DNA of 64,000 nucleotides, taken from positions 1 through 64,000 of the forward strand of contig JAFDZO010000012.1 of assembly GCA_018266845.1 (NCBI GenBank). Direction: 5' to 3'. Made by a program: the position numbers and the translations under genes. Below, one piece after another: positions 1-64,000 of this stretch (its first letter is position 1; each line of letters starts with the position of its first letter). This DNA comes from Bacteroidota bacterium (lineage in GTDB: Bacteria > Bacteroidota > Ignavibacteria > Tepidaquicellales > Tepidaquicellaceae). The notes below the pieces were generated by a model. It did not search any database. It saw nothing but the letters and a program-made list of their open reading frames with translations, and was not told where the DNA came from.

Positions 1-55
1 AATTTATATCAAAATTTTTGAAAAATAAATCTTGAAAGAAAAGATAATGAGATGA

Positions 56-95
56 TTTCTTCCGTTACGAACTCATAAATTCGCAACGGAAGAAA
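56..95 (-). terminator. Hairpin 3' of the Omp28-like gene
   Basis: An 11-bp perfect stem (56-66 with 85-95, TTTCTTCCGTT/AACGGAAGAAA) is extended by an inner CGAA/TTCG pairing. It begins 5 bases after the stop of the minus-strand gene. The T-tract beyond the stem is poor, so it could be a 3'-end stabiliser and not a true intrinsic terminator. Confidence 0.45.
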
Positions 96-99
96 ATTT

Positions 100-867
100 T
101 TATCGCAAGCTTACTTTTTCCACTCCATAAATCGTTTTTGAAGATGTGGATTGTGTAAACACTATTATTGAAGCGTGCTTATCGTTTATATCAGAGGGTA
201 TTGTGAAATTCAAAGGAGCAAGATTTACCGTCTGCCCTGCTGCTATATTTATAGCATCACCATTAGGGGAAGTGAATAAATCCCGCATCACCTGCTCAAA
301 TACTGTTTCACCATTGGGAGCATTATATTCTAAGCCGTCTTCTGTTAATGCTACATAATAAACCAAATCGCTTACTGACGAGCCTGAATTTTGATTGATA
401 GAAATATTCAGGGTTCCCGTTCTTGCCGTCGTATCATAGGATTTCACAATAGAAACTCCCATGCTTCTTGATGCCGAAAGCTGGGCGTTGAGATTGTTTG
501 TCCAGAGATTAGCATTATAATTTCCCATGTAAGTTCCCAATAGAAATCCTTTAGGGTTAGCATTTGCAGCATTGTAATATGTCTGCCGCGCTCCATTATC
601 TACAGAGTTGTAAGCATAAAACGGGTCATTAGGATAAAGCGTTGTATGCCATCTAATAATAATCACATTAGAATTTGTTAAGTCATCCAAATACTGGTTT
701 GCCGCAACGCAAGGAATACAGCTTGTATTTGTGAACAGTTCCACGAGCACTTTATTTGTGCTTCCCGAAACAAGATTGTATGTTACAGGCGAGTCATTCG
801 ATTCGCACGAATAAAAAAATACAGACAGCGCAAGTAACACAGCGGGTAAAATAAATTTTAATTTCAT
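100..867 (-). CDS. Omp28-like lipoprotein with thioredoxin-type CxxC
   Basis: Predicted 255-aa outer-membrane or periplasmic lipoprotein. A hydrophobic leader ends in FYSC (lipid Cys near residue 21), followed by a thioredoxin-like segment with VELFTNTSCIPC (Cys50 and Cys53). This resembles the Omp28-related family of Bacteroidota, whose members usually carry E-x-FT-x-x-x-C-x-x-C. An in-frame GTG lies five codons upstream, but the ATG at 867 is preceded by GAGGAAT at good spacing, so I chose the ATG. It lies 69 bp downstream of the DUF6029-type barrel gene on the same strand and probably belongs to that unit. The biochemical role of the family is poorly defined; redox activity is inferred from the CxxC only. 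Confidence 0.7.
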   Translation of the reverse strand: MKLKFILPAVLLALSVFFYSCESNDSPVTYNLVSGSTNKVLVELFTNTSCIPCVAANQYLDDLTNSNVIIIRWHTTLYPNDPFYAYNSVDNGARQTYYNAANANPKGFLLGTYMGNYNANLWTNNLNAQLSASRSMGVSIVKSYDTTARTGTLNISINQNSGSSVSDLVYYVALTEDGLEYNAPNGETVFEQVMRDLFTSPNGDAINIAAGQTVNLAPLNFTIPSDINDKHASIIVFTQSTSSKTIYGVEKVSLR

Positions 868-903
868 TTGTGAATTCCTCACTTAAAAATTTTTATTATT
901 TAT

Positions 904-923
904 CCACGCCTTTAAAGACGTGG
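904..923 (-). terminator. Short hairpin between barrel gene and Omp28-like gene
   Basis: CCACGCC TTTAAA GACGTGG gives a 7-bp stem including one G-U pair in the minus-strand RNA, placed 14 bases past the barrel gene stop. No clear T-run follows, so partial termination or mRNA processing is as likely as full termination. Confidence 0.3.
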
Positions 924-936
924 CAATTGCTTTAAT

Positions 937-2592
937 TTAAAAACTTGTTTGTATGGCTGCTCTGAATCCTTCAAACGGATTTACATAACGGCAGATGCCG
1001 TTTGTGCATTTCAATCCGCCGCGCTCGCTTCCGTATGAAAACGTTACCTGATTTTTCTGATTGAGCTTGTAAATTATCTCGCCCAGAAACCAGCTGCTTT
1101 TCCCCGTCGGCTCTTCTTTATCATTGGTAAATTCTCCGTTAACCGTAAAGCCGAGGTTCGGGGATTTTGTTAAGTTCAACGAGACAAATTGATTCATAAA
1201 GTTTTTCTCGCCGGTTCTTATTGAATTATATTCCCATTGCTGCTCAAGGTTTATCTTCAAAGCATACCCGTTATCCATTTCATATTTTACTTCAAGCGGA
1301 ATTGTTGATGTCAAAATCTTCTCTGATGCAGAAGGATTTATTTGGTTATAAATCACGCTGCTTTGTCTCGAAAAAGCCAGCTTTGTACGTACCCTTTCGC
1401 TTGTGTAATATTCAGTTTCGACAAAATATTCCCAAAACGGATTAAACGCTTCATTGGAAATCTCCGGCAGAAAACTGTTATCTCTTGCCACTCTCTGGTA
1501 ATTTATCACTGCCGTTGTATCAACATCCCTGTATTGATAATGTTCTGAAGCAACTCCTAAATTTACTGTAAAGCTCAGTTTATCCGAGGGAACATAAACT
1601 ATCTCAAGCTGCCCTCCGACTTCATCGTTGAAATTTGTTACGTGCGGATTTCTTGAAATCAATGTCGAAGTATGCTCTTTCTGCGCCGTAGGCGGATTCT
1701 GGAACGGCAGCAGCTTTGTCGGTCTGTCCGATGCTCTGTTATCGGGACCGGTTAAATCAAATCTGTAATTTTTGTAATCAAGCGTAATTCCCAATCCCGA
1801 CTTCGCATAAGAAAGCGATGAATATATTCCGTCGCCTTGTGAAGAAAACCCTACGTAGTTCGGATTATTGTTCGGCTCGGAAATTATATTTTTATGAGCA
1901 TACGATGTATAGAACGTAAAATCCTTAAAGCTAAAACCAAGATAAACTTCCGGTAGTTCCGCCTTTATGTTAGTTGTATCTGCCGAGTTCGGAATTTTTC
2001 CTTTTGCAAAAACGTAATTCGTACCCAACGTAAAATTTTTCCATGGGGAAATTTCAACATTTGCATCTCTTACCTTGTATGTTTCAATTCTCGTGGGATT
2101 AAGGTAATCGCTGTATTCCATATCTCCGCCTAAGAACTGCGCCTTCAATTTAAACGGATTTTTTTGTCCGAAAGTTTTTTTGTAAGATACCCTCACTCCG
2201 TCTATTCCTGTATCATAGCCAAGCGTTCTGTCTTCAAAAACATTCAGCGTCATACCACGCGATATAATATCCCAGTAATCGCCGGCGCGAAGGGAAACCC
2301 CAATATCATTATTATTATATTCCGCAAAACGTTTTCTTATACCTTTGAAATTTCTTCCGTATTCTATCGGTTCGCTTATTTCATAGCGGAAACCGAGAAT
2401 CACGTTATTAATGTTTATTCTTCCATCGGTAAGATTTTCAAAATATTCCTTAGCCTTTTTATTCGTGCCTGTGTATTCGTATCCGTTGCCGTATCTTAGC
2501 AGATTATTAAGCGATGCGTCAACATTAAGCTTTACCTGAGCAAATGATGCCGAGCATGCAAAGAAAAAAATCAGAAATAAAATTTTCTTCAT
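937..2592 (-). CDS. Secreted beta-barrel protein, DUF6029-like
   Basis: 551-aa protein with a clear signal peptide (MKKILFLIFFFACSASFAQ). The rest is almost entirely alternating amphipathic strands rich in Tyr, Phe and Asn, ending in an aromatic residue (IQTSF), as outer-membrane barrels do. Length and composition fit the DUF6029 family, which often sits beside Omp28-like lipoproteins and TlpA-type thioredoxins, as here. Function is unknown. The upstream TlpA gene has its own terminator, so this gene probably has its own promoter in 2593-2770. No T9SS sorting domain is present, as expected for a protein inserted in the outer membrane. The DUF6029 name is from memory of the family and is less certain than the barrel prediction. 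Confidence 0.65.
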   Translation of the reverse strand: MKKILFLIFFFACSASFAQVKLNVDASLNNLLRYGNGYEYTGTNKKAKEYFENLTDGRININNVILGFRYEISEPIEYGRNFKGIRKRFAEYNNNDIGVSLRAGDYWDIISRGMTLNVFEDRTLGYDTGIDGVRVSYKKTFGQKNPFKLKAQFLGGDMEYSDYLNPTRIETYKVRDANVEISPWKNFTLGTNYVFAKGKIPNSADTTNIKAELPEVYLGFSFKDFTFYTSYAHKNIISEPNNNPNYVGFSSQGDGIYSSLSYAKSGLGITLDYKNYRFDLTGPDNRASDRPTKLLPFQNPPTAQKEHTSTLISRNPHVTNFNDEVGGQLEIVYVPSDKLSFTVNLGVASEHYQYRDVDTTAVINYQRVARDNSFLPEISNEAFNPFWEYFVETEYYTSERVRTKLAFSRQSSVIYNQINPSASEKILTSTIPLEVKYEMDNGYALKINLEQQWEYNSIRTGEKNFMNQFVSLNLTKSPNLGFTVNGEFTNDKEEPTGKSSWFLGEIIYKLNQKNQVTFSYGSERGGLKCTNGICRYVNPFEGFRAAIQTSF

Positions 2593-2768
2593 TCCGAAAA
2601 TTGTTTTGATTAAAATTTTTTCGCTTCCTAAACAGGGGCTTAGAAAGCAGATAAAGTCTTAAATACTTATCCCCGCCCCAAACCCCTGCTTGGGACGAAT
2701 AGATTATTGCAGATGAAAATTTTCTATTGTACTGTATGCCAGTCTTTTGAATGGAACTTTTGTGCAAC

Positions 2769-2793
2769 AAAAAAGGCGGAGCAAGTCCGCCTT
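2769..2793 (-). terminator. Intrinsic terminator of the TlpA gene
   Basis: Perfect 8-bp stem AAGGCGGA/TCCGCCTT (2773-2780 with 2786-2793), loop of 5, followed on the minus strand by a run of T (A-run at 2769-2774 on plus). It starts a few bases after the TlpA stop codon. Confidence 0.85.
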
Positions 2794-2799
2794 AAAAAT

Positions 2800-3288
2800 T
2801 TACTTACCAAGAAGCTCTTTTATTTCTGCTTCTATTTTTTTCTCATCACCTGATAAATATCCTTTGTGCACAGCAACGACATTTTTATTTTTATCTATTA
2901 AAATAGAGTAAGGTATATCGTCTCTTCCGCTGTAACCCTCGTAGATTTTTTTATCGGTATCGAATGCAACCGGAAATGTATAATTGTGCGATTCGATAAA
3001 AGGTTTTACTTTTGATAAAGATTTTTGGTTATCCTGATTGAGAGCAATATAAGTAAAGCCCTGAGCTTTGTACTTATCATAAATTTTCTGCATCTCTTTC
3101 ATCTCCTCTTTGCAGGGAGAGCACCATGTTGCCCAAAAGCCGATGAGCACGGGACCTTTTTGAAGGAGGCTTGTGAGAGAGACTTCATTTCCTTCGAGGT
3201 CAGTCGCTGTGAATTCATAATACGTCTGCGCCTTAACACTAGCGCAAAACAGCATTATTAAAAAAATTCCCGCTTGTAACTTTTTCAA
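2800..3288 (-). CDS. TlpA-family thiol:disulfide oxidoreductase
   Basis: 162-aa exported thioredoxin-like protein. Signal peptide (residues 1-20) is followed by an AhpC/TSA-type fold with the redox motif FWATWCSPCK (Cys56, Cys59) and a later cis-Pro segment (DDIPYS). Such proteins reduce or isomerise disulfides in the periplasm, often for cytochrome c maturation or for envelope proteins; the substrate cannot be told here. The start codon is TTG (minus strand, 3286-3288), the first start after an in-frame stop and at the right place for the signal peptide. It lies 46 bp downstream of nuoH on the same strand and may be co-transcribed with it; a strong terminator follows. Confidence 0.85.
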   Translation of the reverse strand: MKKLQAGIFLIMLFCASVKAQTYYEFTATDLEGNEVSLTSLLQKGPVLIGFWATWCSPCKEEMKEMQKIYDKYKAQGFTYIALNQDNQKSLSKVKPFIESHNYTFPVAFDTDKKIYEGYSGRDDIPYSILIDKNKNVVAVHKGYLSGDEKKIEAEIKELLGK

Positions 3289-3334
3289 TTTTTTTTAATA
3301 ATTATTATAATGCTTTCTAACTTCTTTTTTGCAA

Positions 3335-4369
3335 TTAATGTTTCATCAAAAGCAGAACCAATCCTGTAACAACTAAGTTTACTATTCCAAGCGGAATAAA
3401 AACTTTCCATCCTAAATTCATAAGCTGGTCGTATCTGAACCTCGGAATTGTCCATCTTATCCATACAAAGAAAAATACCCAGAAGAATGTTTTTGCGCAG
3501 AAAGCAAGCACCTGAAGAATACTTATTAATGTAGGTGAAAGCCCCATCGAGTGAACAAACGGAAACTGCCATCCGCCGCAATAAAGTGTGGTAATAACTG
3601 CCGACATAACTATAACGTTTGCATACTCGGCAAGGAAGAACAATGCAAACTTCATGCTTGAATACTCCGTATGATAACCTGCGACAAGCTCCTGCTCTGC
3701 CTCTGCAAAGTCAAAAGGATGCCTGTTGGTTTCGGCAAGAGCTGCCGTTATAAAAATAATAAATCCTACCGGCTGAAGAATTACGTTCCAGTGCCATCCT
3801 GCCTGATTTTTTACAATCGTATCAAGCTCGAGCGAGCCGTTCATTAAAACAATCGCAAGGACTGCAAGTCCCATTGCAAGCTCATAGCTAATCATCTGCG
3901 CAGAAGAACGCAGTCCGCCGAGCAGCGAGTATTTATTGTTCGATGACCATCCGCTTAGCGTTACGCCGTAAACCCCCAGTGAACTGAGAGCAAGGAAGTA
4001 AAGAACGCCGACATTTACATCTGCTATCTGAAGCTGGATGTCTCTTCCTGCAATGTTAATTGTATTGCCGAAAGGCACAACTGCAATGGTGGAAAGAGCA
4101 ACAAGAATTGAGATAATCGGAGCAAGCGAGTGAACGAAACGGTTTGCATTAACGGGAACAATATCCTCTTTCATCAGAAGCTTTACAACATCAACAAGCG
4201 GCTGAAGAAGTCCGAACGGACCTACTCTGTTAGGACCGATTCTATCCTGCATAAAGGCAGAAACTTTTCTTTCAAGGTAAACTGTGTATGCAACGCAGGT
4301 AAGAAGAACTCCGTGCACTACTGCAATCTTTGCAAGCGTAATCAGAAGATTAATTAACCATTCAGGCAT
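3335..4369 (-). CDS. nuoH: NADH-quinone oxidoreductase subunit H
   Basis: 344-aa integral membrane protein with about eight transmembrane helices, normal length for NuoH/Nqo8. Diagnostic segments are the N-terminal VYLERKVSAFMQDRIGPNRVG, the charged loop PFDFAEAEQELVAGYHTEYS that contributes to the quinone site and the E-channel, and a C-terminal FVWIRWTIPRFRYDQLM. The subunit links the peripheral arm to the proton-pumping arm of complex I in the cytoplasmic membrane. No other nuo gene is present in the window: upstream is a 0.65-kb repeat-filled gap and downstream is a TlpA protein. The remaining subunits must be encoded elsewhere, so this is a split complex I locus. Confidence 0.95.
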   Translation of the reverse strand: MPEWLINLLITLAKIAVVHGVLLTCVAYTVYLERKVSAFMQDRIGPNRVGPFGLLQPLVDVVKLLMKEDIVPVNANRFVHSLAPIISILVALSTIAVVPFGNTINIAGRDIQLQIADVNVGVLYFLALSSLGVYGVTLSGWSSNNKYSLLGGLRSSAQMISYELAMGLAVLAIVLMNGSLELDTIVKNQAGWHWNVILQPVGFIIFITAALAETNRHPFDFAEAEQELVAGYHTEYSSMKFALFFLAEYANVIVMSAVITTLYCGGWQFPFVHSMGLSPTLISILQVLAFCAKTFFWVFFFVWIRWTIPRFRYDQLMNLGWKVFIPLGIVNLVVTGLVLLLMKH

Positions 4370-4491
4370 ATAATAGAATGAAATTTATTTAATATGGGGA
4401 ATACAAAGATTATAGAAAAAAAGGAAAGAATAAATGAAAAAATACCTGTTAATTTTGCAAAATAGAGGGAGAGAAATAATTGAATACACTT

Positions 4492-4519
4492 CTCGTTCCT
4501 ACGCTCCCGCGTGGGAACG
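4492..4519. repeat. REP-like palindrome, copy A
   Basis: CTCGTTCCTACGCTCC followed by CGCGTGGGAACGAA forms an imperfect hairpin (GTTCCtACGC / GCGTGGGAAC). It is the same family as 4651-4678, 4764-4791 and 28988-29014. Palindromes of this GTTCCCACGCTCC-GCGTGGGAAC type are widespread intergenic repeats in many bacterial phyla (background knowledge). Confidence 0.7.
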
Positions 4520-4524
4520 AACTT

Positions 4525-4550
4525 GGTTACAACGCCGGAGCGTTGTAACC
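4525..4550. repeat. GGTTACAACGC palindrome
   Basis: Perfect 11-bp inverted repeat GGTTACAACGC/GCGTTGTAACC around a CGGA loop, five bases after copy A. It is probably a related repeat class; followed by AGAAAAAATA with no T-run, so not an obvious terminator. Confidence 0.7.
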
Positions 4551-4650
4551 AGAAAAAATAGAGGAAAGGATTTAACCACAGAGAAAACACACGGGGAACA
4601 CAAAAGATAAAACGAATATACTATCGTTAAAATTCGCTACGAAGTTTCTA

Positions 4651-4678
4651 CTCGTTCCTACGCTCCAGCGCGGGAACG
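4651..4678. repeat. REP-like palindrome, copy B
   Basis: CTCGTTCCTACGCTCCAGCG then CGGGAACG: the same family and orientation as copy A, with substitutions in the right arm. Confidence 0.7.
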
Positions 4679-4763
4679 GAAAACAGCGGAGAAAAATAAA
4701 TCACAAAATCTTATCAAGCACGCTAATTACTTCTTAGCATATTCACTAATTAATTTTTTTCTA

Positions 4764-4791
4764 CTCGTTCCCACTCTCCAGCGTGGGAACG
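4764..4791. repeat. REP-like palindrome, copy C
   Basis: CTCGTTCCCACTCTCCAGCG then TGGGAACG: the same family and orientation as copies A and B. The three copies are spaced 159 and 113 bp apart, start to start. Confidence 0.7.
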
Positions 4792-4943
4792 GAACCATAA
4801 ATAAAACGCTCCCTTACTAAAAAGGTGAAAACCGAAAGTTCCAAATTACTAAAGAATCTGCTTCTTCTTATTTTTTAAAAGTAAAAAATTTATACAAAAA
4901 TATAATTTATAAATTTAATATAGTTTCGATAATATAAAAGGTG

Positions 4944-4970
4944 TTGACATAGTTATCCCAATTTTATACT
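4944..4970 (+). promoter_or_regulatory. Possible promoter of the copper oxidase gene
   Basis: TTGACA (4944-4949) and TATACT (4965-4970) are separated by 15 bp, slightly short for a sigma-70 spacer. They lie 47 bp upstream of the coding start. In such AT-rich DNA a chance match is possible. Confidence 0.35.
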
Positions 4971-5016
4971 TTAAATAACTTAATAATTATATATTTTTTT
5001 TGCTTAATTTTTTAAC

Positions 5017-6642
5017 TTGAATTCAACCCAAATGGAAAAAGGAAAATGGGAAACCTATCTTAACCTCAACGGCTGTCCACTTGATAGTGAGCAGGAAGCT
5101 GTTCATTCATGTGTTATATATGATTCAGATAAAGACACATGGAAAGTTCTATTTTTTGATGCCTATAATTTAGAACAAACGGATGGAGAACAATCGTATA
5201 TAAAAACAAGGATTCTGATTATGGCCGGAGGAGCTGATATTGACCAGATAACAGAACAAATTGTTCCGTTTTGGCCTCCGCCCGATAATGCTGATGAACC
5301 CAGAATGTTTTGCTCAGGACATGTTTTTCTAGATGATGGAAAGTTAATTGTTGCAGGCGGACATAGGGAGCCGGTTGTCAATAACCACTGGGCACGCGGT
5401 TTAAAATACACGTATATATTTGACCCAATAACTGAAACATGGGATTATGCAAAAAATCCAATTAGTGGTTTAGCTCAACCTATGCATGAAGGAAGATGGT
5501 ATCCTACTCTTACAAAATTAGAAGACAACAGGGTAGCAGTAGTTGGGGGCTTTAAATATAACTATGATAGAAATGGTAATGTTGTTTATAACGATACTGT
5601 TGAAGTATATACTCCTTTAGATGGATGGACACAATTACCGCCTGCAGCAAATACCCCTTCTGATTTTATACAGAACAAGGTTCTATATCCTGGAGCTCAT
5701 GTGATCCCTTATGATAACATTTATGCTAATGTAAAAGCGGGACATTTATTATATACTTTTCCCTTAAGACAGACATGGCGTTTAAACCCCAATGTAAACC
5801 CCGGAAACGATTATTGGCAGCCAATAGCTATGTCAAGACATACGAGAGGAAATGGTTCATCTGTAATTTTGCCGCTTAAACCCAATGGTGAAATGAAATT
5901 TGTAATATTTGGTGGTGCAACCGGAGATATGGAAATGCCTGAGACCGATATTGAGTTGCTTGATTTATCTTTTCCCACGGTTTCTGACTCGAATCCCCCC
6001 GCTTGGCAATTACACGGTTCAATGAATATTCCCCGCCGAAATGCAAACTGTGTGATCTTGCCCGACGGAAAAATATTTATTACGGGGGGAAACCAAATGC
6101 ATTTACGGGAAAACGGAGTTACTGTGGCAGAAATGTACAACCCTGAAACGGGTGAATGTGAGATAATGCCTTCGACAACATTTACAAGAATGTATCATTC
6201 AACAGCAATATTACTTCCGGACGCAACTGTGATGGCTTCTGGAGGTGAGTATATTTGCAGTGGTGGAATAGGAGCTGGTAATAATAATTTTGAGATTTAC
6301 ACCCCTGAGTATTTAATGCAGGGTGGCACAAGACCGATAATACTTTCTACAGGAGAAAGGGAAGTGTCCTATACAAATACATTATATATAGACATAAATA
6401 CATCTATAAATGAAGTAATTCTAATTAGTCCGGGAGTACCGACTCATGGCTTTGATCAGCATCAACGCGCTGTTTACGCAGATTTTGAAACTCTTCCACC
6501 AAATGGCACACATCCTTATCTAGTTACCATGCCCTTAAATAAATTTATTGCTCCAACAGGGTGGTATATGCTCTTTGTCATAAAAATTATCAACGGCGTT
6601 AAAGTACCTTCAATAGCAAAATTTATCAGGTTGATTGAGTAA
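5017..6642 (+). CDS. Galactose/glyoxal-oxidase-like copper radical oxidase
   Basis: 541-aa protein matching the galactose-oxidase/GlxA architecture: a seven-bladed kelch-type propeller followed by the DUF1929 early-set domain (from about residue 437). All active-site positions can be identified: Cys99 (in MFCSGHVFLDDGK) and Tyr162 (GRWYPT) for the thioether cofactor, the axial pair Tyr393-His394 (RMYHSTAILLPD), and His477 (VPTHGFDQH) in the C-terminal domain. Such enzymes oxidise primary alcohols or aldehydes with O2, giving H2O2. The start is TTG 5017 or ATG 5032; an in-frame TAA lies at 5005-5007. No signal peptide or T9SS tail is visible, which is unusual for this normally exported family. 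The next gene begins 23 bp downstream and is exported, so the two are likely one operon. Substrate unknown. Confidence 0.85.
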   Translation: MNSTQMEKGKWETYLNLNGCPLDSEQEAVHSCVIYDSDKDTWKVLFFDAYNLEQTDGEQSYIKTRILIMAGGADIDQITEQIVPFWPPPDNADEPRMFCSGHVFLDDGKLIVAGGHREPVVNNHWARGLKYTYIFDPITETWDYAKNPISGLAQPMHEGRWYPTLTKLEDNRVAVVGGFKYNYDRNGNVVYNDTVEVYTPLDGWTQLPPAANTPSDFIQNKVLYPGAHVIPYDNIYANVKAGHLLYTFPLRQTWRLNPNVNPGNDYWQPIAMSRHTRGNGSSVILPLKPNGEMKFVIFGGATGDMEMPETDIELLDLSFPTVSDSNPPAWQLHGSMNIPRRNANCVILPDGKIFITGGNQMHLRENGVTVAEMYNPETGECEIMPSTTFTRMYHSTAILLPDATVMASGGEYICSGGIGAGNNNFEIYTPEYLMQGGTRPIILSTGEREVSYTNTLYIDINTSINEVILISPGVPTHGFDQHQRAVYADFETLPPNGTHPYLVTMPLNKFIAPTGWYMLFVIKIINGVKVPSIAKFIRLIE

Positions 6643-6665
6643 CCTATTTATTATATCATTACATT

Positions 6666-8231
6666 ATGAAATTATTATTGATAATACTATTTTCATTTAG
6701 TACGCTCTTTTTATTCTCACAGCCTGCTTTGCAGTGGGCTTATGAATATCGTCCGAGCACAGGTACCAACTATGCCAATTCTGTGTTTGTTGATGATTCA
6801 GGTTACGTTTATTCAACCGGAGTTATCCAATTAACTAGATATAAATGTATTACGGTTAAACAAAAACCTAATGGAGATACTATATGGAGAAGAATTGACG
6901 AAATTCCAAATGCAGATCAAGGTGGCGCAGATGTATTAGTTGATAGCGCCGGAAATGTTTTTGTTTGTGGTAATCCGTTGTTAAGAAAATATGATAGAAA
7001 TGGAAATTTATTATTGAAAAAATTTGATACGTTAAACACGCTACCATTGGGCGCTGAAAAAATATTAAAGGATTCCAAAAATAAACTGATAATAGGAACC
7101 GAGGGCGCATACTATGGTTTACATGCTTCTGCTATTGTGATATGTAAAATTAATCCAGATGATGGAAGTATTATATGGAGAAGATTGTTTAATACTGAAA
7201 CTTCTGGTTACGCTTTAAATGATATTAAAATTGATAAAAATGATAACATTATTATAGCAGGTGAATATGGCAGTACAACACCTCCAAACTATGCTGATAT
7301 TATCATAGCAAAGTGCAGTTCCTCGGGAGATTCCCTTTGGGCATGGAAATATAATGGACCAGGTCCTTCAGGCTCTACTTCCGACTTTGCGCTTAAGACG
7401 GCTATTGATGATACAGGTAATGTTTACGCTGCCTGCTGGAGCACTAACGAGCTTGGTGGAGGTGATTTTTTTACTGTAAAGTTAACTCCTTTTGGAGATA
7501 CAGTATGGACAAGAAGATTTAATATAAACAACGGCGGCTCAGGCGCTACCGATATAGGCGTAGATAATGCAGGTAATGTTTATGTAACGGGCTTAACTTC
7601 AATATCAAATTTTACAACAATAAAATATAAAAATGACGGAACTTTTCAGTGGTTTCGTACTTTGCAGGGAGTTGCTTTCCCTTATTATCCTATGCAGACT
7701 TTAGATACTGTGGGAAATATTTATGTCGGATGTGAGAAATACCGCGGCTCATCCACAGATATACTTATATGTAAATATAACCCGAATGGAGAACAGGTAT
7801 GGACTGCAGTTTATCCGGGAACGGGGAATTCCCTAAGCGCACATGCCGAGAAAATCCTAGTGGATAAAAACAATTTTGTTTATGTCTGCGGAGTGAAAAG
7901 CTATTCATATCTGGTATTAAAATACTCTCAAACAGTTAACATACAAAACATTTCCGAAATTATTCCTGAAAGCTATTCTCTTTATCAAAACTATCCGAAC
8001 CCCTTTAACCCGAATACAAAAATCAGGTTTTCAATAAAAACACCCGGTATGGTCGAATTGATTATAACTGACGTAAATGGAAGAGAGATTGAACGAAACA
8101 GCAATTTTTTAAACGGAGGTACCTACGAAAAAACCTGGGAAGCCGGGTATTATCCCTCTGGAATTTATTTCTACAGCCTTTATGTAAATAGCAAAAAAAT
8201 TGATTCCAAAAAAATGGTACTATTGAAATAG
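6666..8231 (+). CDS. T9SS-secreted SBBP-type beta-propeller protein
   Basis: 521-aa secreted protein: signal peptide (MKLLLIILFSFSTLFLFS), then repeated strands of the form DDTGNVYAACWSTN and DNAGNVYVTGLTS typical of SBBP/bacterial propeller repeats. The end (about residue 433 onward) is a T9SS type A sorting domain with LYQNYPNPFNPNTKIRFSI and the terminal KKMVLLK. It should be exported through the outer membrane and anchored or released by the T9SS. It lies 23 bp after the copper radical oxidase gene, which suggests co-expression. The role is unknown; such propellers are binding or scaffold modules. Confidence 0.85.
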   Translation: MKLLLIILFSFSTLFLFSQPALQWAYEYRPSTGTNYANSVFVDDSGYVYSTGVIQLTRYKCITVKQKPNGDTIWRRIDEIPNADQGGADVLVDSAGNVFVCGNPLLRKYDRNGNLLLKKFDTLNTLPLGAEKILKDSKNKLIIGTEGAYYGLHASAIVICKINPDDGSIIWRRLFNTETSGYALNDIKIDKNDNIIIAGEYGSTTPPNYADIIIAKCSSSGDSLWAWKYNGPGPSGSTSDFALKTAIDDTGNVYAACWSTNELGGGDFFTVKLTPFGDTVWTRRFNINNGGSGATDIGVDNAGNVYVTGLTSISNFTTIKYKNDGTFQWFRTLQGVAFPYYPMQTLDTVGNIYVGCEKYRGSSTDILICKYNPNGEQVWTAVYPGTGNSLSAHAEKILVDKNNFVYVCGVKSYSYLVLKYSQTVNIQNISEIIPESYSLYQNYPNPFNPNTKIRFSIKTPGMVELIITDVNGREIERNSNFLNGGTYEKTWEAGYYPSGIYFYSLYVNSKKIDSKKMVLLK

Positions 8232-8559
8232 ATAGTTGTGAAATGCGCCTCACTTCACACAAAAATTTCTAACCCCTGTCAAGCAAAAAATAAAAAAATT
8301 CGCCTATTACTGCTAATACACAAATTCATCTTTGAAATAAATTTTCTTATTATTAATTTTAGTAAGTTCTTTTTTATACTTGAAAATAAGGCAAAAGCAT
8401 GAAAACCTGTTTAACTGTTTTAACAATAACTTAGCTGAAAACTTACGAGGGGGCGTAAGTTTTGCTATATGTTTTTACAGAGTTTAGCGCCACCAAAATT
8501 CGTTTTTTTCCGCTTGAAATACTCCAAAAACGGATGTTTTTGCCCCGAAAAAGCTAAAA
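8232..8559. other. Intergenic segment between convergent genes
   Basis: 328 bp between the propeller gene and ptsI. The only structure I see is the hairpin element described at 8412-8480. No credible ORF: the open frame at 8469-8663 overlaps the ptsI end and is low-complexity. Confidence 0.6.
8412..8480 (+). repeat. AGGGGG-loop hairpin element, copy 1
   Basis: Perfect 10-bp stem AAAACTTACG (8438-8447) / CGTAAGTTTT (8454-8463) around an AGGGGG loop. The flanks are also conserved with a second copy at 56875-56945: GTTTTAACA lies before the stem, ATATG just after it, and AGTTTAG further on. T-runs on both sides would let it act as a bidirectional terminator, but conservation outside the stem suggests a repeat family or small structured RNA. 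Confidence 0.65.
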
Positions 8560-10293
8560 TCAGATGCCAATCTTTTCTTTATAGAATAAATTCAGCTTCA
8601 TTTTTATCTCCTGCTCCGTATGAAGCGCAAGAAGTTCCTTTGAAAATGCCTTTATCTCTTTGAAGTTTACGGTGCGGATAATCTGCTTAATTTTGGGAAA
8701 AATATTCGGCGAAACGGAAAGCTCATCAACTCCCAGACCGATAAGCACTGCCGAAGCAAGCGGATTTGAAGCCATCTCCCCGCAGACACTGACCTTGATT
8801 TCGTTCTTATGCGCCGCCGAGATAATCTTGTTTATTGCGCGCAGGACTGCCGGGTGGAACTCCCTGTAAAGCGATGAAATAAGCTCGTTGCCTCTATCCA
8901 CAGCAAGCATGTATTGAATTAAATCGTTCGTGCCGATGCTGAAGAAATCAACTTCCTTAGCAAGCTCCTCTGCAAGCAGTACGGCAGAAGGCACTTCAAC
9001 CATCATACCAACGGGAATATGTTTATCGAAAGGGATTTTTGCTTCTGATAGTTCTTTCTTTACATCTTTCAGAATTTTCCTTGCGTCCTTAATTTCTTCC
9101 AGTGAAGAAATCATAGGAAACATGATTTTTACATTTTTCTTCGTTGAAGAAATTAAAATTGCCCTTAACTGTTCTTTGAAAATCTCTATTCTGTCGAGAC
9201 AGATTCTAATGCCTCGCCATCCGAGGAAGGGGTTCTGCTCTTTTTGCGAGCTTGGCAGCAGCTTATCGCCGCCTATATCGTAAGTGCGTATGGTAACGCT
9301 GTTAGGATGTGTTACATTTGCTATATGGGAATATTCCTCAATTTGTTCTTTTTCGGAAGGGAAGTCGCCCTTTTCAATAAATAGATGCTCCGTACGGTAA
9401 AGCCCCACACCGCAATGGGCATAGGTTGTAACGAAGTCAATTTCTTCATCAAACTCTATATTGGCAGTAAGTTCGATTTTTTTTCCGTCAACAGTTTCGG
9501 AAGGAAGCTCAATTACTTCAAATAGTTTTTGCTCATAGCGTTTATAATCTTCCAGCTTCGCGACATATTTTTCTATAGTATCATTTTTAGGATGTTGAAT
9601 TACAATTCCTTCGTATCCGTCAATGATGATTAGCTCTCCCGAAGTAATTGACTGTGAAACAACTTTCATCCCTACCACAGCAGGAACTCTAAGCGCGCGG
9701 GAAATAATAGCAGCATGTGAGGTAATGCCACCGACATCTGTAATGTACCCCTGTACTTTTCGCTTGCTGAATAAAATAGTGTCGGCAGGAGTAAGCTCGT
9801 GGGCAATGATGATGGAATTTTCCTCAACTTTTGACACGAGTTTTTCCCGCTTCATATTTCTGATAACACGGTTTTTGACATCGTTTATATCGGAAAAGCG
9901 TTCTTTCATATATTCATCATCGGCAGCAAGCAGAATTTTTCCGAGCTTGGAAATTTCATCATCGAAAACATATCCGGCGGTTCTTTTTTCGTTTATTATC
10001 CGCTTTATAACGCTCTCAAGAAAATATTTGTCATTTAATATCTCAAGCTGCGCATCAAATATCTGAGATTTCTTTTCTCCAATCCTTTCCTTTGACAGCG
10101 CATAAATTTTGTTAAGCTCTTTTACGGAAAACTCAATCGCTTTTTTAAATTCATCAAGCTCTTTTTCCACTTCGCCGTCTGAAATAACCTCGGCGTTTAT
10201 CTTTATCTGATTCCGTGTATAAAGATAAGCATGCCCTATGGAAATTCCCGGAGAAGCCGGTATGCCGTGGTATGTAATTTCTTTTCTGTTCAT
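8560..10293 (-). CDS. ptsI: PTS enzyme I (phosphoenolpyruvate-protein phosphotransferase)
   Basis: 577-aa cytoplasmic enzyme that moves phosphate from PEP to HPr. Family features in order: an N-terminal HPr-binding helical domain, the phospho-histidine domain with GGITSHAAIISRAL (His193), then a PEP-binding barrel with GVGLYRTEHLF, TYDIGGDK, GMMVEVPSA and the C-terminal VCGEMASNP containing the catalytic Cys. Length is normal. The ATG directly abuts the stop codon (TAG) of the FKBP gene upstream, so translation is probably coupled. No HPr, HprK or EII gene is in the window, so whether it serves sugar uptake or a regulatory relay cannot be told. Confidence 0.93.
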   Translation of the reverse strand: MNRKEITYHGIPASPGISIGHAYLYTRNQIKINAEVISDGEVEKELDEFKKAIEFSVKELNKIYALSKERIGEKKSQIFDAQLEILNDKYFLESVIKRIINEKRTAGYVFDDEISKLGKILLAADDEYMKERFSDINDVKNRVIRNMKREKLVSKVEENSIIIAHELTPADTILFSKRKVQGYITDVGGITSHAAIISRALRVPAVVGMKVVSQSITSGELIIIDGYEGIVIQHPKNDTIEKYVAKLEDYKRYEQKLFEVIELPSETVDGKKIELTANIEFDEEIDFVTTYAHCGVGLYRTEHLFIEKGDFPSEKEQIEEYSHIANVTHPNSVTIRTYDIGGDKLLPSSQKEQNPFLGWRGIRICLDRIEIFKEQLRAILISSTKKNVKIMFPMISSLEEIKDARKILKDVKKELSEAKIPFDKHIPVGMMVEVPSAVLLAEELAKEVDFFSIGTNDLIQYMLAVDRGNELISSLYREFHPAVLRAINKIISAAHKNEIKVSVCGEMASNPLASAVLIGLGVDELSVSPNIFPKIKQIIRTVNFKEIKAFSKELLALHTEQEIKMKLNLFYKEKIGI

Positions 10294-11061
10294 CTACTTT
10301 GCTTCGAGCTTTTGCAGCATTTGTTTTGCATTATCATTTTGGGGGTTAAGCTCAAGCGATTTTTTATAGTTTTTTATTGCAAGCTCTTTTTGTCCGTCAA
10401 GCATACAGCCCTCACCTAAAGAATCATAAACGTTTGCCGACAATGGAAATTCTTTCGCGTTCAGTTCAAATATTTTTACCGCATCTTTATAACGCTGCCC
10501 CTGCAATAAATTATAGCCAAGTGTATTAAGCTGCGCTTCTTTAAAATTGTATTCATCAAAAGATTTTTCTTTTGCTTCGTAATATCTCTTAATGGCTTCA
10601 TCTATATTTTTTTCAAAAATAATCAGGAGCATTTCGTCTCCGATAGATTTTCGCACTTTGTCTATTCCCAAAACTTCAACATCGAATACTAATGTAGAGT
10701 TCGAGGGAATTACGTTTCCGGCTCCTCTTTCTCCATAGGCAAGATTTGGGGGAATAACAAATCTGTATTTGTCGCCTATCTTCATTATGGCAACGCCTTC
10801 ATCCCACCCTTTAATTACCTGTCCGCCGCCAAGCTCAAACTCAAACGGCTCATTCCTGTCTCTTGATGAATCAAATTTTTTGCCGTCAAGAAGATATCCG
10901 TCATAATGAACAATTGCCATCATTCCGGGAACAGTTTCCTTTCCGCCGGAACTCGTGATTACTATGTATTTCAATCCCGAAGCCGTTGTAATTGTATCCT
11001 GAGCAAAAGAAAAGTTAAAACAAAACAAAACTGCTATTACAGCTAAAAAATTTTTTATCAT
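10294..11061 (-). CDS. FKBP-type peptidyl-prolyl isomerase with TPR tail
   Basis: 255-aa protein with a signal peptide ([21 protein letters not shown]) and an FKBP domain at about residues 25-112. The FKBP domain shows [51 protein letters not shown] and [10 protein letters not shown]. The C-terminal half contains helical TPR repeats ([33 protein letters not shown]). It should catalyse proline isomerisation in the periplasm, with the TPR part binding partner proteins. It lies 9 bp after the O-methyltransferase gene and abuts ptsI, in the middle of a four-gene minus-strand operon. Confidence 0.9.
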
Positions 11062-11070
11062 TTTTAAGAT

Positions 11071-11712
11071 TTATTTTTTTCTAATAATCATTAAGCCGTC
11101 TCTTACCGGCAAAAGTATGTTTTCTACTCTGTCATCACTCATTATTTTTTTATTGAACTCAAACAATGCTCTTGTATCTTCATCCATATCTTTTTTATCC
11201 TCGAGAATTTTACCGCTCCATAAAACGTTATCTGCGAGTATAATTCCGCCGCTGTTCATCTTATCAAAAACCATATCATAATAATTTGCATAATTCGTTT
11301 TATCGGCATCAATAAAGACCAAATCAAAATTTATTTCAAGCATCGGAATTATTTCAAGAGCATTTCCAGTTACTCTTTCTATTTTATCTGATACTCCGGC
11401 TTTATCGAAATATTTTTTGTTAATTGCTTCAAGCTCGTTATTAATATCAATTGTAAAAAGCTTACCGCCTTCCTGCAATCCTTCACAAAGACAGATTGCA
11501 GAGTACCCGGTATAAGTTCCGATTTCAAGTATATATTTCGGCTTCACAAGTTTACTTATCATTGCAAGAATTCTTCCCTGCATATGTCCGCTAAGCATTT
11601 GCGGATAGGGTATATTCGAGTAAGTCTCTGCATTAAGCTCTTTTAGTACAGTGCTTTCATCTGTGGTGTGCTCTTCGGCGTACTGCGAAATTTTCGAGTC
11701 AAGAAAATCCAT
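11071..11712 (-). CDS. Class I SAM-dependent O-methyltransferase
   Basis: 213-aa cytoplasmic enzyme of the catechol/caffeoyl-CoA O-methyltransferase type (Methyltransf_3). SAM-binding motif I is ILEIGTYTGYSAICL, the acidic ribose-binding residue is in FTIDINNE, and the metal-binding Asp lies in LVFIDADKTNYANYYD, followed by GGIILADNVLWSG. The substrate is probably a small catechol-like or hydroxylated molecule, but the family is broad. The ATG directly follows the DinB stop codon. Confidence 0.9.
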   Translation of the reverse strand: MDFLDSKISQYAEEHTTDESTVLKELNAETYSNIPYPQMLSGHMQGRILAMISKLVKPKYILEIGTYTGYSAICLCEGLQEGGKLFTIDINNELEAINKKYFDKAGVSDKIERVTGNALEIIPMLEINFDLVFIDADKTNYANYYDMVFDKMNSGGIILADNVLWSGKILEDKKDMDEDTRALFEFNKKIMSDDRVENILLPVRDGLMIIRKK

Positions 11713-12213
11713 TTAAACTGTCTGAATTCCTTTTGATTTCATAAACCATGTTAATTGCCCCATGTGCATTGGCTCATGCCTTATGGCATGGTGAATAACT
11801 ATTCTGTTATCATCTTTATCGCCGAATTTAATTCCCATTTTATTTTTTTCGTTCAGGAATTCATCATTTAAGCCCTTGAGATGTTTCATCGCTTCGGCGT
11901 GTATTTCATCCATAATTTCTTTTACTTCAAAATATGGGGGCTTCGTTTTTATTTCTGCAGGGTTAGAGCCAAAGCCGTATTCATCAAGCCATTTATATTT
12001 GTCAAAATCACTTCCTAAGGCAGTCAACAGTAAAAACCCTTCTGCCCATGCCAGATGAGCAGTAATCCAGTATGGCGAGTTTAGAACTGCTCCGTTTATT
12101 TCTATAGAATCGTTTATTAATGATTCCTGAATTCGAGATAAGAATCCTTTCGTGAGGGAACGGGTTGATTCAAATGCATCGGCAAGTATGATGCACTCTG
12201 TGTTTGCTGCCAT
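11713..12213 (-). CDS. DinB-family protein
   Basis: 166-aa four-helix-bundle protein of the DinB/YfiT superfamily, which includes metal-dependent thiol transferases and many uncharacterised members. The metal-ligand pattern is visible: His in WITAHLAWAEGF and His residues in HHAIRHEPMHMGQLTWFM. The open frame extends 22 codons further upstream, but the ATG at 12213 (MAANTECI) gives the usual family N-terminus. It is the first gene of the minus-strand unit DinB, O-methyltransferase, FKBP, ptsI. Two more DinB proteins are encoded at 17.3-18.3 kb on the other strand. Confidence 0.8.
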   Translation of the reverse strand: MAANTECIILADAFESTRSLTKGFLSRIQESLINDSIEINGAVLNSPYWITAHLAWAEGFLLLTALGSDFDKYKWLDEYGFGSNPAEIKTKPPYFEVKEIMDEIHAEAMKHLKGLNDEFLNEKNKMGIKFGDKDDNRIVIHHAIRHEPMHMGQLTWFMKSKGIQTV

Positions 12214-12422
12214 TATGATTTTTTTGTGATAAAAATGAAAATATCGTGTTAAGTTATCAATTTTAATTTGCTTTATCAATAAATATTCTTTAGTTTTTCT
12301 TATTGTGAATCAAATCGTTTGAAACCAATTATCCTCTGTTCTGCTTTCAAAGTCTGGAAAACGAAACATACTGATATTTTAAAAATAGAAATTCTAAAAA
12401 GGTTATTCTTATTCACACTATT

Positions 12423-13460
12423 TTGAAAAAAACATTTTCAGCAATATTGTTATTTCTGCTTTTTTTCATCTCAAAACTTTCATTTTCTCAAGCAGATCTT
12501 GAAATTACGGACAGAATAATTTACTCTGTTTCTTTAGACAGCCTTAACTCATCTTCAAAAAAAGAATTATTAAATACTTTATGTAATTTGGTGTATGATG
12601 GGAAAATTCAACCGGCACGGTATTTGGGAGAAAGCGTTCATTTAATGCCGGAGTTTTACAATGTGCTGAGGATAGGTGAAGCAAAAGAGTATTTTTACTG
12701 GGATGATACTATAAAATATTACCCTGACACAACAACTGATGAAATGAAACGGAAAAGAGATAACCGCGTGTATAGAACTAACATTTCTAATCTTTCTTTT
12801 CTGGAAAAGTGGTACTTTAATACCAAACTAAATATTTTTGTAAAAAAAATTAAAGGTGTAATATTATTTCAAGATGAATATACTCATAATGTTGGCATGA
12901 GAGAAAACTACTATTTGCCTCTCAACGATACTATACAAAATCGGTATCTTCAAAAATTCCTTATAAGAAAAAATATAATGTATGACGTTCCTATTACCAA
13001 AAAAAATTTCAATGAAAATTCAGAGAGCAATTGGTGGTATAACTATTTAGAGCCTTCAAAAAGAGAAAAATTTTTTTCTTTATTAACTTACAAAGCCCTA
13101 AGAGATTCCATTGCCCCATTACCAGTTTATTCACCATATTATCCATACGATACATTGTTAAAAAGTAGTAATTATATAAACTCAGACCTGGTTAATTTAT
13201 ACTATGGAAGAACAATTTGGTATGGTAGCGACCCTCTTTTGTTTGGTATGACTGATGAAAAAATACTTCAATGTTGTTTTGAATTAGCAGATTGGACAAC
13301 TATAAAAAAGATTCGTTTTCATGAAGACTGGTATTTTGATCCTGATAATCTTCACTTCGAAAAAAAAATATTGGGTATAGGAATGATTGTTGATACATAT
13401 GATGAGCTTGGACAAGTGAATGGGGAAAAATGTCTGGTTTACTATAAACTACAAAATTGA
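12423..13460 (+). CDS. Secreted protein of unknown function
   Basis: 345-aa protein with a signal peptide (MKKTFSAILLFLLFFISKLSFSQ). I do not recognise a domain in the mature part, which is rich in Tyr, Lys and Asp and has no T9SS tail, lipobox or repeats. The start codon is TTG at 12423, in register with the signal peptide. It is followed one base later by the purine permease ATG, suggesting co-transcription, although a functional link is not obvious. Confidence 0.7.
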   Translation: MKKTFSAILLFLLFFISKLSFSQADLEITDRIIYSVSLDSLNSSSKKELLNTLCNLVYDGKIQPARYLGESVHLMPEFYNVLRIGEAKEYFYWDDTIKYYPDTTTDEMKRKRDNRVYRTNISNLSFLEKWYFNTKLNIFVKKIKGVILFQDEYTHNVGMRENYYLPLNDTIQNRYLQKFLIRKNIMYDVPITKKNFNENSESNWWYNYLEPSKREKFFSLLTYKALRDSIAPLPVYSPYYPYDTLLKSSNYINSDLVNLYYGRTIWYGSDPLLFGMTDEKILQCCFELADWTTIKKIRFHEDWYFDPDNLHFEKKILGIGMIVDTYDELGQVNGEKCLVYYKLQN

Positions 13461-13461
13461 A

Positions 13462-14784
13462 ATGCCCTTATCTTTTCGCTTAAAAGAATACAACACCGCC
13501 ATCCGCACTGAAGTAATTGCAGGAATCACATCTTTTCTTGCCTGTATGTATATTGTGGTCGTAAATCCTGCAATACTGAAAGATGCGGGAATGCCTTTTT
13601 CCGCAGTACTTACTGCTACCGTGCTTGTCTGTTTTTTTTCAAGTGTAGCTATGGGGCTTTATGCAAATAATCCTATACTTGTCGCGCCTGGAATGGGTAT
13701 AAATGCGTTCTTCACATATACTGCCGTTCTCGGAATGGGAATGAGCTGGCAGACTGCGCTCGGCACAGTGTTCTGGTCGGGAGTGTTTATTATGCTTCTT
13801 TCTTTTTCAAATGTACGCGTGCATATTTTGAAAGCTGTTCCACATTCTGTCAGAATGGGGCTTGCATCGGGCATCGGCTTGTTCATTGCTCTTATAGGAC
13901 TTGAAAACTCCGGTTTTATTATAGCAAACAAAGCTACTCTTATTTCTAAAGCCGCTCTCAATCCTATGACAGGAACGTTTCTTATCGGTCTTACAATTAC
14001 TATTATTTTAGTAATAAAAAAAATTCCCGGGGCTTTTATTCTCGGAATAATTATCACCACGCTCCTCGCTATTCCTATAGGAAGGTTATGGGGCGATGCA
14101 TCAGCCGTAAACTTTGGAACGAAGACTCTTGTTACTTACAGAGGAATTTTTGCTCCGCCTGATTTTTCATTATTTTTCTCAATGGATTTTCTCGGTGCAT
14201 TAAAAGTTTCTGCGATGCCTGTAATATTTACTTTCGTTTTTGTGGATATGTTTGACAGTATTTCGACTTTTATGGGAATTGCCGAAGCGGGAAACCTCCT
14301 TGATAAAAACGGTGAACCACGAAACGTAAAACAATCGTTGATTGTTGACGGATTTTCAAGCGTAATTTCAGGATTGTTCGGAACAAGCGCAGGCACTGCT
14401 TACATAGAATCCGCCACAGGTATCCGCGAAGGCGGAAGAACGGGATTGACTGCGGTTATCGGCGGATTGTTATTTCTTCCGTGTATGTTTTTCTCGCCGC
14501 TGCTTTCTGTAGTTCCCTCTATTGCAACTGCTCCCATTCTCATATTGGTCGGAGCGTTGTTTATGATTCCTATCACTCGCCTTAACTGGGGTGATTTTGA
14601 AGAGTCTTTCCCCGCCTTCATATCAATGATAATGATTCCATTCACTTTTTCTATAAACGAGGGGATTGTATTCGGACTTTTGAGTTACACAATAATAAAG
14701 TCAGTACTCGGAAAATTTAAAGAAATTACCCCTATGCTGATAATACTGGACGTGATTTCTATAATATTTATGATTTATAAATAA
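13462..14784 (+). CDS. NCS2-family purine permease (AzgA type)
   Basis: 440-aa inner-membrane transporter with about 12-14 helices. It matches the adenine/guanine/hypoxanthine branch of NCS2 (COG2252): TEVIAGITSFLACMYIVVVNP, NPILVAPGMGINAFFTY, FVDMFDSISTFMGIAE and GLFGTSAGTAYIESATGI. It should import purine bases by proton symport. The open frame begins 14 codons earlier inside the preceding gene, but the ATG at 13462, one base after that gene's stop, gives the conserved family N-terminus (RLKEYNTAIRTE). An AT-rich inverted repeat follows the stop. Confidence 0.9.
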   Translation: MPLSFRLKEYNTAIRTEVIAGITSFLACMYIVVVNPAILKDAGMPFSAVLTATVLVCFFSSVAMGLYANNPILVAPGMGINAFFTYTAVLGMGMSWQTALGTVFWSGVFIMLLSFSNVRVHILKAVPHSVRMGLASGIGLFIALIGLENSGFIIANKATLISKAALNPMTGTFLIGLTITIILVIKKIPGAFILGIIITTLLAIPIGRLWGDASAVNFGTKTLVTYRGIFAPPDFSLFFSMDFLGALKVSAMPVIFTFVFVDMFDSISTFMGIAEAGNLLDKNGEPRNVKQSLIVDGFSSVISGLFGTSAGTAYIESATGIREGGRTGLTAVIGGLLFLPCMFFSPLLSVVPSIATAPILILVGALFMIPITRLNWGDFEESFPAFISMIMIPFTFSINEGIVFGLLSYTIIKSVLGKFKEITPMLIILDVISIIFMIYK

Positions 14785-15058
14785 ATCTTTTTTATAATAG
14801 ATAAGAACACCCCTTATTATAAAAATCTACTCAACCAAACACAAACCCCAAAAGAATATTTTTTATCATTATAATTAATTTTACTGCTTTTTTACCCAAA
14901 AATATCTGTATGAATATATCTTGAATCTGTATTTACATTTCTTTAATTTATTATACATGATTTTATTTTTAAATCAAAACTATAAAGAAATTTTTGTTTT
15001 GAATATTGATAAAACATGAATTGGCGCATTAAGAGAGCAAATAAAGGCACAATAAAAA

Positions 15059-16510
15059 ATGTCAAAAAAACTCTTTTTGCTACTTATTGGGGTTTTAATA
15101 CTCCAGCGTTTCTTTCATATTTACAATATTATAGAAGATGCCCATTCTTGGAGACAGTATGATACATTATTTTACGCATATGATTTTTTTACAAATGGAC
15201 TAGACCTTCTTAGACCTTCCGTCGCCTGGCTTGGGAACTATAAGACTCTAATACTTGAGTTTCCTGTTATTTCTGCCATTATGTCGTTCATGTATTATAT
15301 CCCTGGCCCCCCCATTACATACATGAAAATAATTTCTTTTCTGTTTTTTCTTTTATCAACGTATTTTTTATACAAAATTGTCTGCCTTCTTTACTACAAA
15401 AGATTAGCCCAGCTAACTGTCATAACATATCTATCGCTTCCCCTATCACTTTTTTACTCAGTCGCTCTAAACATAGATTTTGCCGAAATGGCAATGGTTT
15501 TAGCAATGATATACTATTATTTGATTGGGTATGAACGCCAAGATTTGAGATTAATATTAATGGGAACGTTTTTGGGAATATTCGGATGCTTAATCAAAGT
15601 TCCTTATATGTTATTAGGTTATGCTATAATATTTTATTTCATAATAAAAGAAAAGCGTACTGCCTTTTTTTTGAAAACACTACCTATAACTGTAATTCCT
15701 GTTTGCTTGTTTATTTTATGGCAAATGTATTCTATGAAGATAAATAATCAAGCTCCTGATTGGGAATTTATACCCGGATACATTAAATTTATTAATATGT
15801 CATTTTGGTATTTTGGAGATGTTAGCTTAAGGCTTAATCCCGTAAACTGGATAAAAATTGCAATAAGACTTTGCGTAAATACTATTTCACTTATCGGGTT
15901 GCCTTTTTTTGTTTATTCATTTTTTGTCAGAATTAAAAACAAAATGTACTTCCATATATTGGGTTTAGGCTTCATTCTGTATGTAATTATTTTTTTTAAT
16001 TTAAACCTAATCCATGAGTATTATCAGATTCCGTTTTTAATTATTTCTTCTTTTTATATATCTGTTGGTATTGACTCATTGAAAAACAAGTTTACCCAGT
16101 CATTATTAAAGTCTAAGTATATAATTTCAGCCGTATTGTTATTACTCTGCATTAGCAATATTTCATTTACAGAAATAACCAACTACAAACCTGATTATCT
16201 CAGGCTTAGTGCTTCTGATTTCATAAAAAGAAACACAAGCATTAACGATGTGATTATAGCGTCTATCGAAGATACAGATCCAAGAGATCCAAGAATCTTA
16301 TCTGCCTCTTACAGAAAAGGCTGGTCTATTAAAACTTCAGATTTAAATAAAGACCTTCTCGATTCTTTGAAGAATTACGGTGCAAATTATCTAGCAATTG
16401 TAAGCGATAAGGAAGTCCCGGAAAATATAATGAGGTATTTCAATGAATCGCAATTAAAATCTGAAATGATTGATAAAGATAAATGGAAAATTTTTCTTTT
16501 CAAGTTTTAA
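15059..16510 (+). CDS. GT-C (GT39/ArnT-like) membrane glycosyltransferase
   Basis: 483-aa polytopic protein with about ten hydrophobic segments and a short soluble C-terminal domain of about 80 aa. The first periplasmic loop has EDAHSWRQYDTLFYAYDF, matching the acidic, ligand-binding first loop of GT-C enzymes that use polyprenyl-phosphate sugars. It would transfer a sugar to a lipid, glycan or protein on the periplasmic side. It stands alone, with 274 bp upstream and 179 bp downstream free of genes. The exact family member and acceptor cannot be told from sequence. Confidence 0.65.
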   Translation: MSKKLFLLLIGVLILQRFFHIYNIIEDAHSWRQYDTLFYAYDFFTNGLDLLRPSVAWLGNYKTLILEFPVISAIMSFMYYIPGPPITYMKIISFLFFLLSTYFLYKIVCLLYYKRLAQLTVITYLSLPLSLFYSVALNIDFAEMAMVLAMIYYYLIGYERQDLRLILMGTFLGIFGCLIKVPYMLLGYAIIFYFIIKEKRTAFFLKTLPITVIPVCLFILWQMYSMKINNQAPDWEFIPGYIKFINMSFWYFGDVSLRLNPVNWIKIAIRLCVNTISLIGLPFFVYSFFVRIKNKMYFHILGLGFILYVIIFFNLNLIHEYYQIPFLIISSFYISVGIDSLKNKFTQSLLKSKYIISAVLLLLCISNISFTEITNYKPDYLRLSASDFIKRNTSINDVIIASIEDTDPRDPRILSASYRKGWSIKTSDLNKDLLDSLKNYGANYLAIVSDKEVPENIMRYFNESQLKSEMIDKDKWKIFLFKF

Positions 16511-16689
16511 TTTTTTTGAAGAATTCGATTCAAAATTAAATGTATTTCAAAAGTAAATTTTTATAATTTGCTTTTGCATTTTACTACTACTCTACAACAA
16601 ATCTGCTCCTTAATTTATTTCTTGTTGTTATTTTTCCGTATTGCTATGTTACAGTTTCCTTCTCATTTTCATAAAATAAATCCAAATCC

Positions 16690-17268
16690 ATGACTGAAGC
16701 AGAAATCAACTCAATCAATAAAGAGCTTGAGTCCCTCTATGAAGATTACATGAAAGCCCGTAAGAGAATGGTAGAGCTGAATGCAAAGCTCGGTGATACG
16801 ATTGTATCGCAGGACTATGAGTTCACCTCTCTTGACGGAGGAAAGGTAAAGCTTTCCGAAATGTTCGGCAGTAAAAAAAATCTTTTTGTAATTCACAATA
16901 TGGGCAAGAGTTGCTCATATTGCACGATGTGGGCAGACGGAATAAACGGCATATATAAATATCTGGAGGGCAGGGGAAAAAGTGCTGTCGTTCTCATTGC
17001 AGGCGATGATTTGGAAACGCACAGACAGTTTAAAAATTCAAGAGGGTGGACGATGACAAGTTACTCGGCAAAAGAAAACGATTTTACTAAAGAAATGGGT
17101 TTTCAGGGCGGAGAAAATTTCTACCCGGGCGTTTCTGTTTTTGAAAAAACAGATGACGGAAAAATTAGAAGAATAAATAAAGAGTGGTTCGGACCTACAG
17201 ACCCATATTGCCCTGTATGGCATTTTCTTGAACTGCTCCCGCATGAAGATATTACAATGAATTCATAA
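16690..17268 (+). CDS. DUF899-like thioredoxin-fold protein
   Basis: 192-aa cytoplasmic protein. An N-terminal coiled helix (residues 1-35) precedes a thioredoxin-like core with SCSYCTMWADGING (CxxC), then VLIAGDDLETHRQF and GPTDPYCPVWHFLELLP. This resembles the DUF899 family, whose motif is C-x-x-C-x-x-WAD. Redox or detoxification activity is possible but unproven for the family. It is 15 bp upstream of two tandem DinB genes, and together the three look like a small operon. Confidence 0.75.
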   Translation: MTEAEINSINKELESLYEDYMKARKRMVELNAKLGDTIVSQDYEFTSLDGGKVKLSEMFGSKKNLFVIHNMGKSCSYCTMWADGINGIYKYLEGRGKSAVVLIAGDDLETHRQFKNSRGWTMTSYSAKENDFTKEMGFQGGENFYPGVSVFEKTDDGKIRRINKEWFGPTDPYCPVWHFLELLPHEDITMNS

Positions 17269-17283
17269 ATTTTTAGTTAGAAA

Positions 17284-17787
17284 ATGAATAACTCGCTCTC
17301 AAAATTATTAGCAAAGCAATATGTGGAGTCAGCAGGCTGGGCAGATTGGATTTTACGGACATTATCGGATGATGATTTAAAATTAGAAATTGCTCCGGGC
17401 AAAAATCACGGTGTCTGGATTCTCGGGCATCTGATTGCATGTGAAGATGATTTTTCACTGTATATGGGAAAGGGAGAAATAACTATCCCAGACTATCAAA
17501 AACTATTTTGTGAAGGCAGTAAATTACAACCGGTAGAAAATTATCCGCCGGTTTCTGAGCTTCGTGAAAAATGGAGCGAGATAATCAGAAAAAATAAAAA
17601 AATTTATGACGCTTTAACTGATAACGAACTACAAGAACTTCATTCAAATAAAAACGATTCAGACAACGCTTTTTGGAAAACAAAAGAAGATGTAATAATT
17701 CACTGGCAGCTGCATACTATGTATCACGCAGGACAGTTAGGAATTTTAACTTCACAAGCCGGAAAAATACTTACTCCTTCAAATTAA
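17284..17787 (+). CDS. DinB-family protein, tandem copy 1
   Basis: 167-aa predicted four-helix-bundle metalloprotein. Metal-ligand candidates are His in WILGHLIACEDDF and the pair in HWQLHTMYHAGQLG. It shares long identical or near-identical stretches with the next gene, notably PGKNHGVW, GSKLQPVENYPP and MYHAGQL, so the two arose by tandem duplication. Function unknown; relatives include bacillithiol- or glutathione-dependent transferases. Confidence 0.82.
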   Translation: MNNSLSKLLAKQYVESAGWADWILRTLSDDDLKLEIAPGKNHGVWILGHLIACEDDFSLYMGKGEITIPDYQKLFCEGSKLQPVENYPPVSELREKWSEIIRKNKKIYDALTDNELQELHSNKNDSDNAFWKTKEDVIIHWQLHTMYHAGQLGILTSQAGKILTPSN

Positions 17788-17799
17788 TATAAATTTCTT

Positions 17800-18294
17800 A
17801 TGTCAAACACAATTTCAAAACAATTTGCTGCTCAGTTCGAAGCAATGGTTGATTGGGTGAATGGTAGTTTAAACAGCTTATCAGATGAAGATTTAAAAAT
17901 GGAAATAACACCGGGCAAAAACCATGGTGTTTGGGTTTTAGGACACCTGATTGCAAGTGATGATGATTTCTCTGTCTTTATGGGTAAAGGTGATTTATTA
18001 TTCCCGGATTATTACGAAATGTTCGGGCAGGGGAGTAAATTACAGCCCGTAGAAAATTACCCGCCAATTCCATTACTTCGTGAGCAATGGAAAACAACAA
18101 TTGAGAAGAACAGAAAAATTTATTCGAAACTTCAAGATGAAGAACTAAACGAACCGCACGGCAGAATGGAAAATCCGGAAAAAGATTTTTTTAAAACAAA
18201 GCAAAGAATTATTTTTTACTGGCAGCTTCACCAGATGTATCACGCAGGTCAGCTCTCTATTATATTATCGAAAGTCGGAAAAGCTCTTTATTAA
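17800..18294 (+). CDS. DinB-family protein, tandem copy 2
   Basis: 164-aa paralog of the preceding gene, starting 12 bp after it. The His ligands are retained (WVLGHLIASDDDF, YWQLHQMYHAGQLS). The first ligand helix is the best conserved part, while the loop after the second helix differs (EPHGRMENPEKDF against ELHSNKNDSDNAF), so divergence of substrate is possible. It is followed 10 bp later by the subtilase gene. Confidence 0.82.
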   Translation: MSNTISKQFAAQFEAMVDWVNGSLNSLSDEDLKMEITPGKNHGVWVLGHLIASDDDFSVFMGKGDLLFPDYYEMFGQGSKLQPVENYPPIPLLREQWKTTIEKNRKIYSKLQDEELNEPHGRMENPEKDFFKTKQRIIFYWQLHQMYHAGQLSIILSKVGKALY

Positions 18295-18304
18295 TACACA
18301 ACAA

Positions 18305-20086
18305 ATGAAATCTCTCAAACTACTTTTTTTATTTTTTATAACCTTTTCATCTGTAATAGCTCAGGTAAAAGAGCCGGATATTACAACAGTTTTAAAAGAA
18401 AAATTCACAGATAGAAACGGAAATCCTCTTACCGGCAAAGGCATTGTTATCGGTGATATAGATTCCGGTATAGATATTTTTCATCCTTTCTTTTTCTTTG
18501 CCGATGGGGGAGAGTTTAACTGGATAGATGTAAATGACGATGGAAAATTTACAATGGGAATAGACGGAGTTGATTTAAACAACGATGGACTAATTTCAGA
18601 TAATGAAATTTTAAACTATCTGGAAATAACCGATAAGACTTTTGGACCTTTTAAAATTTCAGATAAGAATGTTTATAATCCTGATATGGATTTTCTTTAC
18701 AACGATAAAAACAAAAACGGGAAAAGAGATTATGGAGAGGCAGCAGGATTTACAGAAAGCGACGCAACTTACGGAGAGCAATTTTTTATTCCGGCAAATT
18801 TTGAAGCAAAAGAATTACAAGTCGGAGAAAAAATTATAGGATTAAAAACTTCAAAAATTTTAGCCGTTAGACAAAAAGACGGCAGCATAAGAAGAAGAGG
18901 TATTGACCTTATAAAAAACGAAGGTGATGAGTATTTTAACCATGGAACAGGTGTAGCCGGAATGCTCATAGGCGGAATTTATGGTTTACATAAACTTCAT
19001 GGATTAGCTCCTGATGCAGAGCTAGTAATGGCTGATATTAATTATGACTACACTCCGCGCTTCGTAAAAAATTTCCCCGACTTAATGAAGTTTATGAGGG
19101 AAGAAGGCGCAAATGTTATGCTTTTCGAAGACGGTGAATGGGCATGGGAACCAATGGACGGAACTTCACCAGAAGAAATTCTTGGAAGACAGTATTGCGA
19201 AGAAGGTATGCCTGTTGTAACTGCTACGGGAAACCTAGCTGCTGCAAAGTGCGTGTTTAACGATACGATGAAAATTGATGGAAAATATTCTTATACAATT
19301 ACCTCCGAAAGATTAGCTGGCAACAAATTAAATAACGGAATATTTGTATCAATCCATTGGAAAGGGAATGTTGACGACTTTAAATCTATAGACATTATTG
19401 CTCCTGATTTAAAAACTTACAGCATACCTACAAGCGGAAGCGGATTTATCAAACAGGATTATAGAATCTCCTACGAATATAAAAAAAGCAGTAAAGGAAA
19501 TGTTCTGCTTGCTTTAGGATTTTACAAAAAAGATTCCGCATCCGTAGAAGGAGATTGGACTCTGAACTTTGAACCGAAAAATAATATTGTCATTCGCGGA
19601 AGCGTTAACGATGTTTCGCAATCGTGGAGCGGAAAAACTCATTGGAAGTATAAATTCGGCACAGAGGGAACGTTAACCTATCCTGCTGCGATGGATAGCA
19701 CAATAAAAGTTGGAGCTTATGTTGTTAACTATGCCTGGAATGAAAAAGCTGTTGGAGATATTGCTGTTTATAGCGGAAGAGGACCATCCATTACTGGAGA
19801 TTTAGGAGTTGATATATGCGCGCCGGGGCACTCAACTTTTGCTACCGGCAAAAATTTTACTTACAGAACTTTTAGCGGTACAAGCGCTGCTGCGCCTCAT
19901 ATTACAGGACTTATTGCTTTAATGCTTCAATATGACAGGACACTTACTAATTCTAAAATAAAAAGTATTATCAGAAATACTGCAATTCAGGAAGAACATA
20001 TGGGTAAGCTTCCTAATAGTACATGGGGTTGGGGAAAGCTGAATATTCCCGGCGCTTTAAAACATATTACAACAAACGGAAACTAA
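18305..20086 (+). CDS. Exported subtilisin-like serine peptidase (S8)
   Basis: 593-aa protease with a signal peptide (residues 1-20). The catalytic triad is complete: Asp53 (GDIDSGIDIFHPF), His213 (FNHGTGVAGM) and Ser527 (FSGTSAAAPH), with the oxyanion Asn310 in TATGN. Two insertions stand out. Between Asp and His there are about 160 residues with three Asp-rich loops resembling EF-hand or dockerin calcium sites (near 75-86, 90-101 and 134-145, for example DLNNDGLISDNE). A beta-rich insert lies at about 320-470. No T9SS tail is present, so it may stay in the periplasm. It lies 10 bp downstream of the DinB pair. Confidence 0.92.
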   Translation: MKSLKLLFLFFITFSSVIAQVKEPDITTVLKEKFTDRNGNPLTGKGIVIGDIDSGIDIFHPFFFFADGGEFNWIDVNDDGKFTMGIDGVDLNNDGLISDNEILNYLEITDKTFGPFKISDKNVYNPDMDFLYNDKNKNGKRDYGEAAGFTESDATYGEQFFIPANFEAKELQVGEKIIGLKTSKILAVRQKDGSIRRRGIDLIKNEGDEYFNHGTGVAGMLIGGIYGLHKLHGLAPDAELVMADINYDYTPRFVKNFPDLMKFMREEGANVMLFEDGEWAWEPMDGTSPEEILGRQYCEEGMPVVTATGNLAAAKCVFNDTMKIDGKYSYTITSERLAGNKLNNGIFVSIHWKGNVDDFKSIDIIAPDLKTYSIPTSGSGFIKQDYRISYEYKKSSKGNVLLALGFYKKDSASVEGDWTLNFEPKNNIVIRGSVNDVSQSWSGKTHWKYKFGTEGTLTYPAAMDSTIKVGAYVVNYAWNEKAVGDIAVYSGRGPSITGDLGVDICAPGHSTFATGKNFTYRTFSGTSAAAPHITGLIALMLQYDRTLTNSKIKSIIRNTAIQEEHMGKLPNSTWGWGKLNIPGALKHITTNGN

Positions 20087-20108
20087 AATAAAAAACTTAT
20101 AAAAACAC

Positions 20109-20114
20109 AAGGAG
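20109..20114 (+). promoter_or_regulatory. Strong ribosome binding site of the dioxygenase gene
   Basis: AAGGAG, 8 bases before the ATG at 20123. Most genes in this window lack such a clear Shine-Dalgarno sequence, so this one probably marks high expression. Confidence 0.75.
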
Positions 20115-20122
20115 AAACCAAA

Positions 20123-20638
20123 ATGTCAATCGCTCCAATAAATTTTAAAAAATGGATTGAAGAAAACCGTCATCTCTTCAAACCGCCCGTAGGTAATGCC
20201 TGCATATATGACGGAGATTTTATTGTAATGGTAGTCGGCGGACCGAATTCAAGGAAAGATTATCACTTCCAGGAAGGTCCCGAATTCTTTTATCAGATAG
20301 AGGGTGATATTGAAGTCGGCATAGTTGAAGACGGTGTGCAGAAAATTGTACCCATAAAAGAAGGGGAAGTTTATTATGTACCTTCAAGAGTGCCTCACTC
20401 ACCAAGAAGACCAGCCGGAACCGTAGGATTAGTAATTGAGAGAAAAAGAAATGACGGCGAGCTTGACGGCTTCCAGTGGTATTGCGAAAACTGTCATCAA
20501 AAATTGTACGAAAAATTTTTCACCTTAACCAATATTGTAACTCAGCTTCCACCGCTGCTTGAAGAATTTTATTCCTCTGAAGAGTTGAGAACTTGTAAAA
20601 ATTGCGGACACGTAATGGAACCACCTAAGAAAATTTAA
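20123..20638 (+). CDS. nbaC: 3-hydroxyanthranilate 3,4-dioxygenase
   Basis: 171-aa cupin enzyme that opens the ring of 3-hydroxyanthranilate to 2-amino-3-carboxymuconate 6-semialdehyde. All residues known for bacterial HAAO are in place: iron ligands His48, Glu54 and His92 with the exact family spacing (6 and 44), substrate-binding Arg44 and Arg95 or Arg96, Glu106, and the rubredoxin-like second iron site Cys121-x2-Cys124 and Cys158-x2-Cys161. The next enzyme of the pathway, ACMS decarboxylase, follows after an intervening four-helix-bundle gene. The earlier kynurenine-pathway genes are not in the window. Confidence 0.95.
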   Translation: MSIAPINFKKWIEENRHLFKPPVGNACIYDGDFIVMVVGGPNSRKDYHFQEGPEFFYQIEGDIEVGIVEDGVQKIVPIKEGEVYYVPSRVPHSPRRPAGTVGLVIERKRNDGELDGFQWYCENCHQKLYEKFFTLTNIVTQLPPLLEEFYSSEELRTCKNCGHVMEPPKKI

Positions 20639-20640
20639 TT

Positions 20641-20667
20641 TCAAGTTTCAAATTACGAGTTCCAAGT
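20641..20667. repeat. Left inverted repeat of the four-helix-bundle cassette
   Basis: The reverse complement of this 27-bp stretch matches 21029-21055 at 23 of 27 positions, including an unbroken ACTTGGAACTC. It begins three bases after the dioxygenase stop codon and overlaps the first bases of the four-helix-bundle gene (GTG at 20666). Confidence 0.85.
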
Positions 20668-21022
20668 GAAAGAAAGCATAATTCAAGAAAAATCATATAG
20701 GTTCGCAATAAGGATTGTAAAACTATATTTGCATTTGAAAGAAACGAAACACGAAACTACTTTGTCAAAACAAATTTTGAGGTGCGGAACTTCTATTGGG
20801 GCTAATGTTGAAGAAGCCTCGGGAGCTCAATCGAGAAAAGATTTTTCCCATAAAATTTCCATTTCTTATAAAGAAGCAAAAGAAACTAGATACTGGTTAA
20901 GATTATTAAACGATACCGGATTTATTGATAAGAAAATGTTTGATTCACTATTAACCGATTGTGAAGAATTACTGAAAATTATGGGAAGTATTCAAATAAC
21001 TCTAAAGGGTAAAGAAAAGTAA
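20666..21022 (+). CDS. Four-helix-bundle protein (23S rRNA IVS type)
   Basis: 118-aa protein of the PF05635 / TIGR02436 family, first known from intervening sequences in 23S rRNA genes. Typical segments are SYRFAIRIVKLY, LSKQILRCGTSIGANVEEAS and SISYKEAKETRYWLRLL. Family members form oligomeric helical bundles; a related protein is the Avd accessory factor of diversity-generating retroelements. Start is GTG at 20666. It sits between two consecutive kynurenine-pathway genes and is flanked by a 27-bp inverted repeat, so it looks like an inserted cassette and not a pathway gene. No rRNA, reverse transcriptase or variable repeat is nearby. Confidence 0.88.
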   Translation: MKESIIQEKSYRFAIRIVKLYLHLKETKHETTLSKQILRCGTSIGANVEEASGAQSRKDFSHKISISYKEAKETRYWLRLLNDTGFIDKKMFDSLLTDCEELLKIMGSIQITLKGKEK

Positions 21023-21023
21023 C

Positions 21024-22067
21024 TTGGAACTTGGAACTCATAATTCGAAACTGAAGATAGACCTCCACACACACATTCTCCCTGAAAACTGGGCGAACCT
21101 GAAAGGTAAATACGGATACGGAGGTTGGGTGAATCTTGAACATCACAAACCTTGCTGCGCGAAGATGATGATTGACGGAAAATTTTTCCGCGAGATTGAA
21201 AGCAACTGCTGGGATCCGGTAACACGTATGCACGAGTGCGATGCTCATAAGGTAAGTATGCAGGTGCTATCCACTGTACCGGTTATGTTCAGCTACTGGG
21301 CAAAACCCAATGATGCTTTAGACCTTTCTAAATTTTTAAATGACCATATTGCGGGAATAGTAAAAAATTATCCCGACAGGTTTATTGGCTTGGGCACTGT
21401 TCCAATGCAGTCGCCAAAGCTCGCTATAAAAGAGATGGAACGGTGTGTAAAAGAACTTGGGCTTGCCGGAATAGAAATTGGCTCGCATATAGAAGCAAGC
21501 GAAGGCAGGGAAGAGTGGAATCTTAACGATGAAAACCTTTTTGAATTTTTTCAGGCAGCGGAAGAATTAGGCGCGGCAATCTTCGTTCACCCATGGGATA
21601 TGATGGGCAAAAAGGAAATGCCGAAGTACTGGCTTCCGTGGTTAGTAGGCATGCCGGCGGAAACATCAAGAGCTATCTGCTCAATGATATTCGGAGGGAT
21701 ATTTGAAAGATTAAAAAATTTGAAAGTATGCTTTGCCCATGGAGGAGGTTCCTTTCCTTTTACAATAGGACGAATAGAGCATGGATTTAATGTAAGACCT
21801 GACTTATGCGCAGTAGATAACAACATAAATCCGCGGGAGTACATCGGAAAGTTTTATCTTGATTCGCTTGTACACGATAAAGATGCTTTGAAATACATTG
21901 TCAATCTCATGGGAGAAAATAAAATCTGCATGGGCTCTGATTATCCTTTCCCGCTGGGCGAGCATATTCCGGGAAAACTAATTGAGGCAATGGATTTTAC
22001 AAATGATATTAAGGAGAAATTATTGTGGAAGAATGCAGTGGAGTTTCTTGGAGTTAATCTGAAATAA
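21024..22067 (+). CDS. nbaD: 2-amino-3-carboxymuconate-6-semialdehyde decarboxylase
   Basis: 347-aa amidohydrolase-superfamily enzyme that decarboxylates the product of the upstream dioxygenase. Zinc ligands are visible: KIDLHTHILP (two His), VHPWDMMG (His), FAHGGGSFPF (His) and GSDYPFPLG (Asp); the Arg of the substrate site lies in WDPVTRMHECD. Family proteins usually begin at or just before KIDLHTH. Here no ATG exists at that point: the codon before it is CTG (21051) and the best start is TTG at 21024, which lies inside the right inverted repeat of the preceding cassette and adds about ten foreign residues (ELGTHNSKL). It overlaps the convergent hydrolase gene by 14 bp. Confidence 0.92.
   Translation: MELGTHNSKLKIDLHTHILPENWANLKGKYGYGGWVNLEHHKPCCAKMMIDGKFFREIESNCWDPVTRMHECDAHKVSMQVLSTVPVMFSYWAKPNDALDLSKFLNDHIAGIVKNYPDRFIGLGTVPMQSPKLAIKEMERCVKELGLAGIEIGSHIEASEGREEWNLNDENLFEFFQAAEELGAAIFVHPWDMMGKKEMPKYWLPWLVGMPAETSRAICSMIFGGIFERLKNLKVCFAHGGGSFPFTIGRIEHGFNVRPDLCAVDNNINPREYIGKFYLDSLVHDKDALKYIVNLMGENKICMGSDYPFPLGEHIPGKLIEAMDFTNDIKEKLLWKNAVEFLGVNLK
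21029..21055. repeat. Right inverted repeat of the four-helix-bundle cassette
   Basis: ACTTGGAACTCATAATTCG plus GAAACTGAA region (27 bp) is the inverted partner of 20641-20667 (23/27). A partial extra unit ACTTGGAAC directly precedes it (21022-21030). It overlaps the first codons of the ACMS decarboxylase reading frame. Confidence 0.85.
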
Positions 22068-22704
22068 TTTTTTGAATTGAATCAATACTGACTTCATGAC
22101 CTCCATTAAAACCATTGTATTCAAACTGTATTTCATTCTCTTTTAAAAGTTTCACACTGTTCTCAAAATTTTCTTTTCTTATTTCTTTATCCTCATTTCC
22201 ATACAAACAAAAAATTTTCATAAACTCATTTTTAACTTTTAGTTTTTCAAAATCCGTGTCTTTAGGAATATCGGAGGAATGAATAATAAGCACATCTGTT
22301 TTTGATTTTCCCGAAGCAGCCCATCGCGCAGCCGTCGCCCCTCCCTGTGAAAATCCAAGTATAATTATTTTCTCTGTTTGTTTCAGCTTGCTTAAAACTT
22401 CGGTATAAACTTCGTCGAGATAATTTACATAGTCAGATATTTCAAAATCCCTGTCTTCTTTAGTCATCCACGATGCGCCGATATTTCCATAGAATCCTTT
22501 AGTATAAAATCTTGATAACCCTTCGGGCGCAACAATTAAAGTACTATTGTTATCTAACGAAGAAAACTCTTCAAGAAATTTAGCAGCCGGCATTCCATAG
22601 CCGTGAAGCACAAACATAACGGTAGTAACGTTTTCAAAATTTTCTTTTGAAAGAAAATATCTTGCAGTTTTAGTAACCTGAATATTTTTTGAAATGATTT
22701 CCAT
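22054..22704 (-). CDS. Alpha/beta hydrolase, phospholipase/carboxylesterase type
   Basis: 216-aa cytoplasmic serine hydrolase. The nucleophile elbow is GFSQGGATAA, the oxyanion region MFVLHGYGM, the acid lies in YGNEDKEI and the histidine in GGHEVS, the pattern of the YpfH/carboxylesterase (Abhydrolase_2) family. Substrate unknown. I chose the ATG at 22704; an in-frame TTG five codons upstream is less likely. The 3' end overlaps the convergent decarboxylase gene by 14 bp. Confidence 0.85.
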   Translation of the reverse strand: MEIISKNIQVTKTARYFLSKENFENVTTVMFVLHGYGMPAAKFLEEFSSLDNNSTLIVAPEGLSRFYTKGFYGNIGASWMTKEDRDFEISDYVNYLDEVYTEVLSKLKQTEKIIILGFSQGGATAARWAASGKSKTDVLIIHSSDIPKDTDFEKLKVKNEFMKIFCLYGNEDKEIRKENFENSVKLLKENEIQFEYNGFNGGHEVSIDSIQKIISD

Positions 22705-22753
22705 AATCCGCTTTAACAAAATTATGAATTACAGAAATTTTATGAAGTGTAAA

Positions 22754-22812
22754 TAAAAAAAATTCTCTGCCGGTATGAGCATTCTCGCACTATGCGCAAT
22801 ACCAGCAGAGAA
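22754..22812 (-). terminator. Strong intrinsic terminator with long stem
   Basis: 14-bp stem with one mismatch (22763-22776 with 22799-22812, TTCTCTGCCGGTAT/ATACCAGCAGAGAA), extended by an inner GCAT/ATGC pairing. It is followed on the minus strand by eight T. It ends a minus-strand transcript that begins somewhere above 22.8 kb, where the only candidates are the two small ORFs below. Confidence 0.8.
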
Positions 22813-22816
22813 GTCG

Positions 22817-22909
22817 TTAGTGAAGCATGGCGGACGATTTTTTCCGGTTACAATCCTCGCACAAATTGTAATTAACCCTATCGGATTTTATCGCCCTGAG
22901 CTTCTCCAT
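22817..22909 (-). CDS. Candidate small protein with CxxC (30 aa)
   Basis: ATG at 22909, stop TAA at 22817-22819, directly before the terminator stem. The product is basic and has a central LCEDC motif, like half of a zinc ribbon. No Shine-Dalgarno sequence. Support is only position: an ORF pair ending exactly at a strong terminator. It could equally be part of a small non-coding RNA. Confidence 0.3.
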   Translation of the reverse strand: MEKLRAIKSDRVNYNLCEDCNRKKSSAMLH

Positions 22910-22920
22910 TTAAAAAATTT

Positions 22921-23031
22921 TTAAGACCAGACGTAAAGAAGATAACCTAGAATGATTAGCAGCTTCAAAAGTAATGTATCAATAATGGTTTTCTTTACCC
23001 TCACTTTTACTATGTCTATCAGCATTTCCAT
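22921..23031 (-). CDS. Candidate small membrane peptide (36 aa)
   Basis: ATG at 23031, TAA at 22921-22923. The N-terminal half is charged (MLIDIVKVRVKKT) and the C-terminal half a hydrophobic helix (LLLKLLIILGYLLYVW), long enough to cross a membrane. It lies 11 bp upstream of the 30-aa candidate and is divergent from the gene at 23229. No recognised family. Confidence 0.35.
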   Translation of the reverse strand: MEMLIDIVKVRVKKTIIDTLLLKLLIILGYLLYVWS

Positions 23032-23228
23032 CGCTTTGAATTAATTGATACAAAGTTACTAATAGATTGCCCGGTTTAAAAATCGAATTTTCTTAAAAAT
23101 TAGAAGCCGGGAATATAGATGATAACCAAAAAACCTTAAAAATAACATATTTTGTGGATTTTTTACTCCCCATTAATTAGATTTTGAAATGAGCTATCAT
23201 TTGCTAAATTTGTACAAAAAACCCTCAA
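23032..23228. promoter_or_regulatory. Divergent intergenic region
   Basis: 197 bp between the candidate small ORFs (minus) and the helical-repeat gene (plus). Very AT-rich, with a short CCCGG/CCGGG pairing (23070-23074 with 23107-23111). It must hold promoters for both directions if the small ORFs are expressed; I cannot assign boxes. Confidence 0.3.
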
Positions 23229-24785
23229 TTGAAGAAATCTTCTGACGATTTATATTTATTAATCAAATCACTTTCAAAAACCGAGCGCGCATATTTTAAA
23301 AAATTCGCAAAGCGTTTTGCCTCGGCAGAAAATTTTTCACTTAAGCTGTTTGAAGAAATTGAAAGACAGGTTGAAAAAAACATTGAATACGATGAGGAGC
23401 TAATAAGCGTCAAGCTTGGTAAAAGAGAAAACTTAAACCAGTTGTCAGTTGCAAAGAATTATCTTTATGACTTAATATTAAGAAGCCTGCTGGCAATTCG
23501 TGCAGAAAAATCACTGGATGATAAACTTGACAAGTACGTCATCAATATTGAACTCCTTATGGATAAGGCTTTGTTTCAACAAGCGTGGAAGATTCTTAGA
23601 AAAGCAAAAAAGATTTCATACTCTTACGAGAATTTTTCAAAGCTGTATTCGATTCTGCAATATGAAAAAAATCTTCTTCTAGAGGGCATATATGATAATG
23701 TTGAGCAGAAGCTAAATGATGTTTTTAAAGAGGAATTAAATGCGCTGCAGAAGCTCAAGAAGAAATCAGAAATTCAAAATCTTGGCAGCAGGCTTTCGGC
23801 TTTGATTCTTAATAACGGATATCTCCAAAACAAAAACGAGATAAGAAAAGCAAAAGAAATAATGAACCATCCTCATCTAAAAAAACTGGATGAGAGCGAT
23901 ACATACACCATAAAAACTTTTTTCTATCACCTTCATACTGCTTACTATAATATGACAGGAGACCATATAAAATATTTTAATTACACAAAACAGTTTCTTG
24001 AAATGATTGAGGCAAATCCGCTGCAAATAGCAAGACGGGCAACAAACTATTTCTTTGCCTCGCATAATATGGTTTCCGCCTGCACCTATGCAAAAAAGTA
24101 TGACGAATTTTTCTACTATCTTGAAAGATTTAGAAGCATACCTGAGCGTTATAAAATACTACATACTGACTATATCAAAAATCTTTTATTTCTCTCTTAC
24201 AAAATGGAACTGATTATGTTTTACGATACGGGTCAGTTTGAGAATGGAATTACACTGGCAGAATCAATTGCTAATAAGCTACAGCAATATCAACCAAAGA
24301 TAGGAAACACGGAAACTTTTCAATTCTATTTTTACATTTCCTGCATGTACTTTGGAAAAGGGGATTATAATAATGCTCTCAACTGGATTAATAAAATTTT
24401 AAACGCCCCCGAACCTGACCATAGAAAAGATTTATACGCTCATAGCAAGATTTATAATCTTGTAATACACTATGAGCTTGGGAATAGAGAACACCTTGAG
24501 TACATTGTAAATAACACCTTTAAATTCTGGAAGGACAGAAACCGAATTACAAAATTTGAAAGCGCTGTTTTTAAGCACTTCAAAAACTTAAAAAACTCAG
24601 TAACAAAAAATGAAGTGAAAGACAGCTTCGGTGAATTTCTTTATGAGCTTCAAAAACTTTACAAGAGTACAGAGGAAAGGCACTCATTCAATTTTTTTGA
24701 TTATATTTCATGGGCTAAGAGCAAAGTCAGCGGCAAATCGTTCACGGAAGTTAAAATGGAAAATTTTTTACCGAATAAAAAATAA
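23229..24785 (+). CDS. Helical-repeat (TPR-like) protein of unknown function
   Basis: 518-aa soluble protein with no signal peptide, almost entirely alpha-helical, with TPR-like helix pairs (for example FYISCMYFGKGDYNNALNWI). The start is TTG at 23229. Charged Lys/Glu-rich helices at about 130-185 look coiled-coil-like. I do not recognise a named family. It is a single gene with its own upstream region, followed 27 bp later by a convergent T9SS gene. Confidence 0.75.
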   Translation: MKKSSDDLYLLIKSLSKTERAYFKKFAKRFASAENFSLKLFEEIERQVEKNIEYDEELISVKLGKRENLNQLSVAKNYLYDLILRSLLAIRAEKSLDDKLDKYVINIELLMDKALFQQAWKILRKAKKISYSYENFSKLYSILQYEKNLLLEGIYDNVEQKLNDVFKEELNALQKLKKKSEIQNLGSRLSALILNNGYLQNKNEIRKAKEIMNHPHLKKLDESDTYTIKTFFYHLHTAYYNMTGDHIKYFNYTKQFLEMIEANPLQIARRATNYFFASHNMVSACTYAKKYDEFFYYLERFRSIPERYKILHTDYIKNLLFLSYKMELIMFYDTGQFENGITLAESIANKLQQYQPKIGNTETFQFYFYISCMYFGKGDYNNALNWINKILNAPEPDHRKDLYAHSKIYNLVIHYELGNREHLEYIVNNTFKFWKDRNRITKFESAVFKHFKNLKNSVTKNEVKDSFGEFLYELQKLYKSTEERHSFNFFDYISWAKSKVSGKSFTEVKMENFLPNKK

Positions 24786-24812
24786 TTCCTGCTAATGAAG
24801 AGGAAAATTATT

Positions 24813-26033
24813 TTATCTCACTAAAAGCATTTTTTTTGCAGTTGAAAATTTTCCGGCTTCCATTTTATAGTAATAAACTCCGCTTGCTAAATTTCTTGCA
24901 TTAAATTCCATGTTATGACTTCCCTGAGAATAAAGACCCCCGGCAAGAGTTTCGATTTCCTTTCCCTGAATATCAAAAATTTTTATTGATACAAACGTTT
25001 CTTTCGGCACCTCAAAGTTTATTTTTGTTGAAGGATTAAATGGATTAGGGTAGTTTTGATATAGCGCAAAGTTTTCTATAACAGAATTATTATTTTGAGT
25101 GTAGGTAAATGCCCCGCCTCCATCCGTCGTTTTAAGAATCGTTCCATTATCTCCTACAATATATCCCGTTAAGTCATTAAGGTAAAAAAAGTTTGCATTT
25201 AGATTCGCCGTTGTTCCGCTTATCTGTCTTCCGAAAGTTGTTCCGCTGTTTGTTGATTTCAGAATTATCCCATTGTTTCCGGTAATGTAAACCCTGCTAT
25301 CGTTGTTACCTGAATACTCAATTGAACTTAACTTGGCTCCGGTGTTAGTTGTAAGCTGGCTCCAGTTAGCTCCATTATTTGTGCTTTTAATAACAAGCCC
25401 GTTTCCTCCTACTATCATATAGGTTGAAAAGAAAAGAGGAACTCCGTATAAATTCTCAGCCGTGGGACTTGAAGCAAGTGTCCAATTAGTTCCGCCGGAA
25501 CCTGTTGAACGAAGAATTGTCCCGTTGTTTCCTACGGCAGTCGGTGAAAATATACCTGTTACAGCATTAAGATTTTGAGTGGTAACTTGCGGAAGCAGCG
25601 ACCATGTCAGCCCTAAATCAGTGCTTCTTATCATTGCGCCGGAATCTCCAACGGCTATGAAATTAAATTCAGATACGTCTCTTAAATTTCTTGGCGTCGG
25701 CGATGGAATTATATTCCAAACAAGATTTGATATTGAGCATCGTAAAATAGTTCCGTTATTTCCAACAGCTATGATCGGCGCGCCTACCTGCTCCATAAAA
25801 ATTATCGCATTGAGAGTATTGGTTGTTCCGCTGTTTTGCTGAATCCACGTTGCGCCTCCGTTTGAAGTATAAAGTATTGTTCCATCCTGACCGCAGACCC
25901 AAACCTGGTTTTCGTTCCCATGGTTAAAGTTTACTCCGTAAAGATTTTTTGTTGTCCCGCTGTTTTGCTGCACCCATCCGCCATAAGAGATATTGGTAAA
26001 AAAAAGCAAAGCTAATAAAAATTTTATTTTCAT
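24813..26033 (-). CDS. T9SS-secreted YCF48-like beta-propeller protein
   Basis: 406-aa protein with a signal peptide and about seven blades repeating the pattern AVGNNGTILRSTxxGxxW (YCF48/BNR-type propeller). The last 85 residues are a T9SS type A sorting domain: LYQNYPNPFNPSTKINFEV through KKMLLVR. It is predicted to be cell-surface or secreted. The repeats are unusually regular, each with GTT-x-NL followed by a VGxxG turn. The role is unknown. Confidence 0.88.
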   Translation of the reverse strand: MKIKFLLALLFFTNISYGGWVQQNSGTTKNLYGVNFNHGNENQVWVCGQDGTILYTSNGGATWIQQNSGTTNTLNAIIFMEQVGAPIIAVGNNGTILRCSISNLVWNIIPSPTPRNLRDVSEFNFIAVGDSGAMIRSTDLGLTWSLLPQVTTQNLNAVTGIFSPTAVGNNGTILRSTGSGGTNWTLASSPTAENLYGVPLFFSTYMIVGGNGLVIKSTNNGANWSQLTTNTGAKLSSIEYSGNNDSRVYITGNNGIILKSTNSGTTFGRQISGTTANLNANFFYLNDLTGYIVGDNGTILKTTDGGGAFTYTQNNNSVIENFALYQNYPNPFNPSTKINFEVPKETFVSIKIFDIQGKEIETLAGGLYSQGSHNMEFNARNLASGVYYYKMEAGKFSTAKKMLLVR

Positions 26034-26148
26034 ATATTAGAAATAAAAAATTGATACGAAAAATATTTTCGTAAAAGCGGGGAGCTAAAAATAAGAAGAT
26101 GTATTCTGTTATCATTAAATTATAATTTATTTTTATTTATTTTTAAAG

Positions 26149-26649
26149 ATGAATTTTTCTTCACATTCCCCTATAGAAATAAAGGAAGCCGGAGCCGGAG
26201 ACATTAAGACAATTACATCAATTGCTTTCCCTGCGTGGGGGGCTACTTATTTGAAAATTGTATCGAGGGAGCAATTTGATTTTATGTACCGTGAAATGTA
26301 CTCCTCTGAATCTCTAAAAAAGCAATTTGGAAACGGGCATAGATTTTTTATCCTTTATGAAAATAAATCCCCGGCAGCTTTTGTCTCGTTTGTACGGGAG
26401 GGGAATACAGTCAAGGTGCCGAAGCTTTATGTTCATCCATTGCATCAGAAAAAAGGGTTCGGAAAAATTCTGCTGGAAAAGGTGGAAGAGCTAAATAAAA
26501 ATGAATTCCATGTGATTGAGCTGAACGTAAACCGATTCAACCCCGCGCAATTTTTTTACGAGAAGCTGGGTTTTAAAAAGGTATGCGAAATTGACGTTCC
26601 TATAGGAGAATATTTTATGAATGACTATATTATGAGGAAGGAAATTTAG
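26149..26649 (+). CDS. GNAT-family N-acetyltransferase
   Basis: 166-aa cytoplasmic acetyltransferase. The acetyl-CoA loop is VHPLHQKKGFGKILLE (the usual Q-x-x-G-x-G-x-x-L), preceded by VKVPKLYV and followed by the motif-B strand VIELNVNRFNPAQFFYEKLGFKKV. The substrate cannot be predicted. Confidence 0.88.
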   Translation: MNFSSHSPIEIKEAGAGDIKTITSIAFPAWGATYLKIVSREQFDFMYREMYSSESLKKQFGNGHRFFILYENKSPAAFVSFVREGNTVKVPKLYVHPLHQKKGFGKILLEKVEELNKNEFHVIELNVNRFNPAQFFYEKLGFKKVCEIDVPIGEYFMNDYIMRKEI

Positions 26650-26672
26650 AACTTACGCTTATTCCAGAGTTT

Positions 26673-26718
26673 TCGAAATAAACACCTGTTATATCTACAC
26701 CTTATTTCGAGGGTTTTT
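26673..26718 (+). terminator. Possible terminator of the acetyltransferase gene
   Basis: 9-bp stem TCGAAATAA (26673-26681) / TTATTTCGA (26702-26710) with a 20-base loop, followed by GGGTTTTTGG. The loop is long, so this is a moderate call. Confidence 0.4.
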
Positions 26719-26790
26719 GGCAAACGCAATATCTTTTTGTTTTAACAATAAAATAATTGAGCTATTTTTTATAAACTTTTACAATTTTAA

Positions 26791-27195
26791 ATGTCTTTAC
26801 AGCTGCCGGTCGCTATAATCGCTATTCTTGTTTTTAGCGCTTTCTTAATTGCAATAATCAGAATTTTTACCAGAGAATCAAAAGAAAAAAAGGAAATTCA
26901 AAACAAGCTCGCCGAATATGACGAAAAATTCCGCCGCGCAGTTTTTGCGTCCGCTGTAATCATAAGCATCATACGCTCCGCTGCAATTGGCAGAAGCGAA
27001 ATGAGAGTTGACCTCCGGCTTGAAGTGAAACCGCAAGAAGGTGAATCTTATTCACAATCCGTCTCGTGGATGATGGATGTTTCGGAGCTTTCGTATTTGA
27101 AACAGGGAGAGACTATTCAGGTGAAAATTGATGCGGATGATTCCGCAATGGTTTATCCTACTTTTGCGAAGAGCAAATACTGGATATGGAGTTAA
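26791..27195 (+). CDS. Small membrane-anchored protein of unknown function
   Basis: 134 aa: one N-terminal transmembrane helix (residues 5-26, LPVAIIAILVFSAFLIAIIRIF), a short charged helix, a second moderately hydrophobic helix, and a beta-rich C-terminal domain (VDLRLEVKPQEGESYSQSVS). Similar layouts occur in uncharacterised single-gene membrane proteins of the phylum. No family recognised. Confidence 0.6.
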   Translation: MSLQLPVAIIAILVFSAFLIAIIRIFTRESKEKKEIQNKLAEYDEKFRRAVFASAVIISIIRSAAIGRSEMRVDLRLEVKPQEGESYSQSVSWMMDVSELSYLKQGETIQVKIDADDSAMVYPTFAKSKYWIWS

Positions 27196-27297
27196 AAATT
27201 TAACCGCAAAGAACACAGAGTTTTACTAAAATTAAGCTCATCTTTACAAAGCTATTGATTCGTATCTGTTGCAAAATTACTTTACGCTTAACCCATT

Positions 27298-28926
27298 TTA
27301 CTTAATAATTTTTTTCATCAGCGATTTTCCCACGCTCTTATCCGGCTTTCTTATATCAAGAATTTCAGATATGGTCGGAGCAATATCGCACTGCGAATTA
27401 TACTCATCCGTTTCGCCGTGAATTACTCCACCGCCGAACCAAATCAAAGGAACATTTACATCATATCTATAGGCAGTTCCGTGTGTAGCTCCCCTTTTCA
27501 TATCTGTTATCCAGTTAGAATCAAGCGCAAACATCACGTCTCCACATCTTTCTTTTATAAATCCGTTTTGAAAAAACCTTGCATCTCTTGTATTGTAAAA
27601 CCCGCTCTCTATTCCTGCGGCAGTGTACGATTCGATAATGCCTTTGTAATTCAAAATATAGGTGCCGACCTCAACAGATATTTTTTCCACACTTAGATTT
27701 TTCTCTAAAAGTGTTTTATAATTAAAATAAATCTGATGGTTTTCTATCCACAAAACATAATCATCATTTCCATATTTAGCGCTTAAAAAAATATCAATAC
27801 TGTCTTTAAGATTTTTCGTATCAAGATTTCCCGATGAGACACCTATGCTTTCAAGATAGCCAGGCACAGGAGCTACTCCATGATCGGATGTTAAAAATAA
27901 GAGTATATTGTCAAAGCCGATAGCTTTATCTAATGTATTAAAAAGCTCTTCAAGATTTTTATCGAGCCGCAGATATGTATCCTCAGTTTCAATTGAATTA
28001 GGTCCGAAGTGATGTCCAACTTTATCCGTAGAAGAAAAGCTGATGCAGAAAAAATCTGTTTCGTTTCCCTGTCCTAATTTTTCATCATTAAATACGGTTA
28101 AAGCAAAGTCTTTAAGTATATCATTTCCATAGGCTGTATATTCGAGTAGTTCGGGATTTTTTGCCCGCAAAAATGAAAGATCGTAGGGAAACACAGGATG
28201 CTTTAATCCTTTAAACAAAGTTTCCCATGGCACATCATCGGCAGTGCTTTCCGTATATGTTTCAATAGGATAAAATGTGTTCCAGATTTGGCTAAGATAA
28301 AAATCGTTCAGATTTCTTTCATTAAATTTCCGCGCCCACTCAGGAAGTTCATCCATATAATATGTGCTTGTAATAAATTTTCCAGAAACATTATCGAACC
28401 AGAACGTCTTGCCTAAATGACCGCCGCAAAAAACTGCGCCTCTGTCTTTTAAAGAAATACTTATTACTCTGGAGTTTTTATCAGCTTTAACAAGCTCATC
28501 AGTAACAGTGGAAGCGAGTAAATTCTTCGCAGAGAATTTTTCTTTCGGTGTGTTAACTCCCACTGCCCTTACATTTTCATCATCTGCGCAGTAAACAATT
28601 TTGTTATTTGTTCTGTCATACCATTCGTTTGCAATCACTCCGTTGATAAACGGAAGCGTGCCCGTATAAACGCAGGAATGCCCTGCTGCCGTTACAGTAG
28701 GAACGTAATCATAGTAGGAACTTTTAAAATAAAATCCGCTTTTGAGTAATCTTTTAAATCCACCCTCCGAAAATTTATCTGCGAAGCGCCTTAGATAATC
28801 ATTGGACATCTGGTCAACTACTATACCTACAACAAGCTTCGGTTTTTGTTTTGAGTATGCCTGAGAAAAAACAAGAAGGGAGAAGAGAAATAAGAAAAGT
28901 CTTTTATTGAGGGAAATTCTATTCAC
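27298..28926 (-). CDS. PafA-like alkaline phosphatase
   Basis: 542-aa exported phosphatase with a signal peptide. It matches Elizabethkingia PafA in length and active-site plan: Asp38 (VVDQM), nucleophile Thr79 (PTVTAAGH), Asn100 (GVIANEW), the Lys160/Arg162 pair (SLKDRGAVFCGGHLG), a later Asp and His in STDKVGHHFGP, Asp and His in LTSDHGVAPVPG, and a C-terminal His in GATHGTAY. It should hydrolyse phosphate monoesters in the periplasm, supplying phosphate, using two zinc ions. It stands alone with respect to operon structure. Confidence 0.9.
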   Translation of the reverse strand: MNRISLNKRLFLFLFSLLVFSQAYSKQKPKLVVGIVVDQMSNDYLRRFADKFSEGGFKRLLKSGFYFKSSYYDYVPTVTAAGHSCVYTGTLPFINGVIANEWYDRTNNKIVYCADDENVRAVGVNTPKEKFSAKNLLASTVTDELVKADKNSRVISISLKDRGAVFCGGHLGKTFWFDNVSGKFITSTYYMDELPEWARKFNERNLNDFYLSQIWNTFYPIETYTESTADDVPWETLFKGLKHPVFPYDLSFLRAKNPELLEYTAYGNDILKDFALTVFNDEKLGQGNETDFFCISFSSTDKVGHHFGPNSIETEDTYLRLDKNLEELFNTLDKAIGFDNILLFLTSDHGVAPVPGYLESIGVSSGNLDTKNLKDSIDIFLSAKYGNDDYVLWIENHQIYFNYKTLLEKNLSVEKISVEVGTYILNYKGIIESYTAAGIESGFYNTRDARFFQNGFIKERCGDVMFALDSNWITDMKRGATHGTAYRYDVNVPLIWFGGGVIHGETDEYNSQCDIAPTISEILDIRKPDKSVGKSLMKKIIK

Positions 28927-28987
28927 AATTTTACCGAATCAATTTATAATATTTGCCAGATATAAAAATAGCTGCCGGAGTAATATA

Positions 28988-29014
28988 CGTTCCCAAGCAG
29001 GAGCTTGGGAACGA
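28988..29014. repeat. REP-like palindrome, copy D
   Basis: CGTTCCCAAGCAGGAGCTTG then GGAACGA: same outer arms (CGTTCCC/GGGAACG) as the cluster at 4.5-4.8 kb with a different inner stem (AAGC/GCTT). Confidence 0.7.
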
Positions 29015-29018
29015 GAAA

Positions 29019-29054
29019 AAACTTTAACCTGTCAGGATAAAAAACCTGACAGGT
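29019..29054 (-). terminator. Terminator of the TonB-dependent receptor gene
   Basis: Perfect 10-bp stem ACCTGTCAGG (29027-29036) / CCTGACAGGT (29045-29054), reached 19 bases after the receptor stop on the minus strand and followed by TAAAGTTTTTT. The same ACCTGTCAGG palindrome is a common intergenic sequence in Bacteroidota (background knowledge). Confidence 0.6.
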
Positions 29055-29073
29055 CTTTAAGTTAATCAAAATA

Positions 29074-32037
29074 TCAGAATCCTAAAGTAAGATTTGCTCT
29101 GAATGTTCTCTTTTCTCCGGGAATAACACCGAATCTATCGGCTGCTGCAAAGTAATCTTTGTCGAATAAATTAGCTGATTGCAGGGATATTGTTCCTTTG
29201 AAAAGTTTCGGTAAAATAAAATTATAACCTGCATACGCGCTGAAGATTGCTCTGGTCGGAAGCTGATTATCATAGGTAGAAAGATAATAATCTCTTCCAT
29301 TTGAAGCATTGGTTCCCTGATAGACGCTTGTTACAGCCGTATAAGTGCCGCCATCAAGAAGATAATCTCTTGCAGCAAAGTTCATATCAATTCCTCCAAA
29401 CCATCCTTTCCAGTCATAGGTCAATCCCAATGAAATCATCGTCTGCGGACCGCTTGCAACCGGCTGGTCTTTCAGTTCGTCAAAGAAAAGCGTATCAATA
29501 TTTCCGTTAAAATCTCTTGCTGAAGTATTAAAAGCTCTTCTGTATGTTAATCCGTTAGACCTTACTTCGGTTGTAACGCTTGAAAGTATATCGGTCCATT
29601 TGTTATCCATATATGTAAGCGAACCTCTTACGCCAAGACCTTTTATTTTTGTAACTTTATCCAATCTCGCGTTGAATTCAAATTCAATTCCTCTGTGTGT
29701 TGACTGCCCGACTAATTCAGAACGGAATCCGTTTCTGTCATATCCCGGCTGTCCTGCTTTTGTAATATCTTGAATTCTTGCGGCTTTGTTATCCCATATC
29801 ATCCAGTATCCGTTTACTTTAGCCGAAACATCCTGCGTAGCAAACCCGAATCCGGTTTCAAACTGATTTGATTTTTCATCTTCGACATTCGGGTTAACTG
29901 CTCCCTGATTGTAATAAACTCCAAGGTCAATAAATCTTTCGACGTGGGCAAAGTTACCGAAGAAATTCCAGTTATCATTTATGTTGTAGTTAAATCCGAT
30001 TTTGGGCTGCAAGAAACCTCTGCTGCGGCTGACGTTAACAAGATTGAACTGATACCATCTTCCGCCTGTGGCAGAGCGCATATAAAATTTACCTGTTCCA
30101 TCGGGACCTTCCTTAGTAACGCCAAGCGCTGATACCTCTGAAGATGTTAATCTCAAACCGATTGCATTTTCAGAAGGCATATTTTCTGTCAGTGTATATT
30201 TATACCAGACATACTGAAGCGATGCCATAATGTTCAGCTTATTTACAAACCAGTTTGCCTGAGTGAATAAAGTAAGCTGAGGTGTTTCACCTTTGTAATT
30301 TCTGTATTGTGTTTTGTATGTCGGGTCAGTTGTCGAAAGACTAAAGTCAAACGGAGAGCCAATATCTGCATCACCTCTATCTATATCACCCTGAAACACA
30401 GAGCGAGTAAAAGATGTATCTGCAACGGTAGATGATGAGTTCTTATATGCTCCGTATGTTTGTGTAATACTGTCTTTTCCATAGAGATTTGTGAAGTGTC
30501 CCGGGTGGTCTGCCTTCCAGCTTCTTACCTCAAACCCTGCTGTAATATTAAGATTTTTTGAAAGCTGAGTTTGGAAGTTTGAAAGTAGCCCGAATTGGCT
30601 GTGCAGAGAATAGCTGTTTCTCTGGAATGCAGTGCTAAGATACGCATTTGCATCGGTTAGAGTGTTTATATATCCTTCCGAACCATATCTGTTTAGAGTA
30701 ACTGTATCAATTGATGTACCATTGTTTCCGGTGCTTGGTCTTTTGATTGTAAATACTGCTCCGTTATTATTCAGGCTTGAGCCTCCTCCTCTTCCGAGAG
30801 ATAAGAACGCAGTTGACCTGAGTATAGATTTTTCGTTTATATCAAAAGTGTAATGAAGTTCTGCCTGCGGCTTATGGAAAAAATTGTGAGCTAAGTTTAC
30901 AAACTTTCCGTCTTTTAAATCATTTTTTCCGTCAAGCAATCCGTAGCTTGGTCCCAGCTTATTAGCGGGTAATTGATTTACAATATCAAGCGGAAGAAAG
31001 TTTGCAGGGTTTGCTTTATATCCGAACTTTGTGAAATAAATAGCATCCTGACTGAATGAATATCCATGCACCTGCGGAGCGCCGTGAAGAACAAACTTAA
31101 GGCTGTTTTTGCTGTTAAGATAATAAGAAAGCGATGTATAATAGTTTAGCCCTTCGTATCTGCCGCTTGTTCTTGAACCTTCGGCAATTTTTCTGTCAAC
31201 ATTAAGCGCAGCAGAAAATTTTCCGCTTAGTAATCCTGAGCTAAGCTTTATACCATACATAGTATTCATGGGGTCGCCGTAAGAAAAATTAGCGCCGTAA
31301 AACGGAGTAAGGCTTGGGTTTTCGGTTAAGATATTAAATGAGCCCCCGAAAGAACCTGAGCCATAAAGAGAAGAACCTGCGCCTCTTTGAATCTGGATAG
31401 AGCCTGCATTAGATGAAACCGCTCCCCAGTTTGACCAGAATACCGAATTTGACTCCGGGTCATTTGTCGGAATGCCGTTTATTAATACCTGAACATAATT
31501 TTGTGAAAAACCCCTTACAAGAAGCTGCGACTCGCCGTTACCTGCGCCGTCGGTTGAATAGGCGTAAAGACCGGGAGTTCCTTTTGCGAGCAAAGGAGCA
31601 TCCTGTCCGTGAATGCGCGACTCAATCTGCTGGCTGGTAATATTTGTAAAAGCAACAGGGGTTTCTCTTTCCTTTGCTCTGTTAATTTCAACGATAATTT
31701 CTTCAGTTGATAAAGAGCCGGGCTTTAATTTAAAATCTAAAACCGTGTGTGTTGCGTCAATGAAGTAGTCCTGCTTTGATGTTTCGTAGCCGATGAAAGA
31801 GGCAGTAATAGTCTGCGTACCTGCCATCATACGATTCAAGGTATAGTTGCCCTTTGAATCGGTTACGGCTTTTTTATCACCTGATTTAACTGTTGCACCG
31901 CTGATTGGTTCGCCGGTTTCCGCATTAGTAACCGTGCCGGTGAGATCAAATACGACATAGTCTTTTTGCGCGAAAGAGCTGTTTAACCCTGCTGCAAAAA
32001 ACAACAATGCCAGGAATAGTTTGTAAACATTTTGCAT
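29074..32037 (-). CDS. TonB-dependent receptor
   Basis: 987-aa outer-membrane transporter. Signal peptide, then a carboxypeptidase-regulatory-like Ig domain at about 27-110 (VTNAETGEPISGATVKSGDK), a plug domain (about 115-240, with LLVRGFSQNYVQVLINGIPTND and IQIQRGAGSSLYGSGSFGGSFNI), and a 22-strand barrel to the C-terminal LTLGF. No SusD partner, heme, siderophore or cobalamin gene is adjacent, so the ligand is unknown. A strong Shine-Dalgarno sequence precedes the ATG, and a hairpin terminator follows. It is transcribed as a single gene. Confidence 0.93.
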   Translation of the reverse strand: MQNVYKLFLALLFFAAGLNSSFAQKDYVVFDLTGTVTNAETGEPISGATVKSGDKKAVTDSKGNYTLNRMMAGTQTITASFIGYETSKQDYFIDATHTVLDFKLKPGSLSTEEIIVEINRAKERETPVAFTNITSQQIESRIHGQDAPLLAKGTPGLYAYSTDGAGNGESQLLVRGFSQNYVQVLINGIPTNDPESNSVFWSNWGAVSSNAGSIQIQRGAGSSLYGSGSFGGSFNILTENPSLTPFYGANFSYGDPMNTMYGIKLSSGLLSGKFSAALNVDRKIAEGSRTSGRYEGLNYYTSLSYYLNSKNSLKFVLHGAPQVHGYSFSQDAIYFTKFGYKANPANFLPLDIVNQLPANKLGPSYGLLDGKNDLKDGKFVNLAHNFFHKPQAELHYTFDINEKSILRSTAFLSLGRGGGSSLNNNGAVFTIKRPSTGNNGTSIDTVTLNRYGSEGYINTLTDANAYLSTAFQRNSYSLHSQFGLLSNFQTQLSKNLNITAGFEVRSWKADHPGHFTNLYGKDSITQTYGAYKNSSSTVADTSFTRSVFQGDIDRGDADIGSPFDFSLSTTDPTYKTQYRNYKGETPQLTLFTQANWFVNKLNIMASLQYVWYKYTLTENMPSENAIGLRLTSSEVSALGVTKEGPDGTGKFYMRSATGGRWYQFNLVNVSRSRGFLQPKIGFNYNINDNWNFFGNFAHVERFIDLGVYYNQGAVNPNVEDEKSNQFETGFGFATQDVSAKVNGYWMIWDNKAARIQDITKAGQPGYDRNGFRSELVGQSTHRGIEFEFNARLDKVTKIKGLGVRGSLTYMDNKWTDILSSVTTEVRSNGLTYRRAFNTSARDFNGNIDTLFFDELKDQPVASGPQTMISLGLTYDWKGWFGGIDMNFAARDYLLDGGTYTAVTSVYQGTNASNGRDYYLSTYDNQLPTRAIFSAYAGYNFILPKLFKGTISLQSANLFDKDYFAAADRFGVIPGEKRTFRANLTLGF

Positions 32038-32045
32038 TAAGTTTT

Positions 32046-32055
32046 CTCCTTCCTT
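32046..32055 (-). promoter_or_regulatory. Strong ribosome binding site of the TonB receptor
   Basis: AAGGAAGGAG on the minus strand, 8 bases before the ATG at 32037. It is the strongest Shine-Dalgarno match that I saw in the window. Confidence 0.75.
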
Positions 32056-32380
32056 TAATGTTAGGGATTATTTTACCTGTAAAACGAATTTTACTAATAT
32101 TAAAAACGAACTTAAAATAATTGTAAAGTTCAAGTTATTTTTACTTTTTAATATAATGGCGGGATTGTTTTTGGTAATATACTTAGAATGGATTGAGAAA
32201 AAAAGAGGGTTTTGTATTTTGGAACACAAAAAGGCGTTGTTAAATGTGATGACACAAATAAGGCTTGATGCTTGCTGTTTTCTTCACAGCCTCGTTGCGG
32301 TTAATTATGAACTGTAAGGAAAAAATAGTCTCTTTAGACTTTCTCCTATTATCGGTAAATTTGCTAAAAATTTATTGTAA
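32056..32380. other. Divergent intergenic region, no gene seen
   Basis: About 325 bp between the TonB receptor and the 155-aa gene. AT-rich, with only a tiny AGTCT/AGACT hairpin near 32330. It should contain divergent promoters but I could not place them. No ORF or conserved RNA motif recognised. Confidence 0.5.
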
Positions 32381-32848
32381 ATGATACCACAATTCAAAAA
32401 TCTTAACGAAGACGAAAAAACTGCGCTGCTTGATACGCCCGCTTTAATAGCAGTTCTTATTGCAGGAGCGGATAATAAAATTGATGAAAAGGAAATAAAT
32501 TATTCGGAAAAGCTCACGCATTTCAGGGCATCGGATATGGAATCTCCTTTGCATTTATATTATGCAGAAGTGGATAAATATATTGCGGATGCGATTGCGC
32601 AGCAGGTAAAAACCCTGCCCAAGGATTTAATCGAAAGGCAGAATATTATTTCCGAAGAGCTTGCAAACTTGAATGAGATTCTTCCTAAGCTGGATAAGAG
32701 TTTCGCAATAGAGCTTTATAAAAGCTATCTTTCTTTTGCTAAGTCGGTTGCGAAATCTTCAGGAGGATTGTGGGGCTATGCTTCTATAACTCCAGAAGAG
32801 GAGCGCCTTTTGGGACTGAGTATGATAAACAACCCGGCGGAAAATTAA
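32381..32848 (+). CDS. Small helical protein, possibly TerB-like
   Basis: 155-aa cytoplasmic, helical protein. The N-terminal stretch LLDTPALIAVLIAGADNKIDEKEI resembles the first helices of TerB-like (tellurite-resistance-associated) domains, where Asp residues can bind metal. The resemblance is weak and the gene stands alone, with no ter operon nearby. Its stop codon falls inside the loop of its own terminator. Confidence 0.6.
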   Translation: MIPQFKNLNEDEKTALLDTPALIAVLIAGADNKIDEKEINYSEKLTHFRASDMESPLHLYYAEVDKYIADAIAQQVKTLPKDLIERQNIISEELANLNEILPKLDKSFAIELYKSYLSFAKSVAKSSGGLWGYASITPEEERLLGLSMINNPAEN

Positions 32849-32867
32849 TTTCCGCCGTATTTATTTA
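32835..32867 (+). terminator. Intrinsic terminator overlapping the TerB-like gene end
   Basis: 9-bp stem CGGCGGAAA (32835-32843) / TTTCCGCCG (32849-32857), followed by TATTTATTTATT. The stop codon TAA at 32846-32848 lies in the loop region. Confidence 0.75.
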
Positions 32868-32900
32868 TTGACACGTAGTTACATATATGTAACAAATAGT

Positions 32901-33653
32901 TTATCCCGCCCATGGTAAATCCGTTGTGTTGTCTCTAAGAAATTTGAATCTCACCCAGCCTTCTTTTCCCGTGCTTGATTTTACGAGATACCAGTCGCAT
33001 TCATATTCATCGTCATAGCCGGCTTCATTTTTGCACACCGGAGAAATATCGCACTTCATAACTTTAATCTTTATACCTGCTTTGAGAGTTTCAACGACTT
33101 CGGAATTGTCATTTCTTGATTTCAAAATCTTAAAAGAATTCTGCACAGTTCCTTCTACATTTACATCATAAGTATCTTTCTTCACCATTTCTATTTTACC
33201 TGATGAATTAACTGCATACTCTCCGTGCAAAGACCAAAAGCCCATCCATTCATTGCTGAGAATTTTTCCGTTTCCCGGAACCTCGATGCCTCCCCAAATC
33301 TTTATACTTCCAAGCCGAATTATTTTATCCTCCTTTAAGCGGTAGAAAAAAAACTCACCCACATCACCCGTACCGAAACAGGAAACCAATAGCGCGGGAG
33401 TATCCGAATCTATATCAACAATCTTTGCATCAAAAACTTCCGCCTCTTCGCATTTATCTTTGTACACAATTCCATTTATGCTTACGGAAAAATCCCCCTG
33501 AATATAGCTGTACGCTCCGTCATTAGTAGTAAATGATACTATTACACGGTCAGCAATGTTATCCCTGTTCAAATCTCCAGAAAAAGTAGTGTCCTTCGTT
33601 CCGGCAAAAATAGCAGGCGCAAGAATAAAAAGGAAAAATAAATTTTTTATCAT
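32901..33653 (-). CDS. Exported protein with C-terminal SH3b-like domain
   Basis: 250 aa with a signal peptide (MIKNLFFLFILAPAIFAG). The first part has an FG-GAP/VCBS-like segment (DLNRDNIADRVIVSF) and resembles proteins that report physical properties of an envelope component. The end (about 165-250) looks like a bacterial SH3 domain (LKAGIKIKVMKC, WYLVKSSTGKEGWVRF), usually a peptidoglycan- or protein-binding module. It starts 2 bp after the preceding T9SS gene, so they are probably co-transcribed. Confidence 0.65.
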   Translation of the reverse strand: MIKNLFFLFILAPAIFAGTKDTTFSGDLNRDNIADRVIVSFTTNDGAYSYIQGDFSVSINGIVYKDKCEEAEVFDAKIVDIDSDTPALLVSCFGTGDVGEFFFYRLKEDKIIRLGSIKIWGGIEVPGNGKILSNEWMGFWSLHGEYAVNSSGKIEMVKKDTYDVNVEGTVQNSFKILKSRNDNSEVVETLKAGIKIKVMKCDISPVCKNEAGYDDEYECDWYLVKSSTGKEGWVRFKFLRDNTTDLPWAG

Positions 33654-33655
33654 TA

Positions 33656-35023
33656 TTATTTTAACAATGTAAACTTCTTTGTTTCAGAAAAGTTCTTCGT
33701 CTCTATTTTATATAAATATGTTCCGCTTGAAAGGTTGAATTTACTTGCATCCATTTTTATTTCATAAGAGCCTTGTGAATATGTGCCGTTTACCAAGTCA
33801 GCCACTATTTTTCCCTGCAAGTCATAGACTTTTATCATTACAAATGTATTTTCAGGAATAGAAAATTTTATCTTTGTTTCAGGATTGAACGGATTCGGGT
33901 AATTCTGCGAAAGAGAATATTTTTCCGCAACGTTTGAAATTATTCCCGGAGTAATATTAGAAGCCGTACCAAGTTTAAGAACATAAAGCCCCGTCGCAAT
34001 ATCGGCAGCAATGATTTTTTTCGATGCAAAATAAGGATAAACATTCCAGCAGCCCTGATAGGCTGTTCCGGTGCCGGGATATGTATCGTAATGACCAACC
34101 TCTATAGGATTACTCCTGTTTGCAATATTGTAAATTATCACTCCCGCCCTGTAGTGAGCAAGATATAAGCTGTCTCCGCGAATATAAGCGTTATGCACCA
34201 TGGCAAGCTCGTAAGGGGTTATATCTGCCACTTGAACAGGCGCAAAAATGTTTTGTATGTTCCAGATTTTTGCGTGGTTGCCGCCCCCTTCATCAGTGGT
34301 AACTAAATATTTTCTATCCTCAGTTACCCATGCGTTGTGAGTTACAGGATTTGGATATGTGAACTGATAAATAAGCTTTATGCTATCTTTATTTTTTGCA
34401 TCAAGTATTGCCACGTATCCGTCATCAATACAGGCTGCAAAAATTGTATCATTTTTCACCTGGCAATCATGCACATAACGCGTTCCCCATTGACCGCGTT
34501 TTACAGGATTTACAGGGTCGGTTAAGTCAAGAATAAACACTCCGCCGTTATTATAGTTTCCGCCGTTGCAGTATAAATATTTTCCTTCGATTGATATTGT
34601 GTGTGAACGAGTATATGTTCCGAAAGTATAACTTTTTATAAAGTGAACGGAGTCAGGCAGATATTGCAAATCAACTATCTGCACGCCTTGTCCGCCCTCA
34701 GATACTATATATGCGTAATGAGAGTAAGTTTTAAACTCGCGGTAGTTGTATTGTGAGCCAAGACCCGGAACCGTTCCACAGTTTCTTATCGTTGTGGGAG
34801 CGTCGGTAATATCATAAAATGTTGTTCCGGCATAGTGTCCGAGAATTGCGTATTCCCTTCCGTTCGGGGCAGTATAACCCCAAGTGGATGAATAATGAAA
34901 TCCAGATGGAATTCCGCCGGTGGTAAATTCGTTTTTATTGCCAAGCAAAGTCATGTTATTTATTGACTGCGAAAAAGCAAAATTTGCTATAACAATTAAG
35001 ATAATTAGTAAAGTTTTTATCAT
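33656..35023 (-). CDS. T9SS-secreted choice-of-anchor B / LVIVD-repeat protein
   Basis: 455-aa secreted protein with a signal peptide and a propeller built of LVIVD-like repeats (YAYIVSEGGQGVQIVDLQYL, GGVFILDLTDPVNP, GYVAILDAKNKDS, GVIIYNIANRSNPIEVG), matching the choice-of-anchor B family. The C-terminal 85 residues are a T9SS type A domain (LSQNYPNPFNPETKIKFSI to KKFTLLK). It is the first gene of a two-gene unit with the SH3b-like protein. Confidence 0.88.
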   Translation of the reverse strand: MIKTLLIILIVIANFAFSQSINNMTLLGNKNEFTTGGIPSGFHYSSTWGYTAPNGREYAILGHYAGTTFYDITDAPTTIRNCGTVPGLGSQYNYREFKTYSHYAYIVSEGGQGVQIVDLQYLPDSVHFIKSYTFGTYTRSHTISIEGKYLYCNGGNYNNGGVFILDLTDPVNPVKRGQWGTRYVHDCQVKNDTIFAACIDDGYVAILDAKNKDSIKLIYQFTYPNPVTHNAWVTEDRKYLVTTDEGGGNHAKIWNIQNIFAPVQVADITPYELAMVHNAYIRGDSLYLAHYRAGVIIYNIANRSNPIEVGHYDTYPGTGTAYQGCWNVYPYFASKKIIAADIATGLYVLKLGTASNITPGIISNVAEKYSLSQNYPNPFNPETKIKFSIPENTFVMIKVYDLQGKIVADLVNGTYSQGSYEIKMDASKFNLSSGTYLYKIETKNFSETKKFTLLK

Positions 35024-35087
35024 TTTAGGTTTTATTCTGCTATTAATATCTGTAAGTTCTTTTTAATTATCAATCTCAATTACTATA

Positions 35088-35831
35088 TTGAAACGCATTG
35101 AACTCATTAAATTGAAACAAAAACCCGTTTTTCTCACTGCATTCTGGAAAAATCTTATTATGGCGAATTATGAAATCAGCCCGGATGCGCTTACAGAATT
35201 TGTGCCTGCAAAAACGGAGCTGGATTATTTTAATTCCAAATGCTATATCAGTCTTGTTGGATTTATGTTCCTTGATACAAAAATAATGGGAATGAAAATT
35301 CCCTTTCACACAAATTTTGAAGAAGTGAACCTGAGATTTTATGTTAAGTATAAGTCGGGGAACGAATGGAAACGCGGCGTTACTTTCATAAAAGAAATTG
35401 TGCCAAAATTTTTTATTGAGCTAGTTGCAAATAATATTTACTCGGAAAAATACGATTCCATGCCTATGAAAAATGAATTAAGCATTCACGACGGCAAAAT
35501 TAATACAGGATATTTCTGGCAGCATAACAATAACTGGAATTTTATCAAAGCTGAAACCGAAAAAGAATCCTTTCTGGCAGCAGAAAACTCCGAAGAAGAG
35601 TTTATCACCGAGCATTACTGGGGATATACGAAAGTTTCAGACAGCAAAACATCTGAATACGAAGTAGAGCATCCGAAGTGGAAACTGCATAACGTGAGCA
35701 GATATGAAGTTAATTGTGATTTTAGTAATCTATACGGAAAAAGATTTTCATTTTTACAAAATCAAAAGCCCTCTTCTGTTTTTCTTGCCGAAGGCTCTGA
35801 AGTTATAGTAAGAAAAGGCTCTAATATTTAA
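35088..35831 (+). CDS. DUF2071 (YqjF-like) protein
   Basis: 247-aa cytoplasmic protein resembling the YqjF/DUF2071 family: LKQKPVFLTAFWKNLIMANYEISPDALTEFVP at the start, CYISLVGFMFLDTKIMG, EEVNLRFYVKY and RGVTFIKEIVP. Family function unknown; Bacillus YqjF has been linked to nitrotoluene responses only in reporter work. Start taken as TTG 35088; ATG at 35160 would cut the conserved beginning. The 4-helix membrane protein gene follows 10 bp later. Confidence 0.78.
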   Translation: MKRIELIKLKQKPVFLTAFWKNLIMANYEISPDALTEFVPAKTELDYFNSKCYISLVGFMFLDTKIMGMKIPFHTNFEEVNLRFYVKYKSGNEWKRGVTFIKEIVPKFFIELVANNIYSEKYDSMPMKNELSIHDGKINTGYFWQHNNNWNFIKAETEKESFLAAENSEEEFITEHYWGYTKVSDSKTSEYEVEHPKWKLHNVSRYEVNCDFSNLYGKRFSFLQNQKPSSVFLAEGSEVIVRKGSNI

Positions 35832-35841
35832 TAAAAAATTT

Positions 35842-36306
35842 ATGCCAACTGTAAAAAAAATTCTTGTCGTGGTTTCTTTTCTATTTTATATAGTTGCATG
35901 CTGCACTGATGCATACAGAGGACCTACATCCGATTCAGGCTATATGGGAATTATGTGCCTGTCATTCGGATGGCTTTCATTTCTTATGGGATTTGCCCCG
36001 TTCGTTTCCTGGCTGGCAAACTTCCCATATTTCGTAAATTTATTTTTCGTTCTCTTCGGAAAGAAACCATGGATGAGGTTAGTCTCTTCAATGTTTGCAA
36101 TTGTCAGTTTATTCCTTTCATTCGGAGCGTTTGGCGTAACCGAGATTTTATTGAATGAAGCGGGTGATAAAGTGCCTGCTACATTTGGTCCGGCTCTTTA
36201 TTTGTGGATAGTAAGCTTTTTAATTATGGTAGTTGCCGCAATAATGCCTGCGGAAAAAAAGCCGGTAGAGATTCAATATGTTAACAATCCAAACCCGATT
36301 AGATAA
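35842..36306 (+). CDS. Small membrane protein with four helices
   Basis: 154 aa with four predicted transmembrane segments (about 5-25, 33-52, 60-75 and 122-143) and a short cytoplasmic tail. Two Cys pairs near the start (IVACCTD) and no recognised family. Probably co-transcribed with the DUF2071 gene. Confidence 0.65.
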   Translation: MPTVKKILVVVSFLFYIVACCTDAYRGPTSDSGYMGIMCLSFGWLSFLMGFAPFVSWLANFPYFVNLFFVLFGKKPWMRLVSSMFAIVSLFLSFGAFGVTEILLNEAGDKVPATFGPALYLWIVSFLIMVVAAIMPAEKKPVEIQYVNNPNPIR

Positions 36307-36345
36307 AAAAAAGACCTGCCGGAATTTTCACTCCGCGCAGGTCTT
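36304..36345 (-). terminator. Bidirectional terminator between convergent genes
   Basis: AAGACCTGCCGGA (36311-36323) pairs with TCCGcGCAGGTCTT (36332-36345). On the minus strand it is followed by a run of eight T, ending the 1340-aa gene. On the plus strand the tail TTCCTTAT may stop the membrane-protein transcript. Confidence 0.8.
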
Positions 36346-36372
36346 CCTTATCCTCTATGAAAAAAAAATTCT

Positions 36373-39300
36373 TTATTTTAAAAGCATCATCTTCTTTGTT
36401 GCCGTGAAGTTGTCTGCTTCGATTCTGTAAAAATAAATGCTGCTTGATAATGCAGAAGCATTGAATTCAATAGTATAGTATCCCGCATCTTTTCTCTCAT
36501 TCACTATGTTCGCTACTAACCTGCCTGTAACATCGTACACGCTTATTTTCACAAATGACTCTTTAGGAATATCAAAGTTTATCTTTGTTGAAGGATTAAA
36601 AGGATTAGGATAATTCTGCGATAAGTCCCACTTAGCAGGAATCCCTACCTGAACAAAGTTTGTCAAATTGTGATACTCATAGCTGCCGTTGTAATCAATT
36701 TGTTTCAGTCTGTAGTAATACTTTCCTGATGCAACATTTTTATCTTCAAATCTGTAGTTATTCTCGGAATTTGTCGTACCCATACCTTGTACATTGCCCG
36801 CCTTAATCCACTCATTTGAATTCTCTTTTTTGCGTTCAATATCAAAACCCGAATTGTTTTGCTCCGATACAGTTCGCCAGTTAAGAGTTACGCTGTTTTT
36901 ATTTACCGATGAAGTAAAGCCTGCAAGCTCCACAGGAAGCAGCCCGTCATCGCTCATAGCAAAAGATGAAAATCCGGGAGTGTCAAAAGCTATATCAACA
37001 ATATCGTCCGTAATCGTGATAGTCGGAGTAAATGACTGAACGTATGAATTGCCTGCGCCGAGTCTGTGAATCTTACATCCGCTATAATTATTTCCCGAGT
37101 TTCCAAAACCTGGATGAAGAGAAGCAAAATAATCCATCTCCGATTTTAAAGCATAGATATGCACTGTTACGTTATCTACCGGCTGTGTTGTAGGCGTGAT
37201 TGTAACTATTCTATCCAAAACAACATAGCCGTTTATAACTGTTGTATCTCCGTTTGCGCCGGAGACTGTTACAGTTGTGCTGCCTAAATTTGATGTATTA
37301 GTAGTCAGCTTTGCAAGAAATCCCGTAGAATTTGTAAAGTTAACCGTTGTACCTGCTCCTACTGAATTTGTTGTCGAGCCGTTTGTAACCGAAGGCGGGA
37401 CTGTAATTTCTGCTGCAGAAAATTGTGAATTATTTGAACCTGAAACTGCGCACATATATACAACTCCATTTTGCAAAGAGCCGCCGAGAGCAATTCTTGC
37501 TCCTCCGCTGTTTCCGGTAATGCCGGGATTAAAAGACATAAGTGAAGCATCACTTATTTTCATTGCGCCGAAATTCTGTCTTCCCGTTCCTCCAATATCA
37601 GTAAAATCACCTGCAAGATATAACGCAGAAGATGTTCCAAAAATTTGTCTTACTGTTGCGTTAGGTCTTGTTGATGCAGAGTTATTCCATGTTGATACCA
37701 ATATAGGTGTAGGTCCTGACATATCTACTTTAGCTAATCTTCTTACATTGTTTTGCCCCATGAAAGTATCAAAAGAGCCGCCGATATATAAATATTTTAC
37801 TCCGTCGTACCATAAGCTTGCTGCAAGACCGCCAGAAGTCTGCCAGTCAAACTCACCTGTCTCCATTCCTGTTGCAATATTAATGGAACGAAGCTCTTTT
37901 CCTGCATTATTTGAGCCGGTTAAGATTGATTTTCCTGTGGGAGAAAGAGCGAACAAGCGACACGTAGCAGTATTAATTATGCTGCTTCCTGCCGGAGCAA
38001 AGTCTGTTAGAGAACCATTAGAGCAAAGTACTGCTGCCATATTATCTCTGTTTACCGAACCTGCATTAAATGATGTAAAAGGGCCCCAGAAAAACAATGT
38101 ATCATTAGTTGAGTTAAATGTCATACACGTTCCTCCCTGACCGGAACCGATTCCGCCGTTATTGTCAACCGGATTAAAAGTAGTGTAAACCGTACCATCG
38201 GGGTTTAATGCTGCAAGACCTCCATCACGCGTAACTCCGTTAATTGTGCTGAAGCTGCCTCCAACGTATAGCTTTCCGTTTGTCCTGTTTACTAAAACCT
38301 GATTTACGCTTTGATTTGTACCAACATCGCAAACCCAATTTAATAAATTTCCTGTCTTTGCATCAATAGCGCATAAACCTCTTCTTGTATATGCTGTGCC
38401 TGTTTTTGAGTAAATTTTCGAAAATGACCCCGCGCAAAAAATCGTATCACCGGTTATAGAATTTGCAATATTGAAGACGCTTCCATTCTCAAATATAGGA
38501 AAATTAATACAGGATGACGAGCTAGAGCTTGTGTTCAATGTTCCGTTTACTGCCGCATACTGCGAACCAAACTGTGTTTTCTTTGCAAGTACGGCAAAGC
38601 TCAGTTGAGTTCCGCAAGGTACCGGCGAAAACGTAACTGTATTACCTGAAACTCCGTCTGCACTGCCGACAATTAACGGGTCATCGTAACCTGTAGGAGG
38701 AGTTGTTCCATACCTATACACAACATTAAAATATTCAGCAGCGCTTCCCGACCAGTTTACCTGAACACTGTTTGCTGTTATAGTGCCTGCCGTTACAGAG
38801 CTTGGTGAAGTTAAAATTCCTGCGCCTCCGTTAAATTTTAAAACAGCGCTTCTGTTTGCATCTGCGCATAATAAGTTTCCTGCATCAGTCCAACACATAC
38901 CATCAACAAATGATATATTAGTTGCAAAGTTGGATGAACCGGCATTGTTTTCATTTGAAAATGTTGTTCTAAAAGATGCTGTTAAATCAGGGAATCCTAA
39001 AATATTGTCAGCATCTGCGTTATCTGTAGCAGGAATAGAGTTCCATACCAATATTCTGTTCCCAGAACCTGCAACACAAAGTCTGTCATCTAAAGAGCTT
39101 ACTGCAAGACACCTTGGAAAGTAAAAACCAGATGCAGTATTTGTAAACGAAGGTTGATTGTTTGAAAAATTTGTCTGTCCTAGAACATTATCAGCAGATG
39201 CGCCGTTTGTAATTGGTATGGAATTATAAATTAATACTCTATGCTCAAGTCTCGATAATACAAATAATTTTCCTGTTGAAGTTACTGCCACATCTTTCGG

Positions 39301-40395
39301 GCTATATAAAGTTGCTGCCGTGGATGAGTTTGTATTCGGCTGTGAATTAGTGGTAAAATTTGTCTGCCCTATTACATGGTCAGCAGCTTTCCCGTTTGTA
39401 AGGGAAGTAAAGTCATCCCATATTAATACTCTGTCGTTAGCGCCATCGCACACAATAAGCTTGCTTGAAAATCCTCCGGTATATAACGCCATGCCTGTGC
39501 CGTAAGATGAGCCGTTATTAAAATATAAAGTGCTTGCGCTTCTGCCGCCGTTGTTAGGGGCAGTATGTCCTGCGCCGAATGTCGTCTGACCTAAAACAAT
39601 ATTTGCCGAAGCGCCGTTTGATACCGGAATAGTATTAAAAACCAAAATACGGTTATTACCTTCATCTGCTATAAATAATCTTGTTCCGTCTGAAACTACT
39701 CCTGCCGGATTATTCAGTTGATTTGCTCCGCTCCCTGAACCGTTCGAAGTAAAATCGCTCTGCCCTATTACAACATCTGCCTGCTGCTTATTTGAAGTGG
39801 GCATCGAATTAAAAATCAAAACCCTGTTATTGCTTTTATCGGCTACAAATACTTTCCCTTCGGAATTCATCGTTGCGCCGGGCAGAACAAAAACATCATA
39901 AGGGGCAAACAAAGAGCTTGCTGAAAGCCCGCCGGCATTTGTATTGCTGAAATCTTCTACTGCGCTCTGTCCAAATATTAACGATGCTGCCTGTTCATTT
40001 ATAAATGTAGTCGAGTTATAGTTGTTTGTAGTAATAGTAACAGTCGGAGCTGTGAGGCTGAAAGAGTTAAGCTGTGTTGAGTAAATCGAAAAAGTATATT
40101 GCTGCCCTGCCTGCAAGCCTGTTACAGTATATGCGCTCGTATTTCCGCCGGAGACATTATGGTAGCCCCCGTCTGTATTTGTAGATGGAGCAGTATTGCC
40201 GGGTTTCCAAACAATTCTAAATCCGTCTTCCCCGCCGTTTGCCGGAGTCCAGTTTAAAACAACAGAGCTTGCCGTAACTGTCCCCGAAGTAAAGTTAGTC
40301 GGCGCAGGCGGCTGGGCAAATATGCTTGAAGGAGTCAAGCATACAGCCGATAAAAACAAAACTGTAATAAATAAAACTTGTAATATTTTTTTCAT
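36373..40395 (-). CDS. Giant T9SS protein: FN3, NHL propeller, second propeller
   Basis: 1340-aa exported protein. Order: signal peptide; fibronectin type III (30-120, PPAPTNFTSGTVTASSVVLNW); an NHL-like propeller (about 130-560) with repeats such as VFVADKSNNRVLIFNSMP each followed by VLGQTNF; a second FN3; a propeller with GGSF turns (about 640-1000, LYVGGSFSTINGV); a PKD-like beta segment; an FN3-like module (VTLNWRTVSEQNNSGFDIERK); and the T9SS type A domain (LSQNYPNPFNPSTKINFDI to KKMMLLK). It is a paralog of the next gene upstream. Likely a surface adhesin or scaffold; no catalytic residues recognised. Confidence 0.88.
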   Translation of the reverse strand: MKKILQVLFITVLFLSAVCLTPSSIFAQPPAPTNFTSGTVTASSVVLNWTPANGGEDGFRIVWKPGNTAPSTNTDGGYHNVSGGNTSAYTVTGLQAGQQYTFSIYSTQLNSFSLTAPTVTITTNNYNSTTFINEQAASLIFGQSAVEDFSNTNAGGLSASSLFAPYDVFVLPGATMNSEGKVFVADKSNNRVLIFNSMPTSNKQQADVVIGQSDFTSNGSGSGANQLNNPAGVVSDGTRLFIADEGNNRILVFNTIPVSNGASANIVLGQTTFGAGHTAPNNGGRSASTLYFNNGSSYGTGMALYTGGFSSKLIVCDGANDRVLIWDDFTSLTNGKAADHVIGQTNFTTNSQPNTNSSTAATLYSPKDVAVTSTGKLFVLSRLEHRVLIYNSIPITNGASADNVLGQTNFSNNQPSFTNTASGFYFPRCLAVSSLDDRLCVAGSGNRILVWNSIPATDNADADNILGFPDLTASFRTTFSNENNAGSSNFATNISFVDGMCWTDAGNLLCADANRSAVLKFNGGAGILTSPSSVTAGTITANSVQVNWSGSAAEYFNVVYRYGTTPPTGYDDPLIVGSADGVSGNTVTFSPVPCGTQLSFAVLAKKTQFGSQYAAVNGTLNTSSSSSSCINFPIFENGSVFNIANSITGDTIFCAGSFSKIYSKTGTAYTRRGLCAIDAKTGNLLNWVCDVGTNQSVNQVLVNRTNGKLYVGGSFSTINGVTRDGGLAALNPDGTVYTTFNPVDNNGGIGSGQGGTCMTFNSTNDTLFFWGPFTSFNAGSVNRDNMAAVLCSNGSLTDFAPAGSSIINTATCRLFALSPTGKSILTGSNNAGKELRSINIATGMETGEFDWQTSGGLAASLWYDGVKYLYIGGSFDTFMGQNNVRRLAKVDMSGPTPILVSTWNNSASTRPNATVRQIFGTSSALYLAGDFTDIGGTGRQNFGAMKISDASLMSFNPGITGNSGGARIALGGSLQNGVVYMCAVSGSNNSQFSAAEITVPPSVTNGSTTNSVGAGTTVNFTNSTGFLAKLTTNTSNLGSTTVTVSGANGDTTVINGYVVLDRIVTITPTTQPVDNVTVHIYALKSEMDYFASLHPGFGNSGNNYSGCKIHRLGAGNSYVQSFTPTITITDDIVDIAFDTPGFSSFAMSDDGLLPVELAGFTSSVNKNSVTLNWRTVSEQNNSGFDIERKKENSNEWIKAGNVQGMGTTNSENNYRFEDKNVASGKYYYRLKQIDYNGSYEYHNLTNFVQVGIPAKWDLSQNYPNPFNPSTKINFDIPKESFVKISVYDVTGRLVANIVNERKDAGYYTIEFNASALSSSIYFYRIEADNFTATKKMMLLK

Positions 40396-40430
40396 ATAGG
40401 TTATAATTTAAAAGCCGGGAAATCATATTT

Positions 40431-40480
40431 TCCTCTCTGCTCTCTTCCTGTTCGGGAAGAGAGCGCTATCCCAGAGAGGA
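40431..40480. repeat. Nested hairpin between the two giant genes
   Basis: Inner 10-bp stem GCTCTCTTCC (40439-40448) / GGAAGAGAGC (40455-40464) with a TGTTCG loop, enclosed by an outer 8-bp stem TCCTCTCT (40431-40438) / AGAGAGGA (40473-40480). It lies in the 106-bp gap between co-oriented paralogs. On the minus strand no T-run follows, so partial attenuation or RNA stability control is as likely as termination. Confidence 0.55.
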
Positions 40481-40501
40481 GTGTTCCGTTTATCCCACTC
40501 T

Positions 40502-43500
40502 TTATTTTATTAAAGCCATTCTCTTTGTCGAAACAAAATCCGCTGCTTCTATTCTATAGAAGTATATTCCGCTGGCAATTCCGCTTGTCATTCCTGAGTT
40601 AAAATCAATTGTATAATATCCTGCCTGCTGCTGCGTATTCACAAGCTGGCTGATTAATCTTCCTGTCATATCATATACATTTATTTTCACAAAGGCATCT
40701 TTCGGAAGCTGATAGTTAATCTTTGTAGAAGGATTGAACGGGTTCGGGTAATTTTGAGACATATCAAACGTCTTGGGAATACCCACCTCAACCTCGTTGT
40801 TCAATGTGTAGTATTCATAGTTGCCGTTGAAATCAATTTGTTTCAGTCTATAATTATACTTGCCGGTTTGAAGATTTCTATCAGCATAAGTATAGTTTTG
40901 CTGGGTGCTTGTGGTGCCTTTGCCCTCAACAAAAGATACGCTTTGCCATTCGTCCGTATTGATTTTCTTTCTTTCAATTTCAAATCCTTTGTTATTTTGT
41001 TCTGTTACAGTTGACCAATTCAAATCAACGTTGTTTTTATTTACTGTAGAAGTAAATGATGCTAATTCTACAGGAAGAACAGGGGTATCATTGATATAAA
41101 ATTTCGAGAAACCCGATGTACTAAATGAGATAATCACTGTTTCGCCGTCAATTGTTATTGTCGGGATGAACGTTTCAATATAAGTTCCAGAATTGTTCAT
41201 TCTGTGCACCCTGCATCCTGCATAGTTATTTCCTGAATTTCCGAATCCCGGTTTCAATGCTGCAAAAGCATCCATTTCAGATTTCGGAACATAGAACTGA
41301 ACCGTTACGTTTGTGCCCGGCTGACTTGTCGGGTTTACCTGTAGGTATCTTTCAAGCACCACATAGCCGTTTACTATCGAAGTATCACCGCCTGCTCCGG
41401 CAATTATAACGCTTGTGCTTCCCATATTCGATGAGCCGCCCGTTGTGAGCTTTGCCATAATTCCTGCGCTGTTTGCAAAAATATTTGTAGTGTTTGAATT
41501 GACGTTCATTGTTACAGTTCCGTCAAGATTTGTTGCAGGAGGCGTAAAGGAAACTGCCGAGAATTTATTAAAATCATTCTGACCCGAACCAACCATAAAC
41601 ATTTTTCCCGAAGAGTATGTGCCTACAATTGTGCTGGCTATTGTATGTGAAATTTGTCCGACTGGATAATTCGGATTCCATGACTGCACAGCGCCGTCTG
41701 TTGTGCTTACTGCTGCATATTTATTTCTTGGTGTACCGCCAATGTCATTAAATTCGCCGACAAGATATAATGAATTTGCAGTCGGGAATATTCTTCTTAC
41801 GTTTCCACTCGGTCTGCTTCCTGTTCCATTGTTGAACGAAGTAACAAGTGTAGGTGTAGGACCTGAAAGGTCTATTTTTGCCAATCTTTGTACATTAGTA
41901 TTACCCATTATCTGTTGGAATGCTCCGCCGAGATATAAGTAGTTGCCCTGAATTACTCCGCATGCTACTAAGCCTCCGTCAATCTGCCAGTCAAACTCGC
42001 CCACATCTGAGCCTGTTGCAATGTTAACTGATTTAAAGTTTAATCCGGTTGAATTTGAACCAAGCCAGACTGATTTTCCGTCTTTTGAAACAAGTATAAA
42101 TCTGCATGTTGCCGCTGCAAGATAAAAATCTGCAGGTTCGAAGCTTGTTAATGTTCCGTCGGACGCAAGAACTGATGCAAGATTTTTTCTTGCGTTTCCG
42201 TTAATATCTGAGAAGTTTCCTTCTATAAACAAAGTATCTTTTGTAACGCTTAACGCCATACATGTACCGCCCTGATCTCCAACCGAAGCATTAATGTTAG
42301 GGGTTGTAAATCCTGCTACAACTGAACCGTCGGTATTTACTTTTGCCAATCTTGATTTTGAAACACCGTTTACATCTGTAAACTCTCCTCCTATAAAGAA
42401 GGCGCTTCCTGTTTTATCTAAAAGCAAACCTTTTACTATTCCGTTTGCATTTATGTTACAAGTCCAGTTAAGCATGTTGCCTGTTTTGGTATCAATAGCT
42501 GCGAGACCTGTTCTACTATATGTAGTTGCTCCGTCCTTTGTCATAAATCCCGTAAAGCTCCCTCCAAGGAATGTTGTATCCCCCGTAACGGAAGGAACTA
42601 CACACCATACCTCTCCGTTTCCGGTAACAATCGGATGATTTTCACAATCGGAAGGCGCGCCGGATACAAACGTTCCTGTTGCGCTGCCATCAGTATATTC
42701 ATAGACACCGAAAGAAGGGTTTCTCTCTGCATAAACTCTGAAGCTGTAAGTTGTATTACAATACACCGGACTTAGCTCGTAAGAAGTTCCTACTATTCCG
42801 TGCTCAATCGTCGCATCAGGGTCGTTCAAATCAGTTGGAGGTGTTGGTCCATACTTAAATGCAATAGCAAATTGATTGAATGAAGAACCGATTATTGAAA
42901 GCGGTATTTTATATTGTGTTGATGGAGTTGAAGAAAGAGACTGAGGTCCTTTCGCTGCAGAATCTCCTCCGTCAAATCTTAATACTGCATTTCTGAAGAT
43001 ATCACCTGCATATAGTTTTCCGCTTGGCGACCATGCAACGCTGTATGGATACATATTACATGCATTTCCTCCGTTCTCATTTGAGAAAGTTGTGCTTGTA
43101 TTTGAAGTGAGATTCGGCTTATTGAGAACATGTGTAGCCGGTTGATTATTAGTTGTAGGAAATACATCCCAAATCATTATTCTTGCAGAGTTATCGCTCG
43201 ATACAGCTAATTTATTTGTACCTGGAGAAACTGAAAGAGAAACAGGCTTGTAAAGCACATCAGCTGCCGGTGTAAAAATTGCCTGATTGTTTGTAAAGTT
43301 TGTCTGACCCAATACCATGTCTGCCGATGCGCCATTTGTATTTGGAATTGTATTATAAATTAAAACTCTATTTTCCTGAGCAGAGGCAACAACTAATTTA
43401 CCATCCTTCGTAACTGCAACTGAAGAAGGTTCATATAGTGTTGCAGCTGTAGAATTATCGAGCGTAGGAGCCGTTTTAGTTGTAAAGTCAGGCTGACCAA

Positions 43501-45466
43501 TTACTACATCTGCTGCCATATTAGATGTGATTGCTGAAGCATTGTTCCAGATAAGAACTCTGTTGTTATATCCGTCGCAAACAATTAGTTTCGTTCCGTC
43601 TGTTGCCATTCCATTAGGATTATTGAATCCGTCCGTAAGATATAAGCTCTTATTATCGCAAGTTCCAAATCCAAGTCCGTGATTAACTGTGCCTGAGGTG
43701 AAGCTGGGCTGACCTAATACAAAGTTTGCCGATTGCCCGCTTGCAAGGCTGTTAATATTTTCCCATACCATTATTCTGTGATTGTTTGCATCAGCAACAA
43801 ACAATCTGTCGCCGATTGTAACGCAGTTTGAAGGTCCGCTCAGCTTGCTGGCAATTGTTCCTGCTGTATTATCTGAGAAATTCGGCTGTCCGAGACAGTA
43901 ATTAGCTGCTGTAAAGTTTGATGTCGGAGCGGTGTTAAATACAAGAACTCTATTATTTCCCCTGTCGCATACATACATTCTTTTATCTGAATCCATACCC
44001 ATGATATGAACTCCATACGGTCCTGACATTGAAGCTCCTGAAAGTCCGCCATAGTTTGAAGCTCCTGTTGTTTCTGTCGTCGGCTGTCCGAGTATTAAAG
44101 AAGCGTTTTGCTCATTTGTAAATGTATATTGATTTGTAATTGCAGTTGTTGTTCCGCTTGCTGTTGGAGCGGTTGTTGAAAAATATGAACCGGATGTTGA
44201 ATAAACGGCAATGGTGTACTGAATACCTGCCTGAAGACCCGTTATTGTATAAGTGTTTGATGCTGCACCGGGAATTGTTGCTACTCCACCATCGTTTTCA
44301 TTGGATGGCGCAGTGTTGCCTTGTTTGAATACAACTCTATACCCGTCTGTTGAACCGCCTGACGCAGTCCAGTTAACAACCATTGAGCTTGTTGTAATAG
44401 AGTTTGTTGAAGCATTCGTCGGAGCAGGAGGCGGAGATGTTTTATAAAACCTGATGTTTGGTCTGATAGAGTATGTGGTTCCGTTTACATTTCCATTATT
44501 TGTATTGCTCCAATACATACTTGTTGATACTCCATAGTTTTTCGCTAAAAATTGTTTTGTATCTGATGTTGGAGAGCCGCCTCTATCGTTATAAACTATT
44601 ACTTCAATATTGTTTGCGCCGTCGTATGCGAAAGGAGTTGTCAAATCTATCATAGCCCAGCCGGCTTCCCAGTTTGTGAAAGGATTTCCTGAATACACTT
44701 GTGTTGCGCCGCCTAATTGATTGTTTACAGTCTCGGGTCCTGGAAATGTTGTTGAGCCTCTGTGGTTCATCCAAATCTGAATATTGCCATTGGTTGAAGA
44801 TTCTTTTCCTACAAAAAATGCAAGCTTTGTAATTGTGCCTGAAGTGCCGATATCGCTTTGCGGATAAATCGAAGCAAATCTATCGTATGTATTAGATTGA
44901 TTTAAAGGAAAATTATCGAATGTTTCAAAACTGTTATCGCTTGGGCTGAATACTGTTCCGTTAGGAAACGAACCGGAAATATTAACAGTTGACTGCGCAA
45001 AATTCCATTGAGGAGAAACGTTGTTCGACTTTCCTGTAGCATAGAATGTTACTGATTGAGCTGTTGTAACAGTCGGCACAAATTTTACTGTCCATGCTGC
45101 CGAACCGCTGCTTAACGCTTTCGGTGTATTATGATATGCTTCTGTGTTTGTTACGGTAACTCCGCTGCTTACGGGCAGGAAGAAACCTCTGTTATCCTGA
45201 ACCGCTAAGTCAAAGCCGGCTTGACCGGTACCGCCCGGTGAAATTGTATAGGTCATATTTTGCGTTGTGCCTATAGTAATATCAGTATTGGGAGAAATAC
45301 TGCTTGATAATCCCGCATTCTGTCCTCCGTGGCAAGAACAGCCTACGTATGTGCTTCCGGGCTTTTGTGTGCACGATGGCGCGCCGCCGGAAAAATCGTA
45401 AGCTACCTCATACACAGTAGCCAAGAACGCAATAACTACCAACGAGATAATAATTTTTTTAATCAT
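40502..45466 (-). CDS. Giant T9SS protein with choice-of-anchor V N-terminus
   Basis: 1654-aa exported protein. After an N-terminal signal segment (about 1-25) comes a choice-of-anchor V/Reelin-like domain (about 28-165) that begins with a Cys cluster, GCSCHGGQN; in relatives this is a CxxCH heme-type motif, here reduced to CxCH. Next is a jelly-roll-like domain (about 170-345), then modules parallel to the downstream paralog: FN3, NHL propeller (MYVCDRGNNRVLVFNTAP), a second FN3-like part, a GGSF propeller (FFIGGEFTDVNGVSKSRL), the FN3-like VDLNWSTVTEQNNKGFEIERK, and a T9SS domain (MSQNYPNPFNPSTKINYQL to KRMALIK). The two genes are a tandem duplication with a different N-terminus. Probable cell-surface role. 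Confidence 0.88.
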   Translation of the reverse strand: MIKKIIISLVVIAFLATVYEVAYDFSGGAPSCTQKPGSTYVGCSCHGGQNAGLSSSISPNTDITIGTTQNMTYTISPGGTGQAGFDLAVQDNRGFFLPVSSGVTVTNTEAYHNTPKALSSGSAAWTVKFVPTVTTAQSVTFYATGKSNNVSPQWNFAQSTVNISGSFPNGTVFSPSDNSFETFDNFPLNQSNTYDRFASIYPQSDIGTSGTITKLAFFVGKESSTNGNIQIWMNHRGSTTFPGPETVNNQLGGATQVYSGNPFTNWEAGWAMIDLTTPFAYDGANNIEVIVYNDRGGSPTSDTKQFLAKNYGVSTSMYWSNTNNGNVNGTTYSIRPNIRFYKTSPPPAPTNASTNSITTSSMVVNWTASGGSTDGYRVVFKQGNTAPSNENDGGVATIPGAASNTYTITGLQAGIQYTIAVYSTSGSYFSTTAPTASGTTTAITNQYTFTNEQNASLILGQPTTETTGASNYGGLSGASMSGPYGVHIMGMDSDKRMYVCDRGNNRVLVFNTAPTSNFTAANYCLGQPNFSDNTAGTIASKLSGPSNCVTIGDRLFVADANNHRIMVWENINSLASGQSANFVLGQPSFTSGTVNHGLGFGTCDNKSLYLTDGFNNPNGMATDGTKLIVCDGYNNRVLIWNNASAITSNMAADVVIGQPDFTTKTAPTLDNSTAATLYEPSSVAVTKDGKLVVASAQENRVLIYNTIPNTNGASADMVLGQTNFTNNQAIFTPAADVLYKPVSLSVSPGTNKLAVSSDNSARIMIWDVFPTTNNQPATHVLNKPNLTSNTSTTFSNENGGNACNMYPYSVAWSPSGKLYAGDIFRNAVLRFDGGDSAAKGPQSLSSTPSTQYKIPLSIIGSSFNQFAIAFKYGPTPPTDLNDPDATIEHGIVGTSYELSPVYCNTTYSFRVYAERNPSFGVYEYTDGSATGTFVSGAPSDCENHPIVTGNGEVWCVVPSVTGDTTFLGGSFTGFMTKDGATTYSRTGLAAIDTKTGNMLNWTCNINANGIVKGLLLDKTGSAFFIGGEFTDVNGVSKSRLAKVNTDGSVVAGFTTPNINASVGDQGGTCMALSVTKDTLFIEGNFSDINGNARKNLASVLASDGTLTSFEPADFYLAAATCRFILVSKDGKSVWLGSNSTGLNFKSVNIATGSDVGEFDWQIDGGLVACGVIQGNYLYLGGAFQQIMGNTNVQRLAKIDLSGPTPTLVTSFNNGTGSRPSGNVRRIFPTANSLYLVGEFNDIGGTPRNKYAAVSTTDGAVQSWNPNYPVGQISHTIASTIVGTYSSGKMFMVGSGQNDFNKFSAVSFTPPATNLDGTVTMNVNSNTTNIFANSAGIMAKLTTGGSSNMGSTSVIIAGAGGDTSIVNGYVVLERYLQVNPTSQPGTNVTVQFYVPKSEMDAFAALKPGFGNSGNNYAGCRVHRMNNSGTYIETFIPTITIDGETVIISFSTSGFSKFYINDTPVLPVELASFTSTVNKNNVDLNWSTVTEQNNKGFEIERKKINTDEWQSVSFVEGKGTTSTQQNYTYADRNLQTGKYNYRLKQIDFNGNYEYYTLNNEVEVGIPKTFDMSQNYPNPFNPSTKINYQLPKDAFVKINVYDMTGRLISQLVNTQQQAGYYTIDFNSGMTSGIASGIYFYRIEAADFVSTKRMALIK

Positions 45467-45520
45467 GGGATAATGTTTTAGTTTTGATAAATGTTTATAA
45501 AAATTTTTCCCTATAAAGCT

Positions 45521-45595
45521 TTAAATAGCTGCTGCTCCGGTAACTTCCTTAATCCAGCTATAGGAGCAGGATTGGGTTTGAATCGCTGTACTCAT
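45521..45595 (-). CDS. Candidate 24-aa leader-like peptide
   Basis: ATG at 45595, TAA at 45521-45523. It ends 54 bp upstream of the giant gene start. The local base composition is richer in G and C than the surrounding spacer, the only coding hint. It contains one Cys and one Trp; no family recognised. Could be a chance frame. Confidence 0.2.
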   Translation of the reverse strand: MSTAIQTQSCSYSWIKEVTGAAAI

Positions 45596-45631
45596 TGTTT
45601 TAATATTAGAATTTTGTAATCTCTGAGATAA

Positions 45632-45672
45632 GAGAATGCGTCTCCAAAATGCGGAGACGCATCTCATTTTTT
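45632..45672 (+). terminator. GCGTCTCC/GGAGACGC hairpin with T-run
   Basis: Stem ATGCGTCTCC (45636-45645) / GGAGACGCAT (45653-45662), extended by GAG/CTC, followed on plus by ATTTTTT. It looks like a plus-strand terminator, but no plus-strand gene precedes it. The GCGTCTC palindrome is also a common dispersed repeat in this bacterial group, so it may be a repeat copy; a degenerate relative is at 59905-59952. Confidence 0.5.
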
Positions 45673-45777
45673 GATAGCGTAAGGCAAACTATTTACCTTA
45701 CTGTGTGCAGAAACCCCCAACCGTAATGGCTGGAGGAAAAATCTGTTCTCGAAGTTAGAGGAGTCTGCTGGTTTCAT
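45664..45777 (-). CDS. Candidate 37-aa ORF inside the palindromic element
   Basis: ATG at 45777, TGA at 45664-45666. Composition is mixed and protein-like (FENRFFLQPLRLGVSAHS in the middle). It almost fills the 135-bp element bounded by inverted repeats. No Shine-Dalgarno sequence and no known family, so the call is weak. Confidence 0.25.
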   Translation of the reverse strand: MKPADSSNFENRFFLQPLRLGVSAHSKVNSLPYAIKK

Positions 45778-45807
45778 TTTAGTAAATGTTTTGTTTCTTA
45801 CGCTATC
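45673..45807. repeat. 135-bp element bounded by GATAGCGTAAG inverted repeats
   Basis: Perfect 11-bp inverted repeats GATAGCGTAAG (45673-45683) and CTTACGCTATC (45797-45807), with partial pairing continuing inward (GCAAAC against GTTT). An internal hairpin at about 45714-45735 (CCAACC-GTAAT-GGCTGG) pairs fully, with one G-U, only in the minus-strand RNA. Consistent with a MITE-like unit or a structured RNA. Confidence 0.5.
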
Positions 45808-45966
45808 GGTACAAAATTACTAATATTGATTGCCGTTCTTCAAAGAGATTTTCAGCCGATTCTAACTGAAAACCGAACAATTTTTACATGGAAAAACGGG
45901 TAAAATCTGCAATTATAACTTAAAAATGAGGTTTTTGTAACTACTAAATCTAACGAGAATTTGACC

Positions 45967-46323
45967 TCATTTTTGTATATTTTTTATTAAAATCGTTCCT
46001 GATTTCAGTAAATTTTTCTTTTTGGAATCAAAAACTTTTACCTTAAATTTACCAGCTTTGAAAAAAGTAAAATCTGCATGCGCTCTTTGCAAAGAATTCA
46101 GTTCGGTAAAAATTGCATCCTGATACTCCTCGCTGAAATCTTTATTTACTTTAGATATTTCATACAGAAATTTCTTACCGGAACTTCTTACTCTTTCACA
46201 ATCACTTATGAAAAATTTCACGTTTACACCCGCAGGTCCAAGCGCAAATGATTTGCGGGGATTTATCGGCGTATTTTTTGAATCTATGTACTCGCAGAAG
46301 ATTATTTTTTTCTCTATTTCCAT
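45967..46323 (-). CDS. Small protein of unknown function
   Basis: 118-aa soluble protein, Lys- and Phe-rich, with a predicted beta-rich fold: VKFFISDCE in the first half and FKAGKFKVKVFDSKKKN near the end, resembling an Ig-like sandwich. No signal peptide. No recognised family. Antisense frames on the other strand are shadows. It lies between the giant protein and mnmG, all on the minus strand, but separated from mnmG by a terminator. Confidence 0.55.
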   Translation of the reverse strand: MEIEKKIIFCEYIDSKNTPINPRKSFALGPAGVNVKFFISDCERVRSSGKKFLYEISKVNKDFSEEYQDAIFTELNSLQRAHADFTFFKAGKFKVKVFDSKKKNLLKSGTILIKNIQK

Positions 46324-46462
46324 TCAGGGAGTTATTTCTTTTAGAGTGATGGATAAAAATAATTTTATTTTAGGAACACTCAAAATAAAAATCTATAGTG
46401 ATTCTTACATAAATTTTGAAATGAACTAATGGAGAGCGCACAGGCTTGCTTGCTGCGTAGGA

Positions 46463-46510
46463 ATAAAAAAAAATGCAGCGCTGCCTCTTTTTCTAAGGCG
46501 ACACTGCATT
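46463..46510 (-). terminator. Intrinsic terminator of mnmG
   Basis: AATGCAGCGCTGCCT (46472-46486) pairs with AGGCGACACTGCATT (46496-46510) with two internal mismatches; on the minus strand a run of nine T follows. Located 31 bases after the mnmG stop. Confidence 0.82.
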
Positions 46511-46541
46511 ATTTCTTTTTAAATATTTGTGAGATTAAATA

Positions 46542-48443
46542 CTATCCGCGCATGTAAATTAAGAGGGCGGATATATCAGACGGACGGACTCCGGCAATAC
46601 GCATAGCTTGTCCAATGTTGTTCGGACGTATGCTGTTAAGTTTCTCGCGCGCCTCTGCCGAAAGAGAACGCAGGCGGTCATACTTAAAGTCTTCAGGTAT
46701 CTTAATTTCTTCATTTTTGTTAAAGTTATTTACCTGCTCAGTTTGCCTTTGAATATAACCTTTATATTTAAGTTCTATTTCTATTTGCTCGAGGACTTCG
46801 GGATTGTTAACCAAGCCCTGAACTATATTGCTTCCTTTAAGTATTGTTTTATCAATTAATTGCGAGAGTTTAATCTCGTTTCTTCTTACTAGATTTGAGA
46901 TGAATTCCCCTTGCGTGATTTCTGATGAATTATTCTCTTTTAAAAACTCGTTAACTTCCTTTGGAGTAAGGGTGTTTGATGAAAAATAATTCATTACATC
47001 ATGAATTAGCTCTTTTTTAGCAGTCATCTTATCATAAGCAGTTTGCTCTAAAAGTCCTAATTCATATCCATACTTCATTAGGCGCAGGTCGGCGTTATCT
47101 TGCCTTAAAATCAACCTGTACTCCGCGCAGGAAGTAAACATTCTGTATGGTTCTTCGGGACATTTGTTTATTAGGTCATCTATTAAGACACCTATGTATG
47201 CTTCGCTCCTTTTTAGAATAAACGGCTCCTTCCCTGCTGCTTTCAGCCCTGCATTTATTCCGGCAATAAGCCCTTGAGCTGCTGCCTCTTCATAGCCGGA
47301 TGTACCGTTTATCTGCCCGGCGAGAAACAAACCGGAGACGAGCTTTGTTTCGAGAGAAAGATTTGTCTGATGCGTAGGAAAAAAATCATACTCTACTGCA
47401 TAGCCCTTCTTAACGATTTTTACATTTTCAAGCCCGGTAATCGTTCTTGCAGCTTTCTCCTGGACCTCTAATGGAAGGCTCGTAGAAAAGCCGTTCATAT
47501 AAATTGTTTCACCATTCAAAGTTTCCGGCTCAAGAAAAATTTGATGACGCGGCTTTTCAGAGAAGCGGGAAATCTTGTCTTCAATTGACGGACAATATCT
47601 TGGTCCAACTCCTTTTATTCGTCCCGTAAACATTGGGGACTCTTCAAATCCGGTTCTTAATACATCATGCGTACGCTCGTTGGTATAAGTAAGGAAGCAG
47701 TCAATTTGTCTCTGAATAGGAAAGCTTTCTAAAGGAGTTCGAAATGAAAAAGGTTTAGGATTACCATCTCCGCCCTGTAATTCTGTTTTTGAAAAATCTA
47801 TTGTATTTATATCAAGACGCGGTGGAGTTCCCGTCTTTAGTCTTCCGGTTACAAATCCCAATTCAAGCATATTATCGGAAAGCCCATTAGCAGCTTTCTC
47901 TCCAGCTCTTCCACCTTCAGTTTGAGTTGTGCCGGTGTGCATAATTGCATTGAGAAATGTCCCTGACGTAATGATTACCGATTTACACTGAATATTGCTG
48001 CCAAGCTCTGTAACAATTCCTTTAATGGAGTACTTGAAAACACCGGATTGCTGTTCTTCTACCTTTAGCGATTGAACAGTGTCTTGAACAAGCGTGATAT
48101 TAGCAAACGATTTTACCATTTCGGCTGCTGCTAACGAGTACAAATCTTTATCAGACTGGCATCTAGGCGACCACACGGCGGGACCTTTAGACCTATTAAG
48201 CATCTTGAATTGTATTCCTGTCTTATCCGCTAGAATTCCCATAACGCCGCCCAAGGCATCAATTTCCCGTACCAAATGCCCTTTAGCCGTGCCCCCAATA
48301 GCGGGATTACAGCTCATCCTGCCAATAGCACTCAAATCCATTGTAACAAGAGCTACTGTAAGACCCATCTTTGCGCAAGCAATTGAGGCTTCAACCCCGG
48401 CATGTCCGGCACCTACAACGATTATGTCAAAATATCTTTCCAT
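46542..48443 (-). CDS. mnmG: tRNA 5-carboxymethylaminomethyluridine synthase, FAD subunit
   Basis: 633-aa cytoplasmic enzyme (GidA/MnmG) that with MnmE modifies the wobble uridine U34 of several tRNAs. The N-terminus has the FAD-binding IIVVGAGHAGVEASIACAKMG, followed by SCNPAIGGTAKGHLVREIDALGG and the family segment GPRYCPSIEDKI. The conserved redox Cys lies in the GRIKGVGPRYCPSIE region, and the C-terminal helical domain that binds MnmE ends in RIAGVRPSDISALLIYM. Normal length. No mnmE, rsmG or parAB is beside it, but two parS sites lie just upstream, matching the common origin-proximal position of this gene. Confidence 0.96.
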   Translation of the reverse strand: MERYFDIIVVGAGHAGVEASIACAKMGLTVALVTMDLSAIGRMSCNPAIGGTAKGHLVREIDALGGVMGILADKTGIQFKMLNRSKGPAVWSPRCQSDKDLYSLAAAEMVKSFANITLVQDTVQSLKVEEQQSGVFKYSIKGIVTELGSNIQCKSVIITSGTFLNAIMHTGTTQTEGGRAGEKAANGLSDNMLELGFVTGRLKTGTPPRLDINTIDFSKTELQGGDGNPKPFSFRTPLESFPIQRQIDCFLTYTNERTHDVLRTGFEESPMFTGRIKGVGPRYCPSIEDKISRFSEKPRHQIFLEPETLNGETIYMNGFSTSLPLEVQEKAARTITGLENVKIVKKGYAVEYDFFPTHQTNLSLETKLVSGLFLAGQINGTSGYEEAAAQGLIAGINAGLKAAGKEPFILKRSEAYIGVLIDDLINKCPEEPYRMFTSCAEYRLILRQDNADLRLMKYGYELGLLEQTAYDKMTAKKELIHDVMNYFSSNTLTPKEVNEFLKENNSSEITQGEFISNLVRRNEIKLSQLIDKTILKGSNIVQGLVNNPEVLEQIEIELKYKGYIQRQTEQVNNFNKNEEIKIPEDFKYDRLRSLSAEAREKLNSIRPNNIGQAMRIAGVRPSDISALLIYMRG

Positions 48444-48452
48444 ATAAAAAAA

Positions 48453-48468
48453 TGTTTCACGTGAAACA
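48453..48468. promoter_or_regulatory. parS: parS site 1 (ParB binding)
   Basis: TGTTTCACGTGAAACA is a perfect match to the universal chromosomal parS palindrome. It lies 10 bp upstream of the mnmG start. ParB loads at such sites to form the partition complex near the chromosome origin. Confidence 0.93.
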
Positions 48469-48502
48469 ATCAGCGCAAGCTTTTCAGCACAAGCTATAAA
48501 GG

Positions 48503-48518
48503 TGTTTCACGTGAAACA
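48503..48518. promoter_or_regulatory. parS: parS site 2 (ParB binding)
   Basis: A second perfect TGTTTCACGTGAAACA whose centre is exactly 50 bp from the first. Two perfect 16-bp copies this close cannot be chance. Confidence 0.93.
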
Positions 48519-48540
48519 GTAGTGTTAGTCAAAAATACTA

Positions 48541-48621
48541 AAAGAAAAAGAGAGATTAAACACATTAATCTCTCTATCTAAAATAACAAAGCCGATGCGA
48601 GATAATTACTCACACCGGCTT
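48541..48621 (-). terminator. Two tandem terminators behind the T9SS gene
   Basis: First: AAGCCGATGCGAG (48589-48601) pairs with CTCACACCGGCTT (48609-48621) as 13 bp including G-U pairs, followed on minus by TGTTATTTT. Second: GAGAGATTAA (48550-48559) pairs perfectly with TTAATCTCTC (48565-48574), followed on minus by TTTTTCTTTT. Together they stop minus-strand transcription before it reaches the parS sites and mnmG. Confidence 0.75.
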
Positions 48622-48648
48622 CCCCCTATGAACTACAAATATATAATC

Positions 48649-49677
48649 TTATTTGATGAGATTCATCTTTTTAGTTACCACTGTATTACCTGATGTCAGT
48701 TTATAAATATAAACACCGCTCGCCAATTCTGAGCCATTAAATTCGATGCTGTATGACCCTGCTTCTTGGTATCTGTTAATCAGGCTTGCTACTTCTTTTC
48801 CAAGCAAGTTATAAATAGATAATTTCACTAATCCGCCAGTTGGTATTGAGTATTTGATATTCGTTGTCGGGTTGAATGGGTTCGGGTAATTTTGATTAAG
48901 AACATAACCATCGGAAGTTAATATCGAATTGGTTAAACTTTCCCCTCTATATGTACTTAAAGCAAAATTAAGATTCATGTTCTTAGAGCCTGCCGAACTT
49001 ACGAACTTCGACTGGCTTTCATAACCCGGAGCAGATACGAACACTTCGTAATCACCGACTGAAATATTAAGCGAGTAAGAACCGTCGCTTCTTACAGTCG
49101 CAGATGTTACAGGCATATCGCCTTGGAACACATATATCGTAGGAAGGAAGTCTGAGCTGCCTTCAAGTGAAACTCTGCCGTTAACGGTAACTATATCTGA
49201 TGTAAGAGGTCTTTCGACAATTTCTTTTCCAACGGCTCCCCAGTCAATTTCTATTACTCCGTTAACCGCTTCGCTTAATGCTATTGGCTCTGCGCTTTCA
49301 TAATCTAAAAATCCCGGATAAAAACTCGTTACAAAATTATCATCCTGATCATCCTCAAATATTACAGCATATAAATCTGATGTTGTATTGACCCAAGTAC
49401 TGAAAGTTCCATCAGAGTTTACCGGCGTCTGCTTAATATATACAAGGTTCCCACTTCCATCCATATAGTAGAGCTTTAATATTGAGGAACTGGAAACTCC
49501 AGTAGTGTCATTTTCATTTGCATCACTTAGGTAAACAAATACGGTCCCGGTCAAGTGATAAGTCTGAGATTTTGATTCTTTAGGGATAAAGAGCGAGAAG
49601 AAAGCCCCTAAAAGTAAAATCAAAAGAAGGAATTTCGCGATCGAAATCTTACCTGATTTATGTAATTGGTTTTTCAT
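48649..49677 (-). CDS. T9SS-secreted protein with carboxypeptidase-regulatory-like domain
   Basis: 342-aa protein: N-terminal signal/anchor (KISIAKFLLLILLLGAFFSLF), a beta-sandwich with SDANENDTTG, a segment VTVNGRVSLEGSSDFLPTIYVFQG that resembles carboxypeptidase-regulatory-like/SD-repeat folds and ends with DYEVFVSAPGYESQS, and a T9SS type A domain (LNQNYPNPFNPTTNIKYSI to KKMNLIK). Function unknown. It starts 10 bp after the TrmB-type regulator gene, so the regulator is probably co-transcribed. Confidence 0.85.
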   Translation of the reverse strand: MKNQLHKSGKISIAKFLLLILLLGAFFSLFIPKESKSQTYHLTGTVFVYLSDANENDTTGVSSSSILKLYYMDGSGNLVYIKQTPVNSDGTFSTWVNTTSDLYAVIFEDDQDDNFVTSFYPGFLDYESAEPIALSEAVNGVIEIDWGAVGKEIVERPLTSDIVTVNGRVSLEGSSDFLPTIYVFQGDMPVTSATVRSDGSYSLNISVGDYEVFVSAPGYESQSKFVSSAGSKNMNLNFALSTYRGESLTNSILTSDGYVLNQNYPNPFNPTTNIKYSIPTGGLVKLSIYNLLGKEVASLINRYQEAGSYSIEFNGSELASGVYIYKLTSGNTVVTKKMNLIK

Positions 49678-49687
49678 AAATATATGT

Positions 49688-50524
49688 TTATATTAATTCA
49701 TTAATTTTTTTCGAATTCCCCCAATAAAACTCGAAAGTGTTAGCAAGATAATTTGCAAGTTCTTTATTCTTAATTATTATATCAGATTTTTTGCTGCTTG
49801 GAAGCACTGGCTCAAAAATGTTAAAATAAACAGTGTATCTGTCAAAAATCGCGAAATTGGCTATTTGTTCAGAGGTAAATTTAATTTGCTCGCCCCGCTT
49901 CTCAAATTTTTTAAATATTTCTAATGCTTCTTTAAACGCGTACGACTGTAAAGTACCCCCATTAGCGCTAATCTTTAAAAACTCAGTAGATTCATAAATA
50001 CACTTAAATATACCGCCTTTTTTAATAAACCCACCTATAGCTCCATCTGTTTCCTCAGAAATACTTGCCTGATTAGCTAATCTTACCATTAAAAGTATTT
50101 CGTTTTGAGTTTGTTTAGTGTATTCTGTAAATTTAGCACTTCTGTGTTTATTATGCCCTCTTACAAGTTCAATGTTAATAAACTCCTGATTGGACGAAAT
50201 CTTAGACTTATATAGAGGAAACAAGTTTTCAAAAGTAGTTTTTGCGTTTTGAGCTTGTAAATTAGCCTTACGGATTGTTTCACTTTGAACTTTATCACCA
50301 ATAATTCTTGGGTCAATCATCTGAAACATTGTGATTCTGTTAGTATCTATTTCATTGATATACCCCGCTTTAGTAAAATCCCTCAAAATATCATAAACAT
50401 CTGTTCTTCTAATGCTTGCCTCTTTGGCAACATCAGAAGCAGCCATAAGGTCACCGCGCAAGAGAACTAAGAAAACTTTCGCTTCTTTCTCTGTAAATCC
50501 CAGCTTTAATAGATTCTCAGTCAT
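49688..50524 (-). CDS. TrmB-family transcriptional regulator
   Basis: 278-aa protein with an N-terminal winged helix (residues 1-75: LLKLGFTEKEAKVFLVLLRG, ASDVAKEASIRRTDVYDILRDFTKAGYI), typical of the TrmB family that is common in archaea and present in some bacteria. The C-terminal part, about 110-275, resembles the TrmB ligand-binding domain (phospholipase-D-like fold). The start at ATG 50524 was preferred over the upstream in-frame start at 50557, which adds a non-conserved tail. It is probably the first gene of a unit with the T9SS gene just downstream; it may control that gene or itself. Confidence 0.8.
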   Translation of the reverse strand: MTENLLKLGFTEKEAKVFLVLLRGDLMAASDVAKEASIRRTDVYDILRDFTKAGYINEIDTNRITMFQMIDPRIIGDKVQSETIRKANLQAQNAKTTFENLFPLYKSKISSNQEFINIELVRGHNKHRSAKFTEYTKQTQNEILLMVRLANQASISEETDGAIGGFIKKGGIFKCIYESTEFLKISANGGTLQSYAFKEALEIFKKFEKRGEQIKFTSEQIANFAIFDRYTVYFNIFEPVLPSSKKSDIIIKNKELANYLANTFEFYWGNSKKINELI

Positions 50525-50795
50525 ACTAATTTGTGTAGTAGATTTCCTATACAACAAAATTCACAATTTTGTAAGTGAAAGTCAAGAGAGAAAATTAAAT
50601 TGCAGAAATTGTTGTAATTTTTTTCTACACCACAAAACTTCAATTATTATGCCAAAGAACTATCTATTTTCTTTGCACATATCGTGCCTGTTTTTAGTGA
50701 TTTTTCGCCAAGCTGCTAAAGAAAGGAAGAGAAATCCATAGCCTATAAGCTATTAATGACTTCATTTATACTATATAATAAATTAATTTCAAAAA
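50525..50795. promoter_or_regulatory. Divergent promoter region of regulator and beta-CASP gene
   Basis: 271 bp between the TrmB-type regulator (minus) and the metallo-hydrolase (plus). It is the natural place for an operator of the regulator, but I could not find a clear palindrome longer than chance. No ORF. Confidence 0.35.
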
Positions 50796-52151
50796 ATGAA
50801 GATTAATTTTAAGGTACTTGGCGGCGGCACCGAAATAGGCGCAAACTCATATCTTATCTCATTTAACGATGTTAATGTTGTTTTAGATGCAGGACTTCAT
50901 CCGCGTGCACGCGGCGTATCTTCTTTTCCTGATTATGACTCAATAAAAAACTTAAACATAGAACATTTAATAATATCACATGCCCATACTGACCACTTGG
51001 GCGCGCTTCCCTATTTTCTGAAATTTTTTCCCTCCGCAAAAATTTATTCTACAAAGCCTACTCTTTCTTTTGCAGAAGTGATGCTAAGCAATACAACAAA
51101 AATTCTTAAGCAGGAGTTCGAACTTGAATTTGATAAAAGCACAATAAGTAATTATAAAGAAGAAACACTTGATATTATTCCAATGATAATGAAACGTTAT
51201 GATTACAACGAAAAGGTTTTTCTTAATGAAAAAATTTCTTTTGAATTTTTTGATGCAGGGCATATACTCGGCTCTGCTTCTGTATTAATTAATGCCGGCG
51301 GAAAAAAAATATTTTACACCGGAGATATTAACTTAAGAAACCAGTCTCTCATTCCTAAAGCAGATTTACCGGGGCACAAAATAGATATACTTATTACCGA
51401 ATCAACTAATTGTGCTACTGAAGACTATCCCGACTATAAAAACGAAATGACACGGCTTGCATCCTTTATTAATAGAGTAATTAATAAAGGCGGCTCTGTA
51501 TTAATTCCTTCATTTGCGCTCGGCAAGGCGCAGGAGCTTTTGATGCGTGTGCATACTTTAATGAGAAAGAACGAAATTCCCCACGTCCCGGTTTACTATA
51601 GTCCGATGTCGAAAGCTATTAATGATATTTATGATGATTATAACTACACGGTAAACAGAATTAAAAGAGGATTTAAGCTTTCGGAAATCGAAATTAACAT
51701 TCTCAAAAGAATGGATTATTACAAAGGCGATTTTTACAAACACCCCTCCATAATAATTGCCACCAGCGGTATGATGATGCCGCGCACTGCTTCTTATATT
51801 TTAGCGCGCCAGTTTCTTCCACGAGCAAATTTCGGAATTGCTGTCTGCGGATATTGCGACCCCGAAACCCCCGGCTACTTAATAAAGAACTCAAAGCCTT
51901 ATGAAACGCTTTACTTTAATATGTACGACCAAGGAGTTGAAGCAAAATGCGAAATAGGGAATTTCCGTTTCTCATCACACTCCCGCAAAGAAGAGCTTGA
52001 AGGAATGATTGAGCATCTCAATCCCGAAACAATAATAATCGTGCACGGAGATGAAATTGCTATCAACTCGCTGGGCAGCCACACAGTAAAAAAATACCCC
52101 GATAAAAGAATCATCGCCCCCGATAAAGGGAAGGTATATAAATTATCTTGA
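50796..52151 (+). CDS. Beta-CASP metallo-beta-lactamase-fold RNA hydrolase
   Basis: 451-aa cytoplasmic enzyme of the MBL-fold RNase/CPSF73-like group. The zinc site motif is SHAHTDHLG (His62, His64, Asp66, His67), with further ligands in the FDAGHILGSA (His) and FYTGDINLR (Asp) segments. The beta-CASP cap spans about 215-380 with VLIPSFALGKAQELL and IIATSGMMMPRTA, and the C-terminal motif HSRKEELEGMIEHLNPETIIIVHGD is typical. Probably an endo- or 5'-exonuclease acting on RNA; a DNA or small-molecule substrate is not excluded. Monocistronic plus-strand gene. Confidence 0.88.
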   Translation: MKINFKVLGGGTEIGANSYLISFNDVNVVLDAGLHPRARGVSSFPDYDSIKNLNIEHLIISHAHTDHLGALPYFLKFFPSAKIYSTKPTLSFAEVMLSNTTKILKQEFELEFDKSTISNYKEETLDIIPMIMKRYDYNEKVFLNEKISFEFFDAGHILGSASVLINAGGKKIFYTGDINLRNQSLIPKADLPGHKIDILITESTNCATEDYPDYKNEMTRLASFINRVINKGGSVLIPSFALGKAQELLMRVHTLMRKNEIPHVPVYYSPMSKAINDIYDDYNYTVNRIKRGFKLSEIEINILKRMDYYKGDFYKHPSIIIATSGMMMPRTASYILARQFLPRANFGIAVCGYCDPETPGYLIKNSKPYETLYFNMYDQGVEAKCEIGNFRFSSHSRKEELEGMIEHLNPETIIIVHGDEIAINSLGSHTVKKYPDKRIIAPDKGKVYKLS

Positions 52152-52209
52152 TAAATTCATAATAATCGTATAAGTTTTATCATATATTTACGTATTTAAA
52201 TCTACCGCG

Positions 52210-54366
52210 ATGAAAAAGATTATGATAGCACTTTTCTTTCTAACAATTTGTAAAACAACTACGGCTCAATATAATAAATGGGAAAAAACAACTTTCTCTG
52301 TAAGCATCACAAAACAAACCTGCAAAGATAATAATAATAATTATTTTATATATAGTGGTGGCTATGTTTACAAAACCACAAGTGAATTCAAAAAATTCAC
52401 GAAGCATGAATACAGATTCGAAAGTACCGTTTTATCGCTTCATTATACTTCAACAGGAATATTTCTAGCTGGAACTGTTTCAAACGGCATTTACAAATCA
52501 TACGATGCAAACTACTGGGAAAAAATTACCAATGGCTTGCCGGACTCATTGAGTGTTTCAGGGTTTGCTTCTAGGGGAAATTTGATTTTTGCAGCTACGA
52601 GCAAGGGTGTATATTATTCAAGCAACAACGGAGTAAGCTGGTCTTCGAGAAACAACGGACTCACTTCCGACTACAATGCTTCAAATATTGCCATCGAACA
52701 AAACGGAAAACTTTTTATTACCGAGGATAAAAGTTATGCACTGGGAAACAGAGGTGTATTCAAATCAACAGATAACGGCTTAAGCTGGGTCAGTGTATCC
52801 GAAGTTCCAAAAAACGACAGATATTTTTTTATTTATGTTAGCGATGAAAATAAAATTTTTATTTCATCAAGAGGAGTTATTGTAGGAACACTTTATGAAG
52901 ATTTATTTGTTTCAACTGACGGAGGAAATTCGTTTAACAGAATCGGTAATACTTCTCCTACTGCTATAATACACTTAACGGGCAACAATTATCTTTCTGT
53001 ATTTCAACCTGTAACCGGTTATCAGTCTGTTCTTTGCAAATCAAATGACAACTGTGCAAATTGGAATCCTGTTTCGCAGCTATTTCATGGAACATATGAA
53101 AATTTTGTTAAATTGGCTGACGGTAATGTTATGTTAAACTCTCCGTATGGTGGAAACTTAAAAACTCCCGATGGTAATAACTGGACAAGAGAAGTATATG
53201 GTATTCCTTTGGCAAAAGTTGATAAAATTTTATGTGGAGTAAACAGCCCTTATATTCTCGGAGCATTGGCAAACAATGAACTTTATATCTCAACAAACGC
53301 TGGAAACGATTGGAAATTCTATTCGCGGAAAACATTTGAACCTATTAATGAACCAATTTTAGATTTTAGCATTAATAATAATATAGTATATGCCTTGACC
53401 CCGGGAATGATTTGGAAATCATCAGATTACGGCGTAACCTATAATTATACACACTCCATATCCTTTCCCGTTTCAGGAATATGTGTCAAAAATCCCTCAA
53501 CCGTATTCGTCTTTAGCAATTACATATACAAAACAACGAATGATGGTATGAACTGGACTAATCAAAGCTCGGGCATTCCATCTTCAGCCGCCATCTCTGC
53601 CATGACGACTGATGACATAACCGGATATCTGTTTGCGGTTACCTACTCTAACGGAATATTTCGCTCCACAAACAACGGAGACACATGGGAGGTCATTAAT
53701 AACGGCATCCCCATCCCAAGCTCTGGAATAATTAGCATCTCGGCAAATAACAGTTATGTCGGCGCCGGCACCGAAAACAAAGGATTCTATTATTCAACTA
53801 ATTCAGGGAGCAACTGGACAAAAACCAATTTTGGAATTGCTACAGACTCCATAAGTTACTCTTGTGTTTCTATGCGCTCAGGTTTTTCTCTTGTAGGAAC
53901 CAGAACCAATCTTTTACCCGGCAAAGGACTATTCTTCAATTTGAATTTCAGCTATGCTTTCAATTATGGTTTGACAGATTTAAACATAAACTCAGTAACT
54001 GGTCCTATGGTTTACTATCTTTTTGCAGCAGGAGATTCAGGCATGTACAGAACAGATTTACGTGATGATATCAGGCTTATCTCTTCAGAAGTCCCTGATA
54101 AATTTTCACTTTCTCAAAACTACCCAAATCCGTTCAACCCTTCTACAGTTATCCGATATCAGTTATTAGTTGCCGGAAATGTTTCGCTCAAAGTTTTTGA
54201 TTTACTCGGAAAAGAAGTTGCCACTCTTGTAAATGAAAAACAAAACGCAGGCAGCTATGATGTCGATTTTAATTCTACTGAATATAATCTTCCGAGCGGA
54301 ATTTATTTTTATACACTGAATGCAGGAGATTTTAAAGAGACAAAGAAGATGGTGTTGGTAAAGTAA
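52210..54366 (+). CDS. T9SS-secreted BNR-type beta-propeller protein
   Basis: 718-aa protein: signal peptide (MKKIMIALFFLTICKTTTAQ), many BNR/sialidase-like repeats with the turn S-x-D-G-x-S/T-W (for example FKSTDNGLSWVSVS, YYSSNNGVSWSSRN, FRSTNNGDTWEVI), and a T9SS type A domain (LSQNYPNPFNPSTVIRYQL to KKMVLVK). No sialidase catalytic Arg triad or YRIP motif is visible, so it is probably a structural or binding propeller, not a glycosidase. Confidence 0.86.
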   Translation: MKKIMIALFFLTICKTTTAQYNKWEKTTFSVSITKQTCKDNNNNYFIYSGGYVYKTTSEFKKFTKHEYRFESTVLSLHYTSTGIFLAGTVSNGIYKSYDANYWEKITNGLPDSLSVSGFASRGNLIFAATSKGVYYSSNNGVSWSSRNNGLTSDYNASNIAIEQNGKLFITEDKSYALGNRGVFKSTDNGLSWVSVSEVPKNDRYFFIYVSDENKIFISSRGVIVGTLYEDLFVSTDGGNSFNRIGNTSPTAIIHLTGNNYLSVFQPVTGYQSVLCKSNDNCANWNPVSQLFHGTYENFVKLADGNVMLNSPYGGNLKTPDGNNWTREVYGIPLAKVDKILCGVNSPYILGALANNELYISTNAGNDWKFYSRKTFEPINEPILDFSINNNIVYALTPGMIWKSSDYGVTYNYTHSISFPVSGICVKNPSTVFVFSNYIYKTTNDGMNWTNQSSGIPSSAAISAMTTDDITGYLFAVTYSNGIFRSTNNGDTWEVINNGIPIPSSGIISISANNSYVGAGTENKGFYYSTNSGSNWTKTNFGIATDSISYSCVSMRSGFSLVGTRTNLLPGKGLFFNLNFSYAFNYGLTDLNINSVTGPMVYYLFAAGDSGMYRTDLRDDIRLISSEVPDKFSLSQNYPNPFNPSTVIRYQLLVAGNVSLKVFDLLGKEVATLVNEKQNAGSYDVDFNSTEYNLPSGIYFYTLNAGDFKETKKMVLVK

Positions 54367-54373
54367 CATTTAT

Positions 54374-54423
54374 ACCACTCCTCTTTTACGAGGAGTGGTT
54401 TATTGTCCGCAATTTTATTGCGG
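54374..54423 (+). terminator. Tandem hairpin terminators after the BNR-type gene
   Basis: First stem ACCACTCCTC (54374-54383) / GAGGAGTGGT (54390-54399), perfect 10 bp, followed by TTATTGT. Second stem CCGCAAT (54407-54413) / ATTGCGG (54417-54423). Both lie directly after the stop. Confidence 0.7.
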
Positions 54424-54542
54424 CAGAAGTGCTTTAATTTTTGCAATAGTAAAATAATTTTTACTCATTTCGACTTACTCCACCGGAACTTTTATTTTTT
54501 ACAGGTGTATTAGAATAAACGCTCTTAATTTATTTTCATTAC

Positions 54543-55520
54543 ATGAAAGCAATAACTTACTTTCTCACGCTTTCCCTTTTTGCTCTCTGCTCTTGCTCAA
54601 GTCAAAAGACCGAGCCGGAATTTCAAATTGCTCACTCCGATGATCTTGAAGTATCTGTCAGCAATCCAAGTATGTACCGAAATCTTTTGAACGCAGATTT
54701 ATATAATAATATTAATGCTTCGGAAGTGATAAGAGATATCTTTATTCTTGGTGAAGCGATAAAGCAGGAGCGTGATGACTTCAGACAAAATAAAGTTAAA
54801 GAAGTTAAAATGATTTTAGATTATGGAAAAGACTCAGCCAAAAAAGATTTTGCTCTGATGAAAATAAATATTAAAGGATTTATTCAAGAGTACATCCCCA
54901 AATATTCTAATGCTTTAAAAAGCCCTATGAAATTTTTTTACGATGACGCAGAGAGGCTTACCGAAATTACGGGAACTACCTCAGATAAACAAAAAGAATT
55001 TTCCTGGTACAGATTTTTATATTACGATAGGCAGCTTCAGAAATTTATTAAGTGGCAAGGCTCGCAGTTTCCGCAGGAATACGAACTGACATATTCGGGA
55101 GATGAAAACCAGTTTCTCTATATTTCAAGCTATAATGCTTACGATAAATATTATTTTCATTTCAGCGCTGATTTCAATAAAGAAAATAAAATTACCGGGC
55201 TTTACTCTGTCTCTTCCTTTGGTGAATCACGGATTTATTATTCCGGCACAACAAATGAAAATTCTCTGAATGGAAATTCATTAGATACAATCATGTGCAC
55301 AAAAGGAAGTCTTACAAAATATTATATAATGAAAAATAATAGAATGCTTCAGAGAATTGCTGTGATGGAAGAATTTATTTCTAAAAGAACTGTCCCCCGC
55401 GAGGAATACGAAAGAATATACTATTACTACGGCACAAACAATCTGCTAGAAAGAATCGAATCATCAGTCCGCGACTTCCCAGTGTTCAACCTTTATTTTG
55501 AGTACGAGTACTATGAGTAA
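54543..55520 (+). CDS. Lipoprotein of unknown function
   Basis: 325-aa lipoprotein with a signal peptide ending in the lipobox-like ALCSC (lipid Cys at about 19). Mature part rich in Tyr, Lys and Asp with no recognised domain; several YxYxG-type strand turns (YYYYGTNNLLERIESS) recall YD-repeat or MORN-like antiparallel sheets. No T9SS tail. Possible outer-membrane sorting. Followed by the T9SS relic. Confidence 0.7.
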   Translation: MKAITYFLTLSLFALCSCSSQKTEPEFQIAHSDDLEVSVSNPSMYRNLLNADLYNNINASEVIRDIFILGEAIKQERDDFRQNKVKEVKMILDYGKDSAKKDFALMKINIKGFIQEYIPKYSNALKSPMKFFYDDAERLTEITGTTSDKQKEFSWYRFLYYDRQLQKFIKWQGSQFPQEYELTYSGDENQFLYISSYNAYDKYYFHFSADFNKENKITGLYSVSSFGESRIYYSGTTNENSLNGNSLDTIMCTKGSLTKYYIMKNNRMLQRIAVMEEFISKRTVPREEYERIYYYYGTNNLLERIESSVRDFPVFNLYFEYEYYE

Positions 55521-55563
55521 GAAACCGTATATCTTTCATTGTTTACTAAGAGAGGGGGCATGA

Positions 55564-55659
55564 ATTGCCAACTCTATCAATCTCACAAGAGGAATATGTT
55601 TTTATACTCTTACTGCAGGGAATTTTAAAGAGATAAGGAAAATGATTTTAATAAAATAA
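55564..55659 (+). pseudogene. Relic of a T9SS sorting-domain gene end
   Basis: In one frame the segment reads a T9SS C-terminus: RGICFYTLTAGNFKEIRKMI then LIK and a stop (TAA at 55657-55659). It lacks the upstream YPNPFNP motif and has a stop codon at 55561-55563. The intact gene 1.2 kb upstream ends with almost the same pattern (SGIYFYTLNAGDFKETKKMV), so this looks like the last 30 residues of a deleted paralog. Confidence 0.75.
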
Positions 55660-55804
55660 ATCTCAGATGAATATGAGTTTTATGATGACACAGATTTTAT
55701 TAATGACATTGTGAAAAAAATTTATCCTGTATTTTTCATCTGTGAAATCATATCCATCATATTTATCTGTGTTACCGATATAACTAATAACTAATATCGG
55801 ACAA
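55660..55804. other. Short AT-rich spacer with decayed inverted repeat
   Basis: About 145 bp of AT-rich DNA after the relic. GACACAGAT (near 55686) and ATCTGTGTTA (near 55770) form a loose, interrupted inverted pairing. No gene. Confidence 0.35.
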
Positions 55805-56593
55805 CTAAACTTCGTAGAATCCCATTCTTCTGTCTATAAACAAATTGTTGTTGGGATTTATATTTTTATCGCCGGCCTCTTCTTCATTAATTTCTACTAT
55901 GATACATTCCTCACTATCTTTTGATGCTCTCGCGAGATATTCTCCCCTCGGAGAGACAATAACGCTCTCACCCGTGAAAAATAATTCCGTATCGTTTACT
56001 TTCTCGCTGCCGATTCTGTTTGCGGTAATAGTAAAGACGTGATTTTCAAGAGCGCGCGTGAACATTGCCTGCTGGCAGTAAGGCATAACAAGATTTGAAG
56101 GATGACAGATAATCTTAGCTCCGCGCAGAGCAAGCGTGCGCGCTGTTTCGGGAAAAATCCAGTCGAAGCATACCATCATTCCGATTTTCGTAAGATGAAT
56201 TTCATAAGCTTCAAGAGGCATATTGCCGGCAGTAAACCATTGCTTTTCGGAATCGAACAAATGCAGCTTGCGGTAGATTTTATAAGAGCCGTCAGGGCAG
56301 TATAATACAGATGAGTTAAAAAATTCTCCTATGAATTTTTCGCAGACACCGGAAATAATGTAAGCGTTTTTCTTTTTGGAAAGCTCAAGAAGAGTTTGCG
56401 AAAAAATTCCACTGGGAATATTTTCTGATGCGCTTTCAAGCTCTTCGCTGTTTGCAAAAAGGTAGCCCGAATTGGCAAGCTCGGGAAGAACCATTAAATC
56501 AAAATCTTTATCAATGAGAGAATCATAAATTTTTTCTGCGTTATGTTTTACGTCTCCGCGTTCCGGCTTGAATTGAAAAAATCCTATTTTCAT
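55805..56593 (-). CDS. Nitrilase-superfamily carbon-nitrogen hydrolase
   Basis: 262-aa cytoplasmic hydrolase with the full Glu-Lys-Cys triad: Glu38 (VLPELANSGY), Lys109 (YRKLHLFD) and Cys142 (MMVCFDWIFPET). Size and motifs fit amidase/omega-amidase-like branches of the superfamily. The substrate is uncertain. A single gene whose downstream side abuts the relic region. Confidence 0.87.
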   Translation of the reverse strand: MKIGFFQFKPERGDVKHNAEKIYDSLIDKDFDLMVLPELANSGYLFANSEELESASENIPSGIFSQTLLELSKKKNAYIISGVCEKFIGEFFNSSVLYCPDGSYKIYRKLHLFDSEKQWFTAGNMPLEAYEIHLTKIGMMVCFDWIFPETARTLALRGAKIICHPSNLVMPYCQQAMFTRALENHVFTITANRIGSEKVNDTELFFTGESVIVSPRGEYLARASKDSEECIIVEINEEEAGDKNINPNNNLFIDRRMGFYEV

Positions 56594-57047
56594 AATTCAG
56601 GGTTTAGTTCATTCAAAAGTAGTGAATTCCAGTTGAGAAATTCAGTCTATTATGTATAACGCAAAAAAGAGGAAAATGATTTAAGAAAAAAAATAGAAAG
56701 AAAAAATTTTTGAAGGCTCGTTACAAAGCGGATTTTGCCAGAGGGTATCGGGGCTTCGCAACGTATGAAACGGGCAATATTTGACTGATGAAAAAGTGCG
56801 AATTATAAAGAAAAAAATTTCCCCACACTACTAATATCTCTTCTAGCATTAGCAAAAAAACAGAAAACGCATAAATTGTTTTAACAGTAATTTACGTGAA
56901 AACTTACGAGGGGGCGTAAGTTTCACCATATGAAAAAATAGGAGTTTAGGGCTTCATTTTTTCGGACAAAAAATCCCCTGCACAGCAGAACCTGTCTCCT
57001 GCCGCGAATCAAATGCGCTGATTTAAATTTTAAAAAGGTGGGGTATT
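56594..57047. other. 454-bp intergenic region with hairpin element
   Basis: Between two minus-strand genes. The only clear structure is the AGGGGG-loop hairpin copy (56875-56945). No ORF of note. Confidence 0.6.
56875..56945 (+). repeat. AGGGGG-loop hairpin element, copy 2
   Basis: AAAACTTACG (56899-56908), loop AGGGGG (56909-56914), CGTAAGTTT (56915-56923). The upstream GTTTTAACA and the downstream ATATG and AGTTTAG are shared with copy 1 at 8412-8480, in the same orientation. Both copies lie roughly 100-130 bp beyond the 3' end of a minus-strand gene. Confidence 0.65.
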
Positions 57048-57422
57048 TTATTCTAGTTCCTGAAAGATGTGGAACGTCACGCCATAAGGGTCAAGAAAGA
57101 GCGCGCTCTTCTTGTTGTAAAGTGTTACTATTACGCATCCTTCGCTTTCCAGCAAAGTTTTTGCTTCGTCAAAATCCGCAACCTTAAATTCAAGAATTAC
57201 TCTTCCGGGCTTTTGCTTTTCAACAAAGAAATTAAATTTTCCTTTTTTGAAATGAGCTTCCTTCTGGTATTTCTTAATCAAGTCCATTCCAAAAATATTT
57301 TTATAGAACTCTACAGCATTATCAAAGTCTCTTACTTGCAGAGCTACATACGGGCTGAATTCAAAATTGATTTCCTTTTTTTCGGTCTTCTCTTTTGTCT
57401 CCGTGTTAGTTTTTTTACTCAA
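57048..57422 (-). CDS. VOC-superfamily protein
   Basis: 124-aa protein of the glyoxalase/bleomycin-resistance (VOC) superfamily: a Lys/Glu-rich leader (1-20), then SPYVALQVRDFDNAVEFYKNIFGMDLI and the C-terminal SALFLDPYGVTFHIFQEL. Metal ligands are partly unclear, so a binding role is as likely as catalysis. It is 54 bp downstream of uvrC on the same strand. Confidence 0.83.
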   Translation of the reverse strand: MSKKTNTETKEKTEKKEINFEFSPYVALQVRDFDNAVEFYKNIFGMDLIKKYQKEAHFKKGKFNFFVEKQKPGRVILEFKVADFDEAKTLLESEGCVIVTLYNKKSALFLDPYGVTFHIFQELE

Positions 57423-57476
57423 TTTTTTTAGTTTTATTAAAAATTTTTTTCACAAAAAATATAATTAGAATAACTT

Positions 57477-59369
57477 TTACGTAATAGGAAAAAAATAGTT
57501 TTTGAGCAAAAAAGTTGTTTTCCTCCCTATGGTTTTTTCAAATGTTTCAAAATCGCTGTTTATTTTTTCTTTAATCATTTCAACTGAGCCGAATTGTGTT
57601 AACAATTTCTTAGCAAGTTTTTCACCAATTCCAGGAATTGAAGTCAATTCCGATGTTAAAGTTCTTTTATCGCGAATACTTTTATGAAACGTTACTGCAA
57701 AGCGGTGCGCCTCATCTCTTACTCTTTGAAGCAGCTTTAAACCGCTGGAAGTTTTCGGAATTGACTGCGCATCTGATTGCTCAGGAAGAAAAACTTCTTC
57801 CAATCTTTTTGCTAACCCTATGATGTTAATATTTTTTATTCCCAAGTCCTCAAGCACTTTCACCGCCGATGAAAGCTGTCCTTTTCCTCCGTCAACGATT
57901 ATTAAATCAGGCTCGCTTGAAAATGATTCATCTGTTTTAGTATTCTCATTTTTTTTTTCATCTTTCTCGCTGTATCTTTTAAATCTTCTGTATATCACTT
58001 CTCTCATTGAAAGAAAATCATCGGGCTGACCTGCTGCATTCATCACTGACTGAATTTTGAATTTTCTGTAATCAGATTTCTTCGGCTTACCATCTAAGAA
58101 AACCACCATCGAGGCAACAGTATCTGTACCCTGTATATGAGAAATATCATAGCATTCTATTCTCCTAGGAAGCTTCGTTAACTTCAAATCTCTCTTCAAT
58201 GCTTCGAGCGATGGCGGAGTAAAATCTCTTTTCATCTTGGATAAAATCAATTCATCAAGCATCAAACGCGCATTTTTCTTCACCATGAAAACAAGCTTGT
58301 ACTTATCTCCGATTTTCGGAATTACAAATTCTATTCTTGATTGCTTCTTTTCTTCAAGCCAGCTTTTTATTGCATCGGGATTTTCAAGTTCATTCTGCAA
58401 ATAAATTTCATCGGGAATAAAATCTGTCTTTGTATAATACATCGTTACAAGATTTTCTATAATTTCTTCATCAGCTTTTTCAAGCATATTGCCCATATAA
58501 AAATGCGTCTTGCCTATTACTTTGCCGTCGCGGATTTTCAATATCATTCCTACTCCGTCGTTATCCTGCCTGTCGAACGCAAAAATATCTTTATCTATTC
58601 TCTCTTCATCAACCATTTTTTGTTTAGACGAATATACATCTACTGCATTTATCTTATCCCGCAGCTTCGCGGCTTTTTCAAAGAGCATTTCAGAAGAATA
58701 GAAATTCATTTTCTGATTAAGGTCTTTTAAAAGCGTAGAGGTTTTTCCATTTAGCAGCTTTGCAACTTCATCTATCATTTCGTTATAATCGGCGCGTGAA
58801 ACCAGTCCTTCACACGGACCTTCACATTTTTTAATATGATAATCCAGGCATACTTTAAATTTTCCTTTTGCAATATTTTCTTCTGTAAGATTTAAATTAC
58901 ATGAGCGAATCATAAAAATATCTCTGATTGACTTCAGCGCATAACGCATGTTTTTCACGTCGGTATAAGGTCCGAAATATCTTGAGCCGTCGGAACGTTT
59001 TTTTCTTGTGGGGAAAACTCTCGGAAAGGGTTCGTTTGTGATTACAATATACGGGTAGGATTTATCGTCTTTGAAGTTTACATTATATCGCGGCTTCAGC
59101 TCGTTTATTAAATTAAGCTCGAGTATAAGCGCTTCGACTTCGTTATCCGTAGTGATAATTTCCACATCGCGGATTTTTGAAATCATCGTTATCAGCCGTC
59201 CTGACTGCGGACGAGACTGGAAATACTGCCTCACGCGGTTTCGCAGCACTTTCGCCTTGCCTACATATAGTATCTTTCCCTTGTCATCTTTGAACTGATA
59301 TACTCCCGGTGTGGTTGGAAGATTTTCAAGCTTGGTAGAGAGTTCGGTATTTATTTTTATTTCTTCCAT
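57477..59369 (-). CDS. uvrC: UvrABC system excinuclease subunit C
   Basis: 630-aa nucleotide-excision-repair nuclease. Visible domains: N-terminal GIY-YIG nuclease (TPGVYQFKDDKGKILYVGKA; 18-100), UVR helical motif (about 205-240), the C-terminal RNase-H-like nuclease domain (CYDISHIQGTDTVASMVVF; VDGGKGQLS) and the helix-hairpin-helix tail (TSELTSIPGIGEKLAKKLL). Normal length. It makes both incisions flanking DNA damage bound by UvrB. It lies 40 bp downstream of the methylmalonyl-CoA epimerase gene. Confidence 0.95.
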   Translation of the reverse strand: MEEIKINTELSTKLENLPTTPGVYQFKDDKGKILYVGKAKVLRNRVRQYFQSRPQSGRLITMISKIRDVEIITTDNEVEALILELNLINELKPRYNVNFKDDKSYPYIVITNEPFPRVFPTRKKRSDGSRYFGPYTDVKNMRYALKSIRDIFMIRSCNLNLTEENIAKGKFKVCLDYHIKKCEGPCEGLVSRADYNEMIDEVAKLLNGKTSTLLKDLNQKMNFYSSEMLFEKAAKLRDKINAVDVYSSKQKMVDEERIDKDIFAFDRQDNDGVGMILKIRDGKVIGKTHFYMGNMLEKADEEIIENLVTMYYTKTDFIPDEIYLQNELENPDAIKSWLEEKKQSRIEFVIPKIGDKYKLVFMVKKNARLMLDELILSKMKRDFTPPSLEALKRDLKLTKLPRRIECYDISHIQGTDTVASMVVFLDGKPKKSDYRKFKIQSVMNAAGQPDDFLSMREVIYRRFKRYSEKDEKKNENTKTDESFSSEPDLIIVDGGKGQLSSAVKVLEDLGIKNINIIGLAKRLEEVFLPEQSDAQSIPKTSSGLKLLQRVRDEAHRFAVTFHKSIRDKRTLTSELTSIPGIGEKLAKKLLTQFGSVEMIKEKINSDFETFEKTIGRKTTFLLKNYFFPIT

Positions 59370-59409
59370 CCGGTGTATTGCATATAATCAGATTTTCTTC
59401 AATAAGATT

Positions 59410-59808
59410 TCAAGATTTATGCTGGGAGAGTTCCATTAAAATTCCTGCCGTTGATTTCGGGTGAAGAAAAGCTATAAGCATATCATCTGCGCCTGTCTTT
59501 GGTGTTTTATCTATTAAATTTATTCCTGCGTTATTCAGATGGAACAGCTTATCAATAATATCATAAACACCGAATGAACAGTGATGAATTCCTTCGCCTT
59601 TTTTTTCTATGAATTTTGAGATGGGTGAATCCGGCGCTGTTCCTTCAAGCAGCTCAATATCGCAGTTAGTCAGATGTAGTTTTCTTACGTTTACTTTTTG
59701 TTCGGCAACGTGTTCCATGGGAGAAGCCTCTACTCCGAATATCTTTTCAAATAATGGAACGGATTGCTCTAATGATTTAACGGCAATTCCAAGATGGTCT
59801 AATTTCAT
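59410..59808 (-). CDS. mce: Methylmalonyl-CoA epimerase
   Basis: 132-aa VOC-fold enzyme. Family segments are MKLDHLGIAVKSLEQSVPLFEKIFG, IELLEGTAPDSPISKFIEKKGEGIHHCSF and HPKSTAGILMEL, containing the metal-binding His5, His (GIHHCSF) and Glu near the end. It interconverts (R)- and (S)-methylmalonyl-CoA for propionate metabolism with methylmalonyl-CoA mutase, which is not in this window. Confidence 0.92.
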   Translation of the reverse strand: MKLDHLGIAVKSLEQSVPLFEKIFGVEASPMEHVAEQKVNVRKLHLTNCDIELLEGTAPDSPISKFIEKKGEGIHHCSFGVYDIIDKLFHLNNAGINLIDKTPKTGADDMLIAFLHPKSTAGILMELSQHKS

Positions 59809-59904
59809 ATTTACAGTTTATAATTTTTGCCTGTAATATAAAATTACATCTAATGGATTTTATAAAAAATGAAATAAGAAATGAACTTTTTAAAATATCC
59901 GTTG

Positions 59905-59952
59905 AGGGTAGAAACACAATATTTTGCGTTTCCTCATTGCGTCTCTACGAGG
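59905..59952. repeat. Degenerate agacgc-type palindrome
   Basis: GAAACaCAA-TAT-TTTGcGTTTC forms a hairpin, followed by TTGCGTCTCTAC. It resembles the GCGTCTC palindrome at 45.64 kb and lies between mce and the next T9SS gene. It is too degenerate to be sure of the family. Confidence 0.4.
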
Positions 59953-59960
59953 CAGCGCAA

Positions 59961-60872
59961 TTATTTAACCAAAATCATTTTGCGAGTCGCTGAAAAATCT
60001 CCTGCGGTAATTTTATAATAATAAATTCCCGAAGGCGAATTTCCTGCGTTCCATTTTAACTGATAACTTCCCGCTGAAAAATTTTGATTTACAAGCTCCT
60101 CAATTTCTTTACCCATTACATCATATACTCTTAAGATTACGAATGATTTTTCAGGGATAGAAAAAGAAATATTTGTTTCGGGATTAAAAGGATTAGGATA
60201 ATTTTGCGCAAGATAAAATTTATCCGGTACTATTGTGTTGATGCTCTGTACACTTGTTAAAAGAGTATCACCGTAAACAACTCCATTTAGTACGCATCCC
60301 TGTAACGTCCAATATGTCTCACATGGCGGTGGTTCGCCCGAGCAGTATCCTGTCATACCAATTCCTGAAGAATAAGTAATATTAGAGTAAATAAGCCCAT
60401 CGTGTAAAAAAGATTTCGTGCTTCTTGTTTCACCAAATATAACTTGATTTCCAATTCCAGTACATCGCCTCAAATTTATAGAATTGATAGAACAATTAAT
60501 TGAATTATTAATGGACATTGCTAAACTATCCACAATGCTTTCATTGTTGTAGTTTGAGCAGCTTGAGCCGGCGGTATATTTTAAAAGATTTGAACGAGCA
60601 GAGTCATACCTTATCCAGCCCGGAAGAAAATCAGGAAACCCAATACAGTAAAAATATTTCTTTCCATTAATAAGAGTATCTTTGGTGATGAGAGCTTTAC
60701 TTCTTGACTGTTGAAAAAACATGTTCGTTTGGAGATACGTATAAGAATTCCCAACTACCAACGGAAAATACTTTGCTGAAACTGTATCGGCAGAAAAAGA
60801 ATAATCCGTACATAAAAAAAGAAACCAAATAACAAACAAAGCTGCTATTTGGTTTTTAAAAATTAATTTCAT
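59961..60872 (-). CDS. T9SS-secreted protein of unknown function
   Basis: 303-aa protein with a signal peptide (about 1-28), a beta-rich middle domain with three Cys-containing loops (SSCSNYNNES, INLRRCTGIG, YCSGEPPPCETYW), and a T9SS type A domain (LAQNYPNPFNPETNISFSI to RKMILVK). The middle domain is not recognised. It may be a small surface protein stabilised by disulfides. Confidence 0.83.
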   Translation of the reverse strand: MKLIFKNQIAALFVIWFLFLCTDYSFSADTVSAKYFPLVVGNSYTYLQTNMFFQQSRSKALITKDTLINGKKYFYCIGFPDFLPGWIRYDSARSNLLKYTAGSSCSNYNNESIVDSLAMSINNSINCSINSINLRRCTGIGNQVIFGETRSTKSFLHDGLIYSNITYSSGIGMTGYCSGEPPPCETYWTLQGCVLNGVVYGDTLLTSVQSINTIVPDKFYLAQNYPNPFNPETNISFSIPEKSFVILRVYDVMGKEIEELVNQNFSAGSYQLKWNAGNSPSGIYYYKITAGDFSATRKMILVK

Positions 60873-60936
60873 AATACCTCTTCGTTTTGGAAAAGGTGCT
60901 CAACAAAAACTGTAATATAAACAACTAAATTTAGTA

Positions 60937-62025
60937 CTATAGGTACTGGTCCAAATTCTTTCTTCTTAAATACTCTACAACTTCTTTAACTGACTGCGAC
61001 TCTCCGCGCTTACAAATAAGAAGTCCGTTATCCGTATCAATAACAAGTAAGTCCTCAACACCAATCAGTGCAGCTATTTTTTGGTCGTTGATGATAAGAT
61101 TATTTTTGGAGTTAATTGTAACAGTCCTGCCCTTCTTTACATTACCTTCTGAATCTTTTTCTGAAATGTTATATATCTCATCCCATGAGCCGACATCGTT
61201 CCATCCGAAATCACTTTTGATTGTATGAACATTGGAAGATTTTTCCATTACACCATAGTCTATTGAAATACTTTTTATCTGTGCATAAACCATTTCAAGT
61301 GTCTTATCAAAATCTTTAGAGTGAAGCACCGGAACAAGCTTCATAAGTGATTCATATACATCGGCAAGAGAAATTTTCATTTCGTCCATCATGGTATCGG
61401 CTCTGAAAATAAACATTCCGCTGTTCCATAAAAAATCGCCGCTTGCTAAAAATGATTTTGCAACTTCAAGGTTCGGCTTCTCGGCAAATGTTTTTACTTT
61501 GTAAATTTTTTCATTGCCATCAGGTTCGTCAGTAGCTTTATCAGGATCAAACTGGATATAGCCGTAGCCCGTTTCAGGATGAGACGGAGTTATTCCCAAT
61601 GTAACTATTCCGCCGTGCTCGTGAACAAACTTTAATCCTGCGTTCATAATGCGTTTGAACTCGGCATGATTTTTTATAAGATGGTCTGAGGGAACAACAA
61701 TTACATTTGCTTTTGGATCAAACTGCTGTATGAATAAATTTGCAAGTCCTATGCAAGGGGCGGTATTTCTTCCTATTGGCTCCGCAATTATATTGTGTTC
61801 AGGAAGATGAGGCAGCTGCTTGCGGACTTCATTCTTGTGATTTACATTCGTAACTATAAAAATATTATTTGCCGGGATAAATTCAGTAAGACGCTTAAAG
61901 GTCTGCTGAACCATTGTATCTAATTCGTGAGAGATGTTTAAAAACTGCTTAGGAAGCTTGCTCGTTCCTTTGGGCCAGAACCTTGTTCCGGCTCCGCCTG
62001 CCATAATTACTGCGTAGTTGTTCAT
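60937..62025 (-). CDS. manC: Mannose-1-phosphate guanylyltransferase
   Basis: 362-aa nucleotidyltransferase. The N-terminus MAGGAGTRFWPKGTSKLPKQ is the family motif, with IVVPSDHLI for metal binding and ETGYGYIQF and FAEKPNLEVAKSFLASGDFLWNSGMF for the sugar. It makes GDP-mannose for glycans and capsule. The single catalytic domain lacks the isomerase half of bifunctional proteins. It begins 21 bp downstream of the acidic protein gene and is probably co-transcribed with it. Confidence 0.93.
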   Translation of the reverse strand: MNNYAVIMAGGAGTRFWPKGTSKLPKQFLNISHELDTMVQQTFKRLTEFIPANNIFIVTNVNHKNEVRKQLPHLPEHNIIAEPIGRNTAPCIGLANLFIQQFDPKANVIVVPSDHLIKNHAEFKRIMNAGLKFVHEHGGIVTLGITPSHPETGYGYIQFDPDKATDEPDGNEKIYKVKTFAEKPNLEVAKSFLASGDFLWNSGMFIFRADTMMDEMKISLADVYESLMKLVPVLHSKDFDKTLEMVYAQIKSISIDYGVMEKSSNVHTIKSDFGWNDVGSWDEIYNISEKDSEGNVKKGRTVTINSKNNLIINDQKIAALIGVEDLLVIDTDNGLLICKRGESQSVKEVVEYLRRKNLDQYL

Positions 62026-62046
62026 TTAAAAGATTTAAAATTAAAG

Positions 62047-64000
62047 TTATTTGTTTTCCTTAGAGAGATAAATTTTAATGGGTTCGTTAAGATACGTGAT
62101 AAATAACTCAAGGTCTTCTACGGGTTTATTGAGAATTAAAAGCCTCATCACGTAAACAATATATTTAAAAGTTTCTTTCCAAATCTCTTCGGTTGGATCT
62201 TTGCGATAATTCTGCAAATATTTTATCAATATGTATCCGCCTTCAGCAACTTTCGCAAGGGAACCCAACTGAATTGTATTGGCGTAACCTACAAGCTCTT
62301 TAAAGTTGTTCAGATTTGCAGTTAAAATATTCAGGGCTTCCATCTGTACGTAGGAACCATCTACGTCATTAAGAGAATTAAAAATTTTATCTATATCGGA
62401 AATTTTCTTTCTAATATTATTCGCAATGAAAAGTTTGTGCTCATCAGGATATAAATTTGAAAGGGTATTCTCGGTTGATTTCTCTTCGTTCTGCTTCTGC
62501 TCTGCCTGAACTTTTTGCTTTTTTTCTTTCAACAAACTCTTTCGCAGCTTATCGAGGGATTTTATAAGTGTATCATAAGCTAGATAATCATCGCCTTTGA
62601 GAAGACTTTCTATAAGAGATAAGCTGTCTATGAAAATATTGAGAGTATCCTCCGATAAATCGTATTTGCCATCCGAAATTTTTTCAAATGAAAGTTTGAA
62701 TGTTTCGTAAATATTTGTAATAACTTCAAGAGAAAGCTCGCGTGAGCAGTTTTCAAGGAAAGAGGTTTTATCAATTACATCTTTAATGATAAGATTTCTT
62801 TCATCGTAATTTTTGTTCAGTCGCTTGGCAAACTCCATCATTTTTTCAAAATCTAACTTAAGCTCTACGTTTGTTCGTAAAACGTAATTTTCGTATTGAA
62901 TAAACTCTTCGTTTGCTTCCTCTATCTTTTCTTCTTCCTGAGCTTTTATTTTTTCCTCGGCAGTTTTTACCTCAAAATAATCATCAGCTATTTTTTTCTC
63001 CTCTATGGGTTCCGTTTTTTGTTCATCAAATATAATCTGCTTTTCGAGAACTTCTTCGGGTTTTTCATCGGTAATTATTTTTTTCTCTGTAAGCTCCGGC
63101 GCATCGAATAAAATTTCAGATTGTATAATTTCTTCTTCTATAGTTACTTCTGAAGTCTCGGTTACTTCCGGTTTTACTTCCTCTTTTTCTTCAGCAATCT
63201 CATCTTCGTGCTTATCTTCGGCAACAATTTCTTCTGTATCTTTCTTTTCTTCAGCTTCGGTCTCTTTCTCTTCAAATACGGTATCAAAGCTTTCTTCCTC
63301 TACGGATTTTTCCTCTGTAATTTCTACGCCCTCTTCGTTATAAACCTCTTCCGTTTTTTCCTCTATAACTTCTTCGTCTGGTATATCCCAGTATGAGCTG
63401 TCTGTCGTATTTACTTTTTCTTTTTCTTCTACAATGCCCGAATCATACTCTGCCGAAATTGTTTCTTCGATAAATTTCTCTGTTTCTGATTTGAATTCAG
63501 ATTCACTTATTACATTATCATCATACTCACTAAAATCACTTTCTACGGAAATATTTTCATGAGATGTTTCAAGAAGCTCATTATCAATCGGATTTTCTTC
63601 TATTGATTTCGTTTCCGGCAGATTGAACACAGCATTTATATCATCATCGCTTCTTTCTACTTCTACAAGCTCAAGATTATTTCTCTTGGAAGCAAAATTT
63701 TCATCTGTAATAATATTATCTGTATCATCATCTGCATGACTGTAAAAATCCGCAATTGTTTCATCTACATACTCATCAACCTTTTCTGTTTCTTTAATCA
63801 CTATCTTCGGCGGCTCTATTCTTCTGGTTTCCTTTTCGGTAATCTTTTTCGGCTCAACGGAGAAATAATTTATTATTTCCTTCTCAAGATATTTTGCATC
63901 TGTATCAATATTGTAAGCAAGATTTGCATAGGTAATTTTTTCTTCTTCTATTTTTTTAAGAATAAAAAGAATGTAGTTAACGAAAGCATCCAGCTTATTT
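62047..64000 (-). CDS. Acidic, Glu-rich protein (5' end cut by window edge)
   Basis: The reading frame stays open to position 64000; GTG at 63801 is only an internal codon, so the N-terminus lies outside the window. At least 650 aa. A helical stretch at the window edge (KLDAFVNYILFILKKIEEE) is followed by about 290 residues that are extremely rich in Glu, Asp, Lys, Val and Ser. The C-terminal 280 residues form a regular helical region (LKLDFEKMMEFAKRLNKNYDER and onward). No transmembrane segment or enzyme motif. It resembles long disordered scaffold or linker proteins. Probably in one operon with manC. Confidence 0.7.
   Translation of the reverse strand, partial: NKLDAFVNYILFILKKIEEEKITYANLAYNIDTDAKYLEKEIINYFSVEPKKITEKETRRIEPPKIVIKETEKVDEYVDETIADFYSHADDDTDNIITDENFASKRNNLELVEVERSDDDINAVFNLPETKSIEENPIDNELLETSHENISVESDFSEYDDNVISESEFKSETEKFIEETISAEYDSGIVEEKEKVNTTDSSYWDIPDEEVIEEKTEEVYNEEGVEITEEKSVEEESFDTVFEEKETEAEEKKDTEEIVAEDKHEDEIAEEKEEVKPEVTETSEVTIEEEIIQSEILFDAPELTEKKIITDEKPEEVLEKQIIFDEQKTEPIEEKKIADDYFEVKTAEEKIKAQEEEKIEEANEEFIQYENYVLRTNVELKLDFEKMMEFAKRLNKNYDERNLIIKDVIDKTSFLENCSRELSLEVITNIYETFKLSFEKISDGKYDLSEDTLNIFIDSLSLIESLLKGDDYLAYDTLIKSLDKLRKSLLKEKKQKVQAEQKQNEEKSTENTLSNLYPDEHKLFIANNIRKKISDIDKIFNSLNDVDGSYVQMEALNILTANLNNFKELVGYANTIQLGSLAKVAEGGYILIKYLQNYRKDPTEEIWKETFKYIVYVMRLLILNKPVEDLELFITYLNEPIKIYLSKENK

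What the first reader, a model, noticed from the sequence alone, without database searches (positions are those of the whole stretch)
8412..8480. Conserved hairpin with AGGGGG loop, present twice in the window
Copies at 8412-8480 and 56875-56945 share not only the 9-10-bp stem and identical loop but also flanks (GTTTTAACA before, ATATG and AGTTTAG after) in the same orientation. This suggests a dispersed element or small structured RNA family, not two ordinary terminators. The run of five G in the loop might bind a protein or a C-rich partner.
Basis: seen in the sequence. Interest (0 to 1): 0.6.

Follow-up and report, generated by a model that had tools for sequence, protein, structure and literature searches.

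The report
Genus-specific chromosomal palindrome with A/T arms
About 40 to 60 copies per genome of a strictly built 75-base DNA site sit between genes in the two known species of one bacterial genus, and the way they are conserved suggests a landing site for chromosome-binding proteins rather than a small RNA.

Summary
The host genome holds 56 copies of the hairpin core (60 model hits), and the only other held species of the genus holds 38. No other genome of the class sampled has any (2 of 294 genomes). The unit is about 75 bp: left arm TG-W6-CARNANTTTA, palindrome AAAACTTACG-AGGGGG-CGTAAGTTTT, right arm again TG-W6-CARNANTTTA, arms 54 bp apart. 89 of 90 copies are intergenic and convergent gene junctions are enriched. 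At 18 orthologous junctions both species carry it, always in the same orientation; the core is about 94% identical while the DNA left of it is at the level of unrelated sequence. So it is kept by selection in place. The stem shows no covariation, and the arm hexamers are A or T, almost never G or C. Both point to recognition of double-stranded DNA, not an RNA hairpin. Best reading: a chromosomal protein-binding site, with a dimer on the palindrome and a bending or nucleoid protein on the arms, probably for chromosome organisation. The binding protein is unknown. REP repeats, recombinase sites, operators and RNA are weaker rivals. The closest described case, the palindrome family of Caldithrix abyssi, is also unexplained.

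The parts
8416..8433 (+). copy 1, left arm R1: TG-TTTTAA-CA-ATAAC-TTA
   Evidence: sequence; column conservation over 90 copies; motif scan peak at -27
8438..8463 (+). copy 1, palindrome AAAACTTACG-AGGGGG-CGTAAGTTTT
   Evidence: inner 18 bp nearly invariant in 90 copies
8470..8486 (+). copy 1, right arm R2: TG-TTTTTA-CA-GAG-TTTA (one base shorter than consensus)
8303..8320 (+). copy 1, upstream second palindrome P2 (CCTATTACTGCTAATACA), an independent repeat found at about -140 in a subset of copies
8331..8359 (+). copy 1, promoter-like TTTG-N19-TAATTT of the subset that carries P2 (consensus match only)
   Evidence: alignment of 15 subset copies; pattern count peak at -120
56877..56894 (+). 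copy 2, left arm R1: TG-TTTTAA-CA-GTAA-TTTA
56899..56924 (+). copy 2, palindrome AAAACTTACG-AGGGGG-CGTAAGTTTC
56931..56948 (+). copy 2, right arm R2: TG-AAAAAA-TAGGAG-TTTA
8560..10293 (-). PEP-protein phosphotransferase gene whose 3' end faces copy 1; its orthologue in G001 also has the element next to it
   Evidence: TIGR01417
55805..56593 (-). nitrilase-family gene beside copy 2; its orthologue in G001 also has the element beside it
57048..57422 (-). glyoxalase/VOC-like gene on the R2 side of copy 2
   Evidence: weak matches

Best explanation
The element is a genus-specific, multi-copy chromosomal DNA site of about 75 bp, recognised as double-stranded DNA and kept by purifying selection at fixed places between genes. 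A dimeric DNA-binding protein most likely sits on the 10-6-10 palindrome. A DNA-bending or nucleoid protein (HU/IHF-like, or the same protein) sits on the flanking TG-W6-CARNANTTTA arms, which are held at a fixed 54 bp. Together they would build a compact nucleoprotein knot at roughly 40 to 60 landmarks outside transcription units. The likely use is chromosome organisation: nucleoid occlusion, segregation, or topological anchoring. Shown: copy number, architecture, rigid spacing, genus restriction, intergenic and convergent placement, conservation in place, absence of stem covariation. Inferred: protein binding, the bending role of the arms, and the cellular function.
For: Copy number 56 and 38, absent from the other 292 genomes sampled in the class. 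The arms pattern alone finds only sites with this core in the genus, so arms and core go together. Arm positions are exact in 79 and 82 of about 87 copies. 18 orthologous junctions carry it in both species, 18 of 18 in the same orientation. Core about 94% identical between orthologues, while the left flank (0.58) equals unrelated pairs (0.57). Arms are more alike between orthologues than between other cross-species pairs (0.66 against 0.57), so copies are inherited vertically. 89 of 90 intergenic; convergent junctions 26 of 82 against about 10% expected (p about 2e-7). No strand bias with replication, so not a Chi or KOPS type signal. Some enrichment near the probable origin in G001 (17 of 38 within 550 kb of parS, p about 0.002).
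Against: No binding protein was identified. HU/IHF genes are not expanded and there is a single ParB, so no Noc-type paralogue. Origin-proximal enrichment is moderate and seen only in one species; the terminus was not located. Several own copies have no counterpart at the orthologous junction, so copies are gained or lost, as mobile repeats are. Only two species of the genus are available.
Confidence: 0.45

Rival explanations
1. A REP or REPIN-like repeat family: a short palindrome copied by a transposase in the past, intergenic because that is tolerated, perhaps binding gyrase or IHF-like proteins as E. coli BIMEs do.
For: Intergenic, convergent-enriched, species-specific, about 50 copies; the genus also carries other REP-like palindromes; own genome has four Y1 transposase-like matches; gain or loss at several junctions.
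Against: G001 has 38 copies and no Y1 transposase match. No element lies beside a Y1 gene. No GTAG or CGTC tag at the palindrome. Conserved in place and orientation at 18 junctions with flanks saturated. Long rigid A/T-only arms are not a REP feature.
Confidence: 0.22
2. A site for a tyrosine recombinase: two inverted 10-bp core sites around a 6-bp overlap AGGGGG, with arm-type sites or IHF sites on both sides, as in phage attP.
For: 10-6-10 geometry with a constant asymmetric spacer; direct arm repeats at fixed distance. Two own copies lie beside integrase or Xer genes. Seven own copies lie near tRNA or tmRNA genes. Two copies carry ACCCCC as a block.
Against: Both window copies lie in unbroken synteny with G001, and shared copies keep one orientation, so no rearrangement between copies is seen. 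Integrase neighbours are not shared by G001. No expansion of integrases (9 and 9). No phage, plasmid or full-core viral match.
Confidence: 0.12
3. A multi-copy structured small RNA family, transcribed from its own promoter in the subset with P2 and a TTTG-N19-TAnnTTT promoter-like sequence.
For: Single copies fold better than shuffles (z -2.3 to -4.2). A promoter-like sequence and an operator-like palindrome precede a subset of copies.
Against: No covariation in 87 copies. Outer stem pairs are often broken. A/T-only hexamers without base preference. Both strands fold alike. No Rfam match. Most copies lack the promoter-like sequence.
Confidence: 0.1
4. An operator for a transcription factor, or a transcription terminator or insulator at gene ends.
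For: Palindromic; intergenic; convergent enriched.
Against: Divergent, promoter-bearing intergenic DNA is depleted. Neighbouring genes look functionally unrelated. No U-run follows the hairpin at a fixed place; only about 40% of neighbouring genes reading towards it have a terminator-like hairpin in between.
Confidence: 0.11

Closest known systems
18-bp palindrome family of Caldithrix abyssi (PMC5317091)
   Same: 38 exact copies, intergenic, rare between divergent genes, nine between convergent genes, directional, function unknown
   Different: sequence unrelated (aAACCGTTgaAACGGTTt); the authors saw no conservation outside 18 bp and a strand preference, whereas here there are conserved arms and no strand preference
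Noc-binding sites (B. subtilis) and SlmA-binding sites (E. coli)
   Same: tens of palindromic sites scattered on the chromosome (about 70 NBSs, PMC4331003); some origin-proximal enrichment here
   Different: no Noc paralogue (single ParB); palindrome sequence and arms unrelated; terminus exclusion not tested
REP/BIME/REPIN elements and CGTC repeats
   Same: short palindromes in intergenic DNA, often downstream of genes (PMC3733652, PMC2817692)
   Different: no GTAG or CGTC tag, no partner transposase in G001, long fixed arms, copies kept in place
Tyrosine recombinase att sites with IHF (lambda type)
   Same: inverted core sites around a short overlap, flanking arm or IHF sites at fixed spacing (own knowledge; PMC4880445 was found by search only, not read)
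   Different: 56 dispersed copies in one chromosome without rearrangement

Membership tests
REP / REPIN repeats | GTAG (or CGTC) tetranucleotide at one end of the palindrome | tested here: not met
   palindrome ends in AAAA/TTTT, foot NCTCAAAA; definition from PMC3733652
REP / REPIN repeats | associated Y1 tyrosine transposase (RAYT) in the genome | tested here: not met
   4 matches in own genome, none in G001 which has 38 copies
REP / REPIN repeats | high-copy intergenic palindrome | tested here: met
   56 and 38 copies, 89 of 90 intergenic
Structured small RNA family | compensatory base changes in the stem | tested here: not met
Structured small RNA family | discrete transcript | not testable with these tools
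   no transcriptome available
Tyrosine recombinase site | inverted binding sites around a 6-8 bp asymmetric overlap | tested here: met
   10-6-10, AGGGGG
Tyrosine recombinase site | recombination between copies (inversions, deletions) | tested here: inconclusive
   none seen: collinear synteny over the window, 18 of 18 same orientation; only two genomes
Noc/SlmA-type nucleoid occlusion sites | cognate DNA-binding protein | tested here: not met
   for Noc: one ParB only; SlmA not tested
Noc/SlmA-type nucleoid occlusion sites | dispersed over the chromosome but absent from the terminus | tested here: inconclusive
   origin-proximal enrichment in G001; terminus not located
IHF-binding site | consensus WATCAANNNNTTR with A/T tract (own knowledge) | tested here: inconclusive
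   arms read WAWCARNNNYTTA, close but third position mostly A; binding not testable
Rfam families | match to a covariance model | tested here: not met

The most novel reading that the evidence does not exclude
The genus has an undescribed chromosome-wide nucleoprotein system: a dedicated dimeric protein and a bending protein assemble at 40-60 fixed landmarks to organise, segregate or guard the chromosome, or to recombine it under special conditions.
Probability: 0.3. Interest if true: 0.8.

Novelty: new variant of a known kind. Interest (0 to 1): 0.55.

Why it matters
Intergenic palindromic repeats are common, but their function is mostly unknown and usually cannot be separated from selfish copying. 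Here the copies are held in place across species with an invariant core, saturated flanks and a rigid three-part layout. This is good evidence for a host function at DNA level, and it gives a bait sequence with which the binding protein can be fished out.

Tried and rejected
Rfam search (nothing). Viral, phage and plasmid searches (full core: nothing; a half-core 15-mer gave 10 hits, the order expected by chance). One exact core in a Microbacterium contig is a lone hit, not followed. Covariation as support for RNA: none. Replication polarity: none. Even spacing on the chromosome: no. Fixed distance to genes: no, though the gap on the R2 side is shorter (median 102 against 249 bp). Analogous 10-6-10 family in 400 kb of another genus (G008): none found. 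Apparent arm match in G005 is a chance-like site with other sequence. Expansion of HU/IHF, integrase or ParB genes in the genus: none. Integrase neighbours of two copies: not shared by the sister species. The exact core sequence is in no held paper.

Full report
Observation. The 22-mer AACTTACGAGGGGGCGTAAGTT occurs exactly twice in the window, with zero occurrences in shuffles. In the whole genome (3.53 Mb, 46 contigs, window = contig C3:1-64000) it occurs 56 times within three mismatches, 27 on one strand and 29 on the other, with no match to the reversed control. The only other held species of the genus (G001) has 38 copies. Other genera of the family and order have none apart from one chance-like half match. 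In a sample of 294 genomes of the class only these two species have it.

Anatomy. Ninety copies were collected and 87 aligned. Around the palindrome AAAACTTACG-AGGGGG-CGTAAGTTTT lie two direct repeats of the form TG-W6-CARNANTTTA, the left one starting at -26 and the right one at +28 from the core, so 54 bp apart. A scan with a matrix built from both arms finds them at exactly these positions in 79 and 82 copies; a weaker third repeat lies 43 bp further left in some copies (TG-W6-CA itself at -69 or -68 in about 15 copies). The hexamers hold G or C in only 28 of 1044 letters, while A and T are both frequent. The inner 18 bp are nearly invariant. Two own copies carry ACCCCC instead of AGGGGG with the arms unchanged. 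A search with the arms alone, the 36 bases between them left free, finds in this genus only sites with this palindrome.

DNA, not RNA. The stem does not covary: 0 compensatory pairs in RNAalifold, and on the named 13-pair stem the share of paired cells, the double changes and the covariation score equal those of shuffled partners. The outer A-T pair is A-C in about half of the copies. Single copies do fold better than shuffles, on both strands, as any palindrome does. Together with the A-or-T-only hexamers this favours recognition of double-stranded DNA.

Selection in place. With one contig of G001 read in full (C2, 1.75 Mb) and gene models made by a simple hexamer script, 89 of 90 copies are intergenic. 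Convergent junctions hold 26 of 82 classified copies against about 10% of intergenic DNA (p about 2e-7), and divergent ones are depleted. At 18 junctions the neighbouring orthologous gene has an element in both species, on the same gene side and in the same orientation in all 18. In the 16 of these pairs that could be compared in one frame, the core is 94.5% identical, whereas the left flank is as different as between unrelated copies (0.58 against 0.57). Arms are more alike between orthologues than otherwise (0.66 against 0.57). Both window copies are among the shared ones, and the whole window is collinear with G001 C2 1,370-1,443 kb. At other junctions only the own genome has a copy, for instance L025, where G001 has the two stop codons a few bases apart; so copies do come and go.

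Chromosome position. The window contains two perfect parS sites (48453, 48503) next to mnmG, so it probably lies near the origin, although GC skew turns somewhat further off and parB is elsewhere. In G001, 17 of 38 copies lie within 550 kb of parS (p about 0.002). Orientation does not follow replication. Copies are often near tRNA or tmRNA genes (7 of 56 own, 3 of 34 in G001; roughly four times a rough expectation that assumes 46 RNA genes).

A subset. About 15 to 20 own copies and several in G001 carry, some 140 bp to the left, a second palindrome P2, CCTATTAnTAnTAATAGG, and, in the best-aligned own copies, a promoter-like TTTG-N19-TAnnTTT between P2 and the element. P2 also occurs independently dozens of times per genome, often 20 bp from a TTGACA. 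I treat it as a separate family that is often combined with this one.

Function. No protein could be assigned. HU/IHF, integrase and ParB genes are not expanded in the genus, and G001 has no Y1 transposase. The layout, a palindrome for a dimer with bend-prone A/T arms at fixed spacing, placed outside transcription units and preserved in place, is best explained as a nucleoprotein landmark of the chromosome. The most similar described case is the palindrome family of Caldithrix abyssi, also intergenic and convergent-enriched, also without known function (PMC5317091). Noc sites (about 70 palindromes, PMC4331003) show that such a system can guide division, but a Noc homologue is absent here.

Noticed in passing
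48453-48468 and 48503-48518: Two perfect parS sites (TGTTTCACGTGAAACA) beside mnmG; the window probably lies near the replication origin.
   Followed up: partly
8303-8320; many loci, e.g. L025, L026, L037: Independent dispersed palindrome family CCTATTAnTAnTAATAGG, often about 20 bp from TTGACA; 18-19 matches per strand in the own genome and 39-40 per strand in G001 (palindromic sites are counted on both strands).
   Followed up: partly
L054 and L055 (G000 C8:79585, C28:22582): Two copies of the element with spacer ACCCCC in place of AGGGGG, five G:C pairs flipped as a block.
   Followed up: partly
L004 (tmRNA 1550-1904), L001, L016, L040, L041, L045; L078, L085, L090 in G001: Elements lie next to tRNA genes or the tmRNA gene more often than expected; in L004 the element abuts the 3' end of the tmRNA gene.
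   Followed up: partly
G001 contig C2 (L142-L229): About 55 copies of a REP-like palindrome CCCTCCTTnnnAAGGAGGG and other repeats (AATGTGACAATAATG, CCGCCCCCTCAGTC), none in the stretch collinear with the window.
   Followed up: partly
L025 1439-2318: In the own genome about 870 bp of stacked repeats separate two convergent genes whose stop codons are a few bases apart in G001.
   Followed up: partly
5032-8231: Two genes without orthologue in the collinear stretch of G001, one with a T9SS sorting domain, lie directly left of copy 1.
   Followed up: no
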